This document shows, piece by piece, positions 1 through 64,000 of a DNA stretch of 64,000 nucleotides (its first letter is position 1; every line of letters starts with the position of its first letter). This DNA comes from an uncultured Spirochaetaceae bacterium (GTDB lineage: Bacteria > Spirochaetota > Spirochaetia > Sphaerochaetales > Sphaerochaetaceae), in assembly GCA_944390015.1 (NCBI GenBank), contig CALXOL010000006.1, forward strand, positions 1-64,000, read 5' to 3'. Below the pieces are notes generated by a model that made no database searches, had not been told where the DNA came from, and was given only the letters and a program-made list of their open reading frames with translations. A program made the translations under genes and the position numbers.

Positions 1-137
1 CCGGGATTGGTGGACGCAAAAGCCCAGAATGCCAGAGTCGCAAAATTGGTGCTGCCATCCGGTTTCTCTGTACAGATAAGAGTCATGGAATTGGGAGAAG
101 TGTAAGCAGGCGCATTGCTGATATTGATTATGTTCAT
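1..137 (-). CDS. flavin reductase-like protein, N-terminal part (runs off window)
   Basis: Reading the minus strand from the ATG at 137 gives about 45 codons beginning MNIINISNAPAYTSPNS and continuing MTLICTEKPDGSTNF. This matches the start of small FMN-binding flavin reductase/flavoredoxin proteins, where TLICTEKPDG-type text precedes the flavin-binding barrel. The family reduces or binds FMN in the cytoplasm. A strong AGGAGG lies eight bases before the ATG, and a TTGACA/TATAAT promoter (170-199) drives it. The rest of the gene lies left of the window. It sits next to recombinase and IS debris, so it may be part of acquired DNA; similar genes are common in gut clostridia. Product family is fairly sure, exact role is not. 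Confidence 0.65.
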   Translation of the reverse strand, partial: MNIINISNAPAYTSPNSMTLICTEKPDGSTNFATLAFWAFASTNP

Positions 138-169
138 TGCAGAAACCTCCTTGTTTGATTTTATTTAGG

Positions 170-199
170 ATTATACTATATAGGAATATCCCTTGTCAA
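170..199 (-). promoter_or_regulatory. sigma-70-type promoter of the flavin reductase gene with flanking inverted repeat
   Basis: On the minus strand TTGACA (199-194) and a perfect TATAAT (175-170) are 18 bp apart. A perfect 10-bp inverted repeat, ATATAGGAAT at 178-187 and ATTCCTATAT at 221-230, places one arm inside the promoter spacer and the other just upstream of the -35. That is a plausible operator arrangement; the regulator is unknown. Confidence 0.6.
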
Positions 200-269
200 C
201 TCTTTTTGGATTTTATATCAATTCCTATATTTGTCAGGAATTGCCGTTTTGTGATTTGGTATATAATTA

Positions 270-292
270 GCCCTCCCCGGGATGGGGAGGGC
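270..292 (-). terminator. GC-rich hairpin downstream of the recombinase fragment
   Basis: GCCCTCCCC (270-278) and GGGGAGGGC (284-292) form a perfect 9-bp stem with a 5-nt loop, just after the stop of the minus-strand recombinase fragment. No good T-tract follows on either strand, so termination is plausible rather than clear. Confidence 0.4.
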
Positions 293-302
293 TTCACTGT
301 CT

Positions 303-662
303 TTATGCTGCAATTCCCGGGATTTCCCCGACAAAGTTATACACGATCCTGACTTCCTGCACCTTCTGTCCGTCCACCTTTTTGACTTCGCCCACCAGAA
401 TCCGGCTGATGAGCCGATTCAGCACCGCATCGTCCAGTTCCTCGATGGAGGAATAGCGCCGGATTTCCTTGATAAAGGTGCGGACTTCGCTTTCCTGAGC
501 GTCAGCCCGGCTCTGCATCATTGCCAGATCATGCAGACGCTTCTGATTGGAATCCTGCTCCTGTTCCAGCGCCGCTGTCAGCTTCACAAACCGCTGCTCG
601 GTCAGAATGCCTTTGGCCTTATCGGTGTACAGGCTCAGAAACATCCCATCAATTTCCTGATT
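303..662 (-). pseudogene. large serine recombinase, C-terminal fragment
   Basis: The minus-strand frame reads NQEIDGMFLSLYTDKAKG, then LTEQRF, a coiled-coil-like EQEQDSNQKR stretch and SEVRTFIKEIRRY, ending with KKVDGQKVQEVRIVYNFVGEI. This is the characteristic C-terminal region (DUF4368-like) of Firmicutes TnpX/Tn4451-type large serine recombinases that move conjugative and mobilizable elements. Intact proteins are about 500-560 residues; only about 120 are left and the catalytic serine domain is missing. In-frame homology continues past the first ATG (644) up to about 662 and then stops where IS21-type sequence begins, so the gene was cut at roughly 662-668. It cannot be active. Confidence 0.75.
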
Positions 663-667
663 CCGTA

Positions 668-1342
668 TCTGCGAAGGTGGAAGAGCTGAATTCGGAGCCT
701 TTCACGAAGAAGGAAGGCAGCAGGGCGCTCCTGTTCGAACACTGCGAGAAGGAATGCCTTCTGCCACTGCCCTCAAGACGCTTCGAACTGTTTGAGAGGA
801 CAGTGGCGAAGGTCGCACCAGATTACCATGTACAGTTCGCCAAGTGCCTGTACAGTGTACACCCCAAGTACATAGGGGAGAAAGTGCAGGTCAAGGCGGA
901 TGCCAGCACAGTACTCATCTATTTCCACGGCGATGAGATAGCCCGGCACAAACGGTGCATCTGCAGGGGACAGAGGTCCACAGACCCGTCCCACATCCCA
1001 CCGGCACACCAGGAGGTTCTTGGCTGGTCTGGTGACGCATTCAGGGCAGAAGCACGCAGGATTGGGCCCTTCTGCGAGGTCCTCATCGACCGCATACTCG
1101 ACAGCCGACAGTACGAGGTGCAGAGCTACAAGGTCTGTCGTGGCGTACTCAACCTCAGGCGGAAGTTCGGAGCCGAGTGCCTGGAGCTGGCGGCGAGGGA
1201 GGCCGTCAATGCAGGGACGACCTCATACAAGACCGTGAAGACCATCGCGGAGACCGTCGATCCAACCGGTGGGCACCATGTGGAGACGGATGACGAATCC
1301 TCGTTCTTCCTCACCCATGCCGATGGCAGGGAGGTGCGCTGA
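668..1342 (+). pseudogene. istA: IS21 transposase IstA, C-terminal fragment
   Basis: From about codon 668 the frame reads KVEELNSEPFTKKEGSR, then a PLPSRRFELFE stretch, VAKVAPDYHVQF, and a domain with VHPKYIGEKVQVKAD and HGDEIARHKR. This is the usual order of the C-terminal half of IS21-family IstA (end of the integrase core and the C-terminal beta domain). About 225 residues remain of the usual 400-520, and no native start exists; upstream in-frame codons belong to the antisense of the recombinase fragment. The stop overlaps the istB start as TGATG, the normal IS21 arrangement, so the 3' end is native. Confidence 0.75.
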
Positions 1343-2100
1343 TGCTGAACGGATGCGAAAAGGGACTCATCGACAACTTCAGGCAACTTGGATGCAATGG
1401 CCTTGCCGACAAACTGGACACTGCGCTCTCCAGCAGGCATGTAGCGTCTTCGGAGCTCTTCTCCGTGATGTCATCGGTGACGGAGGCGGAGCTGCTCGAC
1501 CAAAAGCAGGCAAGGGCCTACCGCCTGCTCAGGATGGCTGGTCTGAAAGGGACATACGCCAACCTCGATATTCTTGAATACCGGTCAGGACGCAATCTGG
1601 ACAAGGTCCTCATCGACAGGATGGCTTCCTGCTCATGCATCGACGAATGCATCAATGTCGTGATAACAGACGCCGCAGGCACAGGCAAGACGTTCATTTC
1701 CAGGGCACTTGGCGTGCAGGCCTGCAATGAGGGCTACAGGACCAGGATCTTCTACCTGAGGGAGCTTCTCAAGGACATGGCATTCCGGGACCGTGCCGGG
1801 ACGGACTCATACGCCAAAAGATTGCGTATGCTTTCCAACGTCCCGCTGCTCATCATTGACGAGTGGTTCTCGGTCGCTCCCTCAAAGGATGAGCTTGTGA
1901 TACTTCATGAGCTGGTCGATTCCAGGTACGGTCGCCGCCGCTCCACCGTCATCTGTTCACAGATGCCTTCTGGCAACTTGGCAGGATACTGCTCGAACAG
2001 GGCATTGGGAGAGTCGATAACAGGACGCATCATGTCCAAGGTCTATGAGATGAACCTCCAGGGAACTGACATGCGGAAAGCCCATTTTGAGAGGCCATAG
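1342..2100 (+). CDS. istB: IS21 transposition helper ATPase IstB
   Basis: The 252-residue protein has the normal length and layout of IstB, an AAA+ ATPase related to DnaC that selects target DNA and activates the IstA transposase. The N-terminal helical part (about 1-95) is followed by a Walker A at about residue 112 (DAAGTGKTF) and a Walker B (LLIIDEW) near 172, then a sensor-like VICSQMP. The ATG overlaps the istA stop by one base, implying translational coupling. It looks intact, but its partner istA is truncated, so it is probably functionless unless a full copy exists elsewhere. Confidence 0.8.
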   Translation: MLNGCEKGLIDNFRQLGCNGLADKLDTALSSRHVASSELFSVMSSVTEAELLDQKQARAYRLLRMAGLKGTYANLDILEYRSGRNLDKVLIDRMASCSCIDECINVVITDAAGTGKTFISRALGVQACNEGYRTRIFYLRELLKDMAFRDRAGTDSYAKRLRMLSNVPLLIIDEWFSVAPSKDELVILHELVDSRYGRRRSTVICSQMPSGNLAGYCSNRALGESITGRIMSKVYEMNLQGTDMRKAHFERP

Positions 2101-2103
2101 CAC

Positions 2104-2166
2104 TGGCTCAGTCTGAATCGGTGGATGGCTCAGTGTGAATCGGTCTCTGGCTCAATGTAGTTCGGT
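2104..2166 (+). repeat. IS21 right-end transposase-binding repeats (3 copies)
   Basis: Three direct repeats begin at 2104, 2126 and 2148, exactly 22 bp apart: TGGCTCAGTCTGAATCGGT, TGGCTCAGTGTGAATCGGT and TGGCTCAATGTAGTTCGGT. A degenerate fourth TGGCTC starts at 2171. Multiple terminal repeats of this kind are typical of IS21-family ends, where they bind IstA. Their place just after istB identifies the right end of the element. Confidence 0.65.
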
Positions 2167-2182
2167 CGACTGGCTCCACTGG

Positions 2183-2638
2183 GCCGTTGTACTCATTGTC
2201 GCTTGCGATAATAATAGTGCTCTGTTACCTGATTCTGTATTTATTTCAGCACCAGAAAATAATTCAAAGAATAATCCAATTTTTGGTGGAAAAACAGATC
2301 AGGAAAAATTCAAGTTCTGTGATGATATATATTTAGAGTTTTTAAACTCTTTTCTACGCAATTCCTCTGTTATTGAACTGATTAATAATGCTTCAAATAA
2401 CGGATTTAATCTTATTCCTGGAACATATAGTAAAGAAAATTTTACTTTAATTGTTTATACAGAAAGGACATATAGATTATCATTTAAAAAGTTTTACTTT
2501 GATTCTGGATTAGAGCTTTGGGGAACGGTCAGTCTAGATCTCAATAACAATATGCATATTAACGCAGTAATAAGAAATACTGCTAGTGGCGATGTTTTTG
2601 ATTTTGTATATGATGAAAAAACAGTTCCAATTGATTAG
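2183..2638 (+). pseudogene. lipoprotein gene remnant disrupted by the IS21 element
   Basis: After the IS end the frame reads AVVLIVACDNNSALL, which looks like the end of a lipoprotein signal peptide with an I-V-A-C lipobox, followed by about 140 polar residues ending at the stop at 2638. The original start and the first half of the signal peptide are missing; the only ATG in frame (2135) lies in the IS repeats. Base composition is AT-rich and codon use is unlike the IS. No domain is recognised in the mature part. Translation from 2135 could still give a protein, but without a proper export signal. Confidence 0.5.
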
Positions 2639-2729
2639 TATGGTCAGGATTGGGCTGGTTTCTTTACATTGAATGGGTATTATATCGATGTAGCGCAAAC
2701 CATACCGAGGTAAAACATGCCTTGAAGTA

Positions 2730-2765
2730 GGGGAGCTGTTGTAACATGCTCCCTATTTCTTTTTA
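2730..2765 (+). terminator. rho-independent terminator
   Basis: GGGAGC (2731-2736) pairs with GCTCCC (2748-2753) and is followed by TATTTCTTTTTA. It follows the lipoprotein remnant. Between 2639 and 2730 nothing else is recognised. Confidence 0.6.
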
Positions 2766-2822
2766 TTGCAGAATATTATTGTTTTTAACTCTTATTCGTG
2801 TTAATTTTTTTATGAAATGGTA

Positions 2823-2852
2823 TTGACCAAAGATATTCACTTTTGCTAAAGT
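2823..2852 (+). promoter_or_regulatory. putative promoter of tRNA-Val
   Basis: TTGACC (2823-2828) and TAAAGT (2847-2852) are 18 bp apart and end 11 bp before the mature tRNA. The -35 is good and the -10 weak. Confidence 0.45.
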
Positions 2853-2863
2853 AGCAACGTTGC

Positions 2864-2935
2864 GGAGGATTAGCTCAGCGGGAGAGCGCCTGCCTTACAA
2901 GCAGGATGTCACAAGTTCAATCCTTGTATCCTCCA
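2864..2935 (+). tRNA. tRNA-Val (UAC)
   Basis: A full cloverleaf can be drawn: acceptor GGAGGAT/ATCCTCC with discriminator A, D-arm around GCTCAGCGGGAGAGC, anticodon arm CCTGC-CTTACAA-GCAGG with anticodon TAC, and T-arm ACAAG-TTCAATC-CTTGT. The 3' CCA is not encoded (TAAGG follows), so it must be added by nucleotidyltransferase. A terminator follows two bases later. Confidence 0.95.
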
Positions 2936-2936
2936 T

Positions 2937-2970
2937 AAGGTCAGTCATTTCGGCTGACCTTTTTTTATTT
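2937..2970 (+). terminator. rho-independent terminator after tRNA-Val
   Basis: AAGGTCAG (2937-2944) pairs with CTGACCTT (2954-2961), followed by a run of T to 2970. Confidence 0.85.
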
Positions 2971-2984
2971 CCTTTGGAGGCGGT

Positions 2985-3785
2985 ATGGTTGTTGATAGTA
3001 GCTACCTCGTAATCAGTTTCTTCATTTATTCGGTTCTAGGATATCTTAGTGAGGTTGTGTTCTGCTCAGTACCTAAGAAACATTTTGTCAACAGAGGATT
3101 TCTATATGGTCCTTATTGTCCTATCTATGGCTTTGGTGCTCTTGTCGTAATAATATGTCTTTATCCTCTGAGAGCACACTGGTATCTTGTTTTTCTTTTC
3201 GCAGTTGTATTGACAAGTGCAATTGAGTATTTCACATCCTGGCTTCTTGAGAAGTTCTTCCATATGAAGCTATGGGATTACAGCAAACATAGGATAAACA
3301 TCAATGGAAGGGTATGTGGATTAAACAGTTTCCTTTTCGGCCTGATGGGTCTTTTCGCTACATATGTGCTTGAGCCTTTCTTCTTTGATGTCATTAATGC
3401 GATTCCAATAGAGATACGTTCCATCATTGCATATGTTATCTTCATCGCACTCTCTATAGATACGACGATCTCGGTAATCAACCTCAAGAGTTTCCAGCGT
3501 GGACTGCAGGAAATCAAGGAGAAAGCGGAGTATATTCGCTCACTTGACAGTGATGAATTGAGGCAGCTGCTCAATAAGGAGCTTGAGAAGACTAAAGAGA
3601 AGAGGGAGAAGCTTTATGCCCACTTCGTCAATAGCAACCCAAGCCTCTCTGCGCGTAGTGCTGAGATAAGGGAAGAGCTTGATGCTTTCAAAACCTATCT
3701 TGAAAAGAGATCTCAGATTAAGAGAGAATATAAAGCGGCTCTCAAAAGTAACAGGGCCGAGTTTGAACAAAAGAGGAACAAATGA
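2985..3785 (+). CDS. CmpB-like (putative ABC transporter type IV) membrane protein
   Basis: This 266-residue protein has about five hydrophobic segments in residues 1-165 and a charged, coiled-coil-like tail from about 170 on, rich in K, E and R. The motifs RGFLYGPYCPIYGFGA (about 37-52), EYFTSWLLEKFF, LWDYS and NGRVCGLNS are the signature of the CmpB family (PF06541, formerly DUF1113). These are membrane proteins of Firmicutes and spirochaetes with no firmly known function, in spite of the transporter label. GGAGG lies four bases before the ATG. The stop overlaps the next gene as ATGA, so it is coupled to the PLP protein. Confidence 0.75.
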   Translation: MVVDSSYLVISFFIYSVLGYLSEVVFCSVPKKHFVNRGFLYGPYCPIYGFGALVVIICLYPLRAHWYLVFLFAVVLTSAIEYFTSWLLEKFFHMKLWDYSKHRININGRVCGLNSFLFGLMGLFATYVLEPFFFDVINAIPIEIRSIIAYVIFIALSIDTTISVINLKSFQRGLQEIKEKAEYIRSLDSDELRQLLNKELEKTKEKREKLYAHFVNSNPSLSARSAEIREELDAFKTYLEKRSQIKREYKAALKSNRAEFEQKRNK

Positions 3786-4429
3786 GTTCTTATACTGAAT
3801 TGAGAAAAGAGATAGATGATAACGTGTTTCTTCTACCTGTGTCGAAGACGAAGAGCTACGATGCGATTATGAGCATTTATAACGAGGGGGCACGTGTCTT
3901 CGGAGAAAATAGGGTGCAGGAGGTGGAAAGGAAATTCCCACCAATAGAAGAGAGGCCGAAGGGAATGAAAGTGTTCCTGATAGGACAGCTTCAGAAGAAC
4001 AAGGTCAGAAAGGCAGTGAGGCTGTTTGACAGGATAGAATCTGTCGATAGCCTTACCCTGCTTGAACTCATCAATAAGGAAGCATCGCTTATAGAAAAAA
4101 AGATTGATGTTCTTCTTGAATATAACAGCAGCAATGAAGAGAGTAAGAGCGGTTTTAAAAGTGCTGATGAGCTGCTTCTTGCACTCAGAGAATCTCTTAA
4201 AATGGGGAGTGTATCCGTCATTGGTATTATGACCGTCGGTCCTCTTACTGATAGTGAGGATATTATTAGACGGGCATTCAAAGATACCAAGGTTCTTTTT
4301 GACCGTGCTTCTGGGATTAAGAGGCTAAGCGTTCTTTCCATGGGTATGAGTGCGGATTACCGCATCGCGATAGAAGAGGGATCGACTGAGGTCAGAATCG
4401 GCAGTGCGATTTTCGGGGAGAGAAGATGA
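3782..4429 (+). CDS. YggS/PROSC-family pyridoxal phosphate-binding protein
   Basis: The 215-residue protein matches the YggS/YBL036C family, single-domain alanine-racemase-like barrels that bind PLP and buffer its cellular pool. Seen are VSKTKS (about 20-25, holding the PLP lysine), GENRVQE (40-46), FLIGQLQKNKV (66-76) and the C-terminal LSMGMSADYRIAIEEGSTEVRIGSAIFG block. The normally conserved HFIG is FLIG here and the protein is slightly shorter than the usual 225-235 residues. It overlaps both neighbours by ATGA junctions. Confidence 0.9.
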   Translation: MSSYTELRKEIDDNVFLLPVSKTKSYDAIMSIYNEGARVFGENRVQEVERKFPPIEERPKGMKVFLIGQLQKNKVRKAVRLFDRIESVDSLTLLELINKEASLIEKKIDVLLEYNSSNEESKSGFKSADELLLALRESLKMGSVSVIGIMTVGPLTDSEDIIRRAFKDTKVLFDRASGIKRLSVLSMGMSADYRIAIEEGSTEVRIGSAIFGERR

Positions 4430-4749
4430 GGAGAGCTATCGCCATATTGATGCTGATGCTTTTATCATTTTCCCTGTTTTCTGACCCGATTAAATTCGAA
4501 TACGAGCCTTATGAGGAGGATGAGTTTCCCATCTGGCTGAGCGAGATCAGGAGGGCCGAGAGCATTTTCTTCGGCTCGATGGTCATTACCTTTCCCTTGA
4601 CCGTTGCAGGGTATTCCGTTGCTTCTGTATTCGGTGCTCCTATAGAAGGCGATGAATTCTCTCTTTTCTGGCAACAGCTGGGCATAGCCTCGTGTTTTTC
4701 TCTTGCAATAGCCGGAATAGACTGGCTGATAGGGTATCTAAGTGATTAA
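4426..4749 (+). CDS. small exported or membrane protein of unknown function
   Basis: A 107-residue protein with an N-terminal signal-like segment (MRRAIAILMLMLLSFSLFS) and two further hydrophobic stretches at about 46-68 and 84-105. Between them lie acidic residues. No family is recognised. It overlaps the PLP gene upstream (ATGA) and the rluD start downstream by 8 bp, so it is translated as part of this operon. Confidence 0.6.
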   Translation: MRRAIAILMLMLLSFSLFSDPIKFEYEPYEEDEFPIWLSEIRRAESIFFGSMVITFPLTVAGYSVASVFGAPIEGDEFSLFWQQLGIASCFSLAIAGIDWLIGYLSD

Positions 4750-5650
4750 GCAGAAAAGCATTACGATTGTTGCCTCTTTCTCTGACAGGCTCGATAAAGT
4801 CGCGTCGGCCAATAAATATGTTAAGCGTAGCGTATTCTCACGTGAGGATACTAGGATTCTTCTTAATGGCAAGGTGAGCAAAAAGAGTTCAAAGGTCAAA
4901 GAAGGTGATTTAATTCAGATAGATTATACAGAGGATGTCTTTTCAGGTCTTGAAAAAGAGGATATTCCCCTTGATATCCTTTATGAGGATGAGGATATCC
5001 TGGTAATCAACAAACCACAGAATCTGGTAGTGCATCCCGGTGCGGGAGTTAACAGCGGAACACTTGCCAATGCACTTTTATACCGTTATGGTGATGACTT
5101 TTTATCTGACATGGATGAGACGAGGCCAGGGATTGTTCATCGTCTTGATAAGGACACGAGCGGAATCATGGTCGTGGCTAAGAATGATTTTTCCCTTTCT
5201 TCGTTATCTGAGCAGTTTAAGGAGAGAATGACGAGCAAATGGTACATCGCAATCGCAAAAGGATTTTTTAATTCTCCCTCTGCCGTGATAGAGAAGAACA
5301 TAACGAGGGATGCAAGGAACCGGAAGCTCTTTACCGTTACGGATAACCCTATGAAGGGAAAGAGCGCAAAGACTGAATACAAGGTTATAAGGCAATATGA
5401 TGGATACGCACTTCTTCTAGTAAGGATCTATACGGGAAGAACACACCAGATAAGAGTACATTTAAAGAGTATTTCCCATCCTGTCGTCGGAGACGTGCTC
5501 TATTCGGGCGATAAGAATATTCCACTCATGCTCCATTCATACCGCCTGATTTTCCATCATCCGCGAAGCAATGAGATTATGGATTTCAGATCTCCTATTC
5601 CTGAACGTTTCACATCTTTCTTAGGTGAGGATGTTGAAATAGAACTGTAA
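4742..5650 (+). CDS. rluD: RluD-family 23S rRNA pseudouridine synthase
   Basis: The 302-residue protein has an N-terminal S4-like RNA-binding domain (about 10-75) and a RluA/RluD catalytic domain. GIVHRLDKDTSG (around 128-139) contains the catalytic Asp, and the Y-A-I (WYIAIAKG), K-T-x-Y (AKTEYKVI) and GRTHQIRVH blocks are present. It makes pseudouridines in large-subunit rRNA. The start codon is GTG at 4742, inside the end of the preceding gene. It is the last gene of the operon and meets the minus-strand hydrolase tail-to-tail with no gap, with no clear hairpin between them. RluD is the likeliest member; RluC-like specificity cannot be excluded. Confidence 0.85.
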   Translation: MIKQKSITIVASFSDRLDKVASANKYVKRSVFSREDTRILLNGKVSKKSSKVKEGDLIQIDYTEDVFSGLEKEDIPLDILYEDEDILVINKPQNLVVHPGAGVNSGTLANALLYRYGDDFLSDMDETRPGIVHRLDKDTSGIMVVAKNDFSLSSLSEQFKERMTSKWYIAIAKGFFNSPSAVIEKNITRDARNRKLFTVTDNPMKGKSAKTEYKVIRQYDGYALLLVRIYTGRTHQIRVHLKSISHPVVGDVLYSGDKNIPLMLHSYRLIFHHPRSNEIMDFRSPIPERFTSFLGEDVEIEL

Positions 5651-6235
5651 TCAGAGGTTCAACAATCTGTTCGCCTCAAGTATGTCCTGATTGAACATCT
5701 TCTCGATTCTTATCTTGCTTAACGGCCCGTGCCCGGGGAATACGAGCGTGTTGTCATCTAGGGTTAGAAGCTTCTCCTTTATCTCACCGATGAGCAGTTC
5801 CTTTTCAACAAGTGCATTGGTTTGGCTAATATATCCAGACTGAAGGGTATCTCCTGTGAAAAGCGCAGATTCTATCTTATAGCACATTGAGTCAAGACTG
5901 TGCCCTGGAACGTGGAGGCATTCGATATCCATCCCCGCTTCTCTTATGACAGTCCGATCAGTTACCCTAGTCGTCTTAAAACCCTCTATCTCCTCCTTAT
6001 ATGCATATAGCTTCGGGTTATATATCTTATAAATCGTACCGAGGCTTTTCACATGCTCATAATGGGAGTGGGTAATAAGTAAGGCCTTTAATTTGATTCT
6101 GTTCTTCTCAATTATGTCTATGATCTTACCATCAAGGTCAGAGGCATCGATCATGACGGCCTCCATGTTCTCATCGTTTACAACCAAGAACTGGTTAATA
6201 AGATGCTGACTTGCAAAGTGTGAATAAATCCTCAT
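5651..6235 (-). CDS. metallo-beta-lactamase-fold hydrolase (glyoxalase II-like)
   Basis: Taking the ATG at 6235, which overlaps the upstream stop as ATGA, gives 194 residues. The core matches small glyoxalase II-like metallo-hydrolases: THSHYEH, then VPGHSLDS, FTGDTL and FPGHGPLS. The first motif is HxHxEH rather than the almost universal HxHxDH; the GAG codon is clear in the sequence. This Asp normally binds the second zinc. Substrate is unknown; the family hydrolyses thioesters or related bonds. It is cotranscribed with the pentapeptide protein. Confidence 0.8.
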   Translation of the reverse strand: MRIYSHFASQHLINQFLVVNDENMEAVMIDASDLDGKIIDIIEKNRIKLKALLITHSHYEHVKSLGTIYKIYNPKLYAYKEEIEGFKTTRVTDRTVIREAGMDIECLHVPGHSLDSMCYKIESALFTGDTLQSGYISQTNALVEKELLIGEIKEKLLTLDDNTLVFPGHGPLSKIRIEKMFNQDILEANRLLNL

Positions 6236-6825
6236 AGCCTTGCACCTTTGAATGATGCCTCCTCTGGATTTGAATACCTGAAGGAGACTGAGCGCATTAA
6301 AGCGCTTTGAAAAGAGCATCGCTTCAGATTTGAATCCTCAAAAGAGACACTTATAAGCTTTGATAGGGAGAAGTTAGAGAAATAGAGATCTGTATTGTTG
6401 AAGTTGCTCTGAAAACAGTCGGCACCCATGAAAGAGGAGAGGATGAGATTAGAGCCTGAAAAATCGGATTTTATGATCATTGCGCCTGAAAATACGTTGT
6501 ATCTGGCCTCTAAATCCTTGAACTCGCACCTTTCAAAGACTGCGTAATCGAAGAAATTTGATATAAGACTTGAAGTGTTGAACGTACACTCTCTGAATGT
6601 ACAGAATGCAAAATTGGAAAACCCGATGAATGCTGATGAGAAATCAACATTTTCAAACTCCGCATTAACGATGCTTGTGTTCTCTATCCTTTTCGTGCGC
6701 TTCAAGTCGTCGATGAGATTATCGATTACCGCCTCCTTATCCAAACTATGATGGAAGCAGATGTCTCTATCTCTTAGAGCATATGTATGGCAGTTTTCAA
6801 CTTTGCACTTCTTAAACGAAAACAT
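6232..6825 (-). CDS. pentapeptide-repeat protein with N-terminal Cys/His cluster
   Basis: About 197 residues from the ATG at 6825; another ATG is at 6831. From about residue 55 on, many A(D/N)FxxxxF-type pentapeptides occur (AEFENVDFSSAF, SDFSGSNL, SNFNNTDL, ASFKGARL), predicting a right-handed beta-helix. Near the N-terminus, CKVENCHTYALRDRDICFHH has a C-x4-C...C-x2-H pattern that could bind zinc. Function is unknown; such proteins can mimic DNA or act as scaffolds. A promoter TTAACA-17-TAGAAT ends seven bases before the 6825 ATG, implying a leaderless mRNA, and this is why that start was chosen. The stop overlaps the hydrolase start. Confidence 0.75.
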   Translation of the reverse strand: MFSFKKCKVENCHTYALRDRDICFHHSLDKEAVIDNLIDDLKRTKRIENTSIVNAEFENVDFSSAFIGFSNFAFCTFRECTFNTSSLISNFFDYAVFERCEFKDLEARYNVFSGAMIIKSDFSGSNLILSSFMGADCFQSNFNNTDLYFSNFSLSKLISVSFEDSNLKRCSFQSALMRSVSFRYSNPEEASFKGARL

Positions 6826-6831
6826 GAGCAT

Positions 6832-6883
6832 ATTCTACTGTTTTTCATCTCTGTTGTTAAGCTTTCAGTTGTGCTAATATTAT
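6832..6883. promoter_or_regulatory. divergent promoters sharing a -35 core
   Basis: The core TTGTTAA (6854-6860) reads as TTAACA on the minus strand, 17 bp from TAGAAT (6837-6832), and as TTGTTA on the plus strand, upstream of TAATAT (6875-6880) or TATTAT (6878-6883). In both directions the predicted start site lies at or next to a start codon (6825 minus, 6888 plus) and no Shine-Dalgarno sequence is present. The minus promoter is convincing; the plus one has poor spacing (15 or 18). Confidence 0.5.
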
Positions 6884-6887
6884 GCGC

Positions 6888-7793
6888 ATGAAGGCAACTA
6901 TAAGGCGCAGTATTAATAACAGCTATGAGGCCATGAGCCAGGATGGCAGGATGTTCACCCTCAGGATAAAAGGTAAGACCCTCCCGGTTCCCAAATGGGA
7001 GTATAATCCTATTGCCGTAGGGGATGAGGTCTCTTTCATAGCACATAGCGATAGGGAAGGTCTTATTACTGAGCGTCTTGAGCGCAGAAGCACTTTTACG
7101 CGCTTTTTAAACAAGGTCTCTCTCAATCAGACGATTGCAGCCAACATGGATCAGGCCCTCATTGTCTCCTCGGTCAAATCTCCATCTTTCCATCCGAGAT
7201 TCATTGACAGGGCAATTGCATCTCTTCATGGGTGCAAGGTGATAATTGCGGTAAATAAAAGAGATCTTGGGATTGATTATGAAAGAGATGATATCGAGCT
7301 TTATAAGGCTCTTGGCTATCAGATTGTCTTAGTTAGTGCCTCAGAAGGTGATGTTTCCTCCCTTATTCCTCTTTTAAAAGGTAAGGTAACTGCTTTCATC
7401 GGTCCAAGCGGGGTCGGAAAGTCGAGCCTTGTCAATCTCATCACTGGATCTAATCAGAGGATAGGTGAAGTAAGTGATAAGTATAACAGGGGGAAGCACA
7501 CGACTAATCATGCTCTTTGGATCAGCAAGGATGACATTGACATCATAGATACTCCTGGAATAAGGGAGATTCTTCCCCCTCTTGAGGATTTAGTAGAGCT
7601 TAAGGAATCCTTTCCAGAGCTTCGAGATGTGCGGTGCAGGTATTCTGATTGCCTTCATGATGGGGAAGACGGCTGCCTGGTTCCATCCAAGGTTGAAGAT
7701 GGAAGTATTGATGAGGGGAGATACTCAGGGTATCTGACGATGCTCTACGATTTAAAGAGTGTGCATTCCAGGATTATAAGAAACAAATGGTGA
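6888..7793 (+). CDS. rsgA: ribosome small-subunit-dependent GTPase RsgA (YjeQ)
   Basis: RsgA is a circularly permuted GTPase in late 30S ribosome maturation. The protein (about 301 residues) has an OB-like N-terminal domain (1-65), G4 as NKRD (about 121), G1 as GPSGVGKSS (about 172-180), G3 as DTPG (about 221) and a C-terminal zinc site CRYSDCLHDGEDGC. ATGs occur at 6882 and 6888; neither has a Shine-Dalgarno sequence. The -10 box at 6875-6880 puts transcription start near 6887, so the 6888 start with a leaderless mRNA is preferred. It overlaps mutS2 by 7 bp. Confidence 0.9.
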   Translation: MKATIRRSINNSYEAMSQDGRMFTLRIKGKTLPVPKWEYNPIAVGDEVSFIAHSDREGLITERLERRSTFTRFLNKVSLNQTIAANMDQALIVSSVKSPSFHPRFIDRAIASLHGCKVIIAVNKRDLGIDYERDDIELYKALGYQIVLVSASEGDVSSLIPLLKGKVTAFIGPSGVGKSSLVNLITGSNQRIGEVSDKYNRGKHTTNHALWISKDDIDIIDTPGIREILPPLEDLVELKESFPELRDVRCRYSDCLHDGEDGCLVPSKVEDGSIDEGRYSGYLTMLYDLKSVHSRIIRNKW

Positions 7794-10072
7794 ATAAGAA
7801 AGGTTTTGATGATATCGAGTTAGGCCTCGTATTGAATATGGTCAGAAGATTCTCTCTTTTTTCTGAGAGTGATGAATATATTAATTACGATGCCTTTACC
7901 ACCGATGAGAAAATTCTCAGTGCAAGATATGAGAAGATTGATGACTATATGACAAGGCTCTCAGGGGAGAATGATTTGGATTATTTTCCATCGATTTCGC
8001 ATATCTTCTCATTCGTGAAGAAGAGCCATCAGGATATCGCAAGTTCGGATGTATATCTCGTCGGTGTGTTCATCGCATCATATGTGAAGATGCTTTCATT
8101 TCTTTCAAGAGAAGATGAGGTAGCTGAGGATCTTATCGCGCTTAAGGATGAGATACTCTATTCTCTTGATGCGGAGGGGAACGTCTATGAGAACCATCGA
8201 AGGCTTCTTCCGCTAAGGCGTGAGCTTGAGAGTGCAAAAAGCAGAAGGCAGAGTTATGCCGTATCATTCATGCATGATAATCAGTCGATTCTCCAGGGAG
8301 ATAATCCCCTATATCGGGATCAGAGGATAGTTATTCCTGTAAAAGCCTTTGAGAAAAATAAAGTAAAGGGGTATCTTCAGGGCTCCTCTGCATCAGGACA
8401 GACTCTTTTCATGGAACCTCTCGAGCTTATTTCATATAACAATGATGTCGTTTTAGCTGAGGAGAGGATAAAGGACGAGATCAGCCGGATTAAACATGAG
8501 CTTGCAGAGAAGGCAAGGGCTGTTATCTGGACAATCAAGGATATGGAGAGGGAGGCTAAGGATTTTGATTTCCATTACTCTTTTGCAGTATGGAACGGAA
8601 AAGTAGGCGCAAAGCATATCAGAAAGGGAGATAGGATACGGCTCATAGATGCGTCCCATCCCCTTTTGAAAAAGGCAGTTCCGATATCCATCACTATTCC
8701 AAGTGAGATAAGATGCGTTGTTTTTTCCGGTGCGAATGCAGGTGGAAAGACTGTCACTATGAAGACAATAGCACTTTTTGCAGCACTTAATCAGATTTCA
8801 TCTTTTGTGCCGGCTAAGGAGGAGTCCGAGCTTCCGTATTTTGATAACATCCTCACCGATATCGGAGATGGGCAGAGCATACTCAGTGATGAGTCCACAT
8901 TCTCCTCCCATCTTGCCAACATCTCATATGTTATAAGAAATACGAATGAAACCTCTCTCATACTCCTCGATGAGCTTGGAAGTGGCACAGATCCCGATGA
9001 AGGGGCAGCTCTTGCTCTTTCTGTTCTTGATTATCTTAAGGACAAGGCCCGTCTAACACTCTCTTCATCCCATTATTCGAAAGTAAAGACACATGCCTAT
9101 ACGACCGATGGCATGATGAACGCATCGATGGCGTTCAGTGAGGATACGGCCATGCCCCTTTACAGGGTAATAGAGAATATCCCGGGGGACAGTCATGCAA
9201 TCGATGCGGCAAAGAGGATGCATCTTCCAAAAGAGATCGTAGAAAATGCCAGGCTGATACTATCAGATAGAAATGAGAGTGCCGCCTCTCTTATTTCCTC
9301 CTTAATAAAGAAGAGCCGTACACTCGATAAGAAGATTTCTGAGGCGGAATTAAGGAGAAGGAAAGCAGAGCAACGTGAGAAGGAGCTCGAAGAGAAGCTT
9401 TTAGAAGAAGAAAAAAAGGTAAGAGAACTTGAAAAATGCGGGCTAAGTGAGATTAACTCGTTCCTTACTGACTCCAGAAGAACTTTGGAGCATCTTATCC
9501 GGGACATACAGACTGGAACGCTTGATAAGACGAAAATCAAAAGCGCAAAGGCCTTCATGGACAGGATAAAGGAAAAAGAAGAGAAGATAAGGGATAGTGT
9601 TGAAAAAGCCGAGGATGAAGGCAATGATGAGAGGCCACTGAGCATCGGAGAATCAGTTCTTTGTGGAAAGAGCAGAGTAAGGGGAAGAATTCTAGAGAAG
9701 AGGGGGAAAAACTATCTGGTACTTCTTGAAAGTGGTTTAAAACTTACTTTAAAAGGCTCTGATCTTGAGAGCTTTTCAGATAAGAAAGAGGTGAGTCTTC
9801 CATCTTTTTCAAAGTCCAGTAAGAAGGCCGAGTATGAGATGGATTTGAGAGGACTAACAGCAGCAGAGGCGATTGAGAGGGTTGAGGATCAGATCGAAGC
9901 TGCGATCATTTCCTCTCTTAAGAGCTTTTCGATAATCCATGGGCTTGGAGACGGAATACTTATGAGAAGGATTCATGACTATCTCAAAAACAGGGAGGAG
10001 GTGGACTCATACTATTTCGCCAGGCCTGAGGACGGAGGCATGGGAAAAACTTACGTGAATCTCAAAGGATGA
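7787..10072 (+). CDS. mutS2: endonuclease MutS2
   Basis: The 761-residue protein is MutS2, a MutS paralogue without the mismatch-recognition domain. It acts on branched DNA and, as shown in Firmicutes, on collided ribosomes. Seen are the core/clamp region (1-290), Walker A GANAGGKTVT (about 315), LDELGSGTDPDEGAALA (signature and Walker B), a long coiled coil rich in E, K and R (about 500-590), and a C-terminal Smr nuclease domain (MDLRGLTAAEA; HGLGDGILMRRI) from about 683. Length is normal. The start overlaps rsgA; pairing with a ribosome-maturation GTPase fits a ribosome-related role. Confidence 0.92.
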   Translation: MVNKKGFDDIELGLVLNMVRRFSLFSESDEYINYDAFTTDEKILSARYEKIDDYMTRLSGENDLDYFPSISHIFSFVKKSHQDIASSDVYLVGVFIASYVKMLSFLSREDEVAEDLIALKDEILYSLDAEGNVYENHRRLLPLRRELESAKSRRQSYAVSFMHDNQSILQGDNPLYRDQRIVIPVKAFEKNKVKGYLQGSSASGQTLFMEPLELISYNNDVVLAEERIKDEISRIKHELAEKARAVIWTIKDMEREAKDFDFHYSFAVWNGKVGAKHIRKGDRIRLIDASHPLLKKAVPISITIPSEIRCVVFSGANAGGKTVTMKTIALFAALNQISSFVPAKEESELPYFDNILTDIGDGQSILSDESTFSSHLANISYVIRNTNETSLILLDELGSGTDPDEGAALALSVLDYLKDKARLTLSSSHYSKVKTHAYTTDGMMNASMAFSEDTAMPLYRVIENIPGDSHAIDAAKRMHLPKEIVENARLILSDRNESAASLISSLIKKSRTLDKKISEAELRRRKAEQREKELEEKLLEEEKKVRELEKCGLSEINSFLTDSRRTLEHLIRDIQTGTLDKTKIKSAKAFMDRIKEKEEKIRDSVEKAEDEGNDERPLSIGESVLCGKSRVRGRILEKRGKNYLVLLESGLKLTLKGSDLESFSDKKEVSLPSFSKSSKKAEYEMDLRGLTAAEAIERVEDQIEAAIISSLKSFSIIHGLGDGILMRRIHDYLKNREEVDSYYFARPEDGGMGKTYVNLKG

Positions 10073-10081
10073 AAATTTTTC

Positions 10082-10112
10082 TTTACAAACTAAGAAAACC
10101 ATGCGATAAAAT
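10082..10112 (+). promoter_or_regulatory. putative promoter for the udp leader RNA
   Basis: TTTACA (10082-10087) and TAAAAT (10107-10112) are 19 bp apart; an alternative -10 GATAAA (10105-10110) gives 17 bp. Transcription would begin near 10117-10120, right before the RNA stems described in the next entry. Confidence 0.45.
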
Positions 10113-10307
10113 AGATAGATAGGAAAAGGAAATCCGCTTTTAGGATCTGGTCGGAAAGAAAACACCAGCAAAGAACAAATCCTAGAAGATAACCTGTATG
10201 AGTAATAGGCAGGAAAGAAAAGTACATCCTATCGTATCTGGCTTAAAAATTAAGCCGTGAGAGCAGAGGAGAGGCTCTGAGAGCTAAGAAAACTCCTCTG
10301 TTTTTTT
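10113..10307 (+). ncRNA. structured leader RNA with terminator upstream of udp; possible riboswitch/attenuator
   Basis: A 5' arm AGATAGATAGG (10113-10123) pairs with CCTATCGTATCT (10228-10239) with one bulge and encloses a multi-branched region: stem TAGGAT/ATCCTA (10141-10146/10179-10184) topped by CTGGT/ACCAG (10147-10151/10164-10168), and CCTG/CAGG (10193-10196/10210-10213). A perfect 7-bp hairpin follows at once (10240-10256), then a terminator, CAGAGGAG (10264-10271) with CTCCTCTG (10293-10300) and seven T. AGAGC (10260-10264) can instead pair with GCTCT (10274-10278), which would occlude the terminator's 5' arm. The udp ribosome-binding site starts nine bases after the T-run. No known riboswitch consensus was recognised. 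It could also be a free small RNA. Confidence 0.6.
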
Positions 10308-10325
10308 ATGCATTCAGGAGGCTGT

Positions 10326-11108
10326 ATGACGGATTACATGGATGGAACGGGTATTCAGTATCATTTACATATAAAGAAGGGCGATGTGGGAAGGTATGTT
10401 ATTCTTCCCGGAGATCCCAAGAGGGTTCCTCTGATTGCCGCTTATCTTGATGATGCATCTCTTGTCGCTGATAACAGGGAGTATGTAACATATACGGGAA
10501 CTCTCCTTGGAGAGAAAGTCAGTGTTACAAGTACCGGAATCGGAGGCCCCAGTGCAGCAATTGCAGTTGAGGAGCTTTTCAAATCGGGAGCCGATACGTT
10601 TATAAGAATGGGAACATGTGGCGGTATCAAGCTCAGTGTCATGGGTGGAGATGTCGTTATCGCCACAGGAGCCGTCAGGGCAGAGGGAACAAGTAGAGAA
10701 TACGCTCCAATTGAATTTCCCGCTGTCGCGGATTTTAGCGTGGTAGAGGCTATGAAGAAGGCCGCTGAGGATATGAAGCTTAAAAGCCATATCGGCATAG
10801 TCCAGTGTAAGGACAGTTTTTACGGTCAGCACGATCCTGATATAATGCCAGTCAGTTATGACCTGCTTAATAAATGGGAGGCTTGGCGTCGTCTAGGAGT
10901 TCTTGCAAGCGAGATGGAGAGTTCCACTATTTTCACAGTAGCTTCCTATCTTGGTGCAAGAGCGGGATCCTGCTTTTTTGTCGTAGCCAATCAGGAGAGG
11001 GAGAAGGCAGGACTTGAGAATCCGAAATTCCATGATACGGACTCTGCGATCCGTCTTGCAGTCGAGTCAATAAAGAATCTTATTATCAAAGATAGAAATC
11101 TTTCTTGA
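10326..11108 (+). CDS. udp: uridine phosphorylase
   Basis: A 260-residue nucleoside phosphorylase of the PNP/UDP family, cleaving uridine with phosphate to uracil and ribose-1-phosphate in pyrimidine salvage. Seen are ILPGDPKRV (phosphate site), the glycine-rich [22 protein letters not shown] and [10 protein letters not shown] (nucleoside-binding Met-Glu). The ATG at 10326 has AGGAGG five bases upstream; an earlier in-frame ATG at 10308 lies directly on the terminator T-run and lacks a ribosome-binding site. The gene stands alone behind the structured leader and overlaps the convergent GIY-YIG-like gene by 23 bp. Broader nucleoside specificity is possible. Confidence 0.88.
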
Positions 11109-11394
11109 GCTTACTGTAGTATTCTATTCTCTCTTTTAATAGTTCATCGAGCTCTCCCTTGCTCTCTGCTTCCTTATCGAGTGCAATGTCGAAGAGTTCG
11201 AGGCCTGTGGCGGTATAGTCATCCTCCAGGCTTTTTACATCGAAAGTGCCCATGTCCAGGGCGAATCTGATTCTTGAGTAGTCTTTAACAACATCTGTGC
11301 TTTTTACAAGCAGTATCTTTCCAGAGAGCATATTCTCTATCTTTATAATCCCGATTACCTTATCTTTTCTTAGAAACTCTGCGTTTTTATCCAT
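11086..11394 (-). CDS. small GIY-YIG nuclease-like protein
   Basis: This 102-residue protein resembles the short GIY-YIG-like proteins found in Firmicutes and spirochaetes: an N-terminal [23 protein letters not shown] block, a middle [11 protein letters not shown], then [20 protein letters not shown]. The GIY/YIG motif itself is degenerate (GII, no clear YIG), so activity is uncertain. No Shine-Dalgarno sequence and no convincing promoter were found before the ATG at 11394. Its 3' end overlaps udp. Family assignment is by pattern only. Confidence 0.45.
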
Positions 11395-11513
11395 ACAGCC
11401 ATATGAGTACTACAAATGAGCATTAGATACAATGTTTTCCTGTACTATTTTCCTACTAATGCATGATTCTTGTCTGTAAATTCCGGGCAAATTTGTTTTT
11501 TTATAGTTTTTCT

Positions 11514-11542
11514 TTGTCATTGAATTTCATATTTGTTATTAT
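11514..11542 (+). promoter_or_regulatory. promoter of the V-ATPase operon
   Basis: TTGTCA (11514-11519) and TATTAT (11537-11542) with an exact 17-bp spacer; transcription should start near 11549, leaving a leader of about 30 nt with AAAAGGTGG before atpE. The AT-rich stretch 11395-11513 shows nothing else that can be named. Confidence 0.7.
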
Positions 11543-11578
11543 ATGTTTTAATTATTCATTACATAAAAGGTGGTTTAT

Positions 11579-12166
11579 ATGGAAATTCAGATTCAGGATT
11601 TGATCACCTCCATCAAGACCGATGGTATTGAAAAAGCCAAAGCCGAGGCCGATGAGATTATCAGGAAGGCCAAAGATGAGGCTGATTCAATCATCAAGAG
11701 CGCAAATGAGGAGAAAGAGAGGATCCTTACTTCTGCAAAGCGTGAGATTGAAACTGAGAGAAAGAGTGCGGAGGAGAAACTCCGTCAGGCAGCGCGTGAT
11801 GCGTCCCTTGGTCTGAAAAAGAGCATCCAGGACGAGCTTGAAGTTATTATGCGTGAATCGGTTGAAGCTTCTCTTGATTCCGCTTTGCTTAAAAGTCTCA
11901 TAGAGACCGTAGTCTCGTCGTCCCTTGTTTCAGATAATGCTGAGATAGTCATAAGCGAGAACGATAAGGACAAGGTATCGCTTTCATTTATCAAGGGCCT
12001 GGCTGAGAAACTTAACAAAGGACTTACTTTAAAGACTTCAGCAGCTTTATCCGGTGGTTTTCTCGTAAAATCAGGTGATGGTTCCGGCTACTTCGACTTA
12101 AGTGACGAGGAGATTTCGAAGATGCTCTATCCTTTCCTCTCCGAGAATCTGAGGAAGCTTTTATAG
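11579..12166 (+). CDS. atpE: V-type ATPase subunit E
   Basis: A 195-residue protein whose N-terminal 100 residues are alanine/glutamate/lysine-rich and strongly helical (KAEADEIIRKAKDEADSIIK, ERILTSAKREIETE), the peripheral-stalk part, followed by a globular C-terminal domain ending LSENLRKLL. This fits subunit E, part of the stator that joins the A3B3 head to subunit I. The ATG at 11579 is preferred over the in-frame GTG at 11570 because AAAAGGTGG lies just before it. First gene of the operon. Confidence 0.82.
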   Translation: MEIQIQDLITSIKTDGIEKAKAEADEIIRKAKDEADSIIKSANEEKERILTSAKREIETERKSAEEKLRQAARDASLGLKKSIQDELEVIMRESVEASLDSALLKSLIETVVSSSLVSDNAEIVISENDKDKVSLSFIKGLAEKLNKGLTLKTSAALSGGFLVKSGDGSGYFDLSDEEISKMLYPFLSENLRKLL

Positions 12167-12175
12167 GAGGAAGCT

Positions 12176-12703
12176 TTGGCTAAGTATTACTATCTGATAT
12201 CGAGTCTGCCAATGCTCAGCATGGATACAAAGCCTTCAATAAGCTATCAGGAATTCCTTTCGCTTTGTAAAGAGCAGCTCTCTTCATCCGATTATAATGA
12301 ACTTACTAAGGCAGTATTCTCCTCAACTGAGAAAGCTCATCATCCTCTCATGAAGCGATGGGAGCGTTATATCAATGATGTCTTGTCAATATTAAAAGAA
12401 GAGAGGACAAGGAAGCTTGGATGGACTCAGGATGTAAAGAGCAGTGTTAATAATCCGGCGCTCAGAGAGAGGATACACAGAGCTTGTTACAGCATGAATC
12501 CTTTGGAAGGGGAGAAGGAGCTGTTATCAATCTATTTCGATTTCTTGAATACCAGTGCTACTTCAGATCCTTTCGATATTGAGGTTTTGATGGTCTACGC
12601 TCTTAAAATCCAGATCATAGAGAGAATGGATTCGTTCGATACTCAGAAGGGAAGAGATGAGTTTAAGAGACTCTTTGGCAACATACAGAAACAATTTGAT
12701 TAA
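12176..12703 (+). CDS. DUF2764 protein of the V-ATPase operon
   Basis: A 175-residue protein starting with TTG at 12176 behind AGGAGG. The opening AKYYYLISSLPML is characteristic of DUF2764, found in spirochaete and some other bacterial V-ATPase operons between E and A. It occupies the place of subunit C in other V-ATPase operons, and is mostly helical; a role as the shaft/socket subunit is an inference. No catalytic motif is seen. Confidence 0.72.
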   Translation: MAKYYYLISSLPMLSMDTKPSISYQEFLSLCKEQLSSSDYNELTKAVFSSTEKAHHPLMKRWERYINDVLSILKEERTRKLGWTQDVKSSVNNPALRERIHRACYSMNPLEGEKELLSIYFDFLNTSATSDPFDIEVLMVYALKIQIIERMDSFDTQKGRDEFKRLFGNIQKQFD

Positions 12704-12717
12704 AAAGGATGGTGGAT

Positions 12718-14442
12718 ATGTCATTAAAGACAGGTCACGTTGTCGGTGTTAATGGAAACCTTGTCAACGTTCAGTTTGATGAGAGTGTAATAAAAAATGA
12801 GGTTGGATACATCAAGGTCGGTGATACCCGTCTTAAAGGGGAGGTAATAAGAATTACCGACTCCGTAGCATCCCTCCAGGTATATGAGATGACGGAGGGA
12901 ATCAAGGTAGGGGATGAGGTTGAATTCTCAGGAGAGCTTCTTTCCGTAGAACTTGGCCCTGGACTTCTGACCCAGGTATTTGATGGTCTTCAGAATCCAC
13001 TTCCTGTTCTTGCAGATAAGTGTGGATTCTTCCTCCAGCGTGGTGTATACCTCGATCCGATTCCAGATGTTGAATGGGATTTCACCCCCTCAAGAAAGGT
13101 TGGCGATGTCGTAGTGGCGGGAGATTCTTTCGGTTCTGTTCCAGAGGGAATCTTCACTCATAAGATAATGGTTCCTTTCACTATCCAAGGAGAGTGGACG
13201 GTTAAGGAGATCAAGGAGAAAGGCAGATATAAAAGCCATGATGTCATCTGCCGCATTGAGAACTCTAAAGGTGAGAAGAAAGACCTTACGATGATCATAA
13301 CGCAGCCAGTCAAGAGGGCTATAAAGGGTTACGAGGAGAGGCTCAGGCCTAGTGAGCCTATGGTCACGAAAATCCGTCTCATCGATACTTTCCTTCCTGT
13401 GGCAAAAGGTGGAACATACTGTACTCCTGGCCCGTTTGGCGCGGGAAAGACCGTTCTTCAGCATCTTACGAGCCGAAATGCCGATGTGGATATCGTAATC
13501 ATCGCAGCTTGTGGAGAGAGAGCCGGTGAGGTTGTAGAGATTCTAAAGGAATTCCCGGAGCTTATTGACCCTAAGACCGGAAGATCGCTTATGGAGAGGA
13601 CGATTATAATCTGTAACACTTCCAGCATGCCTGTAGCTGCAAGAGAGGCATCTGTTTATACAGCAGTAACCATGGCAGAGTACTACAGGAACATGGGACT
13701 CGATGTCCTTCTTCTTGCAGACAGTACTTCACGCTGGGCACAGGCGATGAGGGAAATGAGTGGAAGGCTTGAAGAGATTCCTGGTGATGAGGCGTTCCCA
13801 GCATACCTTGAGAGCCGCATAGCGGAGTTCTATGAGAGGGCAGGTAAGGTAAGGCTTAAGGATGGATCGCTAGGTTCTGTTACGATCGGAGGAACAGTAT
13901 CTCCTGCCGGAGGTAACTTCGAAGAGCCTGTAACACAGGCTACACTGAAGGTCGTCGGTGCTTTCCATGGTCTCTCAAGAGAGCGAAGCGACGCAAGAAA
14001 ATACCCTGCCATCGATCCTTTGGACAGCTGGAGCAAATATGGTGGAATCATTGAAAAGGCAGATGTGGATAAGGTCTATGCATATATAAGAAAGAGCAAT
14101 GAGGTCTCCCAGATGATGAAGGTCGTCGGAGAGGAGGGAACGAGCCTCGATGATTATATCGACTATCAGAAAGGGGAGCTTGTGGATTACGTATACATGC
14201 AGCAGGATTCATTTGATCCCGTTGATGCCTCGGTCTCAGTAGAGAGGCAGAAAGCATCATTTGAAATGCTCTCTCAGATTGTTCTCGGCTCATATAATCT
14301 GAAGGACAAGAAGGATGTCAGACAGTTCTTCAACGAGGTAAGGCAGCTCTTCCTCGATTACAACTCAACGGCGGAGGATTCTCCTGAGTTCGAGACAAGG
14401 AAGAATAAACTCTTAGAGAAGGTAGAGGAGAGGAAGAGATAA
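12718..14442 (+). CDS. atpA: V-type ATPase catalytic subunit A
   Basis: The 574-residue catalytic subunit. It has the N-terminal beta barrel (1-70), the bulge domain (about 110-180), Walker A GPFGAGKT (about 237-244), ACGERAGEVVEIL, DSTSRWAQAMREMSGRLEE, and SPAGGNFEEPVT. ATP hydrolysis drives rotation, or the reverse reaction makes ATP from an ion gradient. Two ATGs are present (12709, 12718); 12718 is chosen since GGATGGTGG precedes it at good distance, while the first has no room for a ribosome-binding site. Confidence 0.95.
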   Translation: MSLKTGHVVGVNGNLVNVQFDESVIKNEVGYIKVGDTRLKGEVIRITDSVASLQVYEMTEGIKVGDEVEFSGELLSVELGPGLLTQVFDGLQNPLPVLADKCGFFLQRGVYLDPIPDVEWDFTPSRKVGDVVVAGDSFGSVPEGIFTHKIMVPFTIQGEWTVKEIKEKGRYKSHDVICRIENSKGEKKDLTMIITQPVKRAIKGYEERLRPSEPMVTKIRLIDTFLPVAKGGTYCTPGPFGAGKTVLQHLTSRNADVDIVIIAACGERAGEVVEILKEFPELIDPKTGRSLMERTIIICNTSSMPVAAREASVYTAVTMAEYYRNMGLDVLLLADSTSRWAQAMREMSGRLEEIPGDEAFPAYLESRIAEFYERAGKVRLKDGSLGSVTIGGTVSPAGGNFEEPVTQATLKVVGAFHGLSRERSDARKYPAIDPLDSWSKYGGIIEKADVDKVYAYIRKSNEVSQMMKVVGEEGTSLDDYIDYQKGELVDYVYMQQDSFDPVDASVSVERQKASFEMLSQIVLGSYNLKDKKDVRQFFNEVRQLFLDYNSTAEDSPEFETRKNKLLEKVEERKR

Positions 14443-14445
14443 GAA

Positions 14446-15738
14446 ATGCAGAAAGTATATACTAAGATTGATTCAATCGTTGGTAACGTTATAACGGTAA
14501 GAGCCGAAGGCGTTAAGAACAGTGACCTGGCCCAGATTTCCTCCTCCAGTGGCACATCTCTTGCCCGTGTCATAAAACTTGATAGGGATAAGGTCTCTCT
14601 TGAGGTGTTCTCAGGTGCCCAGGGCATAAGTACTGGAGACAGTGTCAGATTCCTAGGCTATCCGATGAGAGTGAGCTTCTCAGATAACCTGCTTGGACGT
14701 ATATTCGATGGTGCAGGAAGGCCCAGGGATAATGGTCCGGAGCTTACTGAGAACATGATCAATATCGGAGGACCGTCTGTAAACCCGTCAAAGAGAATCA
14801 TGGCCAGGAACATGATCAGAACAGGAATTCCTATGATTGATGTGTTCAATTCACTTGTTGAGTCGCAGAAACTGCCGATATTCAGCGTCTCAGGTGAGCC
14901 GTATAATGAGCTTCTTGCCAGAATCGCAATGCAGGCTGAGGTCGATATCATCATCCTTGGCGGCATGGGGCTTAAATATGATGATTATCTCTTTTTCAGG
15001 GATACTCTCGAGAAATCTGGAGCTTTAAGTCATACGATAATGTTCATACATACAGCCAGTGATCCGACTGTAGAGTGTACTCTCGTACCGGATCTCTCGC
15101 TCGCGGTTGCGGAACAGTTCGCACTTCAGGGAAAGAAGGTTCTTGTACTCCTTACGGATATGACGAACTTCTGTGATGCGCTTAAAGAGACTGCGATCAC
15201 TATGGAACAAGTACCTTCAAACCGTGGATATCCAGGAGACCTCTATAGCGCGCTTGCAAGCCGCTATGAGAAGGCTGTTGATTTTGAAGGGGCGGGTTCT
15301 GTTACTATTCTTGCCGTAACGACGATGCCTGGCGATGATGTTACCCATCCTGTTCCTGATAACACGGGTTATATCACAGAAGGGCAGTATTACCTTAGAA
15401 ACGGTTGGATTGAGCCGTTTGGATCCCTTTCCCGTCTTAAGCAGAATGTAAATAAGCAGACCAGGGAGGATCATCGTCCTTTGATGGATGGCATGATCAA
15501 GCTTTACTCCTCGTATAAGGACAGTCTCGAGAAGAAGAGCATGGGATTCATGATGAGTGACTGGGATGAGAAGCTCCTCAAATATGGCGCTCTCTTCGAG
15601 TCAAGGCTCATGGATCTGTCTGTCAACATACCTCTGGAAGAGGCCCTCGATGAAGGCTGGCGCATCCTCAGCGAGTGCTTTGAACCCAATGAGACGCTTT
15701 TAAAGAGTGATCTTATTGAAAAGTACTGGCCTAAGTAA
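14446..15738 (+). CDS. atpB: V-type ATPase regulatory subunit B
   Basis: The 430-residue B subunit, which alternates with A in the head and helps form the nucleotide site but does not hydrolyse ATP. The P-loop is absent as expected ([16 protein letters not shown]), and [11 protein letters not shown] and [25 protein letters not shown] are intact. It begins three bases after atpA with GAGGAAGAG upstream. Confidence 0.95.
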
Positions 15739-15749
15739 GGAGGTCATCT

Positions 15750-16361
15750 TTGGCTGTTAAGTTAACGAAGAATGAACAGAAGAAACAGAAGGATCAGCTC
15801 AAGCAGTTCCAGAGGTATCTTCCAACCCTTCAGCTTAAGAAATCACAGTTGCAGAGCGTAATCAGGGAAGTCCTGGCTGAGATGGAGGAGCTCAGAAGGA
15901 AGCAGGATGAGGCGATAAAAGGTCTTGATTCGTGGATTGCCGTCTATGGAGAGAATGCTCTGTTTTCCCCTGAGAAGTCCATAGATACCCTCATAAAAGT
16001 CAAGGAGGTAAAAAAGACGTATTCAAATGTCGCCGGTGTGACCGTTCCTGTCTTTGATTCTCTCAGCTTTGAGGATATCAGGTATTCTCTCGATGAGTAT
16101 CCTCTCTGGGTAGATGGAGCCATCTTCTCACTTTGCGATATTGCAAAATATGATGCCTTAATCAGTACTCTTAAGGAGGAGGTGAGGCTCTTGGAGAATG
16201 AGCTGAGGGTTACAAGCCAGCGTGTTAATCTCTTCGAGAAGGTCAAGATTCCTGAAGCTAAGGAGAACATCCGGGTCATCGGAATATATCTGCAGGATCA
16301 GCAGACTCAGGCTGTTGTGCGTGGTAAGATCGCGAAAAGAAAACTTACCAAGGTAGGTTGA
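15750..16361 (+). CDS. atpD: V-type ATPase subunit D
   Basis: A 203-residue largely helical protein starting with TTG at 15750, with AAGGAGG six bases upstream. The N-terminal helix (LTKNEQKKQKDQLKQFQRYL, LPTLQLKKSQL) and the C-terminal helix (RVNLFEKVKIPEAKENIRVI) are those of subunit D, the central rotor shaft equivalent to F-type gamma. It contacts A3B3 above and the rest of the rotor below. Confidence 0.9.
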   Translation: MAVKLTKNEQKKQKDQLKQFQRYLPTLQLKKSQLQSVIREVLAEMEELRRKQDEAIKGLDSWIAVYGENALFSPEKSIDTLIKVKEVKKTYSNVAGVTVPVFDSLSFEDIRYSLDEYPLWVDGAIFSLCDIAKYDALISTLKEEVRLLENELRVTSQRVNLFEKVKIPEAKENIRVIGIYLQDQQTQAVVRGKIAKRKLTKVG

Positions 16362-16362
16362 T

Positions 16363-18180
16363 ATGATTGAAGCGATGAAGAAAGTCACTATTTTCTCCCT
16401 TAAAGAAAGGAGAAAAAAGATTACAGAGCAGTTAAGGCAAATCGGTCTTATGCATATTGAGTCGATGACCTTTAAGAGCGAGGGCGCTCTTGCGGAAGAG
16501 AAGGTTAAATCTGAGCTTGAGAAAGTTCTCTCGTCCCTTGAGGAAGTGAAGGAAAAGAAAGAAAAGATTACTGCTTTAAAAATGAGCGTACCTTTTGAGG
16601 AAGTACAGGCCTCACTTTTATCTCTTTGCGATGAGAAGAAGGACCTGCTTGAAGAGCTTAACCGTCTCAACGTTGAAAAGGAGCGTCTTGAGGCGTTTGG
16701 TAATCTCGATCCTGCTTTGGTTGAAAGCCTTTATAAAGATGGGCTCTCTCTTCATTTCTATACTATCTCAGATAAGGATTATCTGAAGATAAAGGACTCT
16801 GATGATTTTACATCAATCGTACTGAGAGGCGGAAAGCAGCTCATCGTTATGAGCGTCAACAGCGAGATACGTGGTTCAGGCGCGATTGAATTCTTCCTCG
16901 GTTCAATGAGTCTTGATCAGGTATGTAAGAGAATAAGCCTTTGCTCATTACGTCTTGATGAGATAAAAAATAACTTCCGCTCATATCTTCCGTATGAGGA
17001 GGAATGGATTAAAAGGATTCGCCAGAGAGAGGAGAATATCAGGTTTGAGAACGTAAAGAGCTCTGCATTCGAGGACGGGGATGTCATATACATCACGGGA
17101 TATATCCCTCAAAAGTATATAGAGAAGTTTAAGAAGGAGGCTGTCTCTTACTCCTGGGCGTATCTGATTGATGATATAACGGATGAGGATAATCCACCGA
17201 CACTGGTTACTTATCCACCTTTTGTAAAGATAGTAAAGCCTGTGTTCGATATCCTCGGCGTAGTACCGGGATACAGGGAATATGACATTTCAACCTATTT
17301 CCTGCTCTTCTTCTCCCTGTTCTTTGCGATGATCATAGGAGATGCGGGCTATGGCCTTGTTTTCCTTATTATTGCAATTGTGATGAACATCAGAAGTAAG
17401 AAGGCGAGTGATATCAACATACTGCTTTATGTGCTCAGTTTCACGACGATAGTGTGGGGGGCTCTGACTGGGACGTACTTCGGCTCGGAGGCGGTACTTG
17501 TGAAATTCCCATTTCTAAAGAAGCTTGTCATCCCTGCGATTACGAACTTCCCTGAGGTAATGGGTGTTGATTCAGACTGGGCGCAGAACATGCTGATGAA
17601 GTTCTGTTTCATACTCGGTGCAGTTCAACTCTCACTTGCATGTGTTCTCAATATAATACATAAGGTGCCGAAGAAAGATCTCTCCTGGCTCTCTGATCTT
17701 GGATGGTTGATAGACATAGTCCTGCTATACCTTTTGGTCTTGTACCTGGTAATCGGAGCAAGCTGCCCGTTTACTTTGGTTGTAGTAGGGGTTGCAACGG
17801 GTTTTGTCCTTGTCTGTTGTTTTTCCGCACAGGGGCCTGGTATTCCGTTTGTGAAGGGACTGCTTGCAGGTCTTGGTGGCTTTTTTACCACCTTCCTCAA
17901 TACCGTGTCCTGTATGTCGAACATCATGAGCTATATAAGGCTGTTTGCCGTAGGAATGGCCAGTCTTGCAATCGCTCAGAGTTTTAATGACATGGGAGCT
18001 GGTTTCATGCCGCTTGGAATCCTTGTGATAGTCCTTGGGCATGTGCTCAACATAGTTATGGGACTGTTATCCGTAATAGTCCATGGTGTAAGGCTTAACT
18101 TACTCGAATTCTCCGGTCAGCTCGGTATTGAGTGGTCCGGATACGAATATGATCCTTTTAAGAAGGTTGAAGAAAAATAA
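16363..18180 (+). CDS. atpI: V-type ATPase membrane subunit I
   Basis: A 605-residue subunit I/a. Residues 1-290 form the cytosolic arm with two coiled-coil stretches; from about 300 come about seven membrane segments. SYIRLFAVGMASLAIA carries the conserved Arg that faces the proteolipid glutamate in the ion channel, and GDAGYGLVF is the family motif at the beginning of the membrane half. It starts one base after atpD. Slightly shorter than typical (about 650), but complete. Confidence 0.93.
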   Translation: MIEAMKKVTIFSLKERRKKITEQLRQIGLMHIESMTFKSEGALAEEKVKSELEKVLSSLEEVKEKKEKITALKMSVPFEEVQASLLSLCDEKKDLLEELNRLNVEKERLEAFGNLDPALVESLYKDGLSLHFYTISDKDYLKIKDSDDFTSIVLRGGKQLIVMSVNSEIRGSGAIEFFLGSMSLDQVCKRISLCSLRLDEIKNNFRSYLPYEEEWIKRIRQREENIRFENVKSSAFEDGDVIYITGYIPQKYIEKFKKEAVSYSWAYLIDDITDEDNPPTLVTYPPFVKIVKPVFDILGVVPGYREYDISTYFLLFFSLFFAMIIGDAGYGLVFLIIAIVMNIRSKKASDINILLYVLSFTTIVWGALTGTYFGSEAVLVKFPFLKKLVIPAITNFPEVMGVDSDWAQNMLMKFCFILGAVQLSLACVLNIIHKVPKKDLSWLSDLGWLIDIVLLYLLVLYLVIGASCPFTLVVVGVATGFVLVCCFSAQGPGIPFVKGLLAGLGGFFTTFLNTVSCMSNIMSYIRLFAVGMASLAIAQSFNDMGAGFMPLGILVIVLGHVLNIVMGLLSVIVHGVRLNLLEFSGQLGIEWSGYEYDPFKKVEEK

Positions 18181-18202
18181 TTTAGGTAGAAAGGAGTTTT
18201 AA

Positions 18203-18637
18203 ATGAATTACCTAGCTTATATCGGAATGGCATGTGCTCTTTGTTTTTCTGCTATCGGATCCGGATTTGGCGCCGGTATCGCATCTCAGGCCGCAGTAGG
18301 GGCTTGGAAGAAGTGCTATGCACAGGGAAAGCCCGCACCGTTTATCATGGTTGCTTTCGCCGGTGCTCCTCTTACCCAGACCATCTACGGCTTCCTGCTC
18401 ATGAACTTCATAAGAAGCGCTATTGAGAGCGGAACGAATCCAATGCTCTGTTTCTTCGTCGGTCTTCTTGGCGGAACTTCGATGGGGCTTTCAGCATTCT
18501 TCCAGGGAAAGGTATCCGCATGCTCTGCAGACAGTCTCGGAGAGACGGGTAAGGGAACGGCAAACTACTTCATCGTAATCGGACTTGTTGAGACGGTTGC
18601 TCTCTTCACTCTTGTTTTCTCACTGCTCGCACTGTAA
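18203..18637 (+). CDS. atpK: V-type ATPase proteolipid subunit K
   Basis: A 144-residue, four-helix proteolipid: two tandem hairpins, the first with GSGFGAGIASQAA and LTQTIYGFLLM, the second with GLVETVALFTLVF near residue 133, whose Glu is the ion-binding carboxylate. The first hairpin has Gln instead, so one ion per subunit, as in other bacterial V-types. AAAGGAG precedes the ATG. Whether Na+ or H+ is carried cannot be settled from this sequence alone. Confidence 0.92.
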   Translation: MNYLAYIGMACALCFSAIGSGFGAGIASQAAVGAWKKCYAQGKPAPFIMVAFAGAPLTQTIYGFLLMNFIRSAIESGTNPMLCFFVGLLGGTSMGLSAFFQGKVSACSADSLGETGKGTANYFIVIGLVETVALFTLVFSLLAL

Positions 18638-18658
18638 TTGGAAGTAGTGTCAATATAG

Positions 18659-18692
18659 AAAGGTGTGGCTTAGTTGGTCGCACCTTTTTTGT
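18659..18692 (+). terminator. terminator of the V-ATPase operon
   Basis: AAAGGTG (18659-18665) pairs with CACCTTT (18681-18687), with the T-run continuing (TTTTTTG). Confidence 0.8.
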
Positions 18693-18731
18693 TGTATATG
18701 AGCTGAAATATTTAATATTTTTCCTTTTTCG

Positions 18732-18742
18732 TATACTATAAT
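18732..18742 (+). promoter_or_regulatory. -10 region for the ispG-uvrA-lptD operon
   Basis: TATACT (18732-18737) overlaps a perfect TATAAT (18737-18742), only five bases before the ATG at 18748. No ribosome-binding site is present, so the mRNA should be leaderless or nearly so. No clear -35 was found in the T-rich upstream sequence. Confidence 0.5.
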
Positions 18743-18747
18743 AACCT

Positions 18748-19074
18748 ATGGTTAAAGCTAGAAGCAAAGAGCTTGTGAAAATGACTTTTCTCGATGAGGC
18801 GCTCTCCAGTGTCTCATCAATGGAGGGCATTGATGCTGAGGAAAGCCAGATTTTTAAAGTCGATGGAAAGTATTCTCATTTCTTTGAGGTTCTTTCGGGC
18901 TCCTGTTTGATTGCGACCACATGGAGAGAGCTTCCCTCATCCGATGAGGTCACGGGATTAATGAGCTTGAAAGCGGGGGATGGCGCTCTCATCCTTCCTG
19001 GAGAGCCTTATCTTTTAAAGATCACTTCAGATTCGGAAGTGAGTGAGTTCGTTTTGGGAAATTATGTTCAGTAA
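18748..19074 (+). CDS. small cytoplasmic protein, possibly cupin-like, unknown function
   Basis: A 108-residue protein without signal peptide or membrane segment. The C-terminal half, with LIATTWRELPSS and LKAGDGALILPGEPYLLKI, has the look of a small cupin-like beta barrel in which a PGEPY turn follows a GD-(A/G) strand, but no metal-binding His set is seen. No family is claimed. It is the first gene of a long operon and overlaps ispG by 11 bp. The start codon lies right on the predicted transcription start. Confidence 0.55.
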   Translation: MVKARSKELVKMTFLDEALSSVSSMEGIDAEESQIFKVDGKYSHFFEVLSGSCLIATTWRELPSSDEVTGLMSLKAGDGALILPGEPYLLKITSDSEVSEFVLGNYVQ

Positions 19075-20110
19075 GAGAGTATGTCATGTTAGAAGCCTTG
19101 ATATCGGAGGAGATAACCCCGTCAGGGTTCAGACGATGTATGATTCGTCTTTAATCGGTGCTGATATGGATGCACTTATTAAAAGAATCGGAAAACTCAG
19201 CGCAATGGGGTGCGATTTAATCCGATTCAGCTATTCAAGTCTTGATGATGCCCCTTATTTTTCTCAGGTTGCAAAAAGAAGCGTCATGCCGGTTGTCGCA
19301 GATATTCACTTTGACTACCGTCTTGCACTCAGTGCCCTTGAAAGCGGTGCTGATAAAATCAGGATAAATCCAGGTAACATTGGTGCGAAGTGGAAAACCC
19401 GGGAGGTCGTACTTGCCGCAAAGGATATGGGCAGGGCAATCAGAATAGGGCTTAATTCAGGCTCTCTTCCCAGAGATGATAGGCATTTGACAAAGGCAGA
19501 TCTGATGGTTAATACCGCCTTAGATTACATTAATGATTTTGAGTCATGGGGTTTTGAGAATACGGTCGTCTCCCTCAAGGCAAGCGATGTTGGCGTTACT
19601 ATGGAAGCTGCAAGGAAATTCTCCTCTTTAAGCGATTATCCAATTCACCTTGGAGTAACGGAGGCTGGAAGTGCGATTGTTTCATCCGTCCGTTCTTCCT
19701 GGGCTCTCGGATGTCTTTTAAGCGAGCATATTGGAGACACTATAAGGGTCTCGATTACTGGCGATATCGAGGATGAGGTCATCGCTGCCAATGAGATTCT
19801 AAGAACTCAGAATCTGAAAAAAGGTGGGGTGCGTCTTGTCTCTTGCCCTAGATGCGGAAGGCATACGTTTGACTCAAGAAGAATGGTCGAGATTCTCCAG
19901 CCGAAACTCATGGCCCTGAAGGATGATATCTCGGTTGCGATAATGGGATGTCAGGTAAACGGGCCAGGGGAGGCTAAGGACGCAGATTACGCCCTGACTG
20001 GAATAGGAAAAAAGGCCTTTTTATATGAGAAAGGTGTTCTTGTCAGGGAGATAACGCTTGATGATGCTGAGAGTGCTCTGTTTGAGGCGATAGAAAATGG
20101 CAGAAAATAA
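19064..20110 (+). CDS. ispG: 4-hydroxy-3-methylbut-2-en-1-yl diphosphate synthase (flavodoxin/ferredoxin) IspG
   Basis: IspG turns MEcPP into HMBPP in the MEP isoprenoid pathway using a [4Fe-4S] cluster. The ATG at 19064 gives 348 residues, with a TIM-barrel part (DIHFDYRLALSALESGADKIRINPGNIG) and a C-terminal cluster domain with SCPRCGR and MGCQVNGPGEAKDADY, supplying three Cys and one Glu ligand. The in-frame GTG at 19043 would add seven residues without support. It ends inside the uvrA start (14-bp overlap). Its presence shows the organism uses the MEP route. Confidence 0.93.
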   Translation: MFSKRVCHVRSLDIGGDNPVRVQTMYDSSLIGADMDALIKRIGKLSAMGCDLIRFSYSSLDDAPYFSQVAKRSVMPVVADIHFDYRLALSALESGADKIRINPGNIGAKWKTREVVLAAKDMGRAIRIGLNSGSLPRDDRHLTKADLMVNTALDYINDFESWGFENTVVSLKASDVGVTMEAARKFSSLSDYPIHLGVTEAGSAIVSSVRSSWALGCLLSEHIGDTIRVSITGDIEDEVIAANEILRTQNLKKGGVRLVSCPRCGRHTFDSRRMVEILQPKLMALKDDISVAIMGCQVNGPGEAKDADYALTGIGKKAFLYEKGVLVREITLDDAESALFEAIENGRK

Positions 20111-22922
20111 TTATCTTGTGATAAAGGGAGCGAGGGAACATAACCTGAAGAACATATCGCTTACGCTCCCTAAGAACTCCCTTGTTGTTCTTTCAGGGCT
20201 CTCAGGATCAGGTAAAAGCAGTCTTGCCTTCGACACTATTTTTGCCGAGGGGCAGAGAAGGTACATGGAGAGTCTATCCAGTTATGCCCGTCAGTTCCTT
20301 GGAAGGATGGAGAAGCCGGATGTGGATATAATAGAGGGGCTTTCCCCCGCTATTGCAATCGAGCAGAAATCCACGAATCGAAATCCGCGATCCACGGTCG
20401 GTACCGTGACCGAGGTATATGACTATTACCGTCTCTTATGGGCGAGAATCGGAGAGAAGCACTGTCCACGCTGTGGTCGTCTCATTTCCGAGATGTCGAT
20501 TGACCAGATAATAGACATAATATTCTCCCACAAGGAAGATGGACGACTCATGATCTCAAGCCCCGTTGCCCGAGGAAAGAAAGGTGAGTTTAAGAAGATA
20601 ATAGAGGATGCGGTAAAGCTCGGTTATTCAAGGGCGTTGATCGATAAGCATATCTATAACATCGATGAAGGTATTCCTGATCTTGATAAGAACGTCAAGC
20701 ACAACATCTCAATTCTTGTAGATAGGATTAAAAACAACAGGGACCATAGGATGCGCCTAAGTGAGGCCATAGAGAAAGCATGCCAGATGTCCAATGGACT
20801 TGTCGAGGTTTACTATGTCGATGAGGAGGATCTTGTAGAGATCTACAGTGAGAAGAACTCCTGTCCCGATTGTGGTATTACGATAGCAGAAGTGGAGCCG
20901 AGGCTGTTTTCTTTTAACAATCCATTCGGAGCATGTCCTGAATGCAATGGTCTTGGCTATAATAAAACTTTTGATGTCGATAAGATCATTCCTGACCGGT
21001 CGAAGTCCTATAACCAGGGGGCAATTCTTACAAGCGGCAACGGTACGTTTGAAAAAAGTAAGTTCAAGGCCTTCTTTGAGTTCTATGGATACTCACTCGA
21101 TACGCCTTTCTCCTCTCTCAGTGATGATGTCTTTTTCAAGCTACTTTATGGCACGAAGGATAAGATATCATACAAGGTAGAGCATAAGAGCAGAAGCGGG
21201 CATGTTGAATACTCAGAGGAATTCAAAGGTGTTATAAACGACCTTGAGCGTAGGCTCAGAGAGTCTTTCTCCATGAATATAAGAATGTGGCTTGAGAGCT
21301 TTCAAAGCGTCTCTGTCTGCAAGAAATGCCATGGCAACAGGCTGCGTCCGGATGCGCTTGCAATTACTGTCGGTGGACTTAATATAATGGAGATGACCAA
21401 GCTCAGCGTCAGAAGGAGCATTGAGTTCTTCGATAATCTGAAATTAAGCGATACGGATGCTGAGATCTCACGCCAGATCCTCAAGGAGATCAGAAACAGG
21501 CTCAAGTTCCTTTATGATGTGGGCCTTGGCTATCTTACGCTTCATAGGGCCGCATCCACGCTCTCTGGAGGAGAGGCACAGAGAATCCGTCTTGCCACTC
21601 AGATAGGTAGCGCTCTTACCGGTGTCATGTACGTTCTTGATGAGCCTTCAATCGGACTTCATCAGAGGGATAATGCGAAACTCATACGCACCCTTGAGCA
21701 TTTAAGGGATCTTGGGAATACTGTCATAGTCGTTGAGCATGATGAGGATACGCTTCGTGCCGCCGATTATCTAGTGGACATAGGCCCCGGGGCTGGAAGC
21801 CTGGGGGGAGAGGTCGTTGCAGCTGGAAAGCCTGAGGAGGTTGCTTTGGTTCCCGGTTCTATCACAGGACAGTACCTTGCAGGAAAACTCTCAATTGATG
21901 TGCCGAAAGAGAGGCGTAAGGGAAACGGGCATTTCATCGAGATAGATGGGTGCTATAAGAATAATTTGAAGAATATCGATGTTAAGATACCACTAGGTGT
22001 GATGAACGTAATAACCGGGGTCTCAGGAAGCGGTAAGTCAACCCTTTTAAACGAGATACTACTTCCTGCTTTACAGGATAAGCTCAATAAGAGGGCGGAG
22101 AAGTTTGACGGATATAAGAGACTGAGCGGCCTTGAGAACATAGACAAGGTCATCAATATCGATCAGAGTCCGATTGGAAGAACTCCGAGAAGTAATCCTG
22201 CGACATATGTCGATCTTTTCACACCGATCAGGAATCTTTTTGCTTCCATGAGTGAGGCTAAAGCAAGAGGGTTTACCCCCTCGAGGTTCTCATTCAACGT
22301 ACCCGGTGGCAGGTGTGAGAACTGCCAGGGAGATGGACAGCTGAAAATCGAGATGCATTTTCTTCCCGATGTCTTTGTCAAATGTGATGTCTGTGATGGC
22401 AAGCGATATAATAAGGAGACGCTCCAGGTTGAGTATAAGGGAAAGAACATCTCGGATGTACTTGATCTGACGGTTCGGGAAGCTCTTGACCTTTTTGAGG
22501 CGATTCCACCGATTAAGAGGAAACTTGAGACGCTCATGGATGTCGGTCTGGATTATATAAAGCTAGGTCAGAGCGCACTTACCCTCTCAGGCGGTGAGGC
22601 GCAGAGGGTTAAACTTGCCTTGGAGCTATCTAAGAAGAGCACGGGTAAGACGCTCTATATCCTTGATGAGCCGACGACAGGGCTTCATTTTGCAGATGTT
22701 AAGAAGCTTCTTGAGACTCTAAATAAGCTTGTGGATCAGGGAAATACAATCATTTTAATCGAGCACAACCTCGATGTGATCAAGACCTGTGATTATATCA
22801 TAGACCTGGGACCCGAGGGCGGGGACGACGGGGGAAGGGTAGTCGCACTGGGAAGCCCTGAAGAGGTAAGCATGAATCCAGAGAGCTATACCGGTCAATT
22901 CCTCAAAAGGTATGTTGAATGA
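20097..22922 (+). CDS. uvrA: excinuclease ABC subunit A
   Basis: The 941-residue UvrA is the damage-sensing ABC ATPase of nucleotide excision repair. Both ATPase units are complete: Walker A GLSGSGKSS (about 34) with signature LSGGEAQRIRLATQIG and DEPSIGLHQRDN; and Walker A GVSGSGKST (about 641) with LSGGEAQRVKLALEL and DEPTTGLHFADV. Zinc fingers CPRCGR, CPDCG/CPECNG and CENCQGD.../CDVCDGKRYN are intact. Its ATG overlaps the end of ispG, and its stop overlaps the lptD start as ATGA. Confidence 0.97.
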   Translation: MAENNYLVIKGAREHNLKNISLTLPKNSLVVLSGLSGSGKSSLAFDTIFAEGQRRYMESLSSYARQFLGRMEKPDVDIIEGLSPAIAIEQKSTNRNPRSTVGTVTEVYDYYRLLWARIGEKHCPRCGRLISEMSIDQIIDIIFSHKEDGRLMISSPVARGKKGEFKKIIEDAVKLGYSRALIDKHIYNIDEGIPDLDKNVKHNISILVDRIKNNRDHRMRLSEAIEKACQMSNGLVEVYYVDEEDLVEIYSEKNSCPDCGITIAEVEPRLFSFNNPFGACPECNGLGYNKTFDVDKIIPDRSKSYNQGAILTSGNGTFEKSKFKAFFEFYGYSLDTPFSSLSDDVFFKLLYGTKDKISYKVEHKSRSGHVEYSEEFKGVINDLERRLRESFSMNIRMWLESFQSVSVCKKCHGNRLRPDALAITVGGLNIMEMTKLSVRRSIEFFDNLKLSDTDAEISRQILKEIRNRLKFLYDVGLGYLTLHRAASTLSGGEAQRIRLATQIGSALTGVMYVLDEPSIGLHQRDNAKLIRTLEHLRDLGNTVIVVEHDEDTLRAADYLVDIGPGAGSLGGEVVAAGKPEEVALVPGSITGQYLAGKLSIDVPKERRKGNGHFIEIDGCYKNNLKNIDVKIPLGVMNVITGVSGSGKSTLLNEILLPALQDKLNKRAEKFDGYKRLSGLENIDKVINIDQSPIGRTPRSNPATYVDLFTPIRNLFASMSEAKARGFTPSRFSFNVPGGRCENCQGDGQLKIEMHFLPDVFVKCDVCDGKRYNKETLQVEYKGKNISDVLDLTVREALDLFEAIPPIKRKLETLMDVGLDYIKLGQSALTLSGGEAQRVKLALELSKKSTGKTLYILDEPTTGLHFADVKKLLETLNKLVDQGNTIILIEHNLDVIKTCDYIIDLGPEGGDDGGRVVALGSPEEVSMNPESYTGQFLKRYVE

Positions 22923-25921
22923 AAAGATTTCCATTATTGCTCATTATTCTTTTATTCCTGATTGCTTCACTCTTTGCACTGAGCGTAGAGGATATCTATT
23001 ATGCGGATAGTCAGGCATTGAGGAATATGGCGGCAATAAGGGATCTTGATACATCGCTAAATGACAATGCTCTTCGTAACGCCCTCTATGATTATGAGGA
23101 TCTTGAAAGATATGAGGAGAGCGTTGAGGACGGTGATGATTATACGCTGAGCATTAATAATGCCGATTATCTGAGCTCTAGTGGGGATATCATAACGCTG
23201 AGGGGAAACGTCGCGATCTCTTTTATCCATGATGGAGAAGAGACGGTGCTGGAAAGTGATGAGGTCGTAATCGATTCTGAATCATCACTCTTCAGTGCCC
23301 TTGGAAACGTCTCATTTTCCACCGATGGAGAATCTGGTATGGAGAGGATAGATGCGGATATCGTGACATTTTACTGGAAGAAGGGGAATATCGTGGTTGA
23401 GAACGCATCTACTCTTAACGTAAGGGAAAACAGTGAGGGGGAGAGCGTTAACGTATACTCTGTCGGAGAGAGGCTGACATATTTTGAAAGCGGTGCCGCA
23501 GTTTATGATGACGGATATATCGCAAGCAGCGATGACGATCCCCTTTCAAGCATATCTGCAAGCAGGATAACCATGCTCCCCGGATCTGACATGCTGATTG
23601 AGAATGCGGTTTTGAATATCGGACGTGTGCCTCTGTTCTATTTTCCTCTCTTCTTTTTTCCTGGCTCTAGCATAACCGGTAATCCTTCATTTGGATTTGC
23701 ATCGACAAAAGGTGCGTTTTTAAATACTACATTTGAGCTTTTAGGGCGTTCGGACAGGCTTGATGAGGAGACTTCGTCATCTTTTACTTCGATCTTCTCC
23801 TCAGTAGAGGATAACGATCAGATGGTTCCTTCCGGCGCATATTACCAGGCTGTTGATGCTCTCTCTCCAGCTCAGAGATGGGCATCAGAGACAGACAGCC
23901 ATATTGCCATAATGGCGGATGCATATTCCAAGAAAGGTTTGCATCTCGGCCTCGATTCAAACATCAATCTCTTTTCTTCCGAGCTCAAATTCGATACTTT
24001 TTCCGGCATCGCATTGACTTATGAAAGCGGATATAACTCAAACAATCTGAGATATTACAGTGAGAACAGCCTTGAGTATTCTCATAGCGGCCTCTCGATA
24101 TTCCTCTCTTTTCCGCTCTATTCTGATTCCAATGTACTTATTGATTACGGTAACAGGCTCTCTAGATTCTCCATAGAATCCCTTTTCCTGCAGACTCCGG
24201 CATTTCCAAGCACATATTCATCTTCAATAACATCGTTTTCCCGCTATGCAGAGCTTAGGTATTCCCTTCCATCTGCACTCAGAAATGATTTCCTCTCATC
24301 CTTTTCAATATCGCGCCTCCGTACAGAGAGCCGTTACTCATATTCAAACGGCGAATATGATCTCGATTACATATACCTTCCTGAACTCAGGATGAGTGCA
24401 AGCGGTTCTGTTTTCAATTTCGAATATGAGGGTGAAGGGGAGAGTGAGGAGACCCTTGATGAGGCCGACCGTTTCCTGCTCTCAGATCCACTACTATATG
24501 ATATATACCATGATGAGATGATAAGAAGCGGCCATACAAGCAGTACGTATTCTATCGGAATGGGATACAGCTTCTCAGAAAATCTGGAGAACAACATCGA
24601 GTATGACGATTCTCTCATTACATCCTCAGATTTTTCCTCAGATACCTCTCTTAGGCTTACGACGGAACTGGATTTAGGAGAATACTTCAATTTAAGGAGT
24701 ATAATCACGCCCTCCTATTCCTATTCACGTGAGGAGGATGGGGATGTTGAATGGAGTGATGAGTTTTTCGTCACAAACACGATAGAGGCTGAAATTCCCC
24801 TTATCGGACTGAAGTACAGTCTTACGAACAGGGCTTATGAGATAAAACGTAACTATCTTGATGGAAGCACTTTAAGAAATGAGAGCTTATGGGCATTTGA
24901 TAAGGATCATGTAAGTGCGCATTCAATATCCCTGAGTAAGACGTTTGATTCCATAATAGGTGCGTTCACCCCTTCGATAAGCTATACGCTATATCCATTG
25001 ACGGGGAGCCTTACTCCCTCATTGAGCTATCGCTATGATGATTTTGCCGCGTCATTTTCCTATCGCTTTCAGAACAGCGAGGGGGATGAGAACAGGTTTT
25101 TATCCGATCTTATACGACTTTCCCTCTCATATAACGGAACGAATCTCGTAGCCTCATCATCTTTTTCCTATCAGAGTGCGGATTACTCTCCCTCTGATTT
25201 CATTTCTCCACTTGAGATAGATGCACAGCTTGCTCTCAGGACTGAGGATAAGCGCTACAGTATAACCGAGCAGCTTGAATGGAAAGGCCTTGATGCATCC
25301 ACTGGAAGCAGGAACTACGTATCATCGCTAAAGACAATATTCACCGTTCCATACTTTACATGTTATTTTGATTTCACAGGACCTCTATCTAATCTTGAAC
25401 TTAGTACTGTAAATGCAAGAATCAGCGCCTCCGACATCGTCATCCAGTCCTGGAGGGGAAGGCTATATCTATCTCTTGCGCTCTCTTCTGCTCTTAACCT
25501 CGATATAAGGAACATCGCCTCATCAAGTTTCACGATAACACCTTCCATAATATTCTCAATCGCGGAGTTTCTTGACTTCCGCCTCAGCTTCACAAGTGCG
25601 AATAACAATTTCGGCTCTTATGAGGATAACGGTGCATTCAGCTTTACAAAACTATGGCAGGATCTTATGAGGAGTTTTGATTTCATCGGCTCCGGCCGCT
25701 ATAATACTAATTTCAACATGTCATCGATCTCTCTTGAGATAGTCCATTACATGCAGGACTGGGCTCTCCATTGCAATTACTCATCTTCGGTTGTATTATC
25801 CGATGATGAATATCGCTTTATTCCAGAGTTCAGCATATATCTCAGTTGGAACACATTCCCTGATCTGAAAATTGATGAGAGCTGGGAGATGCAGGGCGAT
25901 GCATGGATAAGGAGTAATTGA
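22919..25921 (+). CDS. lptD: LptD/OstA-like outer-membrane assembly protein
   Basis: A 1000-residue protein with a signal peptide (KRFPLLLIILLFLIASLFAL), an OstA/LptA-like beta-jellyroll domain at about 60-170 (LRGNVAISF, LESDEVVIDS, LGNVSFSTDG), and a long Ser/Tyr/Asp-rich beta-strand region from about 240 that should form the barrel. This is the architecture of LptD, which inserts lipopolysaccharide-like lipids into the outer leaflet. The sequence is highly diverged, as usual in spirochaetes, and lacks a C-terminal aromatic residue (ends WIRSN). In lineages without LPS the substrate may be another glycolipid. Coupled to uvrA and phoH by ATGA-like junctions. Confidence 0.78.
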   Translation: MKRFPLLLIILLFLIASLFALSVEDIYYADSQALRNMAAIRDLDTSLNDNALRNALYDYEDLERYEESVEDGDDYTLSINNADYLSSSGDIITLRGNVAISFIHDGEETVLESDEVVIDSESSLFSALGNVSFSTDGESGMERIDADIVTFYWKKGNIVVENASTLNVRENSEGESVNVYSVGERLTYFESGAAVYDDGYIASSDDDPLSSISASRITMLPGSDMLIENAVLNIGRVPLFYFPLFFFPGSSITGNPSFGFASTKGAFLNTTFELLGRSDRLDEETSSSFTSIFSSVEDNDQMVPSGAYYQAVDALSPAQRWASETDSHIAIMADAYSKKGLHLGLDSNINLFSSELKFDTFSGIALTYESGYNSNNLRYYSENSLEYSHSGLSIFLSFPLYSDSNVLIDYGNRLSRFSIESLFLQTPAFPSTYSSSITSFSRYAELRYSLPSALRNDFLSSFSISRLRTESRYSYSNGEYDLDYIYLPELRMSASGSVFNFEYEGEGESEETLDEADRFLLSDPLLYDIYHDEMIRSGHTSSTYSIGMGYSFSENLENNIEYDDSLITSSDFSSDTSLRLTTELDLGEYFNLRSIITPSYSYSREEDGDVEWSDEFFVTNTIEAEIPLIGLKYSLTNRAYEIKRNYLDGSTLRNESLWAFDKDHVSAHSISLSKTFDSIIGAFTPSISYTLYPLTGSLTPSLSYRYDDFAASFSYRFQNSEGDENRFLSDLIRLSLSYNGTNLVASSSFSYQSADYSPSDFISPLEIDAQLALRTEDKRYSITEQLEWKGLDASTGSRNYVSSLKTIFTVPYFTCYFDFTGPLSNLELSTVNARISASDIVIQSWRGRLYLSLALSSALNLDIRNIASSSFTITPSIIFSIAEFLDFRLSFTSANNNFGSYEDNGAFSFTKLWQDLMRSFDFIGSGRYNTNFNMSSISLEIVHYMQDWALHCNYSSSVVLSDDEYRFIPEFSIYLSWNTFPDLKIDESWEMQGDAWIRSN

Positions 25922-26859
25922 ATTTGATTGAATCATATGCTTTTTCATCCCAGGAGTCCGCTGTAAGGATTCTTGGAGCTAATGACAGCAATCTCGCATA
26001 TATTGAGCTTCTTTTGGGCATTGAGATTACAATCAAGGGAAATATCATCTCAGCAGATCGCCATGCCGAGCTTTTCATCCCGTTTTTCAAACGCCTGGAA
26101 GAGGATGCTCAGCTCAAAGGCAGTCTTACGGAGGCTGAGATCTTCATGGCATATGAGGATATCAGGAGTAATTTCTGCCAAAATGAGTCAGTTATTACCG
26201 TTGCTCAGAAATCCATATGGCCTAAGAGCATAATGCAGAGGGAGTATATTAGTGCTCTCAGGGATTGCCAGGTCATCTTCGCCTATGGACCTGCAGGGAC
26301 TGGAAAGACTTTTCTTGCCATCGCATATGCCCTTAACGAACTTTTGAGTTCAAAAAGAAAGAAGATAGTTCTTACCCGTCCCGTAGTTGAGGCTGGAGAG
26401 TCCCTTGGATTTCTCCCAGGTGATCTTATGGCTAAACTATCCCCTTATCTAAGACCTCTTTACGATGCGATGGAGGTCTTCCTTCCTCTAAGTCAGATTA
26501 AAAGGATGGAGGAGCAGGGTGAGATAGAGATCAGCCCACTGGCATATATGAGGGGAAGAAGCATTCGGGACAGCATTGTAATACTCGATGAGGCACAGAA
26601 TGCGACAGTAGGGCAGATGAAGATGTTCCTTACAAGGCTTGGCGAGGGGAGCAAGGCGATAATCACGGGTGATCCGAGTCAGATAGACCTTCCATTCAAA
26701 GAGAGGTCGGGACTTACCGATGCGATAAAAAAACTTTCTGGAATTAAAGCTCTCGGCATTGTAGAATTTACAAGTAAGGATACCCAGCGCAGCAGGATAG
26801 TCCGGGATATACTTAACGCTTACGAGAAGGAGGATGAAGATGGGAAACCAGACGTTTAA
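25918..26859 (+). CDS. phoH: PhoH-family ATPase (YbeZ-like)
   Basis: A 313-residue PhoH/YbeZ ATPase with Walker A GPAGTGKTF (about 124), RPVVEAGESLGFLPGD, Walker B VILDEAQNA (about 222) and a TGDPSQIDLP motif. The family pairs with YbeY in ribosome and RNA quality control, and ybeY is two genes downstream. The start is TTG at 25918, overlapping the lptD stop; AAGGAG is only three bases away, so the second TTG at 25924 (nine bases) is nearly as likely. It overlaps the next gene by 20 bp. Confidence 0.92.
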   Translation: MNLIESYAFSSQESAVRILGANDSNLAYIELLLGIEITIKGNIISADRHAELFIPFFKRLEEDAQLKGSLTEAEIFMAYEDIRSNFCQNESVITVAQKSIWPKSIMQREYISALRDCQVIFAYGPAGTGKTFLAIAYALNELLSSKRKKIVLTRPVVEAGESLGFLPGDLMAKLSPYLRPLYDAMEVFLPLSQIKRMEEQGEIEISPLAYMRGRSIRDSIVILDEAQNATVGQMKMFLTRLGEGSKAIITGDPSQIDLPFKERSGLTDAIKKLSGIKALGIVEFTSKDTQRSRIVRDILNAYEKEDEDGKPDV

Positions 26860-29038
26860 AGAAGTTTGGAGTTATTTCTCTAAAGTGCAGAAGACTGCAT
26901 ACATAGTTCTCTTTGTCTTATCAATCGTAATCGGTGTTCTTATCCCCGTCTTACTTCCTAATTCTACGATGAGGCAGATAGAGCTCAGCAGGGATTATCA
27001 GGCAGGGGAGCTCAGTGATGAGGATGTCTATTCCCCCCAGAGCGTGAATTTCATAGATGAGATCGCCACGGAGAATGAGCGCAACAATGCAAGAAAGGCG
27101 GTGCTTCCATATTTCTCAATTGATTTATTGAATACTCTAAATACCGTTAATCTGACACGCAGCTATGTTCAGGCGATAAATCCAGAGAGTGCGACAAGCC
27201 CATATGCCGTTCTGCGTGAGACTGGGATATTGGACAATTATGTTACAAATCAGATACTCAATCTTTCCGATAGGGACAGGAATCTGGTAACGGGTGTGCT
27301 TGAGGATGTTGTCAAGAGGGTGCTCGCATCAGGTGTTTTCACAGGAGAGGATCTCAATCGTATAATGGATGACGGGTATTATGAGGTCAATGCGGAACGA
27401 ATTGATAATGACTATGCCATCCATGTTGAAAAAATCCCAGTATCCTCTCTTTTGACGATTGATGAGCTTTATGAATATGTGATTAACTTCGGATTCGATA
27501 ATTATAGACAGATGGGGGAGCGCAATATCATAATAATCGCACAGGCGGTGAAGATGCTCGTCTCATCGAATATCGGCTATGATGCGATTGAGACCGAAAG
27601 GGAAAGAGAGAGCGCTGCTAAAGCAACCCCACCTGTCTCCATAAGACTTGAAGAAGGGGATCTCATAATAGAGCGTGATGCTATTATCACAGACCAGGAT
27701 CTGAGAATCATAGATCAGATCAATGCATTGAAGGTGGATACCCCTCTCTCGACGCTTATTTCCGATGCAATACTTTTATTTACGATTCTTTCCTTTGCAA
27801 CGGTATTCTTCATCTCATCCATCCAGTACAAATACAGGATTCCACTCTATTCAATCCTGTTTTTATCCGGTGTCATCATTATTCTTATCCTTAGTTTTAT
27901 ATTCATGCGCGGCGTTCTTTATACTTCCGAGCGTATTACGGTAGACCCGATTCTTCCATTCCTTTTTCTTCCTGTGCTTTTCACATGCATTACAAATAAG
28001 AGGAGAATCGGATTCTCAGTCGGCTTCGTCACCGCGGGATTCGCAGTTCTTTTCCCGACCTCGAGCCGTTTTACTTTCTTTCACCTTCTTGTCGTTATAG
28101 AGGCATCGGTGCTTTTCGTAAGAAAGGGAACAAACAGGATCGATGTCATCTATGAGGCTCTTTATTCGGCCTTGATCGCCGCATTCAGTACCGCGGTATT
28201 CTCCATGATAAACGGGTATACATATGATGTGCTTGCAAGCAATATCGTATTTATAATACTTAACGTGCTCGTGACATATATAGCAGTATCCGTAATCCTT
28301 CCAATCCTTGAGAAGGTGTTCAACCTCCCGACACAGTTCCGTCTGCATGAGCTCTCTTATACCGACTCCCCGACGCTAAACCGATTAAGCCAGGTCGCAC
28401 AGGGTACTTTCAATCATGTGAAGAACGTTTCGGACATGAGCTATGCCGCTGCTAAGGCCATTGGAGCCGATGCGGAGCTTACTAGGGTCGGAGCTCTCTA
28501 TCATGATATCGGAAAGGCTGAACACCCTGAGTACTTCATTGAAAACCAGAGTGGAAAAGGTAATGCGCATGATGATTTGAACAACAACCTCTCTGCGGCA
28601 ATCATAAAGAGCCATGTCAAACTCGGTGTCGAGAAGGGTAGGGAGATAGGACTGCCTCAGGAGGTTCTGGATATCATAAGCCAGCACCATGGGAATGATA
28701 TCATCATGTATTTCTACAACGAGGCGAAGAAGAATAATCCTGATGGAAGCCGTCTTGTGCATGAGGAGGATTTCAGATATAACAGCGATATTCCTCAGAC
28801 TCCGGAGGCTGCGATAGTAATGCTTGCCGACTGCACAGAGGCTGCAAGCCGCACGCTTAAGAATCCTAACACACAGAAATACGACAGGCTCATAATGAGC
28901 ATCATCATAAGCAAGATAAACCATAACCAGCTTGCAGACAGTAAGCTCACGCTTACCGATCTTGTAAAAATCAAGGATACTTTCATCCGCTCTCTCATTG
29001 GCCGTGACCACCAGAGGATAGAGTACGATAAGGAGTAA
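26840..29038 (+). CDS. 7TM-HD membrane phosphohydrolase, PgpH-like (c-di-AMP phosphodiesterase family)
   Basis: This 732-residue protein has one N-terminal membrane helix (about 18-38), an extracytoplasmic region to about 300, six or seven membrane helices (about 310-480) and a cytoplasmic HD domain with HVKNVSDM, ALYHDIGKAEHPEYF (about 553), and QHHGND. This is the layout of Listeria PgpH and B. subtilis YqfF, which degrade cyclic di-AMP. Two ATGs occur at 26834 and 26840; the second has AAGGAGG six bases upstream and is preferred. The phoH-pgpH-ybeY order is widely conserved. The c-di-AMP role here is inferred. Confidence 0.9.
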   Translation: MGNQTFKEVWSYFSKVQKTAYIVLFVLSIVIGVLIPVLLPNSTMRQIELSRDYQAGELSDEDVYSPQSVNFIDEIATENERNNARKAVLPYFSIDLLNTLNTVNLTRSYVQAINPESATSPYAVLRETGILDNYVTNQILNLSDRDRNLVTGVLEDVVKRVLASGVFTGEDLNRIMDDGYYEVNAERIDNDYAIHVEKIPVSSLLTIDELYEYVINFGFDNYRQMGERNIIIIAQAVKMLVSSNIGYDAIETERERESAAKATPPVSIRLEEGDLIIERDAIITDQDLRIIDQINALKVDTPLSTLISDAILLFTILSFATVFFISSIQYKYRIPLYSILFLSGVIIILILSFIFMRGVLYTSERITVDPILPFLFLPVLFTCITNKRRIGFSVGFVTAGFAVLFPTSSRFTFFHLLVVIEASVLFVRKGTNRIDVIYEALYSALIAAFSTAVFSMINGYTYDVLASNIVFIILNVLVTYIAVSVILPILEKVFNLPTQFRLHELSYTDSPTLNRLSQVAQGTFNHVKNVSDMSYAAAKAIGADAELTRVGALYHDIGKAEHPEYFIENQSGKGNAHDDLNNNLSAAIIKSHVKLGVEKGREIGLPQEVLDIISQHHGNDIIMYFYNEAKKNNPDGSRLVHEEDFRYNSDIPQTPEAAIVMLADCTEAASRTLKNPNTQKYDRLIMSIIISKINHNQLADSKLTLTDLVKIKDTFIRSLIGRDHQRIEYDKE

Positions 29039-29039
29039 G

Positions 29040-29489
29040 ATGTACGAGATTTATTTTTCAGAAAGCGAAGAAGGAAGAATAGACGATATTGCCCTATATG
29101 AGTCACGTCTGGATTCAATTATTGAGGCTCTTGGAGCAAGCGGTGATTTCTCTATAACCTTTGTCTCTGATGAGGAAATCAGGAAGTTAAACAGTCAATA
29201 TCGTGAGAAGGATGAGCCGACTGATGTGCTTACATTCAGGCTCAAGGATGATGAGTCATTTCCGGATTTTGGGTTTTCTGAGGAGCTTGGTGATATTTTC
29301 ATCAGTCTTGATGCCGTGGGACGGAACGCATCTTCCTTTGGTGTTCCTTTTTCCGAGGAACTTACCCGTATCATGCTGCATGGCGTGATGCATCTCATGG
29401 GATTTGACCATGAGAGTAATGATTTTACAAAAGAGGAAATGCTTTTAAAACAGGAAGATATAATGACCAAACTGGGCTATAAGTGTTGA
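29040..29489 (+). CDS. ybeY: endoribonuclease/rRNA maturation factor YbeY
   Basis: A 149-residue YbeY, a zinc-dependent endoribonuclease for 16S rRNA 3'-end maturation. The zinc triad HGVMHLMGFDH (H114, H118, H124) is intact, and EPTDVLTFRL precedes GDIFISLDAV as in the family. AAGGAG lies five bases before the ATG, one base after the previous stop. Last gene of the operon. A 7-bp palindrome follows (29491-29508) but has no T-run on this strand. Confidence 0.93.
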   Translation: MYEIYFSESEEGRIDDIALYESRLDSIIEALGASGDFSITFVSDEEIRKLNSQYREKDEPTDVLTFRLKDDESFPDFGFSEELGDIFISLDAVGRNASSFGVPFSEELTRIMLHGVMHLMGFDHESNDFTKEEMLLKQEDIMTKLGYKC

Positions 29490-29505
29490 CTTCTTATTAA
29501 TATAA

Positions 29506-30612
<1,107 letters not shown>

Positions 30613-30655
30613 TTCCCGTTACTTTGAATCTTTCCGGCTTATGCCCGGAGTTTGG

Positions 30656-30673
30656 GCCTGCCGTCTGGCAGGC
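30656..30673 (+). terminator. strong hairpin between gapA and pgk
   Basis: GCCTGCC (30656-30662) and GGCAGGC (30667-30673) form a perfect 7-bp stem with a 4-nt loop, followed by TTTATTAATAAAT, a poor T-run. It may terminate partially or protect the gapA mRNA 3' end after processing. A second stem, TCCGG/CCGGA (30633-30637/30645-30649), lies just upstream. Confidence 0.45.
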
Positions 30674-30699
30674 TTTATTAATAAATAAGGAAGTTCAAA

Positions 30700-31878
30700 A
30701 TGCAGTTAAATACAATTAATGAAGCTGATTTAAAAGGAAAAAGAGTTCTTATCCGTGTTGATTTCAACGTTCCTCTAAAAAATGGTGTTGTAACGGATAA
30801 CACTAGAATCAAGGCGGCTCTTCCAACTGTCAAGTATATTCTTGAGCAGGGAGCATCTCTTGTAGTTATGAGCCATTTTGGTCGTCCAAAGGGACAGAAG
30901 AATCCTGATTTCTCCATGGCTCCTATTGCCAAGGAGTTTGAAGCTCTTCTCGGATCTCCTGTAAAGCTTGCTCCAGATGTAATCGGACCTGAGGTGGAGA
31001 AGGAAGTTAAGGCTCTCAAGCCAGGTGAGGTCCTTCTTCTCGAGAACGTCAGGTTCTATAAGGAGGAAGAGGCTAACGATCCAGAGTTTGCAAAGACACT
31101 CGCAAGCTATGGTGATCTTTATTGTAACGATGCTTTCGGTACAGCACACAGGGCACATGCTTCAACAGAAGGTGTTTCACACTATCTTCCATCTTACGCT
31201 GGCTTCCTGATTGAGAAGGAAGTAAAGTTCATGGCACCACTTCTTGAGAATCCAGAGCAGCCTTTTGTTGCTGTTATCGGAGGCAGTAAGGTTTCCAGTA
31301 AGATTACAGTTCTTGAATCACTTGTAAAGACATGCTCAACCGTAGTAATTGGCGGTGGTATGGCTTATACGTTCCTGAAGGTTGAGGGACACAGCATTGG
31401 AAAGAGCCTTTTCGAGCCTGATTATCAGGATACAGCAAAGGCATTCTTAGAGAAGGCTAAGGAGAAGGGAGTTAAGGTAATCCTTCCTGTCGATCATGTA
31501 TGTGCTGCGGAGTTTAATGAGAACGCTGCACCAGTTGCTGTTGATTCTGTAGATATCCCAGAGAACCTCATGGGTATGGATATCGGACCAAAGACAGTTG
31601 CCATGATTGTTGATGAGATTAAGAAGGCCAAGAGTGTCGTCTGGAACGGACCTATGGGCGTATTCGAGTTCGAAGCATTCAGCAAGGGAACAGGAGAGGT
31701 TGCTAAGGCTCTTGCAGAGAGCGATGCGACAAGCGTCGTAGGTGGCGGAGACAGTGTTGCAGCTATCAACAAGTTTGGACTTGCTTCTAAGATCAGCCAC
31801 GTTTCAACCGGTGGTGGTGCATCACTTGAATTCCTTGAAGGAAAGACACTCCCTGGTATCAAGGCTCTGGAGAAATAA
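30700..31878 (+). CDS. pgk: phosphoglycerate kinase
   Basis: A 392-residue PGK catalysing ATP formation from 1,3-bisphosphoglycerate. Seen are RVDFNVPL near the N-terminus, MSHFGRPKG, the ENVRFYKEE block, and C-terminal [10 protein letters not shown] and [13 protein letters not shown] of the nucleotide-binding domain. AAGGAAG precedes the ATG. It is followed after one base by tpiA. Confidence 0.97.
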
Positions 31879-31879
31879 G

Positions 31880-32638
31880 ATGAGAAAACCATACATCGCA
31901 GGAAACTGGAAGATGAACATGGCTCCAAGTGAGGGTAGGGCATTTGCCTCGGCCCTCCTTGATGCTGTAAAGGAAAGTGGTGCGGATGTGAAGATGATGG
32001 TAGCCCCACCTTTCGTTACTATTCCCGCAGTACTTGAAGTTCTTAAGGATAGTCCTATCATCGTAGCGGCACAGAACATGGCAGACCATGACAAGGGTGC
32101 ATATACAGGAGAGGTTTCCCCTCTCTTCCTCCTTGATCTCGGTGTTAATACTGTTATTCTTGGACACAGTGAGAGAAGGCAGTATTACGGAGAGACGAAT
32201 GAGAGCATTAACAGGAAGATTCTTCTTGCCCTCTCTCATTCAATGGATGTCGTTTACTGCATTGGTGAGACGCTGGAGGAGAGAGAGTCAGGTAAGCTAG
32301 AAGAGGTACTCTCCGCTCAGCTTGAAGTCGGTCTTAAGGATGTAAAGAGCGAAGATATGAAGCATATTACAATCGCTTACGAGCCTGTTTGGGCAATCGG
32401 TACCGGTAAGACGGCTACACCTGAGGATGCTGAGAGCGCTCACGAGTTCATAAGGAAAACTGTTCAATCTTTATTCTCAAAAGATATTGCAGAAAACCTT
32501 ATTATACAGTATGGTGGTTCTGTTAAGGCTAACAACGTAAAAGCTTTGATGGCGAAGGAGAATATCGACGGCGCATTAGTTGGAGGTGCAAGCCTCTCTG
32601 TTGCAGATTTCCTTCCTATCTTGACTTTTGACAAATAA
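31880..32638 (+). CDS. tpiA: triosephosphate isomerase
   Basis: A 252-residue TIM-barrel enzyme that interconverts DHAP and glyceraldehyde-3-phosphate. It has AGNWKMN with the catalytic Lys11, GHSERRQYYGE with the electrophilic His, AYEPVWAIGTGKTAT with the catalytic Glu, and the phosphate-binding IQYGGSVK and GALVGGASL blocks. The ATG at 31880 is the family start; upstream in-frame codons are within pgk. Confidence 0.97.
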   Translation: MRKPYIAGNWKMNMAPSEGRAFASALLDAVKESGADVKMMVAPPFVTIPAVLEVLKDSPIIVAAQNMADHDKGAYTGEVSPLFLLDLGVNTVILGHSERRQYYGETNESINRKILLALSHSMDVVYCIGETLEERESGKLEEVLSAQLEVGLKDVKSEDMKHITIAYEPVWAIGTGKTATPEDAESAHEFIRKTVQSLFSKDIAENLIIQYGGSVKANNVKALMAKENIDGALVGGASLSVADFLPILTFDK

Positions 32639-32657
32639 CTTTCGGAGTAGAGAAAGA

Positions 32658-33020
32658 ATGGGTGTTTTGAGTATTATCCTTTTGGTTCTTTTCATCGTTG
32701 TCGCATTGCTTCTGATTTTCCTTGTTGCAATCCAGGATGAGAAGAGCACTGGACTTGGTGGTATCTTCGGTGGAACAAGTGAGTCCGCTTTCGGAGGTTC
32801 CTCTTCGACGTTTCTTACAAAAGCGACTACGATACTGGCAGTTGCCTTCATGGTGCTTGCTCTTCTCGTAGCTCTGTTCAACAGGGGTGCTGATAATGTA
32901 GTTGCAGTTGCTGAGCAGCAGCAGACAGAGGCAGGAACGACCTGGCTTGAGAGCGATGCTGTTAATACTGAGAGCGTAGCAGCACAAGAGAGTGCAGAGA
33001 CGGCTGAAGCAGCAAATTAA
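32658..33020 (+). CDS. secG: preprotein translocase subunit SecG
   Basis: A 120-residue SecG with two membrane helices (about 3-25 and 55-75), a linker with GLGGIFGGTSESAFGGSSSTFLTKAT typical of the family, and an acidic Ala/Glu-rich tail. SecG assists SecYEG. The ATG at 32658 gives the usual MGVLSIILLVLF start; earlier codons overlap tpiA. Being downstream of tpiA is a common arrangement. Confidence 0.9.
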   Translation: MGVLSIILLVLFIVVALLLIFLVAIQDEKSTGLGGIFGGTSESAFGGSSSTFLTKATTILAVAFMVLALLVALFNRGADNVVAVAEQQQTEAGTTWLESDAVNTESVAAQESAETAEAAN

Positions 33021-33036
33021 GTTCAGAAAAAATTTG

Positions 33037-33080
33037 AGCCGACCTTGATTATCTCCTGAGGTCGGCTTATTCTTTTCTTA
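33037..33080 (+). terminator. terminator after secG
   Basis: AGCCGACCT (33037-33045) pairs perfectly with AGGTCGGCT (33059-33067), followed by TATTCTTTTCTTAT. It ends the gapA-pgk-tpiA-secG unit. Confidence 0.85.
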
Positions 33081-33093
33081 TAAGGAGAGAATT

Positions 33094-33513
33094 TTGAATA
33101 TAGCTATCATTTATTGCCCCAAAAGCAATACAAGCAGTAATCTTGAAAAGATTTCAAAGGCTTTAGCTAAGGGACTTGAAGAACAGTCCCATATGGTTAA
33201 GGTCTTTAATGCATATGTTGATACGGATCAAAGACTCACGTATTTTGATTTTATCATCATTGGAACTGAGCCATTAGGCCTCTTTAGTTCTAAAGTTCCA
33301 GATCAGCTGAGGAATTTTCTACGTGTCGTACCAGGAGCTGCGGGAAAGAGATGCCTTGGCTTTGTCTCTTCAGGGCTTAGGCAGAACGCTGCGCTTCAGA
33401 ATCTCATGAAGGTAATGGAAAGTGAAGGAATGTTTCTTACTTTAAGTGAGATTATTACTAAAGAAAATGATGCTTATACAATGGCAAAACATCTAAAACT
33501 AGAAAGGAATTAA
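33094..33513 (+). CDS. flavodoxin-like protein
   Basis: A 139-residue protein with the alternating pattern of a flavodoxin-like fold: NIAIIYCPKSNTSSNLEKISKALAKGL at the N-terminus (phosphate-loop position), DFIIIGTEPLGLFSSKVPDQLRNFL in the middle and CLGFVSSG after it. FMN binding is possible but not shown. The start is TTG at 33094 with AAGGAG six bases upstream. It is two bases before the foldase gene and begins a unit going on to gtrA. Confidence 0.6.
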   Translation: MNIAIIYCPKSNTSSNLEKISKALAKGLEEQSHMVKVFNAYVDTDQRLTYFDFIIIGTEPLGLFSSKVPDQLRNFLRVVPGAAGKRCLGFVSSGLRQNAALQNLMKVMESEGMFLTLSEIITKENDAYTMAKHLKLERN

Positions 33514-33514
33514 A

Positions 33515-34570
33515 ATGAAAAATAAAAGAATTATCTTAACTCTCATACTTGCTTTTACACTTTTATGCTCTTCTTTCGCAGCACCTCTTACATCGGGCTC
33601 CACGCTTGTAGGCGCTCCAGCTGCGACTGTTAATCTTATTAGGAACAAGGCTATTACGAATGCTGAGGTTGATGAGACTATGGCTGAGTATCAGGCTGCG
33701 GGTGTCAATATCGGCAGGGATGAGATTATAAACGTAATGGTAAATGACGAGGTCTTCCTCCAAGGGGCAGAGCGTGATGGAGTTGTGATAAACGATCAGA
33801 TGCTCGACCAGGTAATGGCACAGCAGAGGGCCACAATCGAGGCACAGGTAGGCCAGAGTCTTACAGATGATCAGTATGAAGAGCTTCTTATGAGCCAGAC
33901 CGGTCTGACTTATGAGGAGTATAGGGAGGATATCAGGGAGCAGCTTCTTGTTAATCAGTACCTTAGCATGAAGAAGGGTACACTGATTCAGCAGCAGGTT
34001 GCAAACATACAGATTCCTAATGATACGATAGAGACTTTCTACCGCAGGAACAAGCAGAGTTTCTATAGCCCTGAGAATGTCAGGCTTGCCCATATCTTCA
34101 TTCCGTTTGCAGAGGATGATGCGACTAATGATGAGAATGCCGCTTTACTCATAGATGTTGCGGAGAAGATTAAAACTGGACAGATCACATTTGAACAGGC
34201 CGTCCAGGACTACTCTCGGGATGAGGGGTCAAAGAGCATAGGCGGGGATATCGGCTGGCTAACGCTTGATAATACAACGGCTCGTGCGGGTCTTGGTGAT
34301 TATTTCGTTGATACCGTTGTTGCAATGAGACCGGGGGAGGTTTCCTCCATGCTCGAGTCAAATCTCGGATACCATATTGTAAAAGTCTCTGTTCATAACG
34401 ATGGAAAGATTTTGGAACTCGATGATACAGTAAGTCCTGAGGATACTCTTACTGTCAGGGAGTATATCAGGCAGGCTCTTGCGCAGCAGGAAGCCAATGC
34501 TATCATGACAAGTGCACTTAACGACCTCATTGAGGAATTGAAATCTGAGGCTAGGGTGAGGATTTACTGA
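33515..34570 (+). CDS. exported parvulin-type peptidyl-prolyl isomerase (SurA/PpiC-like)
   Basis: A 351-residue protein with a signal peptide (KRIILTLILAFTLLCSSFAAP), a SurA-like helical N-terminal domain (about 35-180) and a rotamase domain at about 188-300 (VRLAHIFIPFAEDD, GGDIGWLTLDN, GEVSSMLESNLGYHIVKV). It should act in the periplasm as chaperone or foldase for outer-membrane proteins, matching the many barrel proteins in this window. The stop shares a base with the nusB start. Confidence 0.85.
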   Translation: MKNKRIILTLILAFTLLCSSFAAPLTSGSTLVGAPAATVNLIRNKAITNAEVDETMAEYQAAGVNIGRDEIINVMVNDEVFLQGAERDGVVINDQMLDQVMAQQRATIEAQVGQSLTDDQYEELLMSQTGLTYEEYREDIREQLLVNQYLSMKKGTLIQQQVANIQIPNDTIETFYRRNKQSFYSPENVRLAHIFIPFAEDDATNDENAALLIDVAEKIKTGQITFEQAVQDYSRDEGSKSIGGDIGWLTLDNTTARAGLGDYFVDTVVAMRPGEVSSMLESNLGYHIVKVSVHNDGKILELDDTVSPEDTLTVREYIRQALAQQEANAIMTSALNDLIEELKSEARVRIY

Positions 34571-34995
34571 TGCTTAGCGGAAGAAGTCTTTCCAGACAGA
34601 TTGCTGTCTCTACTCTTTATAGCCTTGATTTCAATAATCAGTTGAATGAGGAAGTTGATCTATCAATATTCCCAGGAATGAGTGAAGAAGAGATGAAAGC
34701 TCTCAATGAGGATGAAATCATATTCGCCCGTTATCTTATCACAGGGGTGCTTGAGAATCTTGAGCACCTCGATAAGCTGATATCGACATATTCCATTAAA
34801 AGGCCGATAGAGAAGATAAATATCGTGGATAGGAACATTCTGAGAATCTCATTCTTCCAGATTGAGAACCTAAAGGATACTCATCCTACGATTATCATTG
34901 ATCAGGCTGTAAAACTCTCACAAAGCCTTTCCAACGATGTATCCTATAAGTTCATCAATGGGATACTCGATACTTTTGTAAAGGATTTCGCATAA
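34570..34995 (+). CDS. nusB: transcription antitermination factor NusB
   Basis: A 141-residue all-helical NusB, which binds boxA RNA with NusE for rRNA antitermination. It has the N-terminal GRSLSRQIAVSTLYSLDF (Arg-rich helix), and the C-terminal IVDRNILRISFFQI, PTIIIDQAVKLSQSLS and YKFINGILD blocks. The ATG overlaps the preceding stop as TGATG, and the stop overlaps map as TAATG. Confidence 0.92.
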   Translation: MLSGRSLSRQIAVSTLYSLDFNNQLNEEVDLSIFPGMSEEEMKALNEDEIIFARYLITGVLENLEHLDKLISTYSIKRPIEKINIVDRNILRISFFQIENLKDTHPTIIIDQAVKLSQSLSNDVSYKFINGILDTFVKDFA

Positions 34996-35747
34996 TGATA
35001 CAGCTTAAGAACAGACAAGAGATAGAGGGGATAAGGAAGAGCGGACATCTGCTCGCAGATCTCTTTAGACATCTTGATGGCCAGATTGCTGAAGGCATGA
35101 GCACATATGATGTAGATAAGATCTGTCATGATTATATTAAAAAGCATCATGCGGTGGCATCTTGCTACGGATATATGGGATACCCTGCGGCAACTTGTGT
35201 ATCCGTAAATGACACGGTCATACACGGTATTCCATCAAAAAAGATAGTTTTAAAAGAGGGTGATCTCGTCTCCGTAGATATTACCCTTGATCTTGATGGC
35301 TATGTATCTGACAGTACGCATACGTATGAGATAGGCAAGGTCTCTGCCGAGGTTCATCAGCTTAATGTTGTTACTGAGAAAGCTCTTTATAACGCAATCG
35401 ATGCAGCGGGGAGGAAGGGAGCGCGGCTTCATGATATCGCCCAAGCTGTTGAGGATACATGCAAACCGTATGGGTATGGAATCGTGAGGGATTACTGTGG
35501 ACATGGTGTTGGATTTTCCATCCATGAGGATCCTTGCGTATTTAATTATGTGTCTCTACGTAACCCTAATCCTAAGTTGAGAGAGGGGATGGTGATTGCC
35601 ATAGAGCCGATGATTAATATCGGATCCTGGAAGATCAGGGATCTTAGCGATGGCTGGACCGTAAAAACCGTAGACGGTTCCATAGCATGCCACTGGGAAC
35701 ATACCGTTGCTATAACAGAAAACGGTGCGGAGATAATGACCGTATAG
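34995..35747 (+). CDS. map: methionine aminopeptidase, type I
   Basis: A 250-residue type I methionine aminopeptidase that removes the initiator Met. Metal ligands are visible in VSVDITLDLDGYVSDSTHT (two Asp), CGHGVGFSIHEDP (His), AIEPM (Glu) and HWEHTVAI (Glu). There is no N-terminal zinc-finger extension. It overlaps nusB by one base, and the next gene follows at once. Confidence 0.95.
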   Translation: MIQLKNRQEIEGIRKSGHLLADLFRHLDGQIAEGMSTYDVDKICHDYIKKHHAVASCYGYMGYPAATCVSVNDTVIHGIPSKKIVLKEGDLVSVDITLDLDGYVSDSTHTYEIGKVSAEVHQLNVVTEKALYNAIDAAGRKGARLHDIAQAVEDTCKPYGYGIVRDYCGHGVGFSIHEDPCVFNYVSLRNPNPKLREGMVIAIEPMINIGSWKIRDLSDGWTVKTVDGSIACHWEHTVAITENGAEIMTV

Positions 35748-35755
35748 GAGGAAGA

Positions 35756-36376
35756 ATGAGCAGCAAGGAATTTATAACATGTGATATGATCCGTGACGCA
35801 GCACTTAAGCTGGTATATAAGATGCACAAGACGGATAATTTCGTTCCTGATATCATCTATGATTCCCTCAGAGGTGGTGCCTACATGGCAAACGTCATGA
35901 GTGAGTATTATAAGCTTGTTGCCATGAAGGAGAATAAGACTCCGGTATTCTATGCGGCTGTTGTCGCAAGAAGCTACGGTGATGTTAGAGAGCATTCGAA
36001 CCATGTCGATATCGATGGATGGACGGTCAGTCCCAAAGCTTTGAAAAAAGGCATGAAGGTTCTTATCGTTGATGATATCTTCGATACGGGTATGACTGTT
36101 AACGCACTTGTGAATACCGTAATGGAGGCTGGTATTCCAAGAGAGGATATCAAGGTCGCAGTATACGATTATAAGGTAAAGCTCTATGGGGATCAGGCTC
36201 ATCTTCCCGTACAGCCCGATTACTGGTGCCGCAAACACGTTCTTGAAAAAGAATCAGATTCAAGATGGATACATTACACATGCCATGAATTCATCGGTCT
36301 TACGCATGATGAGATTGATGAGGTGTATATCGATGATGAGGTAAGAAAAATTCTTCACGAGGTCTTAGAAGACTAG
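35756..36376 (+). CDS. phosphoribosyltransferase domain protein
   Basis: A 206-residue protein with a type I phosphoribosyltransferase fold: DIIYDSLRGGAYMANVM near the N-terminus and the PRPP loop VLIVDDIFDTGMTVNAL at about 102. It resembles hypoxanthine/xanthine phosphoribosyltransferase-like proteins but the C-terminal half (DYWCRKHVLEKESDSRWIHY) is distinctive and the base is not clear. AGGAGG precedes the ATG at 35756. It may act in purine salvage. Confidence 0.75.
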   Translation: MSSKEFITCDMIRDAALKLVYKMHKTDNFVPDIIYDSLRGGAYMANVMSEYYKLVAMKENKTPVFYAAVVARSYGDVREHSNHVDIDGWTVSPKALKKGMKVLIVDDIFDTGMTVNALVNTVMEAGIPREDIKVAVYDYKVKLYGDQAHLPVQPDYWCRKHVLEKESDSRWIHYTCHEFIGLTHDEIDEVYIDDEVRKILHEVLED

Positions 36377-36381
36377 CATTT

Positions 36382-36819
36382 ATGGGTATATTTGCTTTTC
36401 TACGCAGGTTCGATTTTCTGCTCTACTGCATCTTCGGAGCTGCAGCTACAGCAGTTAACATGCTTAGCTATGAATTGTTTTACACCCTGATTGGAATGCC
36501 CAATGTTCCCTCGGTTGCTCTATCGTGGTTCTTAGCGGTCACTTTCGCATTCTTTACGAATAAATATATCGTGTTCCGTGGAAAGGCAGGGGAAGTGATG
36601 CAACACGGGATGATAAAGGAACTTGGGTATTTCTATTTCTGTCGTCTGGCGAGTGGAATACTGGATGTGGTCATAATGTTCATCGCTGTTGATATCCTAT
36701 CTTACAACCACACCCTTTGGAAATTCATCTCCAACCTCGTAGTCGGATTATGTAATTATCTTGCAGGAAAGTTCTTTATATTCAAAAAGAAGCCTACTGG
36801 AGAGGAACATATATCATAG
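36382..36819 (+). CDS. GtrA-family membrane protein
   Basis: A 145-residue protein with four membrane helices (about 14-35, 42-60, 80-103, 110-133) and the GtrA motifs FGAAATAVNMLSYELFY, NKYIVFRGK and NLVVGLCNYLAGKFFIFK. GtrA proteins are implicated in moving lipid-linked sugars across the membrane for surface polysaccharides or glycolipids. It is the last gene of its unit; its 3' end overlaps a minus-strand gene by 26 bp. Confidence 0.85.
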   Translation: MGIFAFLRRFDFLLYCIFGAAATAVNMLSYELFYTLIGMPNVPSVALSWFLAVTFAFFTNKYIVFRGKAGEVMQHGMIKELGYFYFCRLASGILDVVIMFIAVDILSYNHTLWKFISNLVVGLCNYLAGKFFIFKKKPTGEEHIS

Positions 36820-37372
36820 TTCCGCAGTTGGGGCAGCTTACATAGAATCCACCATTCTGGCCATTATTTTTGTTGCCGGATATCACGGAGATCCCATCTC
36901 TGGTCAATCTTAGAATTGAAGAGATGTCAAGTTCTACGAAATCCATATCCATTCTTCTGAGCATCGCCCTCTCATCTGGTGAAATCAACCCTGAGATATA
37001 TAAATCATCCGCATCAATCTCTTCTAAGAGTTCAAAGTCAATAGGACTATTAACGATAAGGACATCCGGCTCATCTACTGAGAATCTCAGCATGAACTTC
37101 TGCACACTAAGATCATCCTCTGTGGCATTAAGCAGTACGAGCATCTCTTCATCATCATAACTGATCAGTGTGATGGTATCTGAGAAACGTTCTACATTGA
37201 CACTACGATCAAATGCATATTTCATATAGACGGAATCATCTACGATGAATTCCTCATCCCCGTCCATCAATACATAGCTCTCATCATCAGCGGATGGAAC
37301 GATTAAATCAAAAGAATAAATATTAAAAACTGAAATGAAAATCAGTGAAAAAATAATAAAAAGTTTTTTCAC
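36794..37372 (-). CDS. exported protein of unknown function with C-terminal CxxC
   Basis: A 192-residue protein with an N-terminal signal peptide (MKKLFIIFSLIFISVFNIYSF) and an acidic, Asp/Glu-rich mature part of alternating hydrophobic strands. Its C-terminus has CPNCGTMIYVPL, a single zinc-knuckle-like pair. No family is recognised. The start codon is GTG at 37372, with AAGGAGG six bases upstream, and a clear promoter lies behind (37393-37421). Confidence 0.6.
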   Translation of the reverse strand: MKKLFIIFSLIFISVFNIYSFDLIVPSADDESYVLMDGDEEFIVDDSVYMKYAFDRSVNVERFSDTITLISYDDEEMLVLLNATEDDLSVQKFMLRFSVDEPDVLIVNSPIDFELLEEIDADDLYISGLISPDERAMLRRMDMDFVELDISSILRLTRDGISVISGNKNNGQNGGFYVSCPNCGTMIYVPLQ

Positions 37373-37392
37373 GTCTTCCTCCTTGTGTTTTC

Positions 37393-37421
37393 AAATTAGT
37401 AGATGATATTAGAGAAGTCAA
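37393..37421 (-). promoter_or_regulatory. promoter of the 36794-37372 gene
   Basis: On the minus strand TTGACT (37421-37416) and TAATTT (37398-37393) have an exact 17-bp spacer. It is placed right after the terminator of the upstream lipoprotein gene. Confidence 0.65.
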
Positions 37422-37427
37422 CTTAAG

Positions 37428-37454
37428 AAAAAAAGACCTCAGGAAAACCTGAGG
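37428..37454 (-). terminator. terminator of the lipoprotein gene
   Basis: CCTCAGG (37437-37443) and CCTGAGG (37448-37454) form a perfect stem; on the minus strand it is followed by a run of T (37434-37428). On the plus strand A-rich sequence follows, so it works for minus-strand transcription. Confidence 0.8.
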
Positions 37455-37469
37455 CCGAAAAAACGCTTC

Positions 37470-38552
37470 TTAAAGACCTAAACTTGTCCTTATTATTTCA
37501 GACTCTTCAGTAATGACATAATAGGTATTGTTATACTTCTTTATGCCGACAACCGTCTCATTGTTTATGTCGCTGGTATCCAACTGATCAATTTTAATTT
37601 CACTCTCGGAATCAGCAAAGGTAAGAACCTCAGGTCCATATTTATAACAAACGAAAAGTTTAGAATCCATTACAGTACTGTATGCGACTCTTCTGTTATC
37701 TAGAGGGAAGGTGCCATAATCAGGTTTCTCTTGACCATCAACATAAACTCTTCCAACTCCGTCAACAAGAATAGCATGGGTATTATATTCACCATAATAG
37801 GAAATAAAATCAGTATTCTTACATGTTACATCTCCTGTATCCGAAGGATTTATGTCTTCATCATCAATTTTAAAAACCTTATTATAATCTGCATCTTCAT
37901 TTAAATATGTAATGTAACCATCTCCGACAATGTATGCGGCAAGATCGGAATTAGAAGAAGCTTTGCTGGATTCTGCAGTAATAATTGTAACATTCAATAT
38001 ACCATCACTCAAAGCAGAAGTAACTGAATTTACATGATGGAAAGCAATTGTTTCACTTTCTTTATCCTTAGTTTCTTGAATCGTATATGAAACTCTTTTA
38101 GAATCTTGGTCTGCAAACGCATAGACTGTCGATATTGATATTGGTTCACCATCGATTAGAACCTTTGCATCAACTATTTTGTTTTCACCATTGCTTAAAA
38201 TAGCATTAATATTAGCTGCTTTGATTTTTGCTGGATATTGATCAGTTTTCTGCTCATTATATACGACATATTTATTTGTCGAATCAGAAACTAGAAACAG
38301 GGGAGTAGCTTGAGGTGAGACAATTATTGTTGAAGGATTAGAATCCTTACTTAAATCATAAAGCATTATTCCAAGGTTAGTACCTAGAACAATTCTTGAA
38401 TCATCATAGTCTCCAACATATGAGAAAATAGTAAAATCACTGCTAGGCTGGGCATGAGTCTTGTCGAACAAGACGGATGTCATCGAGTCAGGGTTGCATG
38501 AGGAGAACAATACAGCAATTAAAGTTAAAAATATAATAAATAGTTTTTTCAT
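37470..38552 (-). CDS. lipoprotein of unknown function, possibly beta-propeller-like
   Basis: About 360 residues from the ATG at 38552, which has AGGAG upstream. The signal KKLFIIFLTLIAVLFSSCNPD ends in an F-S-S-C lipobox. The mature part contains repeated short strand patterns ending in V(V/Y)-Y (SRIVLGTNLGIMLYDLSK, STNKYVVYNEQ, GDGYITYLNED, VDGVGRVYVDGQ, KLFVCYKYGPE), which suggest a beta-propeller with poorly conserved blades; this is an inference. It lies 13 bp after the outer-membrane protein gene and is probably cotranscribed. AT-rich compared with the neighbours. Confidence 0.6.
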   Translation of the reverse strand: MKKLFIIFLTLIAVLFSSCNPDSMTSVLFDKTHAQPSSDFTIFSYVGDYDDSRIVLGTNLGIMLYDLSKDSNPSTIIVSPQATPLFLVSDSTNKYVVYNEQKTDQYPAKIKAANINAILSNGENKIVDAKVLIDGEPISISTVYAFADQDSKRVSYTIQETKDKESETIAFHHVNSVTSALSDGILNVTIITAESSKASSNSDLAAYIVGDGYITYLNEDADYNKVFKIDDEDINPSDTGDVTCKNTDFISYYGEYNTHAILVDGVGRVYVDGQEKPDYGTFPLDNRRVAYSTVMDSKLFVCYKYGPEVLTFADSESEIKIDQLDTSDINNETVVGIKKYNNTYYVITEESEIIRTSLGL

Positions 38553-38565
38553 CTTTTCTCCTCTC

Positions 38566-39177
38566 TTAGTGCCTATATGCAACGCTTACCGTTATTGGGA
38601 TATATGCTTCTATACCACTATAGATTTTCCTATCTTCGGTAAGATAGATTTCTGGAATGAAGTTTAATCCGGCAATAGCACCTAAACCCCATTCATCATT
38701 GAAGTAGAACATTCCACCGATTTCAAGTTTGGCAGAGAATGTAAGTTTGGAATTGTCCTTAAAACTGATATAGTTCAGTCCTGCTGCTAATGAAATAGGA
38801 AGATCAAATACGCCGGTCTGAACGGGATAATATGAAACCTTGAGATTGATAGGCACTGATGCGAAGATATCAGTTCCTGCTACATAGTTAAACTGGTATC
38901 CAAGCTCTCCACCTAGAGCCCAGTACTCATTCAAAAATACCTGATAGGAAATAGAACCTATTCCACCTACATACTCATTAGTATTTTCGAGTTTTCCAGG
39001 TTCGTTAAGTCCTGGCCAGAATAAAGTCTGATTATCCTTTCCGTTATAAGTGAAAAAAGGAATAGTAGGTCCTACGTTTATAGAGAACATCTGACTTCCC
39101 GCATCGTAATATGGAGCGGCGGTTGCGCCACTTATTAAAGATACGGCAAGAAGAACTATTAAGAATAATTTCTTCAT
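38566..39177 (-). CDS. outer-membrane beta-barrel protein
   Basis: A 203-residue protein from the ATG at 39177 (GAAGGAG upstream), with a signal peptide KKLFLIVLLAVSLISGATAA and a mature part of alternating amphipathic strands: FSINVGPTIPFFTY, GGIGSISYQVFLNEYWALGGELGYQF, INLKVSYYP, AKLEIGGMFYFNDEWGLGAIAGLNF, IPITVSVAYRH. This is an eight-strand-type barrel like the OmpA/OmpX or spirochaete TP0126-type proteins. Function is unknown. Divergent from folD. Confidence 0.65.
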   Translation of the reverse strand: MKKLFLIVLLAVSLISGATAAPYYDAGSQMFSINVGPTIPFFTYNGKDNQTLFWPGLNEPGKLENTNEYVGGIGSISYQVFLNEYWALGGELGYQFNYVAGTDIFASVPINLKVSYYPVQTGVFDLPISLAAGLNYISFKDNSKLTFSAKLEIGGMFYFNDEWGLGAIAGLNFIPEIYLTEDRKIYSGIEAYIPITVSVAYRH

Positions 39178-39227
39178 TTTTACTCCTTCTGAAAGTCTAC
39201 TAGAAATTCCAAATATAGGCAAATGCA

Positions 39228-39256
39228 TTGAGAAAAAAGAGTAAATCGGTTAAAAG
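39228..39256 (+). promoter_or_regulatory. folD promoter, leaderless type
   Basis: TTGAGA (39228-39233) and TAAAAG (39251-39256) have a 17-bp spacer. The expected start at about 39263 is two bases from the folD ATG (39265), and no ribosome-binding site is present. Confidence 0.5.
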
Positions 39257-39264
39257 TAATTCTG

Positions 39265-40137
39265 ATGAGAAGATTAGGCTGTAAAAAAATTCAGGAAAAG
39301 ATTGAGCTGGAGTTGAAAGCTAAAACGGATTCTTTTGTAGCAAAAGGAAATAGGGCGCCTTCTTTAGCTGTAATTCTTGTTGGGCATGATGCGGCAAGCG
39401 AGACTTATGTCAACAATAAGCATGCTTTCTGCTCACGTCTGGGTTTTCTGCATTTTGATTATAGATTTGATGAAGATGTGAAAGAGGATGAGATATTGTC
39501 TCTTATCTCGGAGCTTAATGCAAGGGATGATGTTGATGGAATTCTTGTTCAACTTCCTCTTCCTTCGCATATAGATGAGAAGAGAATAATAGAGGCGATC
39601 AATCCAGATAAGGATGTAGATGGTTTTTCACCCGTTAATGTCGGCAGATTATGTTTGGGAGAGGATTGTTTCATTCCCTGCACGCCTAAAGGAATTTTAA
39701 AGATACTGGAGTACTATGATATTACAACGGTATCTAAGAAGATAGTCATACTCGGGCGAAGCAATATCGTAGGCAAACCCATGGCAATGCTCTTAATGAG
39801 GAAAGGTCTCGATGCTACTGTGACTGTATGTAACACGAAGACTCCAGATGTCAAAGAGTATACGGCTGATGCGGATATCATAATAGTTGCTACAGGCAAG
39901 GTTGGAACTCTTAATAGTAAGATGTGCAGAAGTGATGCCGTGATTATTGATGTAGGTGTCAACCGAATTAAAGATGCGACAAGGGAAAAAGGATTCCACC
40001 TTGTCGGGGATGCAGATTATCTTTCTTTTGAAAATACGGACTGCCAGATTACTCCGGTTCCCGGAGGGGTTGGGTTAATGACTGTGTCAATGCTCATGGA
40101 AAATACATTTATTGCTGCAGAAAGGAGAGGAAATTGA
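39265..40137 (+). CDS. folD: bifunctional methylenetetrahydrofolate dehydrogenase/cyclohydrolase FolD
   Basis: A 290-residue FolD interconverting methylene-, methenyl- and 10-formyl-THF. The catalytic Lys lies in SETYVNNKHAFC, followed by DGILVQLPLP, NPDKDVDGF, the dinucleotide-binding ILGRSNIVGKPMAMLL, and the C-terminal TPVPGGVGLMTVSML. It lacks a ribosome-binding site. Its stop overlaps the miaB TTG start. Confidence 0.96.
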   Translation: MRRLGCKKIQEKIELELKAKTDSFVAKGNRAPSLAVILVGHDAASETYVNNKHAFCSRLGFLHFDYRFDEDVKEDEILSLISELNARDDVDGILVQLPLPSHIDEKRIIEAINPDKDVDGFSPVNVGRLCLGEDCFIPCTPKGILKILEYYDITTVSKKIVILGRSNIVGKPMAMLLMRKGLDATVTVCNTKTPDVKEYTADADIIIVATGKVGTLNSKMCRSDAVIIDVGVNRIKDATREKGFHLVGDADYLSFENTDCQITPVPGGVGLMTVSMLMENTFIAAERRGN

Positions 40138-41432
40138 GATATTTGATCGAGACATACGGCTGTCAGCTTAATATGGCTGAAAGCAGTGCTATAGAGCTCT
40201 TATTAAAAGGACAGGGGATAGAGAAGACGGAAGATGCGGAGAATGCCGATGTAGTTATTATAAATACCTGTTCTGTCAGAAAGACCGCAGAGAACCGTAT
40301 CTGGGGTCGTCTTGGGTATTTTAATTCCATAAAGAAGAAAAAGAATGGCGGCCTTAAGCTGATAGTCACTGGGTGCATGGCTGAGCGACTTAAAGATGAG
40401 ATGAAAAAAGAGGCTCCTTTCGTGGATGCCGTTATCGGAACAAACGAGAAGGAGGAGATTCCTTCTTACATCCTTTCTGACCGCTTGGAGAAGAAAGACA
40501 GCTATAGCTTCCTCTCTTCATATTATGAGGAAGGCTCTTTCTCATCGTATGTTCCAATTATGAACGGATGTAATAATTTCTGCTCGTACTGCATCGTTCC
40601 TTATGTAAGGGGAAGAGAAGTCAGCAGGAGCGTTGAATCGATATTAAGTGAAATAAGGTTTCTTGAGCAAAAAGGAGTTAAGGAAATAACTCTTCTTGGA
40701 CAGAATGTAAACAGCTACCATGCCGAATACGAGGGGCAGACTGTCGATTTCCCAACTCTTCTAGAAATAATCTATCCATTGCTTGATTCAATAGAATTTG
40801 TACGTTTCGAGTCCCCTCATCCCAAAGATTTCTCCGATCATCTGATAAAGGTCATAAGTGAGAAAGAAAGGATATGCTCTCATATTCATCTTCCAATGCA
40901 ATCCGGCTCCTCAAGAATACTGAAACTGATGAACCGTAAGACGACGAGAGAGGATTTCATAGCTTTAGTGGAGAAAATGAGAAGAGAGATAAAAGATCTT
41001 ACTTTTTCTACAGATGTCATGGTCGGTTTTCCATCGGAGACGGAATCTGAATACGAGGAAACCCTCTCTATGATGGAGATAATGGGATGCACGGAAGCAT
41101 TCATGTATTACTATAATCCAAGAGAAGGTACCCCAAGTGCGAAGATGGATCTTCAGATTGAGGAAGAAGAGAAAATAAGACGATTAGAAAGACTTATACA
41201 GGAGCAGCTTGATAGGGCTCATAGGATAAAGGAGTCCCGCCTTCCATTCGAGACGAAAGTCCTGATTAGAGGTAACACACGGGACGATAAAGACCGTCTC
41301 TTAGGTTACAACGAGCATAATGACATGGTTTCCTTCATGCCGAAAAAAGCGCATGTGAAGGGAGATATGGTACGTGTAAGGCTTACAGAGCTTAATGGAA
41401 ACACTTATAGGGGAGAGGAGATAGATGTTTGA
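40134..41432 (+). CDS. miaB: tRNA-2-methylthio-N6-dimethylallyladenosine synthase MiaB
   Basis: A 432-residue methylthiotransferase that adds a methylthio group to i6A37 of tRNA. It has the N-terminal UPF0004 cluster domain (TYGCQLN, NTCSVRKTA, VTGCMAE: three Cys), the radical-SAM CNNFCSYC (about 147-154) and a C-terminal TRAM domain (about 370-432). VRKTAE distinguishes MiaB from MtaB/RimO. The start is TTG at 40134 behind GGAGAGGAAA, overlapping folD. Confidence 0.94.
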   Translation: MRYLIETYGCQLNMAESSAIELLLKGQGIEKTEDAENADVVIINTCSVRKTAENRIWGRLGYFNSIKKKKNGGLKLIVTGCMAERLKDEMKKEAPFVDAVIGTNEKEEIPSYILSDRLEKKDSYSFLSSYYEEGSFSSYVPIMNGCNNFCSYCIVPYVRGREVSRSVESILSEIRFLEQKGVKEITLLGQNVNSYHAEYEGQTVDFPTLLEIIYPLLDSIEFVRFESPHPKDFSDHLIKVISEKERICSHIHLPMQSGSSRILKLMNRKTTREDFIALVEKMRREIKDLTFSTDVMVGFPSETESEYEETLSMMEIMGCTEAFMYYYNPREGTPSAKMDLQIEEEEKIRRLERLIQEQLDRAHRIKESRLPFETKVLIRGNTRDDKDRLLGYNEHNDMVSFMPKKAHVKGDMVRVRLTELNGNTYRGEEIDV

Positions 41433-42183
41433 GGAATTTTTCTCCTTATTGGAGAAATCTAAGCGACAAGTTGTGCTCACCGGTGCAGGGGTTTCCACAC
41501 TCTCCGGTATTCCTGATTTCAGGAGCTCTGATGGATTATACAGCAAAGAGTTCGGTCACATGAGGGTAGAGGAAATTTTAGATATCGATTTTTTCAAAGA
41601 ACATCCCGATGTCTTTTATTCATGGGCAAAAGATAACTGGTACAATATCGATCAGGCTGAACCGAACATAATACATAAAACGCTGAAGAAGGCTGAGGAT
41701 ATTGGCTTTATTACTGAAGGAATCTTTACTCAGAACATAGATTTTCTTCACGAGAGGGCAGGAAGCAGGAAGGTCTTTCCTCTTCATGGTACGCTGGAGA
41801 GAGGATACTGTATGAACTGTCACAGCTACCATGAGTATAAAGAGATTTCAAATGCAGTACACTCTGATAAGCTTCCCATATGTTCAACATGTAAAGGAGT
41901 GATTAAACCAGATATAGTGTTTTATGGGGAGAATCTTGATATGAGCCTGCTCACTAGGGCTGAAAATGCGTTTTATAATGCGGATCTTGTAATCGTACTT
42001 GGCTCTTCCCTTGTCGTAAATCCTGCTGCATCTCTTCCATATATTTCAGCAAGAAAGGGTAGGAACATCGTGATTGTAAACCGTGATGACACATATCTTG
42101 ATAGCTATGCAAAACTTAGATACCGAGATTTAAAGAGTTTCTTTGATTCTTTCTCTGAGTATCTTGAAAAAAACAATCCTTGA
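41425..42183 (+). CDS. SIR2-family NAD-dependent protein deacetylase
   Basis: A 252-residue sirtuin. Seen are LTGAGVSTLSGIPDFRS (NAD site), FTQNIDFLHERAG, the catalytic His in FPLHGTLERG, a zinc site CMNC...CSTC and PDIVFYGE, then VLGSSLVVNPAASLP. All catalytic residues are present; class U/III-type bacterial CobB would be the nearest. It overlaps miaB by 8 bp with GGAGAGGAG before the ATG. Its stop codon lies inside the tmRNA -35 box. Confidence 0.9.
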   Translation: MFEEFFSLLEKSKRQVVLTGAGVSTLSGIPDFRSSDGLYSKEFGHMRVEEILDIDFFKEHPDVFYSWAKDNWYNIDQAEPNIIHKTLKKAEDIGFITEGIFTQNIDFLHERAGSRKVFPLHGTLERGYCMNCHSYHEYKEISNAVHSDKLPICSTCKGVIKPDIVFYGENLDMSLLTRAENAFYNADLVIVLGSSLVVNPAASLPYISARKGRNIVIVNRDDTYLDSYAKLRYRDLKSFFDSFSEYLEKNNP

Positions 42184-42208
42184 CGATTTTATATTCTTTT
42201 CGTATATT
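42180..42208 (+). promoter_or_regulatory. tmRNA promoter
   Basis: TTGACG (42180-42185) and TATATT (42203-42208) with an exact 17-bp spacer, 14 bases before the mature tmRNA 5' end. The -35 includes the stop codon of the sirtuin gene. Confidence 0.75.
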
Positions 42209-42222
42209 GATAGTGCCAAAGC

Positions 42223-42589
42223 GGGGGTGTTTTGGTTTCGACTTGCTTTACCAGGTCGGAGACTGCGGGCCAAGAGCTGACTTGTAAAACCGGCAAGAAA
42301 AAATAACTGCAAAGAAAGAAGAAGACGACAACGTCGAAACTCTTGCATTTGCTGCTTAATTAAACGCAGCATGGCTTCTCCAGACGAGGCTCTGAGGCTG
42401 GATGAGGTCAACACAAACCAGGGCTTTCCTTTCAAGGCGCACTCACTTGGAAGGGAGATTAAGTGGGTGATACCTTCTTTCAACGCTAGTGATGCGGCCT
42501 AGAAGGAAGGAAAATAAGAAGCATTACTACGTTCCGTAGACGTTTTCGGATGGACTGTTAGGACGGGAGTTCGAGTCTCCCCACCTCCA
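42223..42589 (+). ncRNA. ssrA: tmRNA (transfer-messenger RNA)
   Basis: The 5' GGGGGTGTTTTGGTTTCGAC and the 3' GGGAGTTCGAGTCTCCC plus CACCTCCA are the tRNA-like ends; GGGGGTG pairs with CACCTCC including one G-U. CCA is not encoded. The tag reading frame begins with GCA at 42309 and ends with TAA at 42357-42359: AKKEEDDNVETLAFAA. It rescues stalled ribosomes and marks the nascent protein for proteolysis. The tag ends AFAA instead of the usual LAA. The partner smpB is 1.4 kb downstream on the other strand. Confidence 0.95.
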
Positions 42590-42591
42590 TT

Positions 42592-42621
42592 GGGGCCAGG
42601 ATTTCTGGCCTCTAATTTTTT
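42592..42621 (+). terminator. tmRNA terminator
   Basis: GGGGCCAG (42592-42599) pairs with CTGGCCTC (42605-42612), including one G-T, and is followed by TAATTTTTT. It overlaps the 3' end of the convergent ATPase gene. Confidence 0.85.
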
Positions 42622-43904
42622 AAAGCGGTAATTGGAATCACATGAACGTCATCTCTTCTCGTTTCTACGGCATTGGCCAAGCCTGAAATGACGCATAGTT
42701 CTTTTGGGGGATTTCCTTTTTCTCTCTCAATATCAGATTTTATTTTGATCAGGTTTTCTGCGGCTGCATCAATTTGATTTGCTCCTAACTTTATTTCAAA
42801 TGCACACCATGATCCGTCTCTCATTTCTACTACGGCATCAATTTCCTTGTCCTTGTAATCCTGATAATGCAGAACTTTTGCATCAAAAGATTGAGCATAA
42901 ATCTTTAAATCGTGGTAGCATAAACTCTCGAAAAGAAAACCAAAAGTGTTTAAATCATTCATCAATCTTTCTGGAGAGGCATTTAAGAGCGAGCAAGCAA
43001 GTGATGTATCTATAAGATGTCTTTTCTCTTTGTTTTTTACACGAACAGATGAACGTATATTGGATGAAAAAGGCTGCTGATTATTCAGGAGGAATAAGCG
43101 ATCTAACACGTTTAAATATGAACTTACTGTGTTTTCTGAGAGGGACTCATCCTTATAGTTTTTTATATCATTAAGAAGTTTATTATTTGATGCGGTAGTA
43201 CTCTCATTACGTGCAAGAGATCTGAGTAATGATAACATTTTCTTTCTTTCATATGTTTCATTTTCAAATTCATTAATATCTTTATCCAAAATTGCAGCTA
43301 TGTAAGAGTCTGGCAGTAAGAGAGCGTCCTCTAGACTTACTCCTTGATTCCCTGGCCATCCTCCTCTTGCAATATAGTACGCAAGTTCTTCTAGATTACT
43401 TTCTTTATCGACAAGTTTTGGGCGCAAAATACCATGTTCACATAATTCTTTTAGAGAAACATCGCCTGTGGAATCACCTGTTTCGTATAGTGACATGGTA
43501 TCCATTTTCAATTTTCCGATTCTTCCAGCTCCACTGTGAAGAGGTTTTTTATCTTTTCTCGGCCCAGCAGACCCAGTGAGTACAAATAATCCTTTTTCTC
43601 CTCTTTTATCTGTTTCTATCCTTACAGCATCCCATAATGCCGGTACATCCTGCCATTCATCTATTAAACGAGGGTTATCTCCCTGCAAAACAAGAAAAGG
43701 AGACATTTCTGCTAATCTTTTGTTGTGATAATCACCTGCAGAAAGAGAAACTAGAAACTCACTTTTTGAATGATAAGATGCCGTCCAGGTCTTACCGCAC
43801 CATTTGGGGCCTTCTATACATACAGCACCAAATCGATTTAGATATCTGACAAGGATGGGATCGATTATTCTTTTTATATATTTTTCTCTATTTACGCTAC
43901 TCAT
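42612..43904 (-). CDS. AAA ATPase with DUF4143 domain
   Basis: A 430-residue protein of the AAA_14/DUF4143 type. Near the N-terminus are Walker A GPKWCGKTWTA (about 34-44) and Walker B RLIDEWQDVP; the C-terminal half has the DUF4143 layout ending in EIDAVVEMRDGSWCAFEIKLG, a PD-(D/E)XK nuclease-like motif (D ... E-I-K). Such genes are common, often multicopy and mobile in gut bacteria, with unknown function. AGGTAATATA precedes the ATG. It is inserted between smpB and ssrA, and three tandem repeats lie upstream. Confidence 0.82.
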   Translation of the reverse strand: MSSVNREKYIKRIIDPILVRYLNRFGAVCIEGPKWCGKTWTASYHSKSEFLVSLSAGDYHNKRLAEMSPFLVLQGDNPRLIDEWQDVPALWDAVRIETDKRGEKGLFVLTGSAGPRKDKKPLHSGAGRIGKLKMDTMSLYETGDSTGDVSLKELCEHGILRPKLVDKESNLEELAYYIARGGWPGNQGVSLEDALLLPDSYIAAILDKDINEFENETYERKKMLSLLRSLARNESTTASNNKLLNDIKNYKDESLSENTVSSYLNVLDRLFLLNNQQPFSSNIRSSVRVKNKEKRHLIDTSLACSLLNASPERLMNDLNTFGFLFESLCYHDLKIYAQSFDAKVLHYQDYKDKEIDAVVEMRDGSWCAFEIKLGANQIDAAAENLIKIKSDIEREKGNPPKELCVISGLANAVETRRDDVHVIPITALKN

Positions 43905-43950
43905 TATATTACCTAAGTATATTATACTGTAAAATAAAGAATTGAAAAGA

Positions 43951-44015
43951 GATTTAAGGCAAATTCAGAGAAAGATTTAAGGCAAATTCAGAGAAAGATT
44001 TAAGGCAAATTCAGA
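43951..44015. repeat. three tandem 23-bp repeats
   Basis: A 23-bp unit beginning GATTTAAGGCAAATTCAG is repeated at 43951-43973 and 43974-43996 without a mismatch; a third copy of 19 bp runs 43997-44015 up to the smpB stop. Each unit contains a near-palindrome (GATTT...AAATTC). They are 46 bp upstream of the ATPase start, so they could bind a regulator, or form the smpB mRNA 3' end. Confidence 0.85.
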
Positions 44016-44477
44016 TTAATAGTTCAATTCCTTGAGTTGTCGTCTGGCATCTATCTTCATGTCCTTCTCTTTAATCGCTTCTTTCTTGTCCCTTACGTTC
44101 TTTCCTCGTGCAAGAGCAATCTTCATTTTGACGAGATTGTTTTTCAGATAGATTTCCAATGGAACGATTGTAAGTCCTTTTTCATTAACCTTTCTCTGGA
44201 ATTTCTTTATCTCCATCCTGTGTGCAAGAAGTTTTCTGTTTCTTGAAGGCTCGTGATTGAAAATATTTCCATGACTGTATGGTTGAATCAAAAAGCCGAT
44301 GAGAATGAGTTCTCCGTTCTTTATGACTATATAGCTGTCAGAGAAGGAGCATTTTCCTTCCCTGATGCTTTTGACCTCAGTACCCTGTAATGCAACTCCG
44401 CATTCGAGTTCCTCAAGCATCTCATAGTTGAAATATGCCTTCTTATTCTTTTGAATAAGTTTAATACTATCACTCAT
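44016..44477 (-). CDS. smpB: SsrA-binding protein SmpB
   Basis: A 153-residue SmpB, the tmRNA partner that puts the tRNA-like domain into the ribosomal A site. It has NKKAYFNYEMLEELECGVALQGTEVKSIR, the RNA-binding beta barrel with HEPSRNRKLLAHRMEI, and a basic C-terminal tail (KKEAIKEKDMKIDARR). The ATG overlaps the upstream stop as ATGA, coupling it to the SUMF1-like protein. Confidence 0.95.
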   Translation of the reverse strand: MSDSIKLIQKNKKAYFNYEMLEELECGVALQGTEVKSIREGKCSFSDSYIVIKNGELILIGFLIQPYSHGNIFNHEPSRNRKLLAHRMEIKKFQRKVNEKGLTIVPLEIYLKNNLVKMKIALARGKNVRDKKEAIKEKDMKIDARRQLKELNY

Positions 44478-45847
44478 TTCGCAATCCTGAATCCGACGTA
44501 ATCACTACAGGTGGATTTTGATATCAGACCAACCGTATCTGCGTTCACCTCATCAGGGGAATTAAGATATGAACCACCTTTTATTATTATATCATCGCCA
44601 TCAACAGAATATGTATCATAGCTTAAAACACGGCTTAATGGAACATACTCCGATGAAGTGAATTCCCATACACCTCCCATCATCATCTCAGGTCTGCTAT
44701 TATCCATATCCGACCAGTTGATGCTAGTGGCATAGCTCTTATCCTGTACCGAGTATGCTGCATAGCTCCATTCTGCCTCACTCGGAAGGCGATATGTAAT
44801 GCCATCTTTTTTTCTAAGCCACTCTATATAAGCAAGGCTTGCATAGTAGCTGATATTCCTTATTGGTCTTGAGCTAATATATCCGATTGATAAGGATACA
44901 CCCATCAGGTAGTTCTCATCGACAAGACCTTCTTTTATGAGATTTTCCTTATTACTTGCACTCCACTTTGGATTTTCTTGAACAAAGAGTGCGTATTCAT
45001 ATTCACTTACAGGACGGGATGCGATTGAGAAATCATCTACCTTGGCTTCTATTCTCTTTTCATTTATCAAAGGGTAGTGTTCTCCTAAATATGAACCCAT
45101 CTCGAAGATATCAGATTCATATGAGAAGAATTCATCCCCGTCTTTTTCAGGCATTACCGCACTATGAGAATAGTCATAAGAGGCTCTCTCATCTGGCGCA
45201 AACAGATTCTCTGTAATTACCGGTGCTATATTTAGAATCTCACAGGCAGATAGGTAATCAAGATACATTTCTTTACTTGAGACGTGCATCAAAGCCATAT
45301 TCCAGATCTTCAGATCAAGAGGCTCTCCAAGGGCTGTGATATCGAGTGCATAGTCTTTGAAAATAGGAGGTAAGATCGTAACAGCGTTAAAGGATGTAAC
45401 CTTAGACCATGCCGAGACCTCGGAGAGGAAGGTCTCATTAACCGCATCAATAAGCTTTTCAGAGTGTTCATATTCAACTTGGATATCCTCAGTGCGATGA
45501 AATAGCAGGGTAAAGAATATCGGATGAGAGATATCAATCGTAGTCTCACCAATCGTGATGGAGGATTTTACGTATCTTACATCATGTTCTCCAGATGGGA
45601 TGAAATATCTGCTTCCAAGCGTGGATCCTAGATATTTGCCGTCCAGATATACTCCGACATCGGTGAGTTCTGATTCAAATGAAACGTATTTACCGCCTTT
45701 CACGATTCCAGGAAGCATGAAAAGGAGAAAGAATACAAGCAATATGACAGCGATAATTGTTGATAATATCACAATGCCAGGTCGAATTCCGAAAATCATC
45801 TTAAGCTTTACAGGCTCGACGCTGGGCAGTTCTCTTTTTTTTCTCAT
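44474..45847 (-). CDS. membrane-anchored sulfatase-modifying-factor (FGE)-like domain protein
   Basis: A 457-residue protein with an N-terminal cytoplasmic basic stretch, one membrane helix (about 22-46), a PEGA-like beta domain (about 55-120: VGVYLDGKYLGSTLGSRYFIPSGEHDV), a helical region and a C-terminal SUMF1/FGE-like fold (RPVSEYEYALFVQENP, YRLPSEAEWSYAA, MMGGVWEFTSSEY, IIIKGGSYLNSP, DYVGFRIAK). In bacteria such domains often lack formylglycine-generating activity and serve as binding modules. One Cys is near the end (KSTCSDYVGF). Extracytoplasmic. The mRNA appears leaderless. Confidence 0.75.
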   Translation of the reverse strand: MRKKRELPSVEPVKLKMIFGIRPGIVILSTIIAVILLVFFLLFMLPGIVKGGKYVSFESELTDVGVYLDGKYLGSTLGSRYFIPSGEHDVRYVKSSITIGETTIDISHPIFFTLLFHRTEDIQVEYEHSEKLIDAVNETFLSEVSAWSKVTSFNAVTILPPIFKDYALDITALGEPLDLKIWNMALMHVSSKEMYLDYLSACEILNIAPVITENLFAPDERASYDYSHSAVMPEKDGDEFFSYESDIFEMGSYLGEHYPLINEKRIEAKVDDFSIASRPVSEYEYALFVQENPKWSASNKENLIKEGLVDENYLMGVSLSIGYISSRPIRNISYYASLAYIEWLRKKDGITYRLPSEAEWSYAAYSVQDKSYATSINWSDMDNSRPEMMMGGVWEFTSSEYVPLSRVLSYDTYSVDGDDIIIKGGSYLNSPDEVNADTVGLISKSTCSDYVGFRIAK

Positions 45848-45854
45848 AGGCTAA

Positions 45855-45905
45855 ACATAATAATCTATGCCGTTACTTGTCAACTTATATTAATTGGTGT
45901 AATTT
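45855..45905. promoter_or_regulatory. divergent overlapping promoters sharing a -35 core
   Basis: TTGTCAA (45877-45883) gives TTGTCA on the plus strand, 17 bp from TAATTT (45900-45905), and TTGACA on the minus strand, 17 bp from TTATGT (45860-45855) or 15 bp from TATTAT (45862-45857). Predicted starts are near 45912 (lepB ATG 45914) and 45848-45850 (minus ATG 45847). There is no ribosome-binding site in either direction. Confidence 0.55.
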
Positions 45906-45913
45906 CAAAACAT

Positions 45914-46912
45914 ATGGATAGATTGCTAAGCGCCCTTGAAAGGCGGACTGAAAGATATTTGACGAGAAGAAAGCAGATTAAGGCGTATAACAAGAGTAAG
46001 AAGAGAACCCTTTTAGGGGAGATATGGTCTTGGATCGATGCTCTAATTTTCGCTGTCTTCTGGGTTATTATAATAAATCAGTATCTTTTCCAGTTCTTCC
46101 TGATCCCTTCTCCGAGCATGGTTTCCACATTGAACGTGGGCGACAGGGTTGCTGTGATCAAGAACGCATATGGAACAGAGCTCTATCCTGCAGGCCCTAA
46201 GGTAGGGACGGCCAATAGAAGGGTTGAGCGTGATGATATCATCACATTCTATAATCCTGAATACGACTCAAAAGGACCTGTTTTCGATATTCTTTCGCAG
46301 GTTGTGTTCATGGGTACGCTCTCTTTGGTAAACATAGATAAGAATCCCGATGGAACTGTCGCAGAACGTCTTTATGTAAAACGTGCGGCAGCACTTCCCG
46401 GAGACGTTGTGAAATTTGAAAACGGCAATGTCCTGATAAGAGTTAATGGGGAGAATGAATTCGTAGCCGAGGAGGAATTCAGAGAGCAGAATAATCTTTC
46501 TAAGGGACCACACCGAAGCGTAAACATGGATGATTACATCTGGCTTAAAGCCTATGGTAATCTTCTTGCTTATGATGAGAAGGGGATGCTCAATAGCGCA
46601 CCTAACTATTTAAAGCGTTCATATTCACTTTTAGATCAGAGTTCTAATCTGAATGATTTTTATGAGATAGAGCACCAGAAGGCACTTGCATCGACTAAGA
46701 TCTCTCCCAACGACATGGCTTTGCGTAGCAGCTTGAATAGTTATATTAACGGAATCTATGTTCCCTCAGGGCATGTGCTTCCACTGGGGGATAACAGGGA
46801 TAACTCAAGGGATGGAAGGTATTTCGGTCCTGTAAGCGAGGCTGATATAAATGGAAAAGTCGTGCTTAGATTCTGGCCGCTTTCTGATTTTTCTACTTTA
46901 ACTGATAAATGA
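45914..46912 (+). CDS. lepB: signal peptidase I
   Basis: A 332-residue type I signal peptidase. A basic cytoplasmic stretch (1-33) is followed by a membrane helix (about 41-64) and the catalytic Ser68 in PSPSMVSTL. The general-base Lys lies at about 156 in YVKRAAALPGD, and GDNRDNSRDGRYFGPV is the C-terminal signature. A long insert separates these blocks, as in Gram-negative LepB. It is the first gene of a unit with hemW and lacks a Shine-Dalgarno sequence. Confidence 0.94.
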   Translation: MDRLLSALERRTERYLTRRKQIKAYNKSKKRTLLGEIWSWIDALIFAVFWVIIINQYLFQFFLIPSPSMVSTLNVGDRVAVIKNAYGTELYPAGPKVGTANRRVERDDIITFYNPEYDSKGPVFDILSQVVFMGTLSLVNIDKNPDGTVAERLYVKRAAALPGDVVKFENGNVLIRVNGENEFVAEEEFREQNNLSKGPHRSVNMDDYIWLKAYGNLLAYDEKGMLNSAPNYLKRSYSLLDQSSNLNDFYEIEHQKALASTKISPNDMALRSSLNSYINGIYVPSGHVLPLGDNRDNSRDGRYFGPVSEADINGKVVLRFWPLSDFSTLTDK

Positions 46913-48018
46913 GATTCTTAGATCCAGTAAGACCAGTATCCCTATATATACATTTCCCTTTCTGCACTAGAAAGTGCTCATATTGCGCTTTTTATTCTCT
47001 TTCCAAGCCTTTCTGGACGATTAGTCCAGATCAATATGGAGAGCTTATCCTTGCTCGGCTTGATGAATTATCTCAGATTCAATTTTCTACAATATATCTT
47101 GGTGGCGGAAATCCCGGACTCTTATCTGATGAAATGCTTATAAGCATAATCGAGAAAGCACGTTCAAAGTGCACTGAGGAGATAACAGTCGAGATGAATC
47201 CAGAGCAAATCAGTAAAGAGCGGCTAGAGCGTCTTAATGGTCATATTACGAGGCTCTCTGTCGGGATTCAATCTCTTAATCAGAAAAATCTTGAGGTGCT
47301 TGGAAGAAACAGCAATAGAAATGAAAACATCACTGCACTAAAATTACTGAAAGAAAGTGGGATAAATTTCAATGCAGATCTTATGTGTGCAATTCCTGGA
47401 CAAACGATTAGCGAGGTTATAAGCGACATAAGGGAACTCTCATCCTATGAGCCTGACCACATATCGTATTACTGCCTTACTTTTGAAGAAGGAACTCCTC
47501 TATATTCAATGCAATATAAAAGAGATGAGGATTTAGAGGTAGAGGCCCTGATATCAGGATGGAAAGAACTGAGTGCTCTTGGCTACGAGCATTACGAGGT
47601 TTCTAACTTTGCAAGGAAAAACAAATATAGTAAGCATAATTTAAACTACTGGAATTTAGGCCAGTACATAGGACTAGGCCCGGCAAGCGAGAGCAGTCTT
47701 GGTTATAGCAGGATCGTCTCCTATCATGAAAAAGAAGATTTGAAAGGGTACTTGGAGAATAAACGAGGTGAAGTTGAAGAACTAACAAGGATCGAAGGGT
47801 TGCTGGAATATCTGATGGTCGCTCTAAGGACCAAGTGGGGAATCAGTAAAAAAGAACTCCTTGAACGATTTTGCATCGATTTCGATTCAACCTTTGCTTC
47901 TTCGCTCAAGGAGCTGGATGAAAGGTGTTACATTAACACCGATAATAATTTCTCTCTGACAGAGCAGGGGTGGATGATTCTTGATTCAATCATCCTGACC
48001 CTCTCAATGGCTCTTTAA
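46909..48018 (+). CDS. hemW: HemW-like radical SAM protein
   Basis: A 369-residue radical SAM enzyme with CTRKCSYC (Cys19, 23, 26), then YLGGGNPGLL, TVEMNPEQ, RLSVGIQSLN and DLMCAIPGQT, and the HemN C-terminal domain. This is the HemW (formerly HemN-like) group, thought to be a heme chaperone, not a coproporphyrinogen dehydrogenase; the first motif lacks the extra Cys of true HemN (CAF). It overlaps lepB by ATGA and the convergent putP by 4 bp. Confidence 0.88.
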   Translation: MRFLDPVRPVSLYIHFPFCTRKCSYCAFYSLSKPFWTISPDQYGELILARLDELSQIQFSTIYLGGGNPGLLSDEMLISIIEKARSKCTEEITVEMNPEQISKERLERLNGHITRLSVGIQSLNQKNLEVLGRNSNRNENITALKLLKESGINFNADLMCAIPGQTISEVISDIRELSSYEPDHISYYCLTFEEGTPLYSMQYKRDEDLEVEALISGWKELSALGYEHYEVSNFARKNKYSKHNLNYWNLGQYIGLGPASESSLGYSRIVSYHEKEDLKGYLENKRGEVEELTRIEGLLEYLMVALRTKWGISKKELLERFCIDFDSTFASSLKELDERCYINTDNNFSLTEQGWMILDSIILTLSMAL

Positions 48019-49577
48019 CATTCGAAAGTCTTAGCCGCCTCGAACTCCTCTTTTATCTCATCTGAGACATCCGGTGTAAGAAGGGATACCACAACAATTA
48101 CAAGGGATGAGACGATGAAGGCAGGAAGAAGCTCATAAATACCGAATATTCCTCCAAGCGGTTTTATTAAGAGGTTCCAGATGAATACCATGGCAGCACC
48201 TGAGACCATACCTGCGATAGCGCCTTCCCTTGTTGTTCTCTTCCAGAAAAGAGAGAACAGCATCAGAGGTCCGAATGCAGCACCAAAGCCCGCCCATGCG
48301 AAACTTACAATCGTAAAGATGACACTCTCCTCATCGAGTGCGATGAGCGCTCCGAAAAGTGCGATGAGAATAAGGGTTATTCTACTTACCCTCATTACGC
48401 TCCTATCTTCCGCATCCTTCTTGAATATACCCTGATAGATATTCTTTGCAACTGCACTTGCTGCAATAAGCAGATAGCTGTCAGAACTGGAAATCGTAGC
48501 TGCGAAAATACCTGCCATTACAAGGCCGGCAAAGAGTGGGTGAAGCATCGAGGATGCCATTAAAGAGAAGATGTTCTCACTGTCACTTGCCGTGCTTAGA
48601 GCCGTAGGATAGAGCGCTCTTCCGATAAGCCCGATAGTTACCGATGCTGCAAGAGAGATGAGAACCCAGATAGTACCGATTCTTCTGCTCTTTGTAAGCT
48701 CATCGGCCTTTCTTATGGCCATGAATCTAAGAAGTACCTGAGGAACTCCGAAATAGCCAAGGCCCCATGCAAGCATTGAGACGGCAGATAAAATAGAGTA
48801 TGGAGCAGGATCGGAGAAGACAGCAGCCCCGTTTTCGACAATCTGATGACCTGCCTCATCGAGTGCAGGATTTCCAAGTGAGAAGAACTCAAGGAAGCCT
48901 GGGATGTTGTTGATGTTCTCAAAAACTGCACCGAGTCCACCGGCATTAATCGTACCGAATACAAGAATTACGACAAGAGCGAATACCATGACGATAGCCT
49001 GCATGAAATCCGATGCGCTCTCTGCAAGGAAGCCACCGATGAAAGTGTAGGTGAGTACGAGAATTACACCTACGATCATCATGATATGATAATCAAATCC
49101 GAACATCGCGGAAAAGAGCTTTCCACAGGTTACGAAACAACTGGAGGCGTAAACACAGAAGAATACCAGGATAAGCAGTGATGAAATCATCATGATGACC
49201 TTCTTCTTCTCATGGAAACGGTTAGAGAAGAAATCTGGAATCGTAATTGCATTATTTGCAACGTGAGAGTATCTTCTCAGCCTTTTTGCAACCAATAGCC
49301 AGTTTATGTACGTGCCGATCAGAAGTCCGAGAGCCGTCCAGAAAGCATCTGCAAGTCCCGTCCAGTATGCAAGTCCAGGAAGTCCCATTAAAAGCCAGCC
49401 GGACATGTCGCTTGCCTCTGCAGAGAATGCTGCAACCCATGGACCTAAACTACGGCCACCAATGTAATAGTTCTCACTATTTGCATTTGCTCTTTTTGCA
49501 AAGTAGAATCCGATGAAAAGAACAACAGCAATATAGAGAACCATAGAAATAAGCATCTGTATTGAACTAGAAGTCAT
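48015..49577 (-). CDS. putP: sodium/proline symporter
   Basis: A 520-residue sodium:solute symporter with about 13 membrane helices. It contains the PutP-type SAEASDMSGWLLMGLPGLAY (Na+ and proline site), GGFLAESASDFMQA, WGLGYFGVPQVLLRFMAI, and SSSDSYLLIAASAVAKNIY. The last residues are acidic and cytoplasmic. GGGGAGG lies close before the ATG. The proline preference is inferred from family resemblance. Confidence 0.92.
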   Translation of the reverse strand: MTSSSIQMLISMVLYIAVVLFIGFYFAKRANANSENYYIGGRSLGPWVAAFSAEASDMSGWLLMGLPGLAYWTGLADAFWTALGLLIGTYINWLLVAKRLRRYSHVANNAITIPDFFSNRFHEKKKVIMMISSLLILVFFCVYASSCFVTCGKLFSAMFGFDYHIMMIVGVILVLTYTFIGGFLAESASDFMQAIVMVFALVVILVFGTINAGGLGAVFENINNIPGFLEFFSLGNPALDEAGHQIVENGAAVFSDPAPYSILSAVSMLAWGLGYFGVPQVLLRFMAIRKADELTKSRRIGTIWVLISLAASVTIGLIGRALYPTALSTASDSENIFSLMASSMLHPLFAGLVMAGIFAATISSSDSYLLIAASAVAKNIYQGIFKKDAEDRSVMRVSRITLILIALFGALIALDEESVIFTIVSFAWAGFGAAFGPLMLFSLFWKRTTREGAIAGMVSGAAMVFIWNLLIKPLGGIFGIYELLPAFIVSSLVIVVVSLLTPDVSDEIKEEFEAAKTFEC

Positions 49578-49605
49578 ATATCCTCCCCAAAGGAATTTAA
49601 ATACA

Positions 49606-49634
49606 ACATTAGGAGATTTTTAAGTAAATTACAA
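49606..49634 (-). promoter_or_regulatory. putP promoter
   Basis: On the minus strand TTGTAA (49634-49629) and TAATGT (49611-49606) have an exact 17-bp spacer, with the start about 22 bases before the ribosome-binding region. The neighbouring 49635-49690 is very AT-rich with nothing else named. Confidence 0.6.
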
Positions 49635-49696
49635 TATTTAAAGCATTTTAATTAAAATTAATCATGATTGGCATAAGTGCTTTTGCTCAATTCATA

Positions 49697-49726
49697 TTGA
49701 CGCTTAAAAATACATTGTGGTAAATT
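49697..49726 (+). promoter_or_regulatory. yebC-ruv operon promoter
   Basis: TTGACG (49697-49702) and TAAATT (49721-49726) with 18 bp between; start near 49733, about 36 bases before yebC. Confidence 0.55.
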
Positions 49727-49768
49727 TTCATAGGTTCAAGTAATTCTTATTTAAATAAAGAGGTTAAT

Positions 49769-50509
49769 ATGTCAGGCCACAGCAAATGGGCAACTATTAA
49801 ACACAAGAAAGGCGCATTGGATGCAAAGCGCGGTCAGAAATTCACAAAACTTATTAAGGAAATCTCAGTAGCTGCTAAGATGGGCGGGGGAGACCCTGAT
49901 TCTAACGCAAGACTTAGAACTGCCATCTTGAAGGCAAGAGCTGAGAACATGCCTAAGGATAACATCGACAGGGCGATCAAGAAGGGAACAGGAGAACTTG
50001 GTCAGACAAGCTTCTATGAACTCACATACGAAGGATACGCTCCAGGCGGGGTTGCCATCATCGTCGATACACTTACTGACAACAAGAACAGGACTGCAGC
50101 CGATGTCCGCTCAACTCTTAGCAAGCTAGGGGGATCACTTGGTTCAACAGGTTGTGTCAGCTACATGTTCCAGACGAAGGGTGTGATTACATATGATGCT
50201 TCCAAGTACAGTGAGGAGGAGATTTTTGATGCCGCTCTTGAAAACGGTGCGGAAGATGTCTCTACTGAGGATGGTATCATCGAGGTCACGACAACACCAA
50301 ACGATTTTGCCGCCGTTCTTGAAGCTATGCAGAAGGCGGGATTCGAGCAGGATAGTGCGGATATCAACAAGATTGCTGACCAGACCGTAACGCTCGACAA
50401 TGAGAAGGCAAATAAGGTTCTTAAGATTGTAGAACGCCTTGAGGAACTTGATGATGTCCAGCAGGTTTCAACCAATCTTGAGCTTCCTGATGACTTCGAA
50501 GAGGAGTAA
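49769..50509 (+). CDS. YebC/PmpR-family protein
   Basis: A 246-residue YebC-family protein: N-terminal MSGHSKWATIKHKKGALDAKRGQKFTKLIKEI, then GGGDPDSNARLRTAILKARAENMPKDNIDRAIKKGTGE, and acidic C-terminal domains ending in PDDFEEE. Once seen as transcription regulators, several members are now linked to translation of difficult peptides. The genomic link to ruvC is classic. AAAGAGG lies before the ATG. Confidence 0.95.
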   Translation: MSGHSKWATIKHKKGALDAKRGQKFTKLIKEISVAAKMGGGDPDSNARLRTAILKARAENMPKDNIDRAIKKGTGELGQTSFYELTYEGYAPGGVAIIVDTLTDNKNRTAADVRSTLSKLGGSLGSTGCVSYMFQTKGVITYDASKYSEEEIFDAALENGAEDVSTEDGIIEVTTTPNDFAAVLEAMQKAGFEQDSADINKIADQTVTLDNEKANKVLKIVERLEELDDVQQVSTNLELPDDFEEE

Positions 50510-50512
50510 TAA

Positions 50513-51007
50513 TTGTACATTCTTGGAATAGATCCAGGACTTGCTACGACAGGCTGGGGCGTTGTTGGCTATGACAAACAAGGCTTCTGGCCTGTTTCTT
50601 TTGGTATAATAAAAACCTCAAGTAAGGAGAGGCTACAGGACAGGATTTTCACTCTTGCGGAAGATGTGGCATCTGTTGCTACGAAATACAAGATAGATGC
50701 ATGCTCGATGGAGGACATTTATTTTGCCCGTAACATCACATCCGCAGTGCCTGTGGCTAAGGTAATTGGTGCGCTTACCTATAAGCTCATGCAGATGGAG
50801 ATTCCTGTGAGTTTTTATTCTCCTCTTCAGATTAAAATGGCCGTTACGGGAACGGGAACTGCCGACAAGCACCAGATTCAGGAGATGGTACGCCTGCATC
50901 TTAAACTGGATAAGATACCTCGTCCGGATCACGCGGCGGATGCGCTTGCTGACTGTATATGCTATATTCAGTATAATTCGGGAGATGTCCGCCTCAGGAG
51001 AAGTTGA
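50513..51007 (+). CDS. ruvC: Holliday junction resolvase RuvC
   Basis: A 164-residue RuvC endonuclease with the four catalytic acids: Asp7 in YILGIDPGLATTGWG, Glu in SMEDIYFARN, and two Asp in RPDHAADALAD. It cuts Holliday junctions moved by RuvAB. The start is TTG at 50513 with GAGGAG before it. The first residues of ruvA follow at once. Confidence 0.95.
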   Translation: MYILGIDPGLATTGWGVVGYDKQGFWPVSFGIIKTSSKERLQDRIFTLAEDVASVATKYKIDACSMEDIYFARNITSAVPVAKVIGALTYKLMQMEIPVSFYSPLQIKMAVTGTGTADKHQIQEMVRLHLKLDKIPRPDHAADALADCICYIQYNSGDVRLRRS

Positions 51008-51008
51008 T

Positions 51009-51641
51009 TTGATAAACGCTATACATGGCTCTTTTGCCGGATTCAATGAGAATTTCATATATGTTCTTACCTCTGGAGGAGTTGAATACTCCATAGAGAT
51101 CAGTCTCTTGGATCTTGATGAGATCCTCAGCATGAGTGATGAGAAAAAGAGGGATCTGAGGATACTGACCTATCTTGTTCATAGAGAGGATGCCATGCTC
51201 CTTTACGGCTTTTTGCGTGAAGATGAGCGTAAATGTTTTACCCAGCTTTTAAGTGTAAACGGAATAGGGGCTAAACAGGCTCTTAAGGTTCTCTCTTCCA
51301 TGAAGGTCGAGGATTTCCTTCTTGCTCTGGACAAGAGCGATGTGAAAAAATTATCTAAAATCCCCGGTATGGGACCTAAGACTGCACAGAAGCTCATCTT
51401 GCAGCTGAGAAATGTTCTTATCCTTGAGAGTACCGATGAGAATGAGAATAGAGCTGAGCAGAAGAAGAGTATTAATGAGTATCAGGACCTTATCGATGCT
51501 TTTGTCGAGATGGGGCATGAGCGGAGACAGGTCAAAGATAAGATTGAGCGCATACTCAAGGAAAATGAGTTATTATTATATGGTAAGAGCAGGAGCGAGA
51601 AGGAGACCTTCCTATTCCAGACTCTTATAAAGGGTAACTGA
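51009..51641 (+). CDS. ruvA: Holliday junction branch migration protein RuvA
   Basis: A 210-residue RuvA: the N-terminal OB domain ([30 protein letters not shown]), two helix-hairpin-helix motifs ([19 protein letters not shown] and [19 protein letters not shown]), and a C-terminal domain that contacts RuvB (about 150-205). The TTG at 51009 starts exactly where homology starts and has AGGAG eight bases upstream; earlier in-frame codons are inside ruvC. One base separates it from the ruvC stop. Confidence 0.93.
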
Positions 51642-52708
51642 TGGTCGTCGATTTTGAATCAGAGATTAAGGAACTAGAGGACTTCAAACCTGAAAGCCTG
51701 ATGAGAAGGGAGTACTCAGATAGTGAGGACAGGCAGGAGAACATACTGCGCCCTCAGCATCTTGAAGACTTTCAGGGGCAGCAGGAGATAAAGGACAACC
51801 TCGAGATATTCATAAAAGCAGCTCGAAAAAGGGAGGAGGCCCTTGACCATACATTCATAGTCGGCCCTCCTGGGCTTGGAAAGACCACGCTTGCAAGCAT
51901 CATAGCAAATGAGATGAATGCTGATATCCGTATGACGAGTGCCCCGGCTCTGGATAAACCGAAGGATCTTGCTGGAATACTGACGAATCTAAGCGAGAAC
52001 TCGATTTTCTTCATCGATGAGATCCATCGTCTCAAGCCTGTGATTGAGGAAATGCTCTATATAGCCATGGAGGATTATGAGATAGACTGGGTCATAGGGC
52101 AGGGGCCGGCTGCAAGGACTATGAGGATTCCTCTTCCGCATTTCACGTTAATCGGAGCTACGACTAAGGCCGGTAATGTCTCATCTCCGCTTGCCTCCAG
52201 ATTCGGAATCAACATCCATATTGATTTCTATAACGATGAAGAGCTTGCGAAAATCATAAAAAGAAGCAGTCATATTCTTAAGTGCGATATCGATGATGAT
52301 GCACTCCTCCTTCTGGCGCACTGCTCAAGGGGTACTCCGAGAATCGCTAACAGGCTGTTAAGAAGACTTAGGGATTTCGCACTTGTTCTTTCAGATGGAA
52401 GAATTACGAAGGAGACCGTAAAAAAGGGTCTTGAAAGGCTAGGAATCGATAATAACGGGCTTGAGAAGATGGACAGGCAGATTCTCAGGACAATCATAGA
52501 GTATTATAACGGAGGCCCTGTCGGTGCTGATACACTGAGTATCAGCGTCGGTGAGGCTGTTGAGAGCCTTGAGGATTTCTATGAGCCTTATCTTATCCAG
52601 CAGGGATATCTAAAAAGAACTCCAAGAGGGCGCTGTGTTACCGATAAGGCATATAAACTGTTGAATATGAAAGGAGGTGGCTATGTTGACGAAGGACTAC
52701 TATTTTGA
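51641..52708 (+). CDS. ruvB: Holliday junction DNA helicase RuvB
   Basis: A 355-residue AAA+ motor of branch migration. It has [22 protein letters not shown], Walker [10 protein letters not shown] (about 75-83), Walker [10 protein letters not shown], the sensor [19 protein letters not shown], and a winged-helix C-terminal domain with [14 protein letters not shown] and TPRGR. The N-terminal extension is some 20 residues longer than in E. coli. It overlaps ruvA by one base. Confidence 0.96.
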
Positions 52709-53723
52709 ACTTCCAGAGCATCTTATCGCCCAGTATCCTAGCTCTGAGCGTGGCAATGACCGCCTTATGCTTCTCAATAGGTTTACAGGCGAATATGATG
52801 ACTACATGATAAAGGATTTTCCATCGCTTCTGGATCCTGATTCCGTTTTGATCGTCAATAACAGCAAGGTCAGGAAAGCCCGTACATATGCAGTCAGTGA
52901 GAGTGGTGGGCTTGTTGAGTTCCTTTTCCTATCTGAGAATCAGGACTCCTCTTGGAACTGCATGGTTTCCAAGGCAAAAAGACAGAAGGTTGGAAAAAAA
53001 TATTCCTTTCTCCTTTCAGATGGAACGCCATATGTAAATGCCGTGATACTTGCAGAGAACTCAGACGGAACTAAGAAAGTCGGCTTTGATAAACCGATCA
53101 AAAGTGAATTCTTTTCTCTTTTGGGACATGTTCCTCTTCCCCCGTATATTAAGAGGGAAGATGAGTTTTCCGATGAGAAGAGATACCAGACCGTATATGC
53201 GAAGAAAGAAGGATCCGTCGCATCCCCTACGGCGGGGCTACATTTTACACCGGAGCTTCTTGAACAGATAAGAGGGAGAGGTATTCCAATTTATGAGGTT
53301 ACTCTCCATGTAGGAGCTGGAACGTTCCTGCCTGTCAGGACAGAGAGGATTGAAGACCATCATATGCATAGTGAGCATTTCGAGATAAACGATGAGACTT
53401 TCGATGCTTTAAATAAGGCAAAGGCTGAAAAAAAGAAGATAGTCTGCGTCGGAACAACGAGCTTAAGGACTATCGAAAGCAGTGCGGATGAGAGCGGATT
53501 TCTTAAGAAGAAGGAAGGTAATACGGATATCTTTATCCATCCAGGATATACCTTTAAGTTCGTTGACTCTCTATTTACTAACTTCCATACCCCTGAGTCA
53601 ACACTGCTGATGCTGGTATCTGCAATGGCTGGAAAGGAGAATATTTTCAGAGCATATGAGCACGCAATAGAGGAAGAATATCATTTCTTCAGCTATGGGG
53701 ATGCGATGTTCATTAAAAGCTGA
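52683..53723 (+). CDS. queA: S-adenosylmethionine:tRNA ribosyltransferase-isomerase QueA
   Basis: A 346-residue QueA, which transfers and isomerises the ribosyl part of SAM to make epoxyqueuosine in tRNA. It has [50 protein letters not shown], the [12 protein letters not shown] block, and [16 protein letters not shown]. The ATG at 52683 is preferred to the GTG at 52677, which lies in the AAGGAGG. It overlaps ruvB by 26 bp and tmk (opposite strand) by 11 bp. Confidence 0.95.
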
Positions 53724-54318
53724 GCTTTGCTAAGATGCTTTTCGTGGTATCCTCAATTGAGAGTGAGCCGTCTATGGTGATGAGCTTGACCTTATCGGGC
53801 AGATTTTCAAAGGCTTTCAGGTATTTATCCCTGATTTCCCTTAAAAGATTCTCTTTCTCATAGATCTCCTTCTCTTGTCCCCTGCTGTTAATGCGCTCGA
53901 TGCAGGTATGAGGATCCGTGTCGATGAAAATAAGGTATTGAGGATGTGGAAAATCATTGATCTGCCTAATTTTTTCCATATCAAGGGAAAAGCTCTGATA
54001 GGCGAGTGTGGAATAGAAGTATCTGTCGGAAATAACGATTTTATTTCTTCTTACGTTCTCTACTATTCCATCTTTTCCATAGATGTGGTTCGCCCTGTCG
54101 GAGGCAAATAGATGGGCAAGGGAGAGTTCAGGGATGATTAAATCACCTTTAAGCACCTTTCTTATGAGTCTTCCAATCTCGCCGTCCGTAGGCTCAAAAG
54201 TAGTGCAAACCTCATATCCCATCCTCTCCAGCTCTGCTTTCAGCCTTTCCTTCTGCGTAGTTGTTCCAGCCCCGTCTAATCCTTCAAGGACTAAAAAGCG
54301 GTCAATAATCTTGTCCAT
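53713..54318 (-). CDS. tmk: thymidylate kinase with atypical P-loop
   Basis: A 201-residue thymidylate kinase, making dTDP from dTMP. Seen are LVLEGLDGAGTTTQ (12-22), LAHLFASDRANHI, the DRYFYSTLAYQ block (Arg and Tyr for dTMP) and IDTDPHTCIERINSRGQEKE as the lid. The P-loop has Thr19 where nearly all Walker A motifs have Lys; the ACA codon is clear. AAGG lies seven bases before the ATG. Confidence 0.88.
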   Translation of the reverse strand: MDKIIDRFLVLEGLDGAGTTTQKERLKAELERMGYEVCTTFEPTDGEIGRLIRKVLKGDLIIPELSLAHLFASDRANHIYGKDGIVENVRRNKIVISDRYFYSTLAYQSFSLDMEKIRQINDFPHPQYLIFIDTDPHTCIERINSRGQEKEIYEKENLLREIRDKYLKAFENLPDKVKLITIDGSLSIEDTTKSILAKLSF

Positions 54319-54388
54319 ATTAAAACCTTAATGCATATTTTTTATAAATATTGTAGTATTATTTGATTATATTCAGATAGGGAGTAAA

Positions 54389-57300
54389 ATGAAATACCAT
54401 TCACCGATTAGAATAGTAATTCTTTCACTTATAATCGTTTTGGCTTTTGCTTTCATTTCACTCTCCTCAATCTTTCTTTTCTCTGCGAAATCCGCTACTG
54501 AGCTTATAGTCTCCTCAGCTTTTGAGCACCTTGCCGAAGGTGATGATATTTCCATCTCGTTTTCCTCTTTGGATAAGAATATAAGGGGGAATATTACTCT
54601 TAACGACGTTGACTTATCGGTAAGAGGAGAAAGTATTCTGAATATTGAGAGAGTGAGGCTTTCAACATCCTTTTTTTCTCTCATCCGTTCTTTTTTGGGT
54701 GCAAGTGGAGTTTTTAATATTGATTTCTACTCTCCAAGAATATCCATAGGAGAATCAGAGTTAACATATCTAATTTCGTTATTAGAAAATACATCAACTG
54801 AGCCTAGTCAAAATGAAGATGAAAAAATAAATGATTTCACATTCAATCTGTTCTTCCATTCCCTATATGCCGAGTATGGACTTTTTTGTATAGATAATGC
54901 TGAGGTTTTTCTTCAGAGCTCTTCCGATAATCCTCTTTCAAGGCTTGAAGTGAGCCTTGATGAGTTTAATTATGACGATGATGAGATATCAATAAAGCTT
55001 TCTCAGATAGAAGCAAGGGCAATAAACGATTCACATTTTTCTCTCGACGGAGGAATAGGTGATGTCAATCTTGAATATGAAGGATATGGAATAGATGTGA
55101 AAGATATGGCTCTTAGCATTATCTTGAGCGATTTGAAAAAGCCCAGTTTAGAGGATTTAACACTAAGACTTTCCCTCTCTTCTCTGGATGCATATTACGA
55201 GGAGAGTTTCTATTCAAGGCTATATCCTTCATCATTCAGCATCAAAGATGGAAAATTTGATGCTAACATCTCCCTTCTGGTCGCTTCTTACTTAAACTAT
55301 GCAGTAAGCCTTTCAGATCTCTATCTCTCATACGACCTTATAAAAGAGGATGTCTCGATGGAAAGTGTCAGGAGCATTTTCTATCACCTTACGGATCCGA
55401 TTACGACATTTGATGACTCTGTTTTAAGCTTTAGCCTTTCAGAAAAGGCCGGCAGTATTGATATCGGTAGTGTTGAGTGTGATTATATAAGCAACTATCA
55501 GGATGTTTTCTCTTCCTTTAATTTAAAGAACACGGGAATCGATTTTGATTTCTCCAATGATTTCTCATTCACTCTTTTCTCAAATGCAACATTCGAAAGT
55601 GATAATGATCTTCTTAATGGAATGAGCATGGATATCAAAGTGGATGGAGTGGGAGGTGAAACGATTGAGACTCTTGATCTTATTCTTTCTGAAATCAGAC
55701 TTAAGACACTCAAATATCCACTTTATCTGAAAGCTGATTACAATAAAGAGGGTACATCTTTGAGTCTAACATATTCGCGCTATGCCTCCTTTAAAGCGGA
55801 ATTTGGAGATCAGATCAATATAGATGCATCGATAGATAATCTTAAAGTTGAAGATTTTAAGGCATACATCACACAGTTCGTACCGTTCTTTGAGAACTAC
55901 ATCTCGGATAATACGCTTCTAAATGGTATCTTTAATGCCACATTGCATAAGGATGAGAATGCCCTATATGGTGTTAGCGGCAGCTTGAACTATGCAGTAG
56001 GACTATCAGGGATAAAGTTCGCAGCATTCACTTTCAATGCAGCATCATCTCTCTCGTCCCGTCTGGAAGGTAATGTTCTTGATATCTCTTCTTTCAATCT
56101 CACAACCGATCTAGCTCGTCTACAGTATAAGGGAGAGTTGAATCTTGAAGAGATCCTTCCTTCAGGCCATTTCATATTGGAGAACACATCCAGCGGAAAG
56201 GATTATGCAACCCTTGATTTGAACCTTAGAGACTTAGGGGAGTATGAGTTTGATTTCCGCATTCCTCATTTTGAAGCATTCAGTCTTAGCGGAATCTTTA
56301 ATTTCGAGGATTCCTCGCATCTATATAGTGATGCCGACCTCTATACCAGTTCAAACAGTTATGGATTCTCAGTCGATATTGATTTTGCCAATAAGCAGAT
56401 ACAGATTGAGAATGCACTCGCAGAGCTCCTTTTCTCATATGATGACTCAATAGAAGCTCATCTTGAGTTTGCCTCATTTGACCTTCCTCACCGCGATGTT
56501 AATCAATCTCCTGCAATGCTCAACGGCCGTCTTGATTTCCTCTTTGACATCTACAGCCAGGAAATAAGACTTAGTTCAGAAGATTTCATGATTGAGAATA
56601 TCTATACAATGCCCGGAAGCCCCACACTGACATTCTCCATTGAAGGGGATAATAACAGTTTAAGACTGAAGGGCATCGAATTTACAAGCCTTGAGTTTAT
56701 CAACCTTGGAGGAGAGGCCGTCTATTTATATGATCAGAGCAGCTTCTCCTTATCCCTTTCCAGCACAATGGAGAGCCTGATGCTCAGCATAACACCGTAT
56801 GAGGACTATATGACAGGCCTTTTCACTCTTGAGAATTTCAACGGTGCAAGAATAGGTTTGGAAGAGGGCATAGTCAATGCAAGGCTTTCTGGAAGAGGTG
56901 CGGATTTTGATTCTCTTGCATTCTCAGGACGCTTTGAGATCGGCTCCTCCTCTCAGGAGGAATACAAGGTTTCATCCGAGCTTATTATCAACAGCAGGGA
57001 GATCGAGGTCTCTAATTTCATCTATCAGGATGATGTACTCTCAATCATGATTGATCATGCCATGCTTTCAGCAGAGCTTGGAGAGCTTAGGCTGCCAATA
57101 TCTCTTACATACGACATCGTGCATCCTGATAGGATCTATCCTGTTGAGCTTTCTCTTGATTTTATGCTTACTCTTGAGAAGGAAGATAACCTATATCTGC
57201 TTACAAAAGGATTATTGGAGGAAGATTTCAGCTCCATCAGGGGAAGCATGACGCTCAATGGAGTTAATATTGATAATACGCTTATAAGTAACAGGGGAAG

Positions 57301-58951
57301 CCTGGATTTTGATTTAAGAAACAATAGGCTTAATTTCTACGGCAACATGCTCAATGGATATCTTGATTACCGCAATAAGTATTTCGATATAAATCTGAAT
57401 CTCGTTCCGATTATCAGGCTCAAGGCCGTGGGAAGCTACCTTAATGCGTTTGACATTGCCCTAGAGATAAGTGATTTCAGTCTATATAGTGCGAATCTCT
57501 TCATACTTCTTCCTGTAATTCCATTCACAGCCGATTCCAATGCGAATGGAAGGCTTAACATCATAGGAACGCCTGGAGACATCCACATGTATGGATCCCT
57601 TTGGTCTGAGCGGGTTGAATTTGATGTGTTCTGGCTACCTGGCGAGCATGTGACTGCGCATGACATATATTTCTCAGTCTGGGATAACAATATTGAGAGT
57701 GCTATTGCAAGCCTTAGTACGGTCAATACTTCGACTGGAGTGAGAGCCGATCATAAAGGTCGTCTCTGCTTCTATTTAAATGATGATCTGACTATCGATA
57801 ACTATACTGTGGATGTGTATGTCAAAGAGGGAAATGAGATAAACTTCCGTCTCCCGATGCAGAGTCAGAATATCGACATAGTAGGGCGTGTAAGCGGAGA
57901 TTTCCATCTTTACCAGAGAGGCATGGATTATATCAAGCTATCGGGAAACATGAATATCATGGATACGCAGCTCTCACTCGGTATGTACGACCTTCCATCC
58001 TGGATGAGTTCAAAAATCACTGTCGGCTATGATTTTAATATAAATCTTATTAGGAACAACACCTTCATATTCCCTCTCGGGGCGAATCCTATCTTAAGTG
58101 CCACCGCCGATGAGAATCAGTTCCTGCGCTTCTATTCGACCGATGATGGCATGCTTGGCGCAAGTGGTGGAATAAGACTGAGGGCTGGCGAGATATATTA
58201 CTTCCAGCGTTCATTCTTCATAAGGGAAGGAGATATAACGTTCAGGGAAAATGATCTATCATCAATTGATCCTGTAATAAACCTCAGGGCTTCGCTGAGG
58301 GCGTTTGACTCAAACGGACAGAAGGTGGATATATATCTTGTTCTCAGAGAGGCAAGTCTTACAAATTTCACTCCGACATTTGAAAGCTCACCTGCAAAGG
58401 ATCTTTCTGAGATAATGAGCATACTTGGACAGCAGATAGTAAGTAATCAGGATGGATCTAGTAATCTTGGCAGTGTCGTTAGCATTCTCACAACCGGTGT
58501 TGATGTGCTTCAGAGGATGGGAATTGTACGTCAAAGTGACAACAGTTTACAAATGTCCATAAGAAATTCACTAAATCTTGATACTTTCAGCCTGCATACT
58601 AATATAATAGGTAACTTGGTATACGATGCAGTTCTTTCGGGTCAGAGCAATTCCAGATGGAACGTCTCTCCTGTTGCCAGATATCTTGACGGTACTGCAT
58701 TATATATCGGGAAATATCTGACTTCGGACCTCTATTTTGAAGCGCTTGCTCACCTGAGTGCGCAGAGAAATACCGCGGATGAGGATATTTCATCTTTCCT
58801 TTCCAGCGATCTCTCATTGGATGTAGAGATTTCACTGGAATGGGAGAACCCTTTATGTAGCGTGACCCTTTTCACACTACCAAGGAGTCTGACAATAGAT
58901 GATGCGCTTAGATATATTGGTCTGTCGTTTACGAAGAGATTTGTCTTTTAG
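54389..58951 (+). CDS. tamB: TamB/AsmA-like (DUF490) inter-membrane bridge protein
   Basis: A 1520-residue protein with an N-terminal membrane helix (about 10-32) and a very long run of beta strands rich in Ser, Leu, Asp, Tyr and Ile without Cys clusters. Its C-terminal part (about 1160-1520) matches the DUF490 domain: GRVSGDFHLYQRG, GGIRLRAGEIYYFQRSFFIREG, DPVINLRASLRAFDSNGQKVDIYLVL, and LSEIMSILGQQI. Such AsmA-like proteins form a hydrophobic groove carrying phospholipids to the outer membrane or work with Omp85 proteins. It directly precedes bamA, as in Borrelia. GGGAG is before the ATG. Confidence 0.88.
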   Translation: MKYHSPIRIVILSLIIVLAFAFISLSSIFLFSAKSATELIVSSAFEHLAEGDDISISFSSLDKNIRGNITLNDVDLSVRGESILNIERVRLSTSFFSLIRSFLGASGVFNIDFYSPRISIGESELTYLISLLENTSTEPSQNEDEKINDFTFNLFFHSLYAEYGLFCIDNAEVFLQSSSDNPLSRLEVSLDEFNYDDDEISIKLSQIEARAINDSHFSLDGGIGDVNLEYEGYGIDVKDMALSIILSDLKKPSLEDLTLRLSLSSLDAYYEESFYSRLYPSSFSIKDGKFDANISLLVASYLNYAVSLSDLYLSYDLIKEDVSMESVRSIFYHLTDPITTFDDSVLSFSLSEKAGSIDIGSVECDYISNYQDVFSSFNLKNTGIDFDFSNDFSFTLFSNATFESDNDLLNGMSMDIKVDGVGGETIETLDLILSEIRLKTLKYPLYLKADYNKEGTSLSLTYSRYASFKAEFGDQINIDASIDNLKVEDFKAYITQFVPFFENYISDNTLLNGIFNATLHKDENALYGVSGSLNYAVGLSGIKFAAFTFNAASSLSSRLEGNVLDISSFNLTTDLARLQYKGELNLEEILPSGHFILENTSSGKDYATLDLNLRDLGEYEFDFRIPHFEAFSLSGIFNFEDSSHLYSDADLYTSSNSYGFSVDIDFANKQIQIENALAELLFSYDDSIEAHLEFASFDLPHRDVNQSPAMLNGRLDFLFDIYSQEIRLSSEDFMIENIYTMPGSPTLTFSIEGDNNSLRLKGIEFTSLEFINLGGEAVYLYDQSSFSLSLSSTMESLMLSITPYEDYMTGLFTLENFNGARIGLEEGIVNARLSGRGADFDSLAFSGRFEIGSSSQEEYKVSSELIINSREIEVSNFIYQDDVLSIMIDHAMLSAELGELRLPISLTYDIVHPDRIYPVELSLDFMLTLEKEDNLYLLTKGLLEEDFSSIRGSMTLNGVNIDNTLISNRGSLDFDLRNNRLNFYGNMLNGYLDYRNKYFDINLNLVPIIRLKAVGSYLNAFDIALEISDFSLYSANLFILLPVIPFTADSNANGRLNIIGTPGDIHMYGSLWSERVEFDVFWLPGEHVTAHDIYFSVWDNNIESAIASLSTVNTSTGVRADHKGRLCFYLNDDLTIDNYTVDVYVKEGNEINFRLPMQSQNIDIVGRVSGDFHLYQRGMDYIKLSGNMNIMDTQLSLGMYDLPSWMSSKITVGYDFNINLIRNNTFIFPLGANPILSATADENQFLRFYSTDDGMLGASGGIRLRAGEIYYFQRSFFIREGDITFRENDLSSIDPVINLRASLRAFDSNGQKVDIYLVLREASLTNFTPTFESSPAKDLSEIMSILGQQIVSNQDGSSNLGSVVSILTTGVDVLQRMGIVRQSDNSLQMSIRNSLNLDTFSLHTNIIGNLVYDAVLSGQSNSRWNVSPVARYLDGTALYIGKYLTSDLYFEALAHLSAQRNTADEDISSFLSSDLSLDVEISLEWENPLCSVTLFTLPRSLTIDDALRYIGLSFTKRFVF

Positions 58952-58985
58952 CGCCGATTCTGCTATTCTCTTCTAAGGAGCAAAG

Positions 58986-61532
58986 ATGAGTTTGAGACAA
59001 AAAGCGTTTTTATTACTGCTTATTTTCATATTTACATGTTTTTCACTTTCAGCTGAATCCTCTGAGCCTGTCGCCTCTGAGACAGAGAGCCAGTGGTGGA
59101 TTGGAATGCCGATTTCGGACTTTGAATATACCGGCCTTATTAATGTCGAGCCACGGACAGTTGACGAGGTGCTTTCTCCTTTCAGAAATGAGAACTTCTC
59201 AGACGAGGTTTTTACTCAGATCTATAATGCGCTATATGAGCAGAGCTGGGTTGAATATATCTCTGCAGAGGCTTTAAGGGGAGGCTCAACCGGTGCCAGC
59301 CTTGTAATAAGATTCAATATCGTTGAGACCCCTATGATATCCGAGATAAACATAGAAGGTAATGAGAATGCAAGTAATCGAGCCCTGCTTGACAGCCAGA
59401 ATTACACCGTAGGCTCATTCCTAAGCAGTAATGATTTTTCCGTTAATGCATCTCTTGTCAAGGATTACTATCTCTCAAGAGGGTATAAGGACGTTACTGT
59501 TGAGTGCACTGGCACTTTCGATGCAGAGTCTAACACGGAGTCAATACTTTATAAGATTGTGGAAGGGGAGCAGTTCAAGATCAGGAGCATCACTTTTGAC
59601 GGTGCTTCGGTTTTCACGCAAAAAGAACTTTCCGGCCAGATTGAAAGTCATCAGAGGAGTTTCTTCAATAGTGGAAATTTCGTTCAGGCAACCCTTGATT
59701 CAGACCGCGATGCTCTTTTGAATTACTATTATTCGAATGGTTACTCCGATGCTCAGATTACGGATGTCGAGATAGTTGACTCTACTGAGGAAGGGGATAA
59801 GACAAGATTTTTAAATGTAATCTTCCACATCGATGAAGGCCCGCAGTATTTCTTTGGAAATATAAGTTTCTCAGGCAATGAGGTCTTTGACGATGAGTAT
59901 ATCAGTTCGATTCTTGATATCGAACCGGGTGATGTCCATGATACCGTCACGCTCCAGCAGATGTACATGGATCTTTACAGCATCTATCAGAACAATGGAT
60001 ACTCTTCTTGCCAGATTATTCCTTATCCTACAGTGAATGAGAGTACTCATACTGTTGACTATGAGATTTACATCACGGAAGGAAATCAATCTTTCATAGA
60101 GGAAATCAGGATTGAGGGACTTACCAAGACAAAAGCATGGGTATTCGAGAGGGAGCTTACTATAAGCGTTGGCGACATCTACAACCGAGATGCGATAATC
60201 AGAAGCCAGCAGAACATATATAATACCGGTCTTGTAAAGAACATAAGGGTAGGCATGCTTCCTGGAGAAGAAGAAAATGGTATCATCCTCATTCTTGAGA
60301 TTGAGGAAGGAAATCAGATGGAGCTCCAGTTCGGTGCTACATTCGGTGGAACGCTTGATGAGTTCCCGATCTCTGGATTCCTTTCCTGGTCTGATACCAA
60401 TCTCTTTGGAACGGGCAGGGACCTCTCGATAAGTACGACTTTAAGTCCTAGTACGCAAGCCCTCTCCGTCTCATTAAATGATGACTGGGTTGGTTCTCAC
60501 AGATGGTCAAACGGAGTCTCTTTCTCAGTAGAGAGATCCAGAAGAACTAATGTTCTTCAGAGAGCGCCTAACTCAGACTATTATGATGGATGGGACCGCT
60601 ATGAGGAGACCTGGCCGCTCGGTTTTGGATCTGCGGATGAGTGGTATGCCTCAGGCCAGGATTATCCTAGCAGTGGTAATTTGATGGAATATGACTATTA
60701 CCGTTTCGCAGTAGGATACAATACAGGCTATACTTTTACCTTTGATCAAGGTAATCTGACGATTGGAGGCGGTATCTCAATCGGACTTAATCACGCTGTC
60801 TATGATGAGAACCAGTATGATCCTTATGAGGAGCTTATAACAAAGTATCATGACGGATGGAAATTCTCCAACCGAATCTCCCTCTCTCTTACATGGGACG
60901 GAAGAGACCTTATTCAGAATACTACGAAGGGTTATGTGATCTCTGGATCATTTACATACGCAGGTGGATTCTTATTCGGACTTTCCAACTACAACAGGCT
61001 CTCATTAAGTGCCAGTGCCTACCATTCGCTCTTCCATACCGTAAACGAAGAGGAGAGGGAGAGCCATCTTGTTCTCTCCGGTACTTCATCGGTAAGTTTC
61101 ATGCTGCCACAGTTCTGGAACGATGGTGATGGCTGGAAGTGGCATGAGGCCTCAAAGGGTGCGACGACATATGAGATGCTCTATATCGACGGTATGAATA
61201 TCGGACGAGGATTTAATGCCGTTACGCATCTTTCGTTCTTATGGCATAACCAGATTGAGCTAAGCTATCCGCTTGTCCTCGATATCCTCAATGCAGAGGT
61301 ATTTATAAGTGCCAGTGCGGTTACTCAGACACTTGAGGAGCTTCAAGCTTTCAGTAACATCGACTGGTATTTCGCAGCCGGAGCTGGAATAAGGCTTAGA
61401 ATTCCAGGGTTCCCACTAGGACTTTACCTTGTAAAGAATGCGACCGTCATAGATAGCTCATTCTCATGGGATAATGACGGCTTGATCGGAGGCGTTAAGC
61501 TGGTACTTGCAATTTCAACCAGTATATATTGA
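58986..61532 (+). CDS. bamA: outer membrane protein assembly factor BamA (Omp85)
   Basis: An 848-residue Omp85 with a signal peptide (KAFLLLLIFIFTCFSLSAES), about five POTRA domains (about 50-440; e.g. VETPMISEINIEGNENASNRALL, EGEQFKIRSITFDGASVFTQKEL, EGPQYFFGNISFSGNEVFDDEYI, EGNQSFIEEIRIEGLTKTKAW), and a 16-strand barrel from about 455 with NIGRGFNAV where the L6 loop is expected. It ends in Tyr (TSIY). Five POTRAs suit BamA better than TamA despite the tamB neighbour. AAGGAG precedes the ATG. Confidence 0.92.
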   Translation: MSLRQKAFLLLLIFIFTCFSLSAESSEPVASETESQWWIGMPISDFEYTGLINVEPRTVDEVLSPFRNENFSDEVFTQIYNALYEQSWVEYISAEALRGGSTGASLVIRFNIVETPMISEINIEGNENASNRALLDSQNYTVGSFLSSNDFSVNASLVKDYYLSRGYKDVTVECTGTFDAESNTESILYKIVEGEQFKIRSITFDGASVFTQKELSGQIESHQRSFFNSGNFVQATLDSDRDALLNYYYSNGYSDAQITDVEIVDSTEEGDKTRFLNVIFHIDEGPQYFFGNISFSGNEVFDDEYISSILDIEPGDVHDTVTLQQMYMDLYSIYQNNGYSSCQIIPYPTVNESTHTVDYEIYITEGNQSFIEEIRIEGLTKTKAWVFERELTISVGDIYNRDAIIRSQQNIYNTGLVKNIRVGMLPGEEENGIILILEIEEGNQMELQFGATFGGTLDEFPISGFLSWSDTNLFGTGRDLSISTTLSPSTQALSVSLNDDWVGSHRWSNGVSFSVERSRRTNVLQRAPNSDYYDGWDRYEETWPLGFGSADEWYASGQDYPSSGNLMEYDYYRFAVGYNTGYTFTFDQGNLTIGGGISIGLNHAVYDENQYDPYEELITKYHDGWKFSNRISLSLTWDGRDLIQNTTKGYVISGSFTYAGGFLFGLSNYNRLSLSASAYHSLFHTVNEEERESHLVLSGTSSVSFMLPQFWNDGDGWKWHEASKGATTYEMLYIDGMNIGRGFNAVTHLSFLWHNQIELSYPLVLDILNAEVFISASAVTQTLEELQAFSNIDWYFAAGAGIRLRIPGFPLGLYLVKNATVIDSSFSWDNDGLIGGVKLVLAISTSIY

Positions 61533-61534
61533 TT

Positions 61535-64000
61535 ATGGAAAAAGATAATGAAGAACTGACTCCGATGATGAGGCAGTACAGAGATATTAAAAAAGAGCAC
61601 CAGGACAAGGTGCTCTTCTTCCGTTTAGGTGACTTCTATGAGATGTTCAGTGATGATGCGATAGAAGTATCTAAATTGCTGAATCTGACGCTGACACACA
61701 GGGCGAATGTACCTATGTGCGGCATCCCATATCATGCGGCCAAGAACTATATTGCACGACTGCTTGAAGAGGGAAAGAAGATTGCCATCTGCGAGCAGCT
61801 CTCCCTTCCCGATAACCCTCGACAGCTTGCGGAGAGGAAGGTTGTCCAGATTTATACCCCGGCAACCGTAGTTGAGGACGAGTATCTGGACTCGCTTTCT
61901 TCTTCTTACATACTCTCCATTAATAAGGTCAAAAGGGATTTTTATCTTGCATATGCCGATATTACAAGTGGTGATTTCTTTATACGGACTGTATCTTTTG
62001 AAGATAACCTCTCATCTTTCAATGATGCACTGTATACTATCATGCCAAAGGAGATACTTGTTCCCGATGATCTGTACTTTACGAATAAGGCGCTTCGTAC
62101 TGCCTTAGATGAGAGTGGCGCTATAATAACAAAACTTCCCACCTGGTATTTCAGCATGAAAAGCGGCAGGAAGGAGATTGAACGCCAATTCGGAGCATCG
62201 GCTCTAGAAAACTATAAAATAGATGAGAAGAATCCGATTCTAACTGCAATATCGGCACTTCTTCTATACCTTGATGAGATGATCAAGTCCTCTCTTCCTC
62301 AGCTCAGGAGCATCGAATGGGTAAGTGATAGGAAACTGTTATATATGAATGCCGCAACAATCAGAAGCCTTGAACTTGTTGAGAGCATGAAGGACAGGAA
62401 AGGGGAGTATACGCTCTTTAAAGCTGTAAACAGATGTGTAACATCCAGTGGGGCTCGTCTTCTTAAGAGCGAGATACTCAATCCTCTTTCTGATAAGGAT
62501 GAGATTGAGCATAGGCTTGACTGGGTGGATCATTTCTTCAAGTCTCCTGAGGAGCTTAAAGAGGTAAGGGAAAGCTTGAAAGATGTCGGAGATCTTGAAA
62601 GACTATCTTCAAGAATGAGTCTTTTGAAGACCCTTCCAAAGGATTTCATCGCAGTCAGTGAAAGTCTTGATGTGATGTTCTCCCTCTTTGTAAAACACCA
62701 GCAGTACCTCTCCCTTGCAAGAAGTGAGGAGGATCTTGATTTTTCTGCTCTGATTAATTTTTCCGAAGAGATAAAGAGAGCGATAAATCCTGAATGCACA
62801 AATATTAACAACGAGGGAACGATAATTTTAACAGGATACGATGAGATCCTTGATGAATATAGAAGGATAATAACTGACAGTTCAGAGATACTGGAACAGT
62901 ACATAGAGAAGGAAAAGGAGAAGAGTGGGCTGACCATCCTCAAAGCCGGTGAGAACAGGATAATCGGGCATTATCTTGAAGTTCCCAAAGGGCAACTTGA
63001 TAAGGTTCCACCATATTTCATTAGAAAACAGACTCTTGTCGGAGGAGAGCGATATACCACCGATGAGCTGATGAGTATTGAAGAGAAGATTACAAGTGCT
63101 TTTGATGATGCTTCTCAGAGGGAAAAGGAGATATACAAGGGCCTTTTACGGCAGGCGCGGGATTTTTCACCTGTCATAGAGAAAGTCGGGAGAATTCTCA
63201 GCCGGCTTGATTTCTTTTCATCCCTTGCATTCCTTGCTCACGATATGGACTATTGCCGCCCCAGGATAAATACTGAAAGGATCATGAGAATCAAGGATGG
63301 TCGGCATCCTGTAGTAGAAAGATACATGGGAAAGAATGAGTTCATCGAAAATGATTTCTCAACTGAAAACGGACGTTTTGCACTTGTAACGGGTCCGAAC
63401 ATGGCTGGTAAGAGCACATATCTAAGGCAGATAGCACTTATAAGCATACTGGCGCATATCGGATCATTTGTACCTGCGCATAGTGCGGATATCCCGCTTC
63501 TTGATAAGCTGTTCTGCCGGGTAGGGGCACAGGATAACCTTGCAAAGGGCGAATCGACATTTCTTGTGGAGATGAATGAAGCCAGTCAGATCCTGCGCTC
63601 AAGCACGATAAACAGTCTTATAATTATGGACGAGATAGGACGGGGCACAAGTACAGAGGATGGAATGAGCATCGCTTATGCGATAATAGAGTATCTGAAA
63701 GGGTTAGATGCTATTACGCTATTCTCGACTCATTATCATGAGCTGACTCATTTTGATACCTATAACATGCAGCTTATTACTCTTGCTGTCCAGGAGAACA
63801 AGGATGATGTCGTTTTCCTGAGAAAAGCCATTAACGGTGTTGCAAACAGCAGTTACGGCATACATGTTGCAAAGCTTGCCGGTCTTCCAAGGTCGGTTTT
63901 AAGAAGTGCGCTTACATTCCAGAAGACGCATTTTGCGGACTATGAGATGAATGGAAGGCAAGGCGATCTTTTTATTGCAAACGATATAGATTTCTCCTCG
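61535..64000 (+). CDS. mutS: DNA mismatch repair protein MutS (runs off window)
   Basis: From the ATG at 61535 the frame is open for 822 codons to the end of the window. The mismatch-recognition motif is LGDFYEMF (Phe-Tyr-Glu) near residue 31, TLTHRANVPMCGIPYHAA follows, and the ATPase domain has GPNMAGKSTYLRQI, VGAQDNLAKGESTFLVEM, IIMDEIGRGTSTEDGMSIA and STHYHELT. It recognises mispairs and recruits MutL. It starts two bases after the bamA stop, with no clear ribosome-binding site. The remaining C-terminus (probably 30-60 residues) is outside. Confidence 0.95.
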   Translation, partial: MEKDNEELTPMMRQYRDIKKEHQDKVLFFRLGDFYEMFSDDAIEVSKLLNLTLTHRANVPMCGIPYHAAKNYIARLLEEGKKIAICEQLSLPDNPRQLAERKVVQIYTPATVVEDEYLDSLSSSYILSINKVKRDFYLAYADITSGDFFIRTVSFEDNLSSFNDALYTIMPKEILVPDDLYFTNKALRTALDESGAIITKLPTWYFSMKSGRKEIERQFGASALENYKIDEKNPILTAISALLLYLDEMIKSSLPQLRSIEWVSDRKLLYMNAATIRSLELVESMKDRKGEYTLFKAVNRCVTSSGARLLKSEILNPLSDKDEIEHRLDWVDHFFKSPEELKEVRESLKDVGDLERLSSRMSLLKTLPKDFIAVSESLDVMFSLFVKHQQYLSLARSEEDLDFSALINFSEEIKRAINPECTNINNEGTIILTGYDEILDEYRRIITDSSEILEQYIEKEKEKSGLTILKAGENRIIGHYLEVPKGQLDKVPPYFIRKQTLVGGERYTTDELMSIEEKITSAFDDASQREKEIYKGLLRQARDFSPVIEKVGRILSRLDFFSSLAFLAHDMDYCRPRINTERIMRIKDGRHPVVERYMGKNEFIENDFSTENGRFALVTGPNMAGKSTYLRQIALISILAHIGSFVPAHSADIPLLDKLFCRVGAQDNLAKGESTFLVEMNEASQILRSSTINSLIIMDEIGRGTSTEDGMSIAYAIIEYLKGLDAITLFSTHYHELTHFDTYNMQLITLAVQENKDDVVFLRKAINGVANSSYGIHVAKLAGLPRSVLRSALTFQKTHFADYEMNGRQGDLFIANDIDFSS

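Follow-up and report, generated by a model that had tools for sequence, protein, structure and literature searches.

Terminating riboswitches are conserved multi-helix RNAs at the 5' ends of metabolic mRNAs; their junctions and loops contain invariant bases, and an intrinsic terminator immediately precedes the Shine-Dalgarno sequence (SD). The leader of udp, the uridine phosphorylase gene, in the window (the whole stretch of 64,000 nucleotides analysed, from an uncultured Spirochaetaceae bacterium) is arranged likewise, but it differs in that it matches none of the Rfam 15 families in sequence or structure, has no convincingly conserved exchange between terminator and antiterminator, and combines a single target gene in a single genus with a ligand that is only putative. 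In the LoaP/dfn antitermination system of Bacillus velezensis, a leader RNA element is also followed by an intrinsic terminator; LoaP acts through a hairpin of the 5' leader upstream of that terminator and requires a UNCG loop in it (PMC12691694). All five genomes that carry the udp leader also encode a LoaP-like NusG paralogue; however, this leader lacks the UNCG-loop dfn hairpin, and its target is one short metabolic gene instead of a long biosynthetic operon. The PyrR-regulated pyr leaders likewise place a terminator before a pyrimidine gene, but no PyrR protein was found in the leader-bearing genomes and no PyrR RNA family matches; the PyrR protein model, which finds its controls, detected none in seven genomes (five with the leader and two without).

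The first-pass annotation, made from the letters of the window, could fit the udp leader to no known riboswitch consensus, and the Rfam search it proposed agrees with this: the 4227 families of Rfam 15 gave no gathering match in the window leader and nothing plausible in the five leaders even at an E threshold of 10. Moreover, no uridine, uracil or cytidine riboswitch is described in the literature searched, which lay mostly outside subscription journals. The udp leader is best classed as a riboswitch-like leader family that is undescribed and narrow in distribution, with a clear gene context.

Gene context and distribution of the udp leader

Between the end of mutS2 at 10072, whose product is identified as MutS2, and the start of udp lie a promoter, a folded RNA and an intrinsic terminator, in that order (Table 1). 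The udp product scores 331.5 bits against the NCBIfam equivalog TIGR01718 (cut-off 280.3), which identifies it as a uridine phosphorylase. A promoter belonging to this gap had been proposed before and is borne out by the alignment, in which both elements (CTTTACAA and CATGCGATAAA) are unchanged across five species but are separated by a variable spacer. An automatic promoter scan made no call at this promoter; from the spacing to its elements, transcription is predicted to start at about 10117. On the other side of udp, a 102-aa ORF on the minus strand (11086-11394) is convergent with it, and a protein resembling its product is encoded just upstream of udp in two other genomes (L107 and L110, in G057 and G055, respectively).

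Table 1. Features of the udp leader region (positions in the window) and the NusG paralogue encoded in the same genome
Feature	Position	Strand	Remarks
Promoter	10082-10110	+	-35 TTTACA 10082-10087; 17-nt spacer; extended TG 10102-10103; -10 GATAAA 10105-10110
P1, 5' strand	10118-10124	+	GATAGGA; invariant in 5 species; partner 10227-10233
J1/2	10125-10136	+	AAAGGAAATCCG; from alignments
P2 arm	10137-10188	+	10137-10146/10179-10188 and 10147-10151/10164-10168; sequence variable, structure kept; compensatory changes
P3 hairpin	10193-10213	+	CCTGT-ATGAGTAATAG-GCAGG; invariant loop residues
J3/1	10214-10226	+	A-rich; 3' end is invariant GTACA (10222-10226); from alignment
P1, 3' strand	10227-10233	+	TCCTATC; invariant in 5 species
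P4 hairpin	10239-10257	+	10239-10246/10250-10257; stem kept, sequence and length vary
Intrinsic terminator	10264-10307	+	stem 10264-10271/10293-10300; inner hairpin 10273-10277/10281-10285; T7 10301-10307
SD of udp	10316-10321	+	AGGAGG; from sequence; 4 nt before ATG 10326
udp	10326-11108	+	uridine phosphorylase, 260 aa; downstream (regulated) gene; TIGR01718 equivalog
NusG paralogue	G000:C2:123-665 (L153:111-665)	-	adjoins CBS-domain gene; orthologues in G010, G045, G054 and G062

A protein search of GTDB genomes and of 48 genomes of the window's genus (the Candidatus Ornithospirochaeta group) gave more than 100 udp loci. The same leader is present in five species of this genus of uncultured gut spirochaetes, always before udp and once per genome: the window genome (G000), Candidatus Ornithospirochaeta stercorigallinarum (L021/G062), L022/G054, L104/G045 and L023/G010. 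Hardly any differences among them are seen in the promoter elements, in P1, in P3 and its loop, in the GTACATCC block or in the terminator stem; the promoter spacer, P2, P4 and the terminator loop are variable. A covariance model of related udp leaders, another step proposed at first pass, was built and, when trained on four members, recovered the held-out and most diverged fifth (L023, E = 1.5e-13). No further members were found in the genus, the family (139 genomes) or a 394-genome sample of the class, which yielded only these five, once each. The DNA pattern GAGTAATA...GTACATCC returned three members and eight scattered matches from 392 genomes drawn evenly from the phylum, a sample that left out the members in G010 and G062; the eight were treated as chance. 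Weak model matches elsewhere (L136-L141, 18-23 bits) were inspected and also treated as chance, the best-looking of them (L140, 20.6 bits, E 0.17) apparently lying antisense within a coding sequence, judging by the reading frame. The leader family is narrow, with one target gene in five species of one genus.

Where close relatives lack the leader, udp is preceded by a short gap or a different gene, and no comparable terminator directly before it was seen in a scan that treated minus-strand loci only roughly. In the udp protein tree the five leader-bearing genes form one clade (support 99/99), so that one gain accounts for the distribution of the leader. A complex regulatory RNA together with a new promoter would hence have been gained once inside a genus, at a place where relatives have a short, leaderless gap.

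Fold of the core and selection upon it

The predicted fold of the leader has an energy of -67 kcal/mol (z = -4.47), and none of 200 dinucleotide shuffles folded as well. Its core resembles a three-way junction (P1/P2/P3) and is followed by P4 and then by the terminator, which agrees with the branched interior and the neighbouring hairpin noticed in the first-pass annotation. The closing stem drawn there (10113-10123 with 10228-10239) also exists, but its conserved part is only the 7 bp of P1; the extension 10113-10117/10235-10239 has to be given up, since it depends on a GATA repeat that lies no later than the predicted start and is not retained in relatives. Similarly, GGAAAG is indeed found twice (10153-10158 and 10212-10217) but does not make a conserved repeat, the first copy being absent from L023 and the second variable. 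In J1/2, GGAAAT is kept in four of the five members, including the most diverged L023, and reads GAAAAT in L022. The P4 stem has 4-8 bp across members, except in L023, where it has 9 bp and a long loop. P3 varies only at the G/A (10209) that pairs with the closing U and at a single base of the loop; the P3 element was not found elsewhere in eight genomes with up to three mismatches allowed, and its pattern had no match in viral contigs.

The P2 arm indicates selection for pairing. Nine of its pairs have changed on both sides and are still paired, with 99.3% of cells paired, in a five-sequence alignment that was fitted to the model and so leans towards the proposed structure; sliding one strand, as a control, abolishes the pairing, and no slid control comes near it. 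A four-sequence MAFFT alignment, which was not fitted to the model, still contains six compensated pairs. P1 and P3 are nearly invariant, hence covariation says little about them, and their pairing rests mainly on prediction (base-pair probabilities of 0.56-0.98 for P1 and 0.95-0.99 for P3) and on complementarity in all five leaders. Fourfold-degenerate sites of udp match at only 26-46% between the leader-bearing species, which is near saturation, so the near-identity of the core indicates strong purifying selection.

Comparison of the five species shows the leader, its predicted fold, promoter and terminator to be under strong selection and tied to udp, and strongly supports a structured cis-regulatory leader with a terminator before this gene. 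The first-pass annotation had named absent covariation, a match to a known family and conservation of the terminator only as findings that would speak against such an element; we instead find covariation, no known family and conservation across the core. That the region is an ordinary spacer with a chance fold has a negligible probability, since covariation, conservation and recovery of the held-out member contradict it and already refute it, and nothing beyond the low complexity of some segments points in its direction.

Termination before udp

The perfect 8-bp terminator stem with its seven T residues, followed at once by the ribosome-binding site of udp, is confirmed, and both stem and T run are kept in all five leaders. 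The terminator hairpin has a predicted energy of -13.6 to -15.1 kcal/mol and a predicted formation probability of 0.998-0.999 across members. A two-state switch had been suggested in which AGAGC (10260-10264) pairs with GCTCT (10274-10278); the segments are present, but the pairing is too weak for an antiterminator (-4.5 kcal/mol vs -15.1 kcal/mol for the terminator hairpin), and it is cut to 4 bp in L022, L104 and L023. Hence, a switch based on this pairing is unsupported.

Besides the core helices and the terminator, a helix search over all five members returned a small number of alternatives, none of which is a convincingly conserved, mutually exclusive pairing of core and terminator. Pairing of the J1/2-P2 5' strand with the 5' arm of the terminator is better than shuffled sequences in all five species, at P values of only 0.007-0.2, and as a switch helix it is a lead and not a result. 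The 3' strand of P3 can also pair with the terminator 3' arm in all five (7 bp, mostly G-U), no better than shuffled sequences, and this candidate was rejected. In addition, CTCCT of the terminator 3' arm (10293-10297) is complementary to the udp SD (10316-10320), with 7 bp in L022 and L104. A read-through transcript could mask its own SD in this way if the terminator hairpin were open, but the pairing is not counted as evidence because it is expected for any CTCCT beside an SD. As the predicted terminator forms with such high probability and no convincing competitor emerged, the default state is probably termination, and a ligand or a protein would be required for read-through. A default-off state fits substrate induction of a catabolic enzyme.

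The position of the terminator suggests that udp expression would pass through the leader, since the T run and the SD leave no room for a udp promoter between them (10307 to 10316). In four genomes transcription could also come from mutS2, yet such transcripts would run into the same terminator. In L022, udp and the leader have moved together and lie behind an apparent aminotransferase gene, as judged by sequence, instead of mutS2 (L022:1662-1720). This upstream gene ends with its own terminator (TGCTTGGC/GCCAGGCA, an 8-bp stem with T6), so that expression of udp in L022 should need the leader promoter together with read-through.

Proposed mechanism and rival explanations

The reading we lean towards, with somewhat better than even confidence, is that the udp mRNA 5' leader is a riboswitch-type transcription attenuator of udp. 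RNA polymerase would start at about 10117, so that transcription leads straight into the P1 stem, and the nascent RNA would fold into the P1/P2/P3 core, whose invariant bases are found in P1, in the junctions and in the loop of P3. P4 would follow, and then, adjoining the udp ribosome-binding site, the intrinsic terminator, which would stop transcription by default. A small molecule bound to the core may then let the polymerase read through, giving an ON switch. As in known riboswitches, we find a conserved, structured 5' leader with covariation, a constant target gene and a terminator as the putative expression platform. Because udp degrades uridine, the likely ligand would be uridine or a close metabolite (uracil, deoxyuridine or ribose-1-phosphate), and the nucleoside sensor considered in the first-pass annotation would fit a gene that encodes a uridine phosphorylase equivalog. 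That the leader represents a new riboswitch class, which senses a pyrimidine nucleoside (uridine) or a breakdown product and turns on uridine phosphorylase, is a more tentative and rather doubtful proposal. Direct binding of uridine or ribose-1-phosphate would fill a gap, as no riboswitch for a pyrimidine nucleoside is described in the literature searched and a 2022 review knew of no class for an unmodified sugar (PMC10043782). The RNA is short, and its synthesis and testing do not require the host to be cultured.

The polymerase might also be carried past the terminator by the LoaP-like NusG paralogue, which would bind the nascent RNA with the leader as its loading site. The known leader layout of LoaP (PMC12691694) is that of the udp leader, and no conserved competing RNA pairing would be required. 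A direct protein search confirmed a second NusG in every one of the five leader genomes, whereas of 40 leaderless genomes with a udp match only 3 clearly have it; this co-occurrence lies in one clade, however, and so does not count as independent. Leaderless congeners (G058, G019 and G020) have the paralogue too, with similar gene surroundings in the two of these that were examined (G058 and G019), and its identity to the G054 query is 71-80% in the leader clade, 63% in G002 and 35-44% in G019, G020 and G058. Its best NCBIfam match is the antiterminator LoaP, but the score of 73 bits is below the cut-off of 125. Moreover, TNCG occurs only in J1/2 or, in L023, in P2, and never in a hairpin loop, while the P3 element is absent elsewhere in the eight genomes searched. 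We consider this explanation unlikely. Control by another RNA-binding regulator or by a small RNA is judged quite unlikely: the invariant loop and junction bases would suit an aptamer and a protein site equally well, but there is no candidate, given that PyrR is found neither in the leader-bearing genomes nor in the two leaderless ones, and no Rfam protein-binding leader matches.

A self-standing small RNA gene that merely precedes udp would account for a transcript of about 190 nt with its own promoter and terminator, but it is improbable in view of the missing space for a udp promoter, the joint displacement of leader and udp in L022, and the fact that the leader never occurs away from udp in the genomes searched. 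Translation attenuation by a leader peptide seems highly improbable. Its start would be an ATG in the P3 loop (10198, MSNRQE...), and all five leaders do contain ATG AGT AAT ARR CAG GAA. However, the spacing from CAGG to GTACATCC is 8, 8, 6, 9 and 10 nt, so the peptide frame is lost after six codons, the peptides end at differing places, and the ATG lies within a hairpin and has no clear SD. Selection at the RNA level is indicated by the codons AGT AAT CAG GAA, whose third positions are the same in all five leaders.

Elsewhere in the window, a tmRNA gene was located at 42223-42592 (Rfam RF00023, 143.9 bits).
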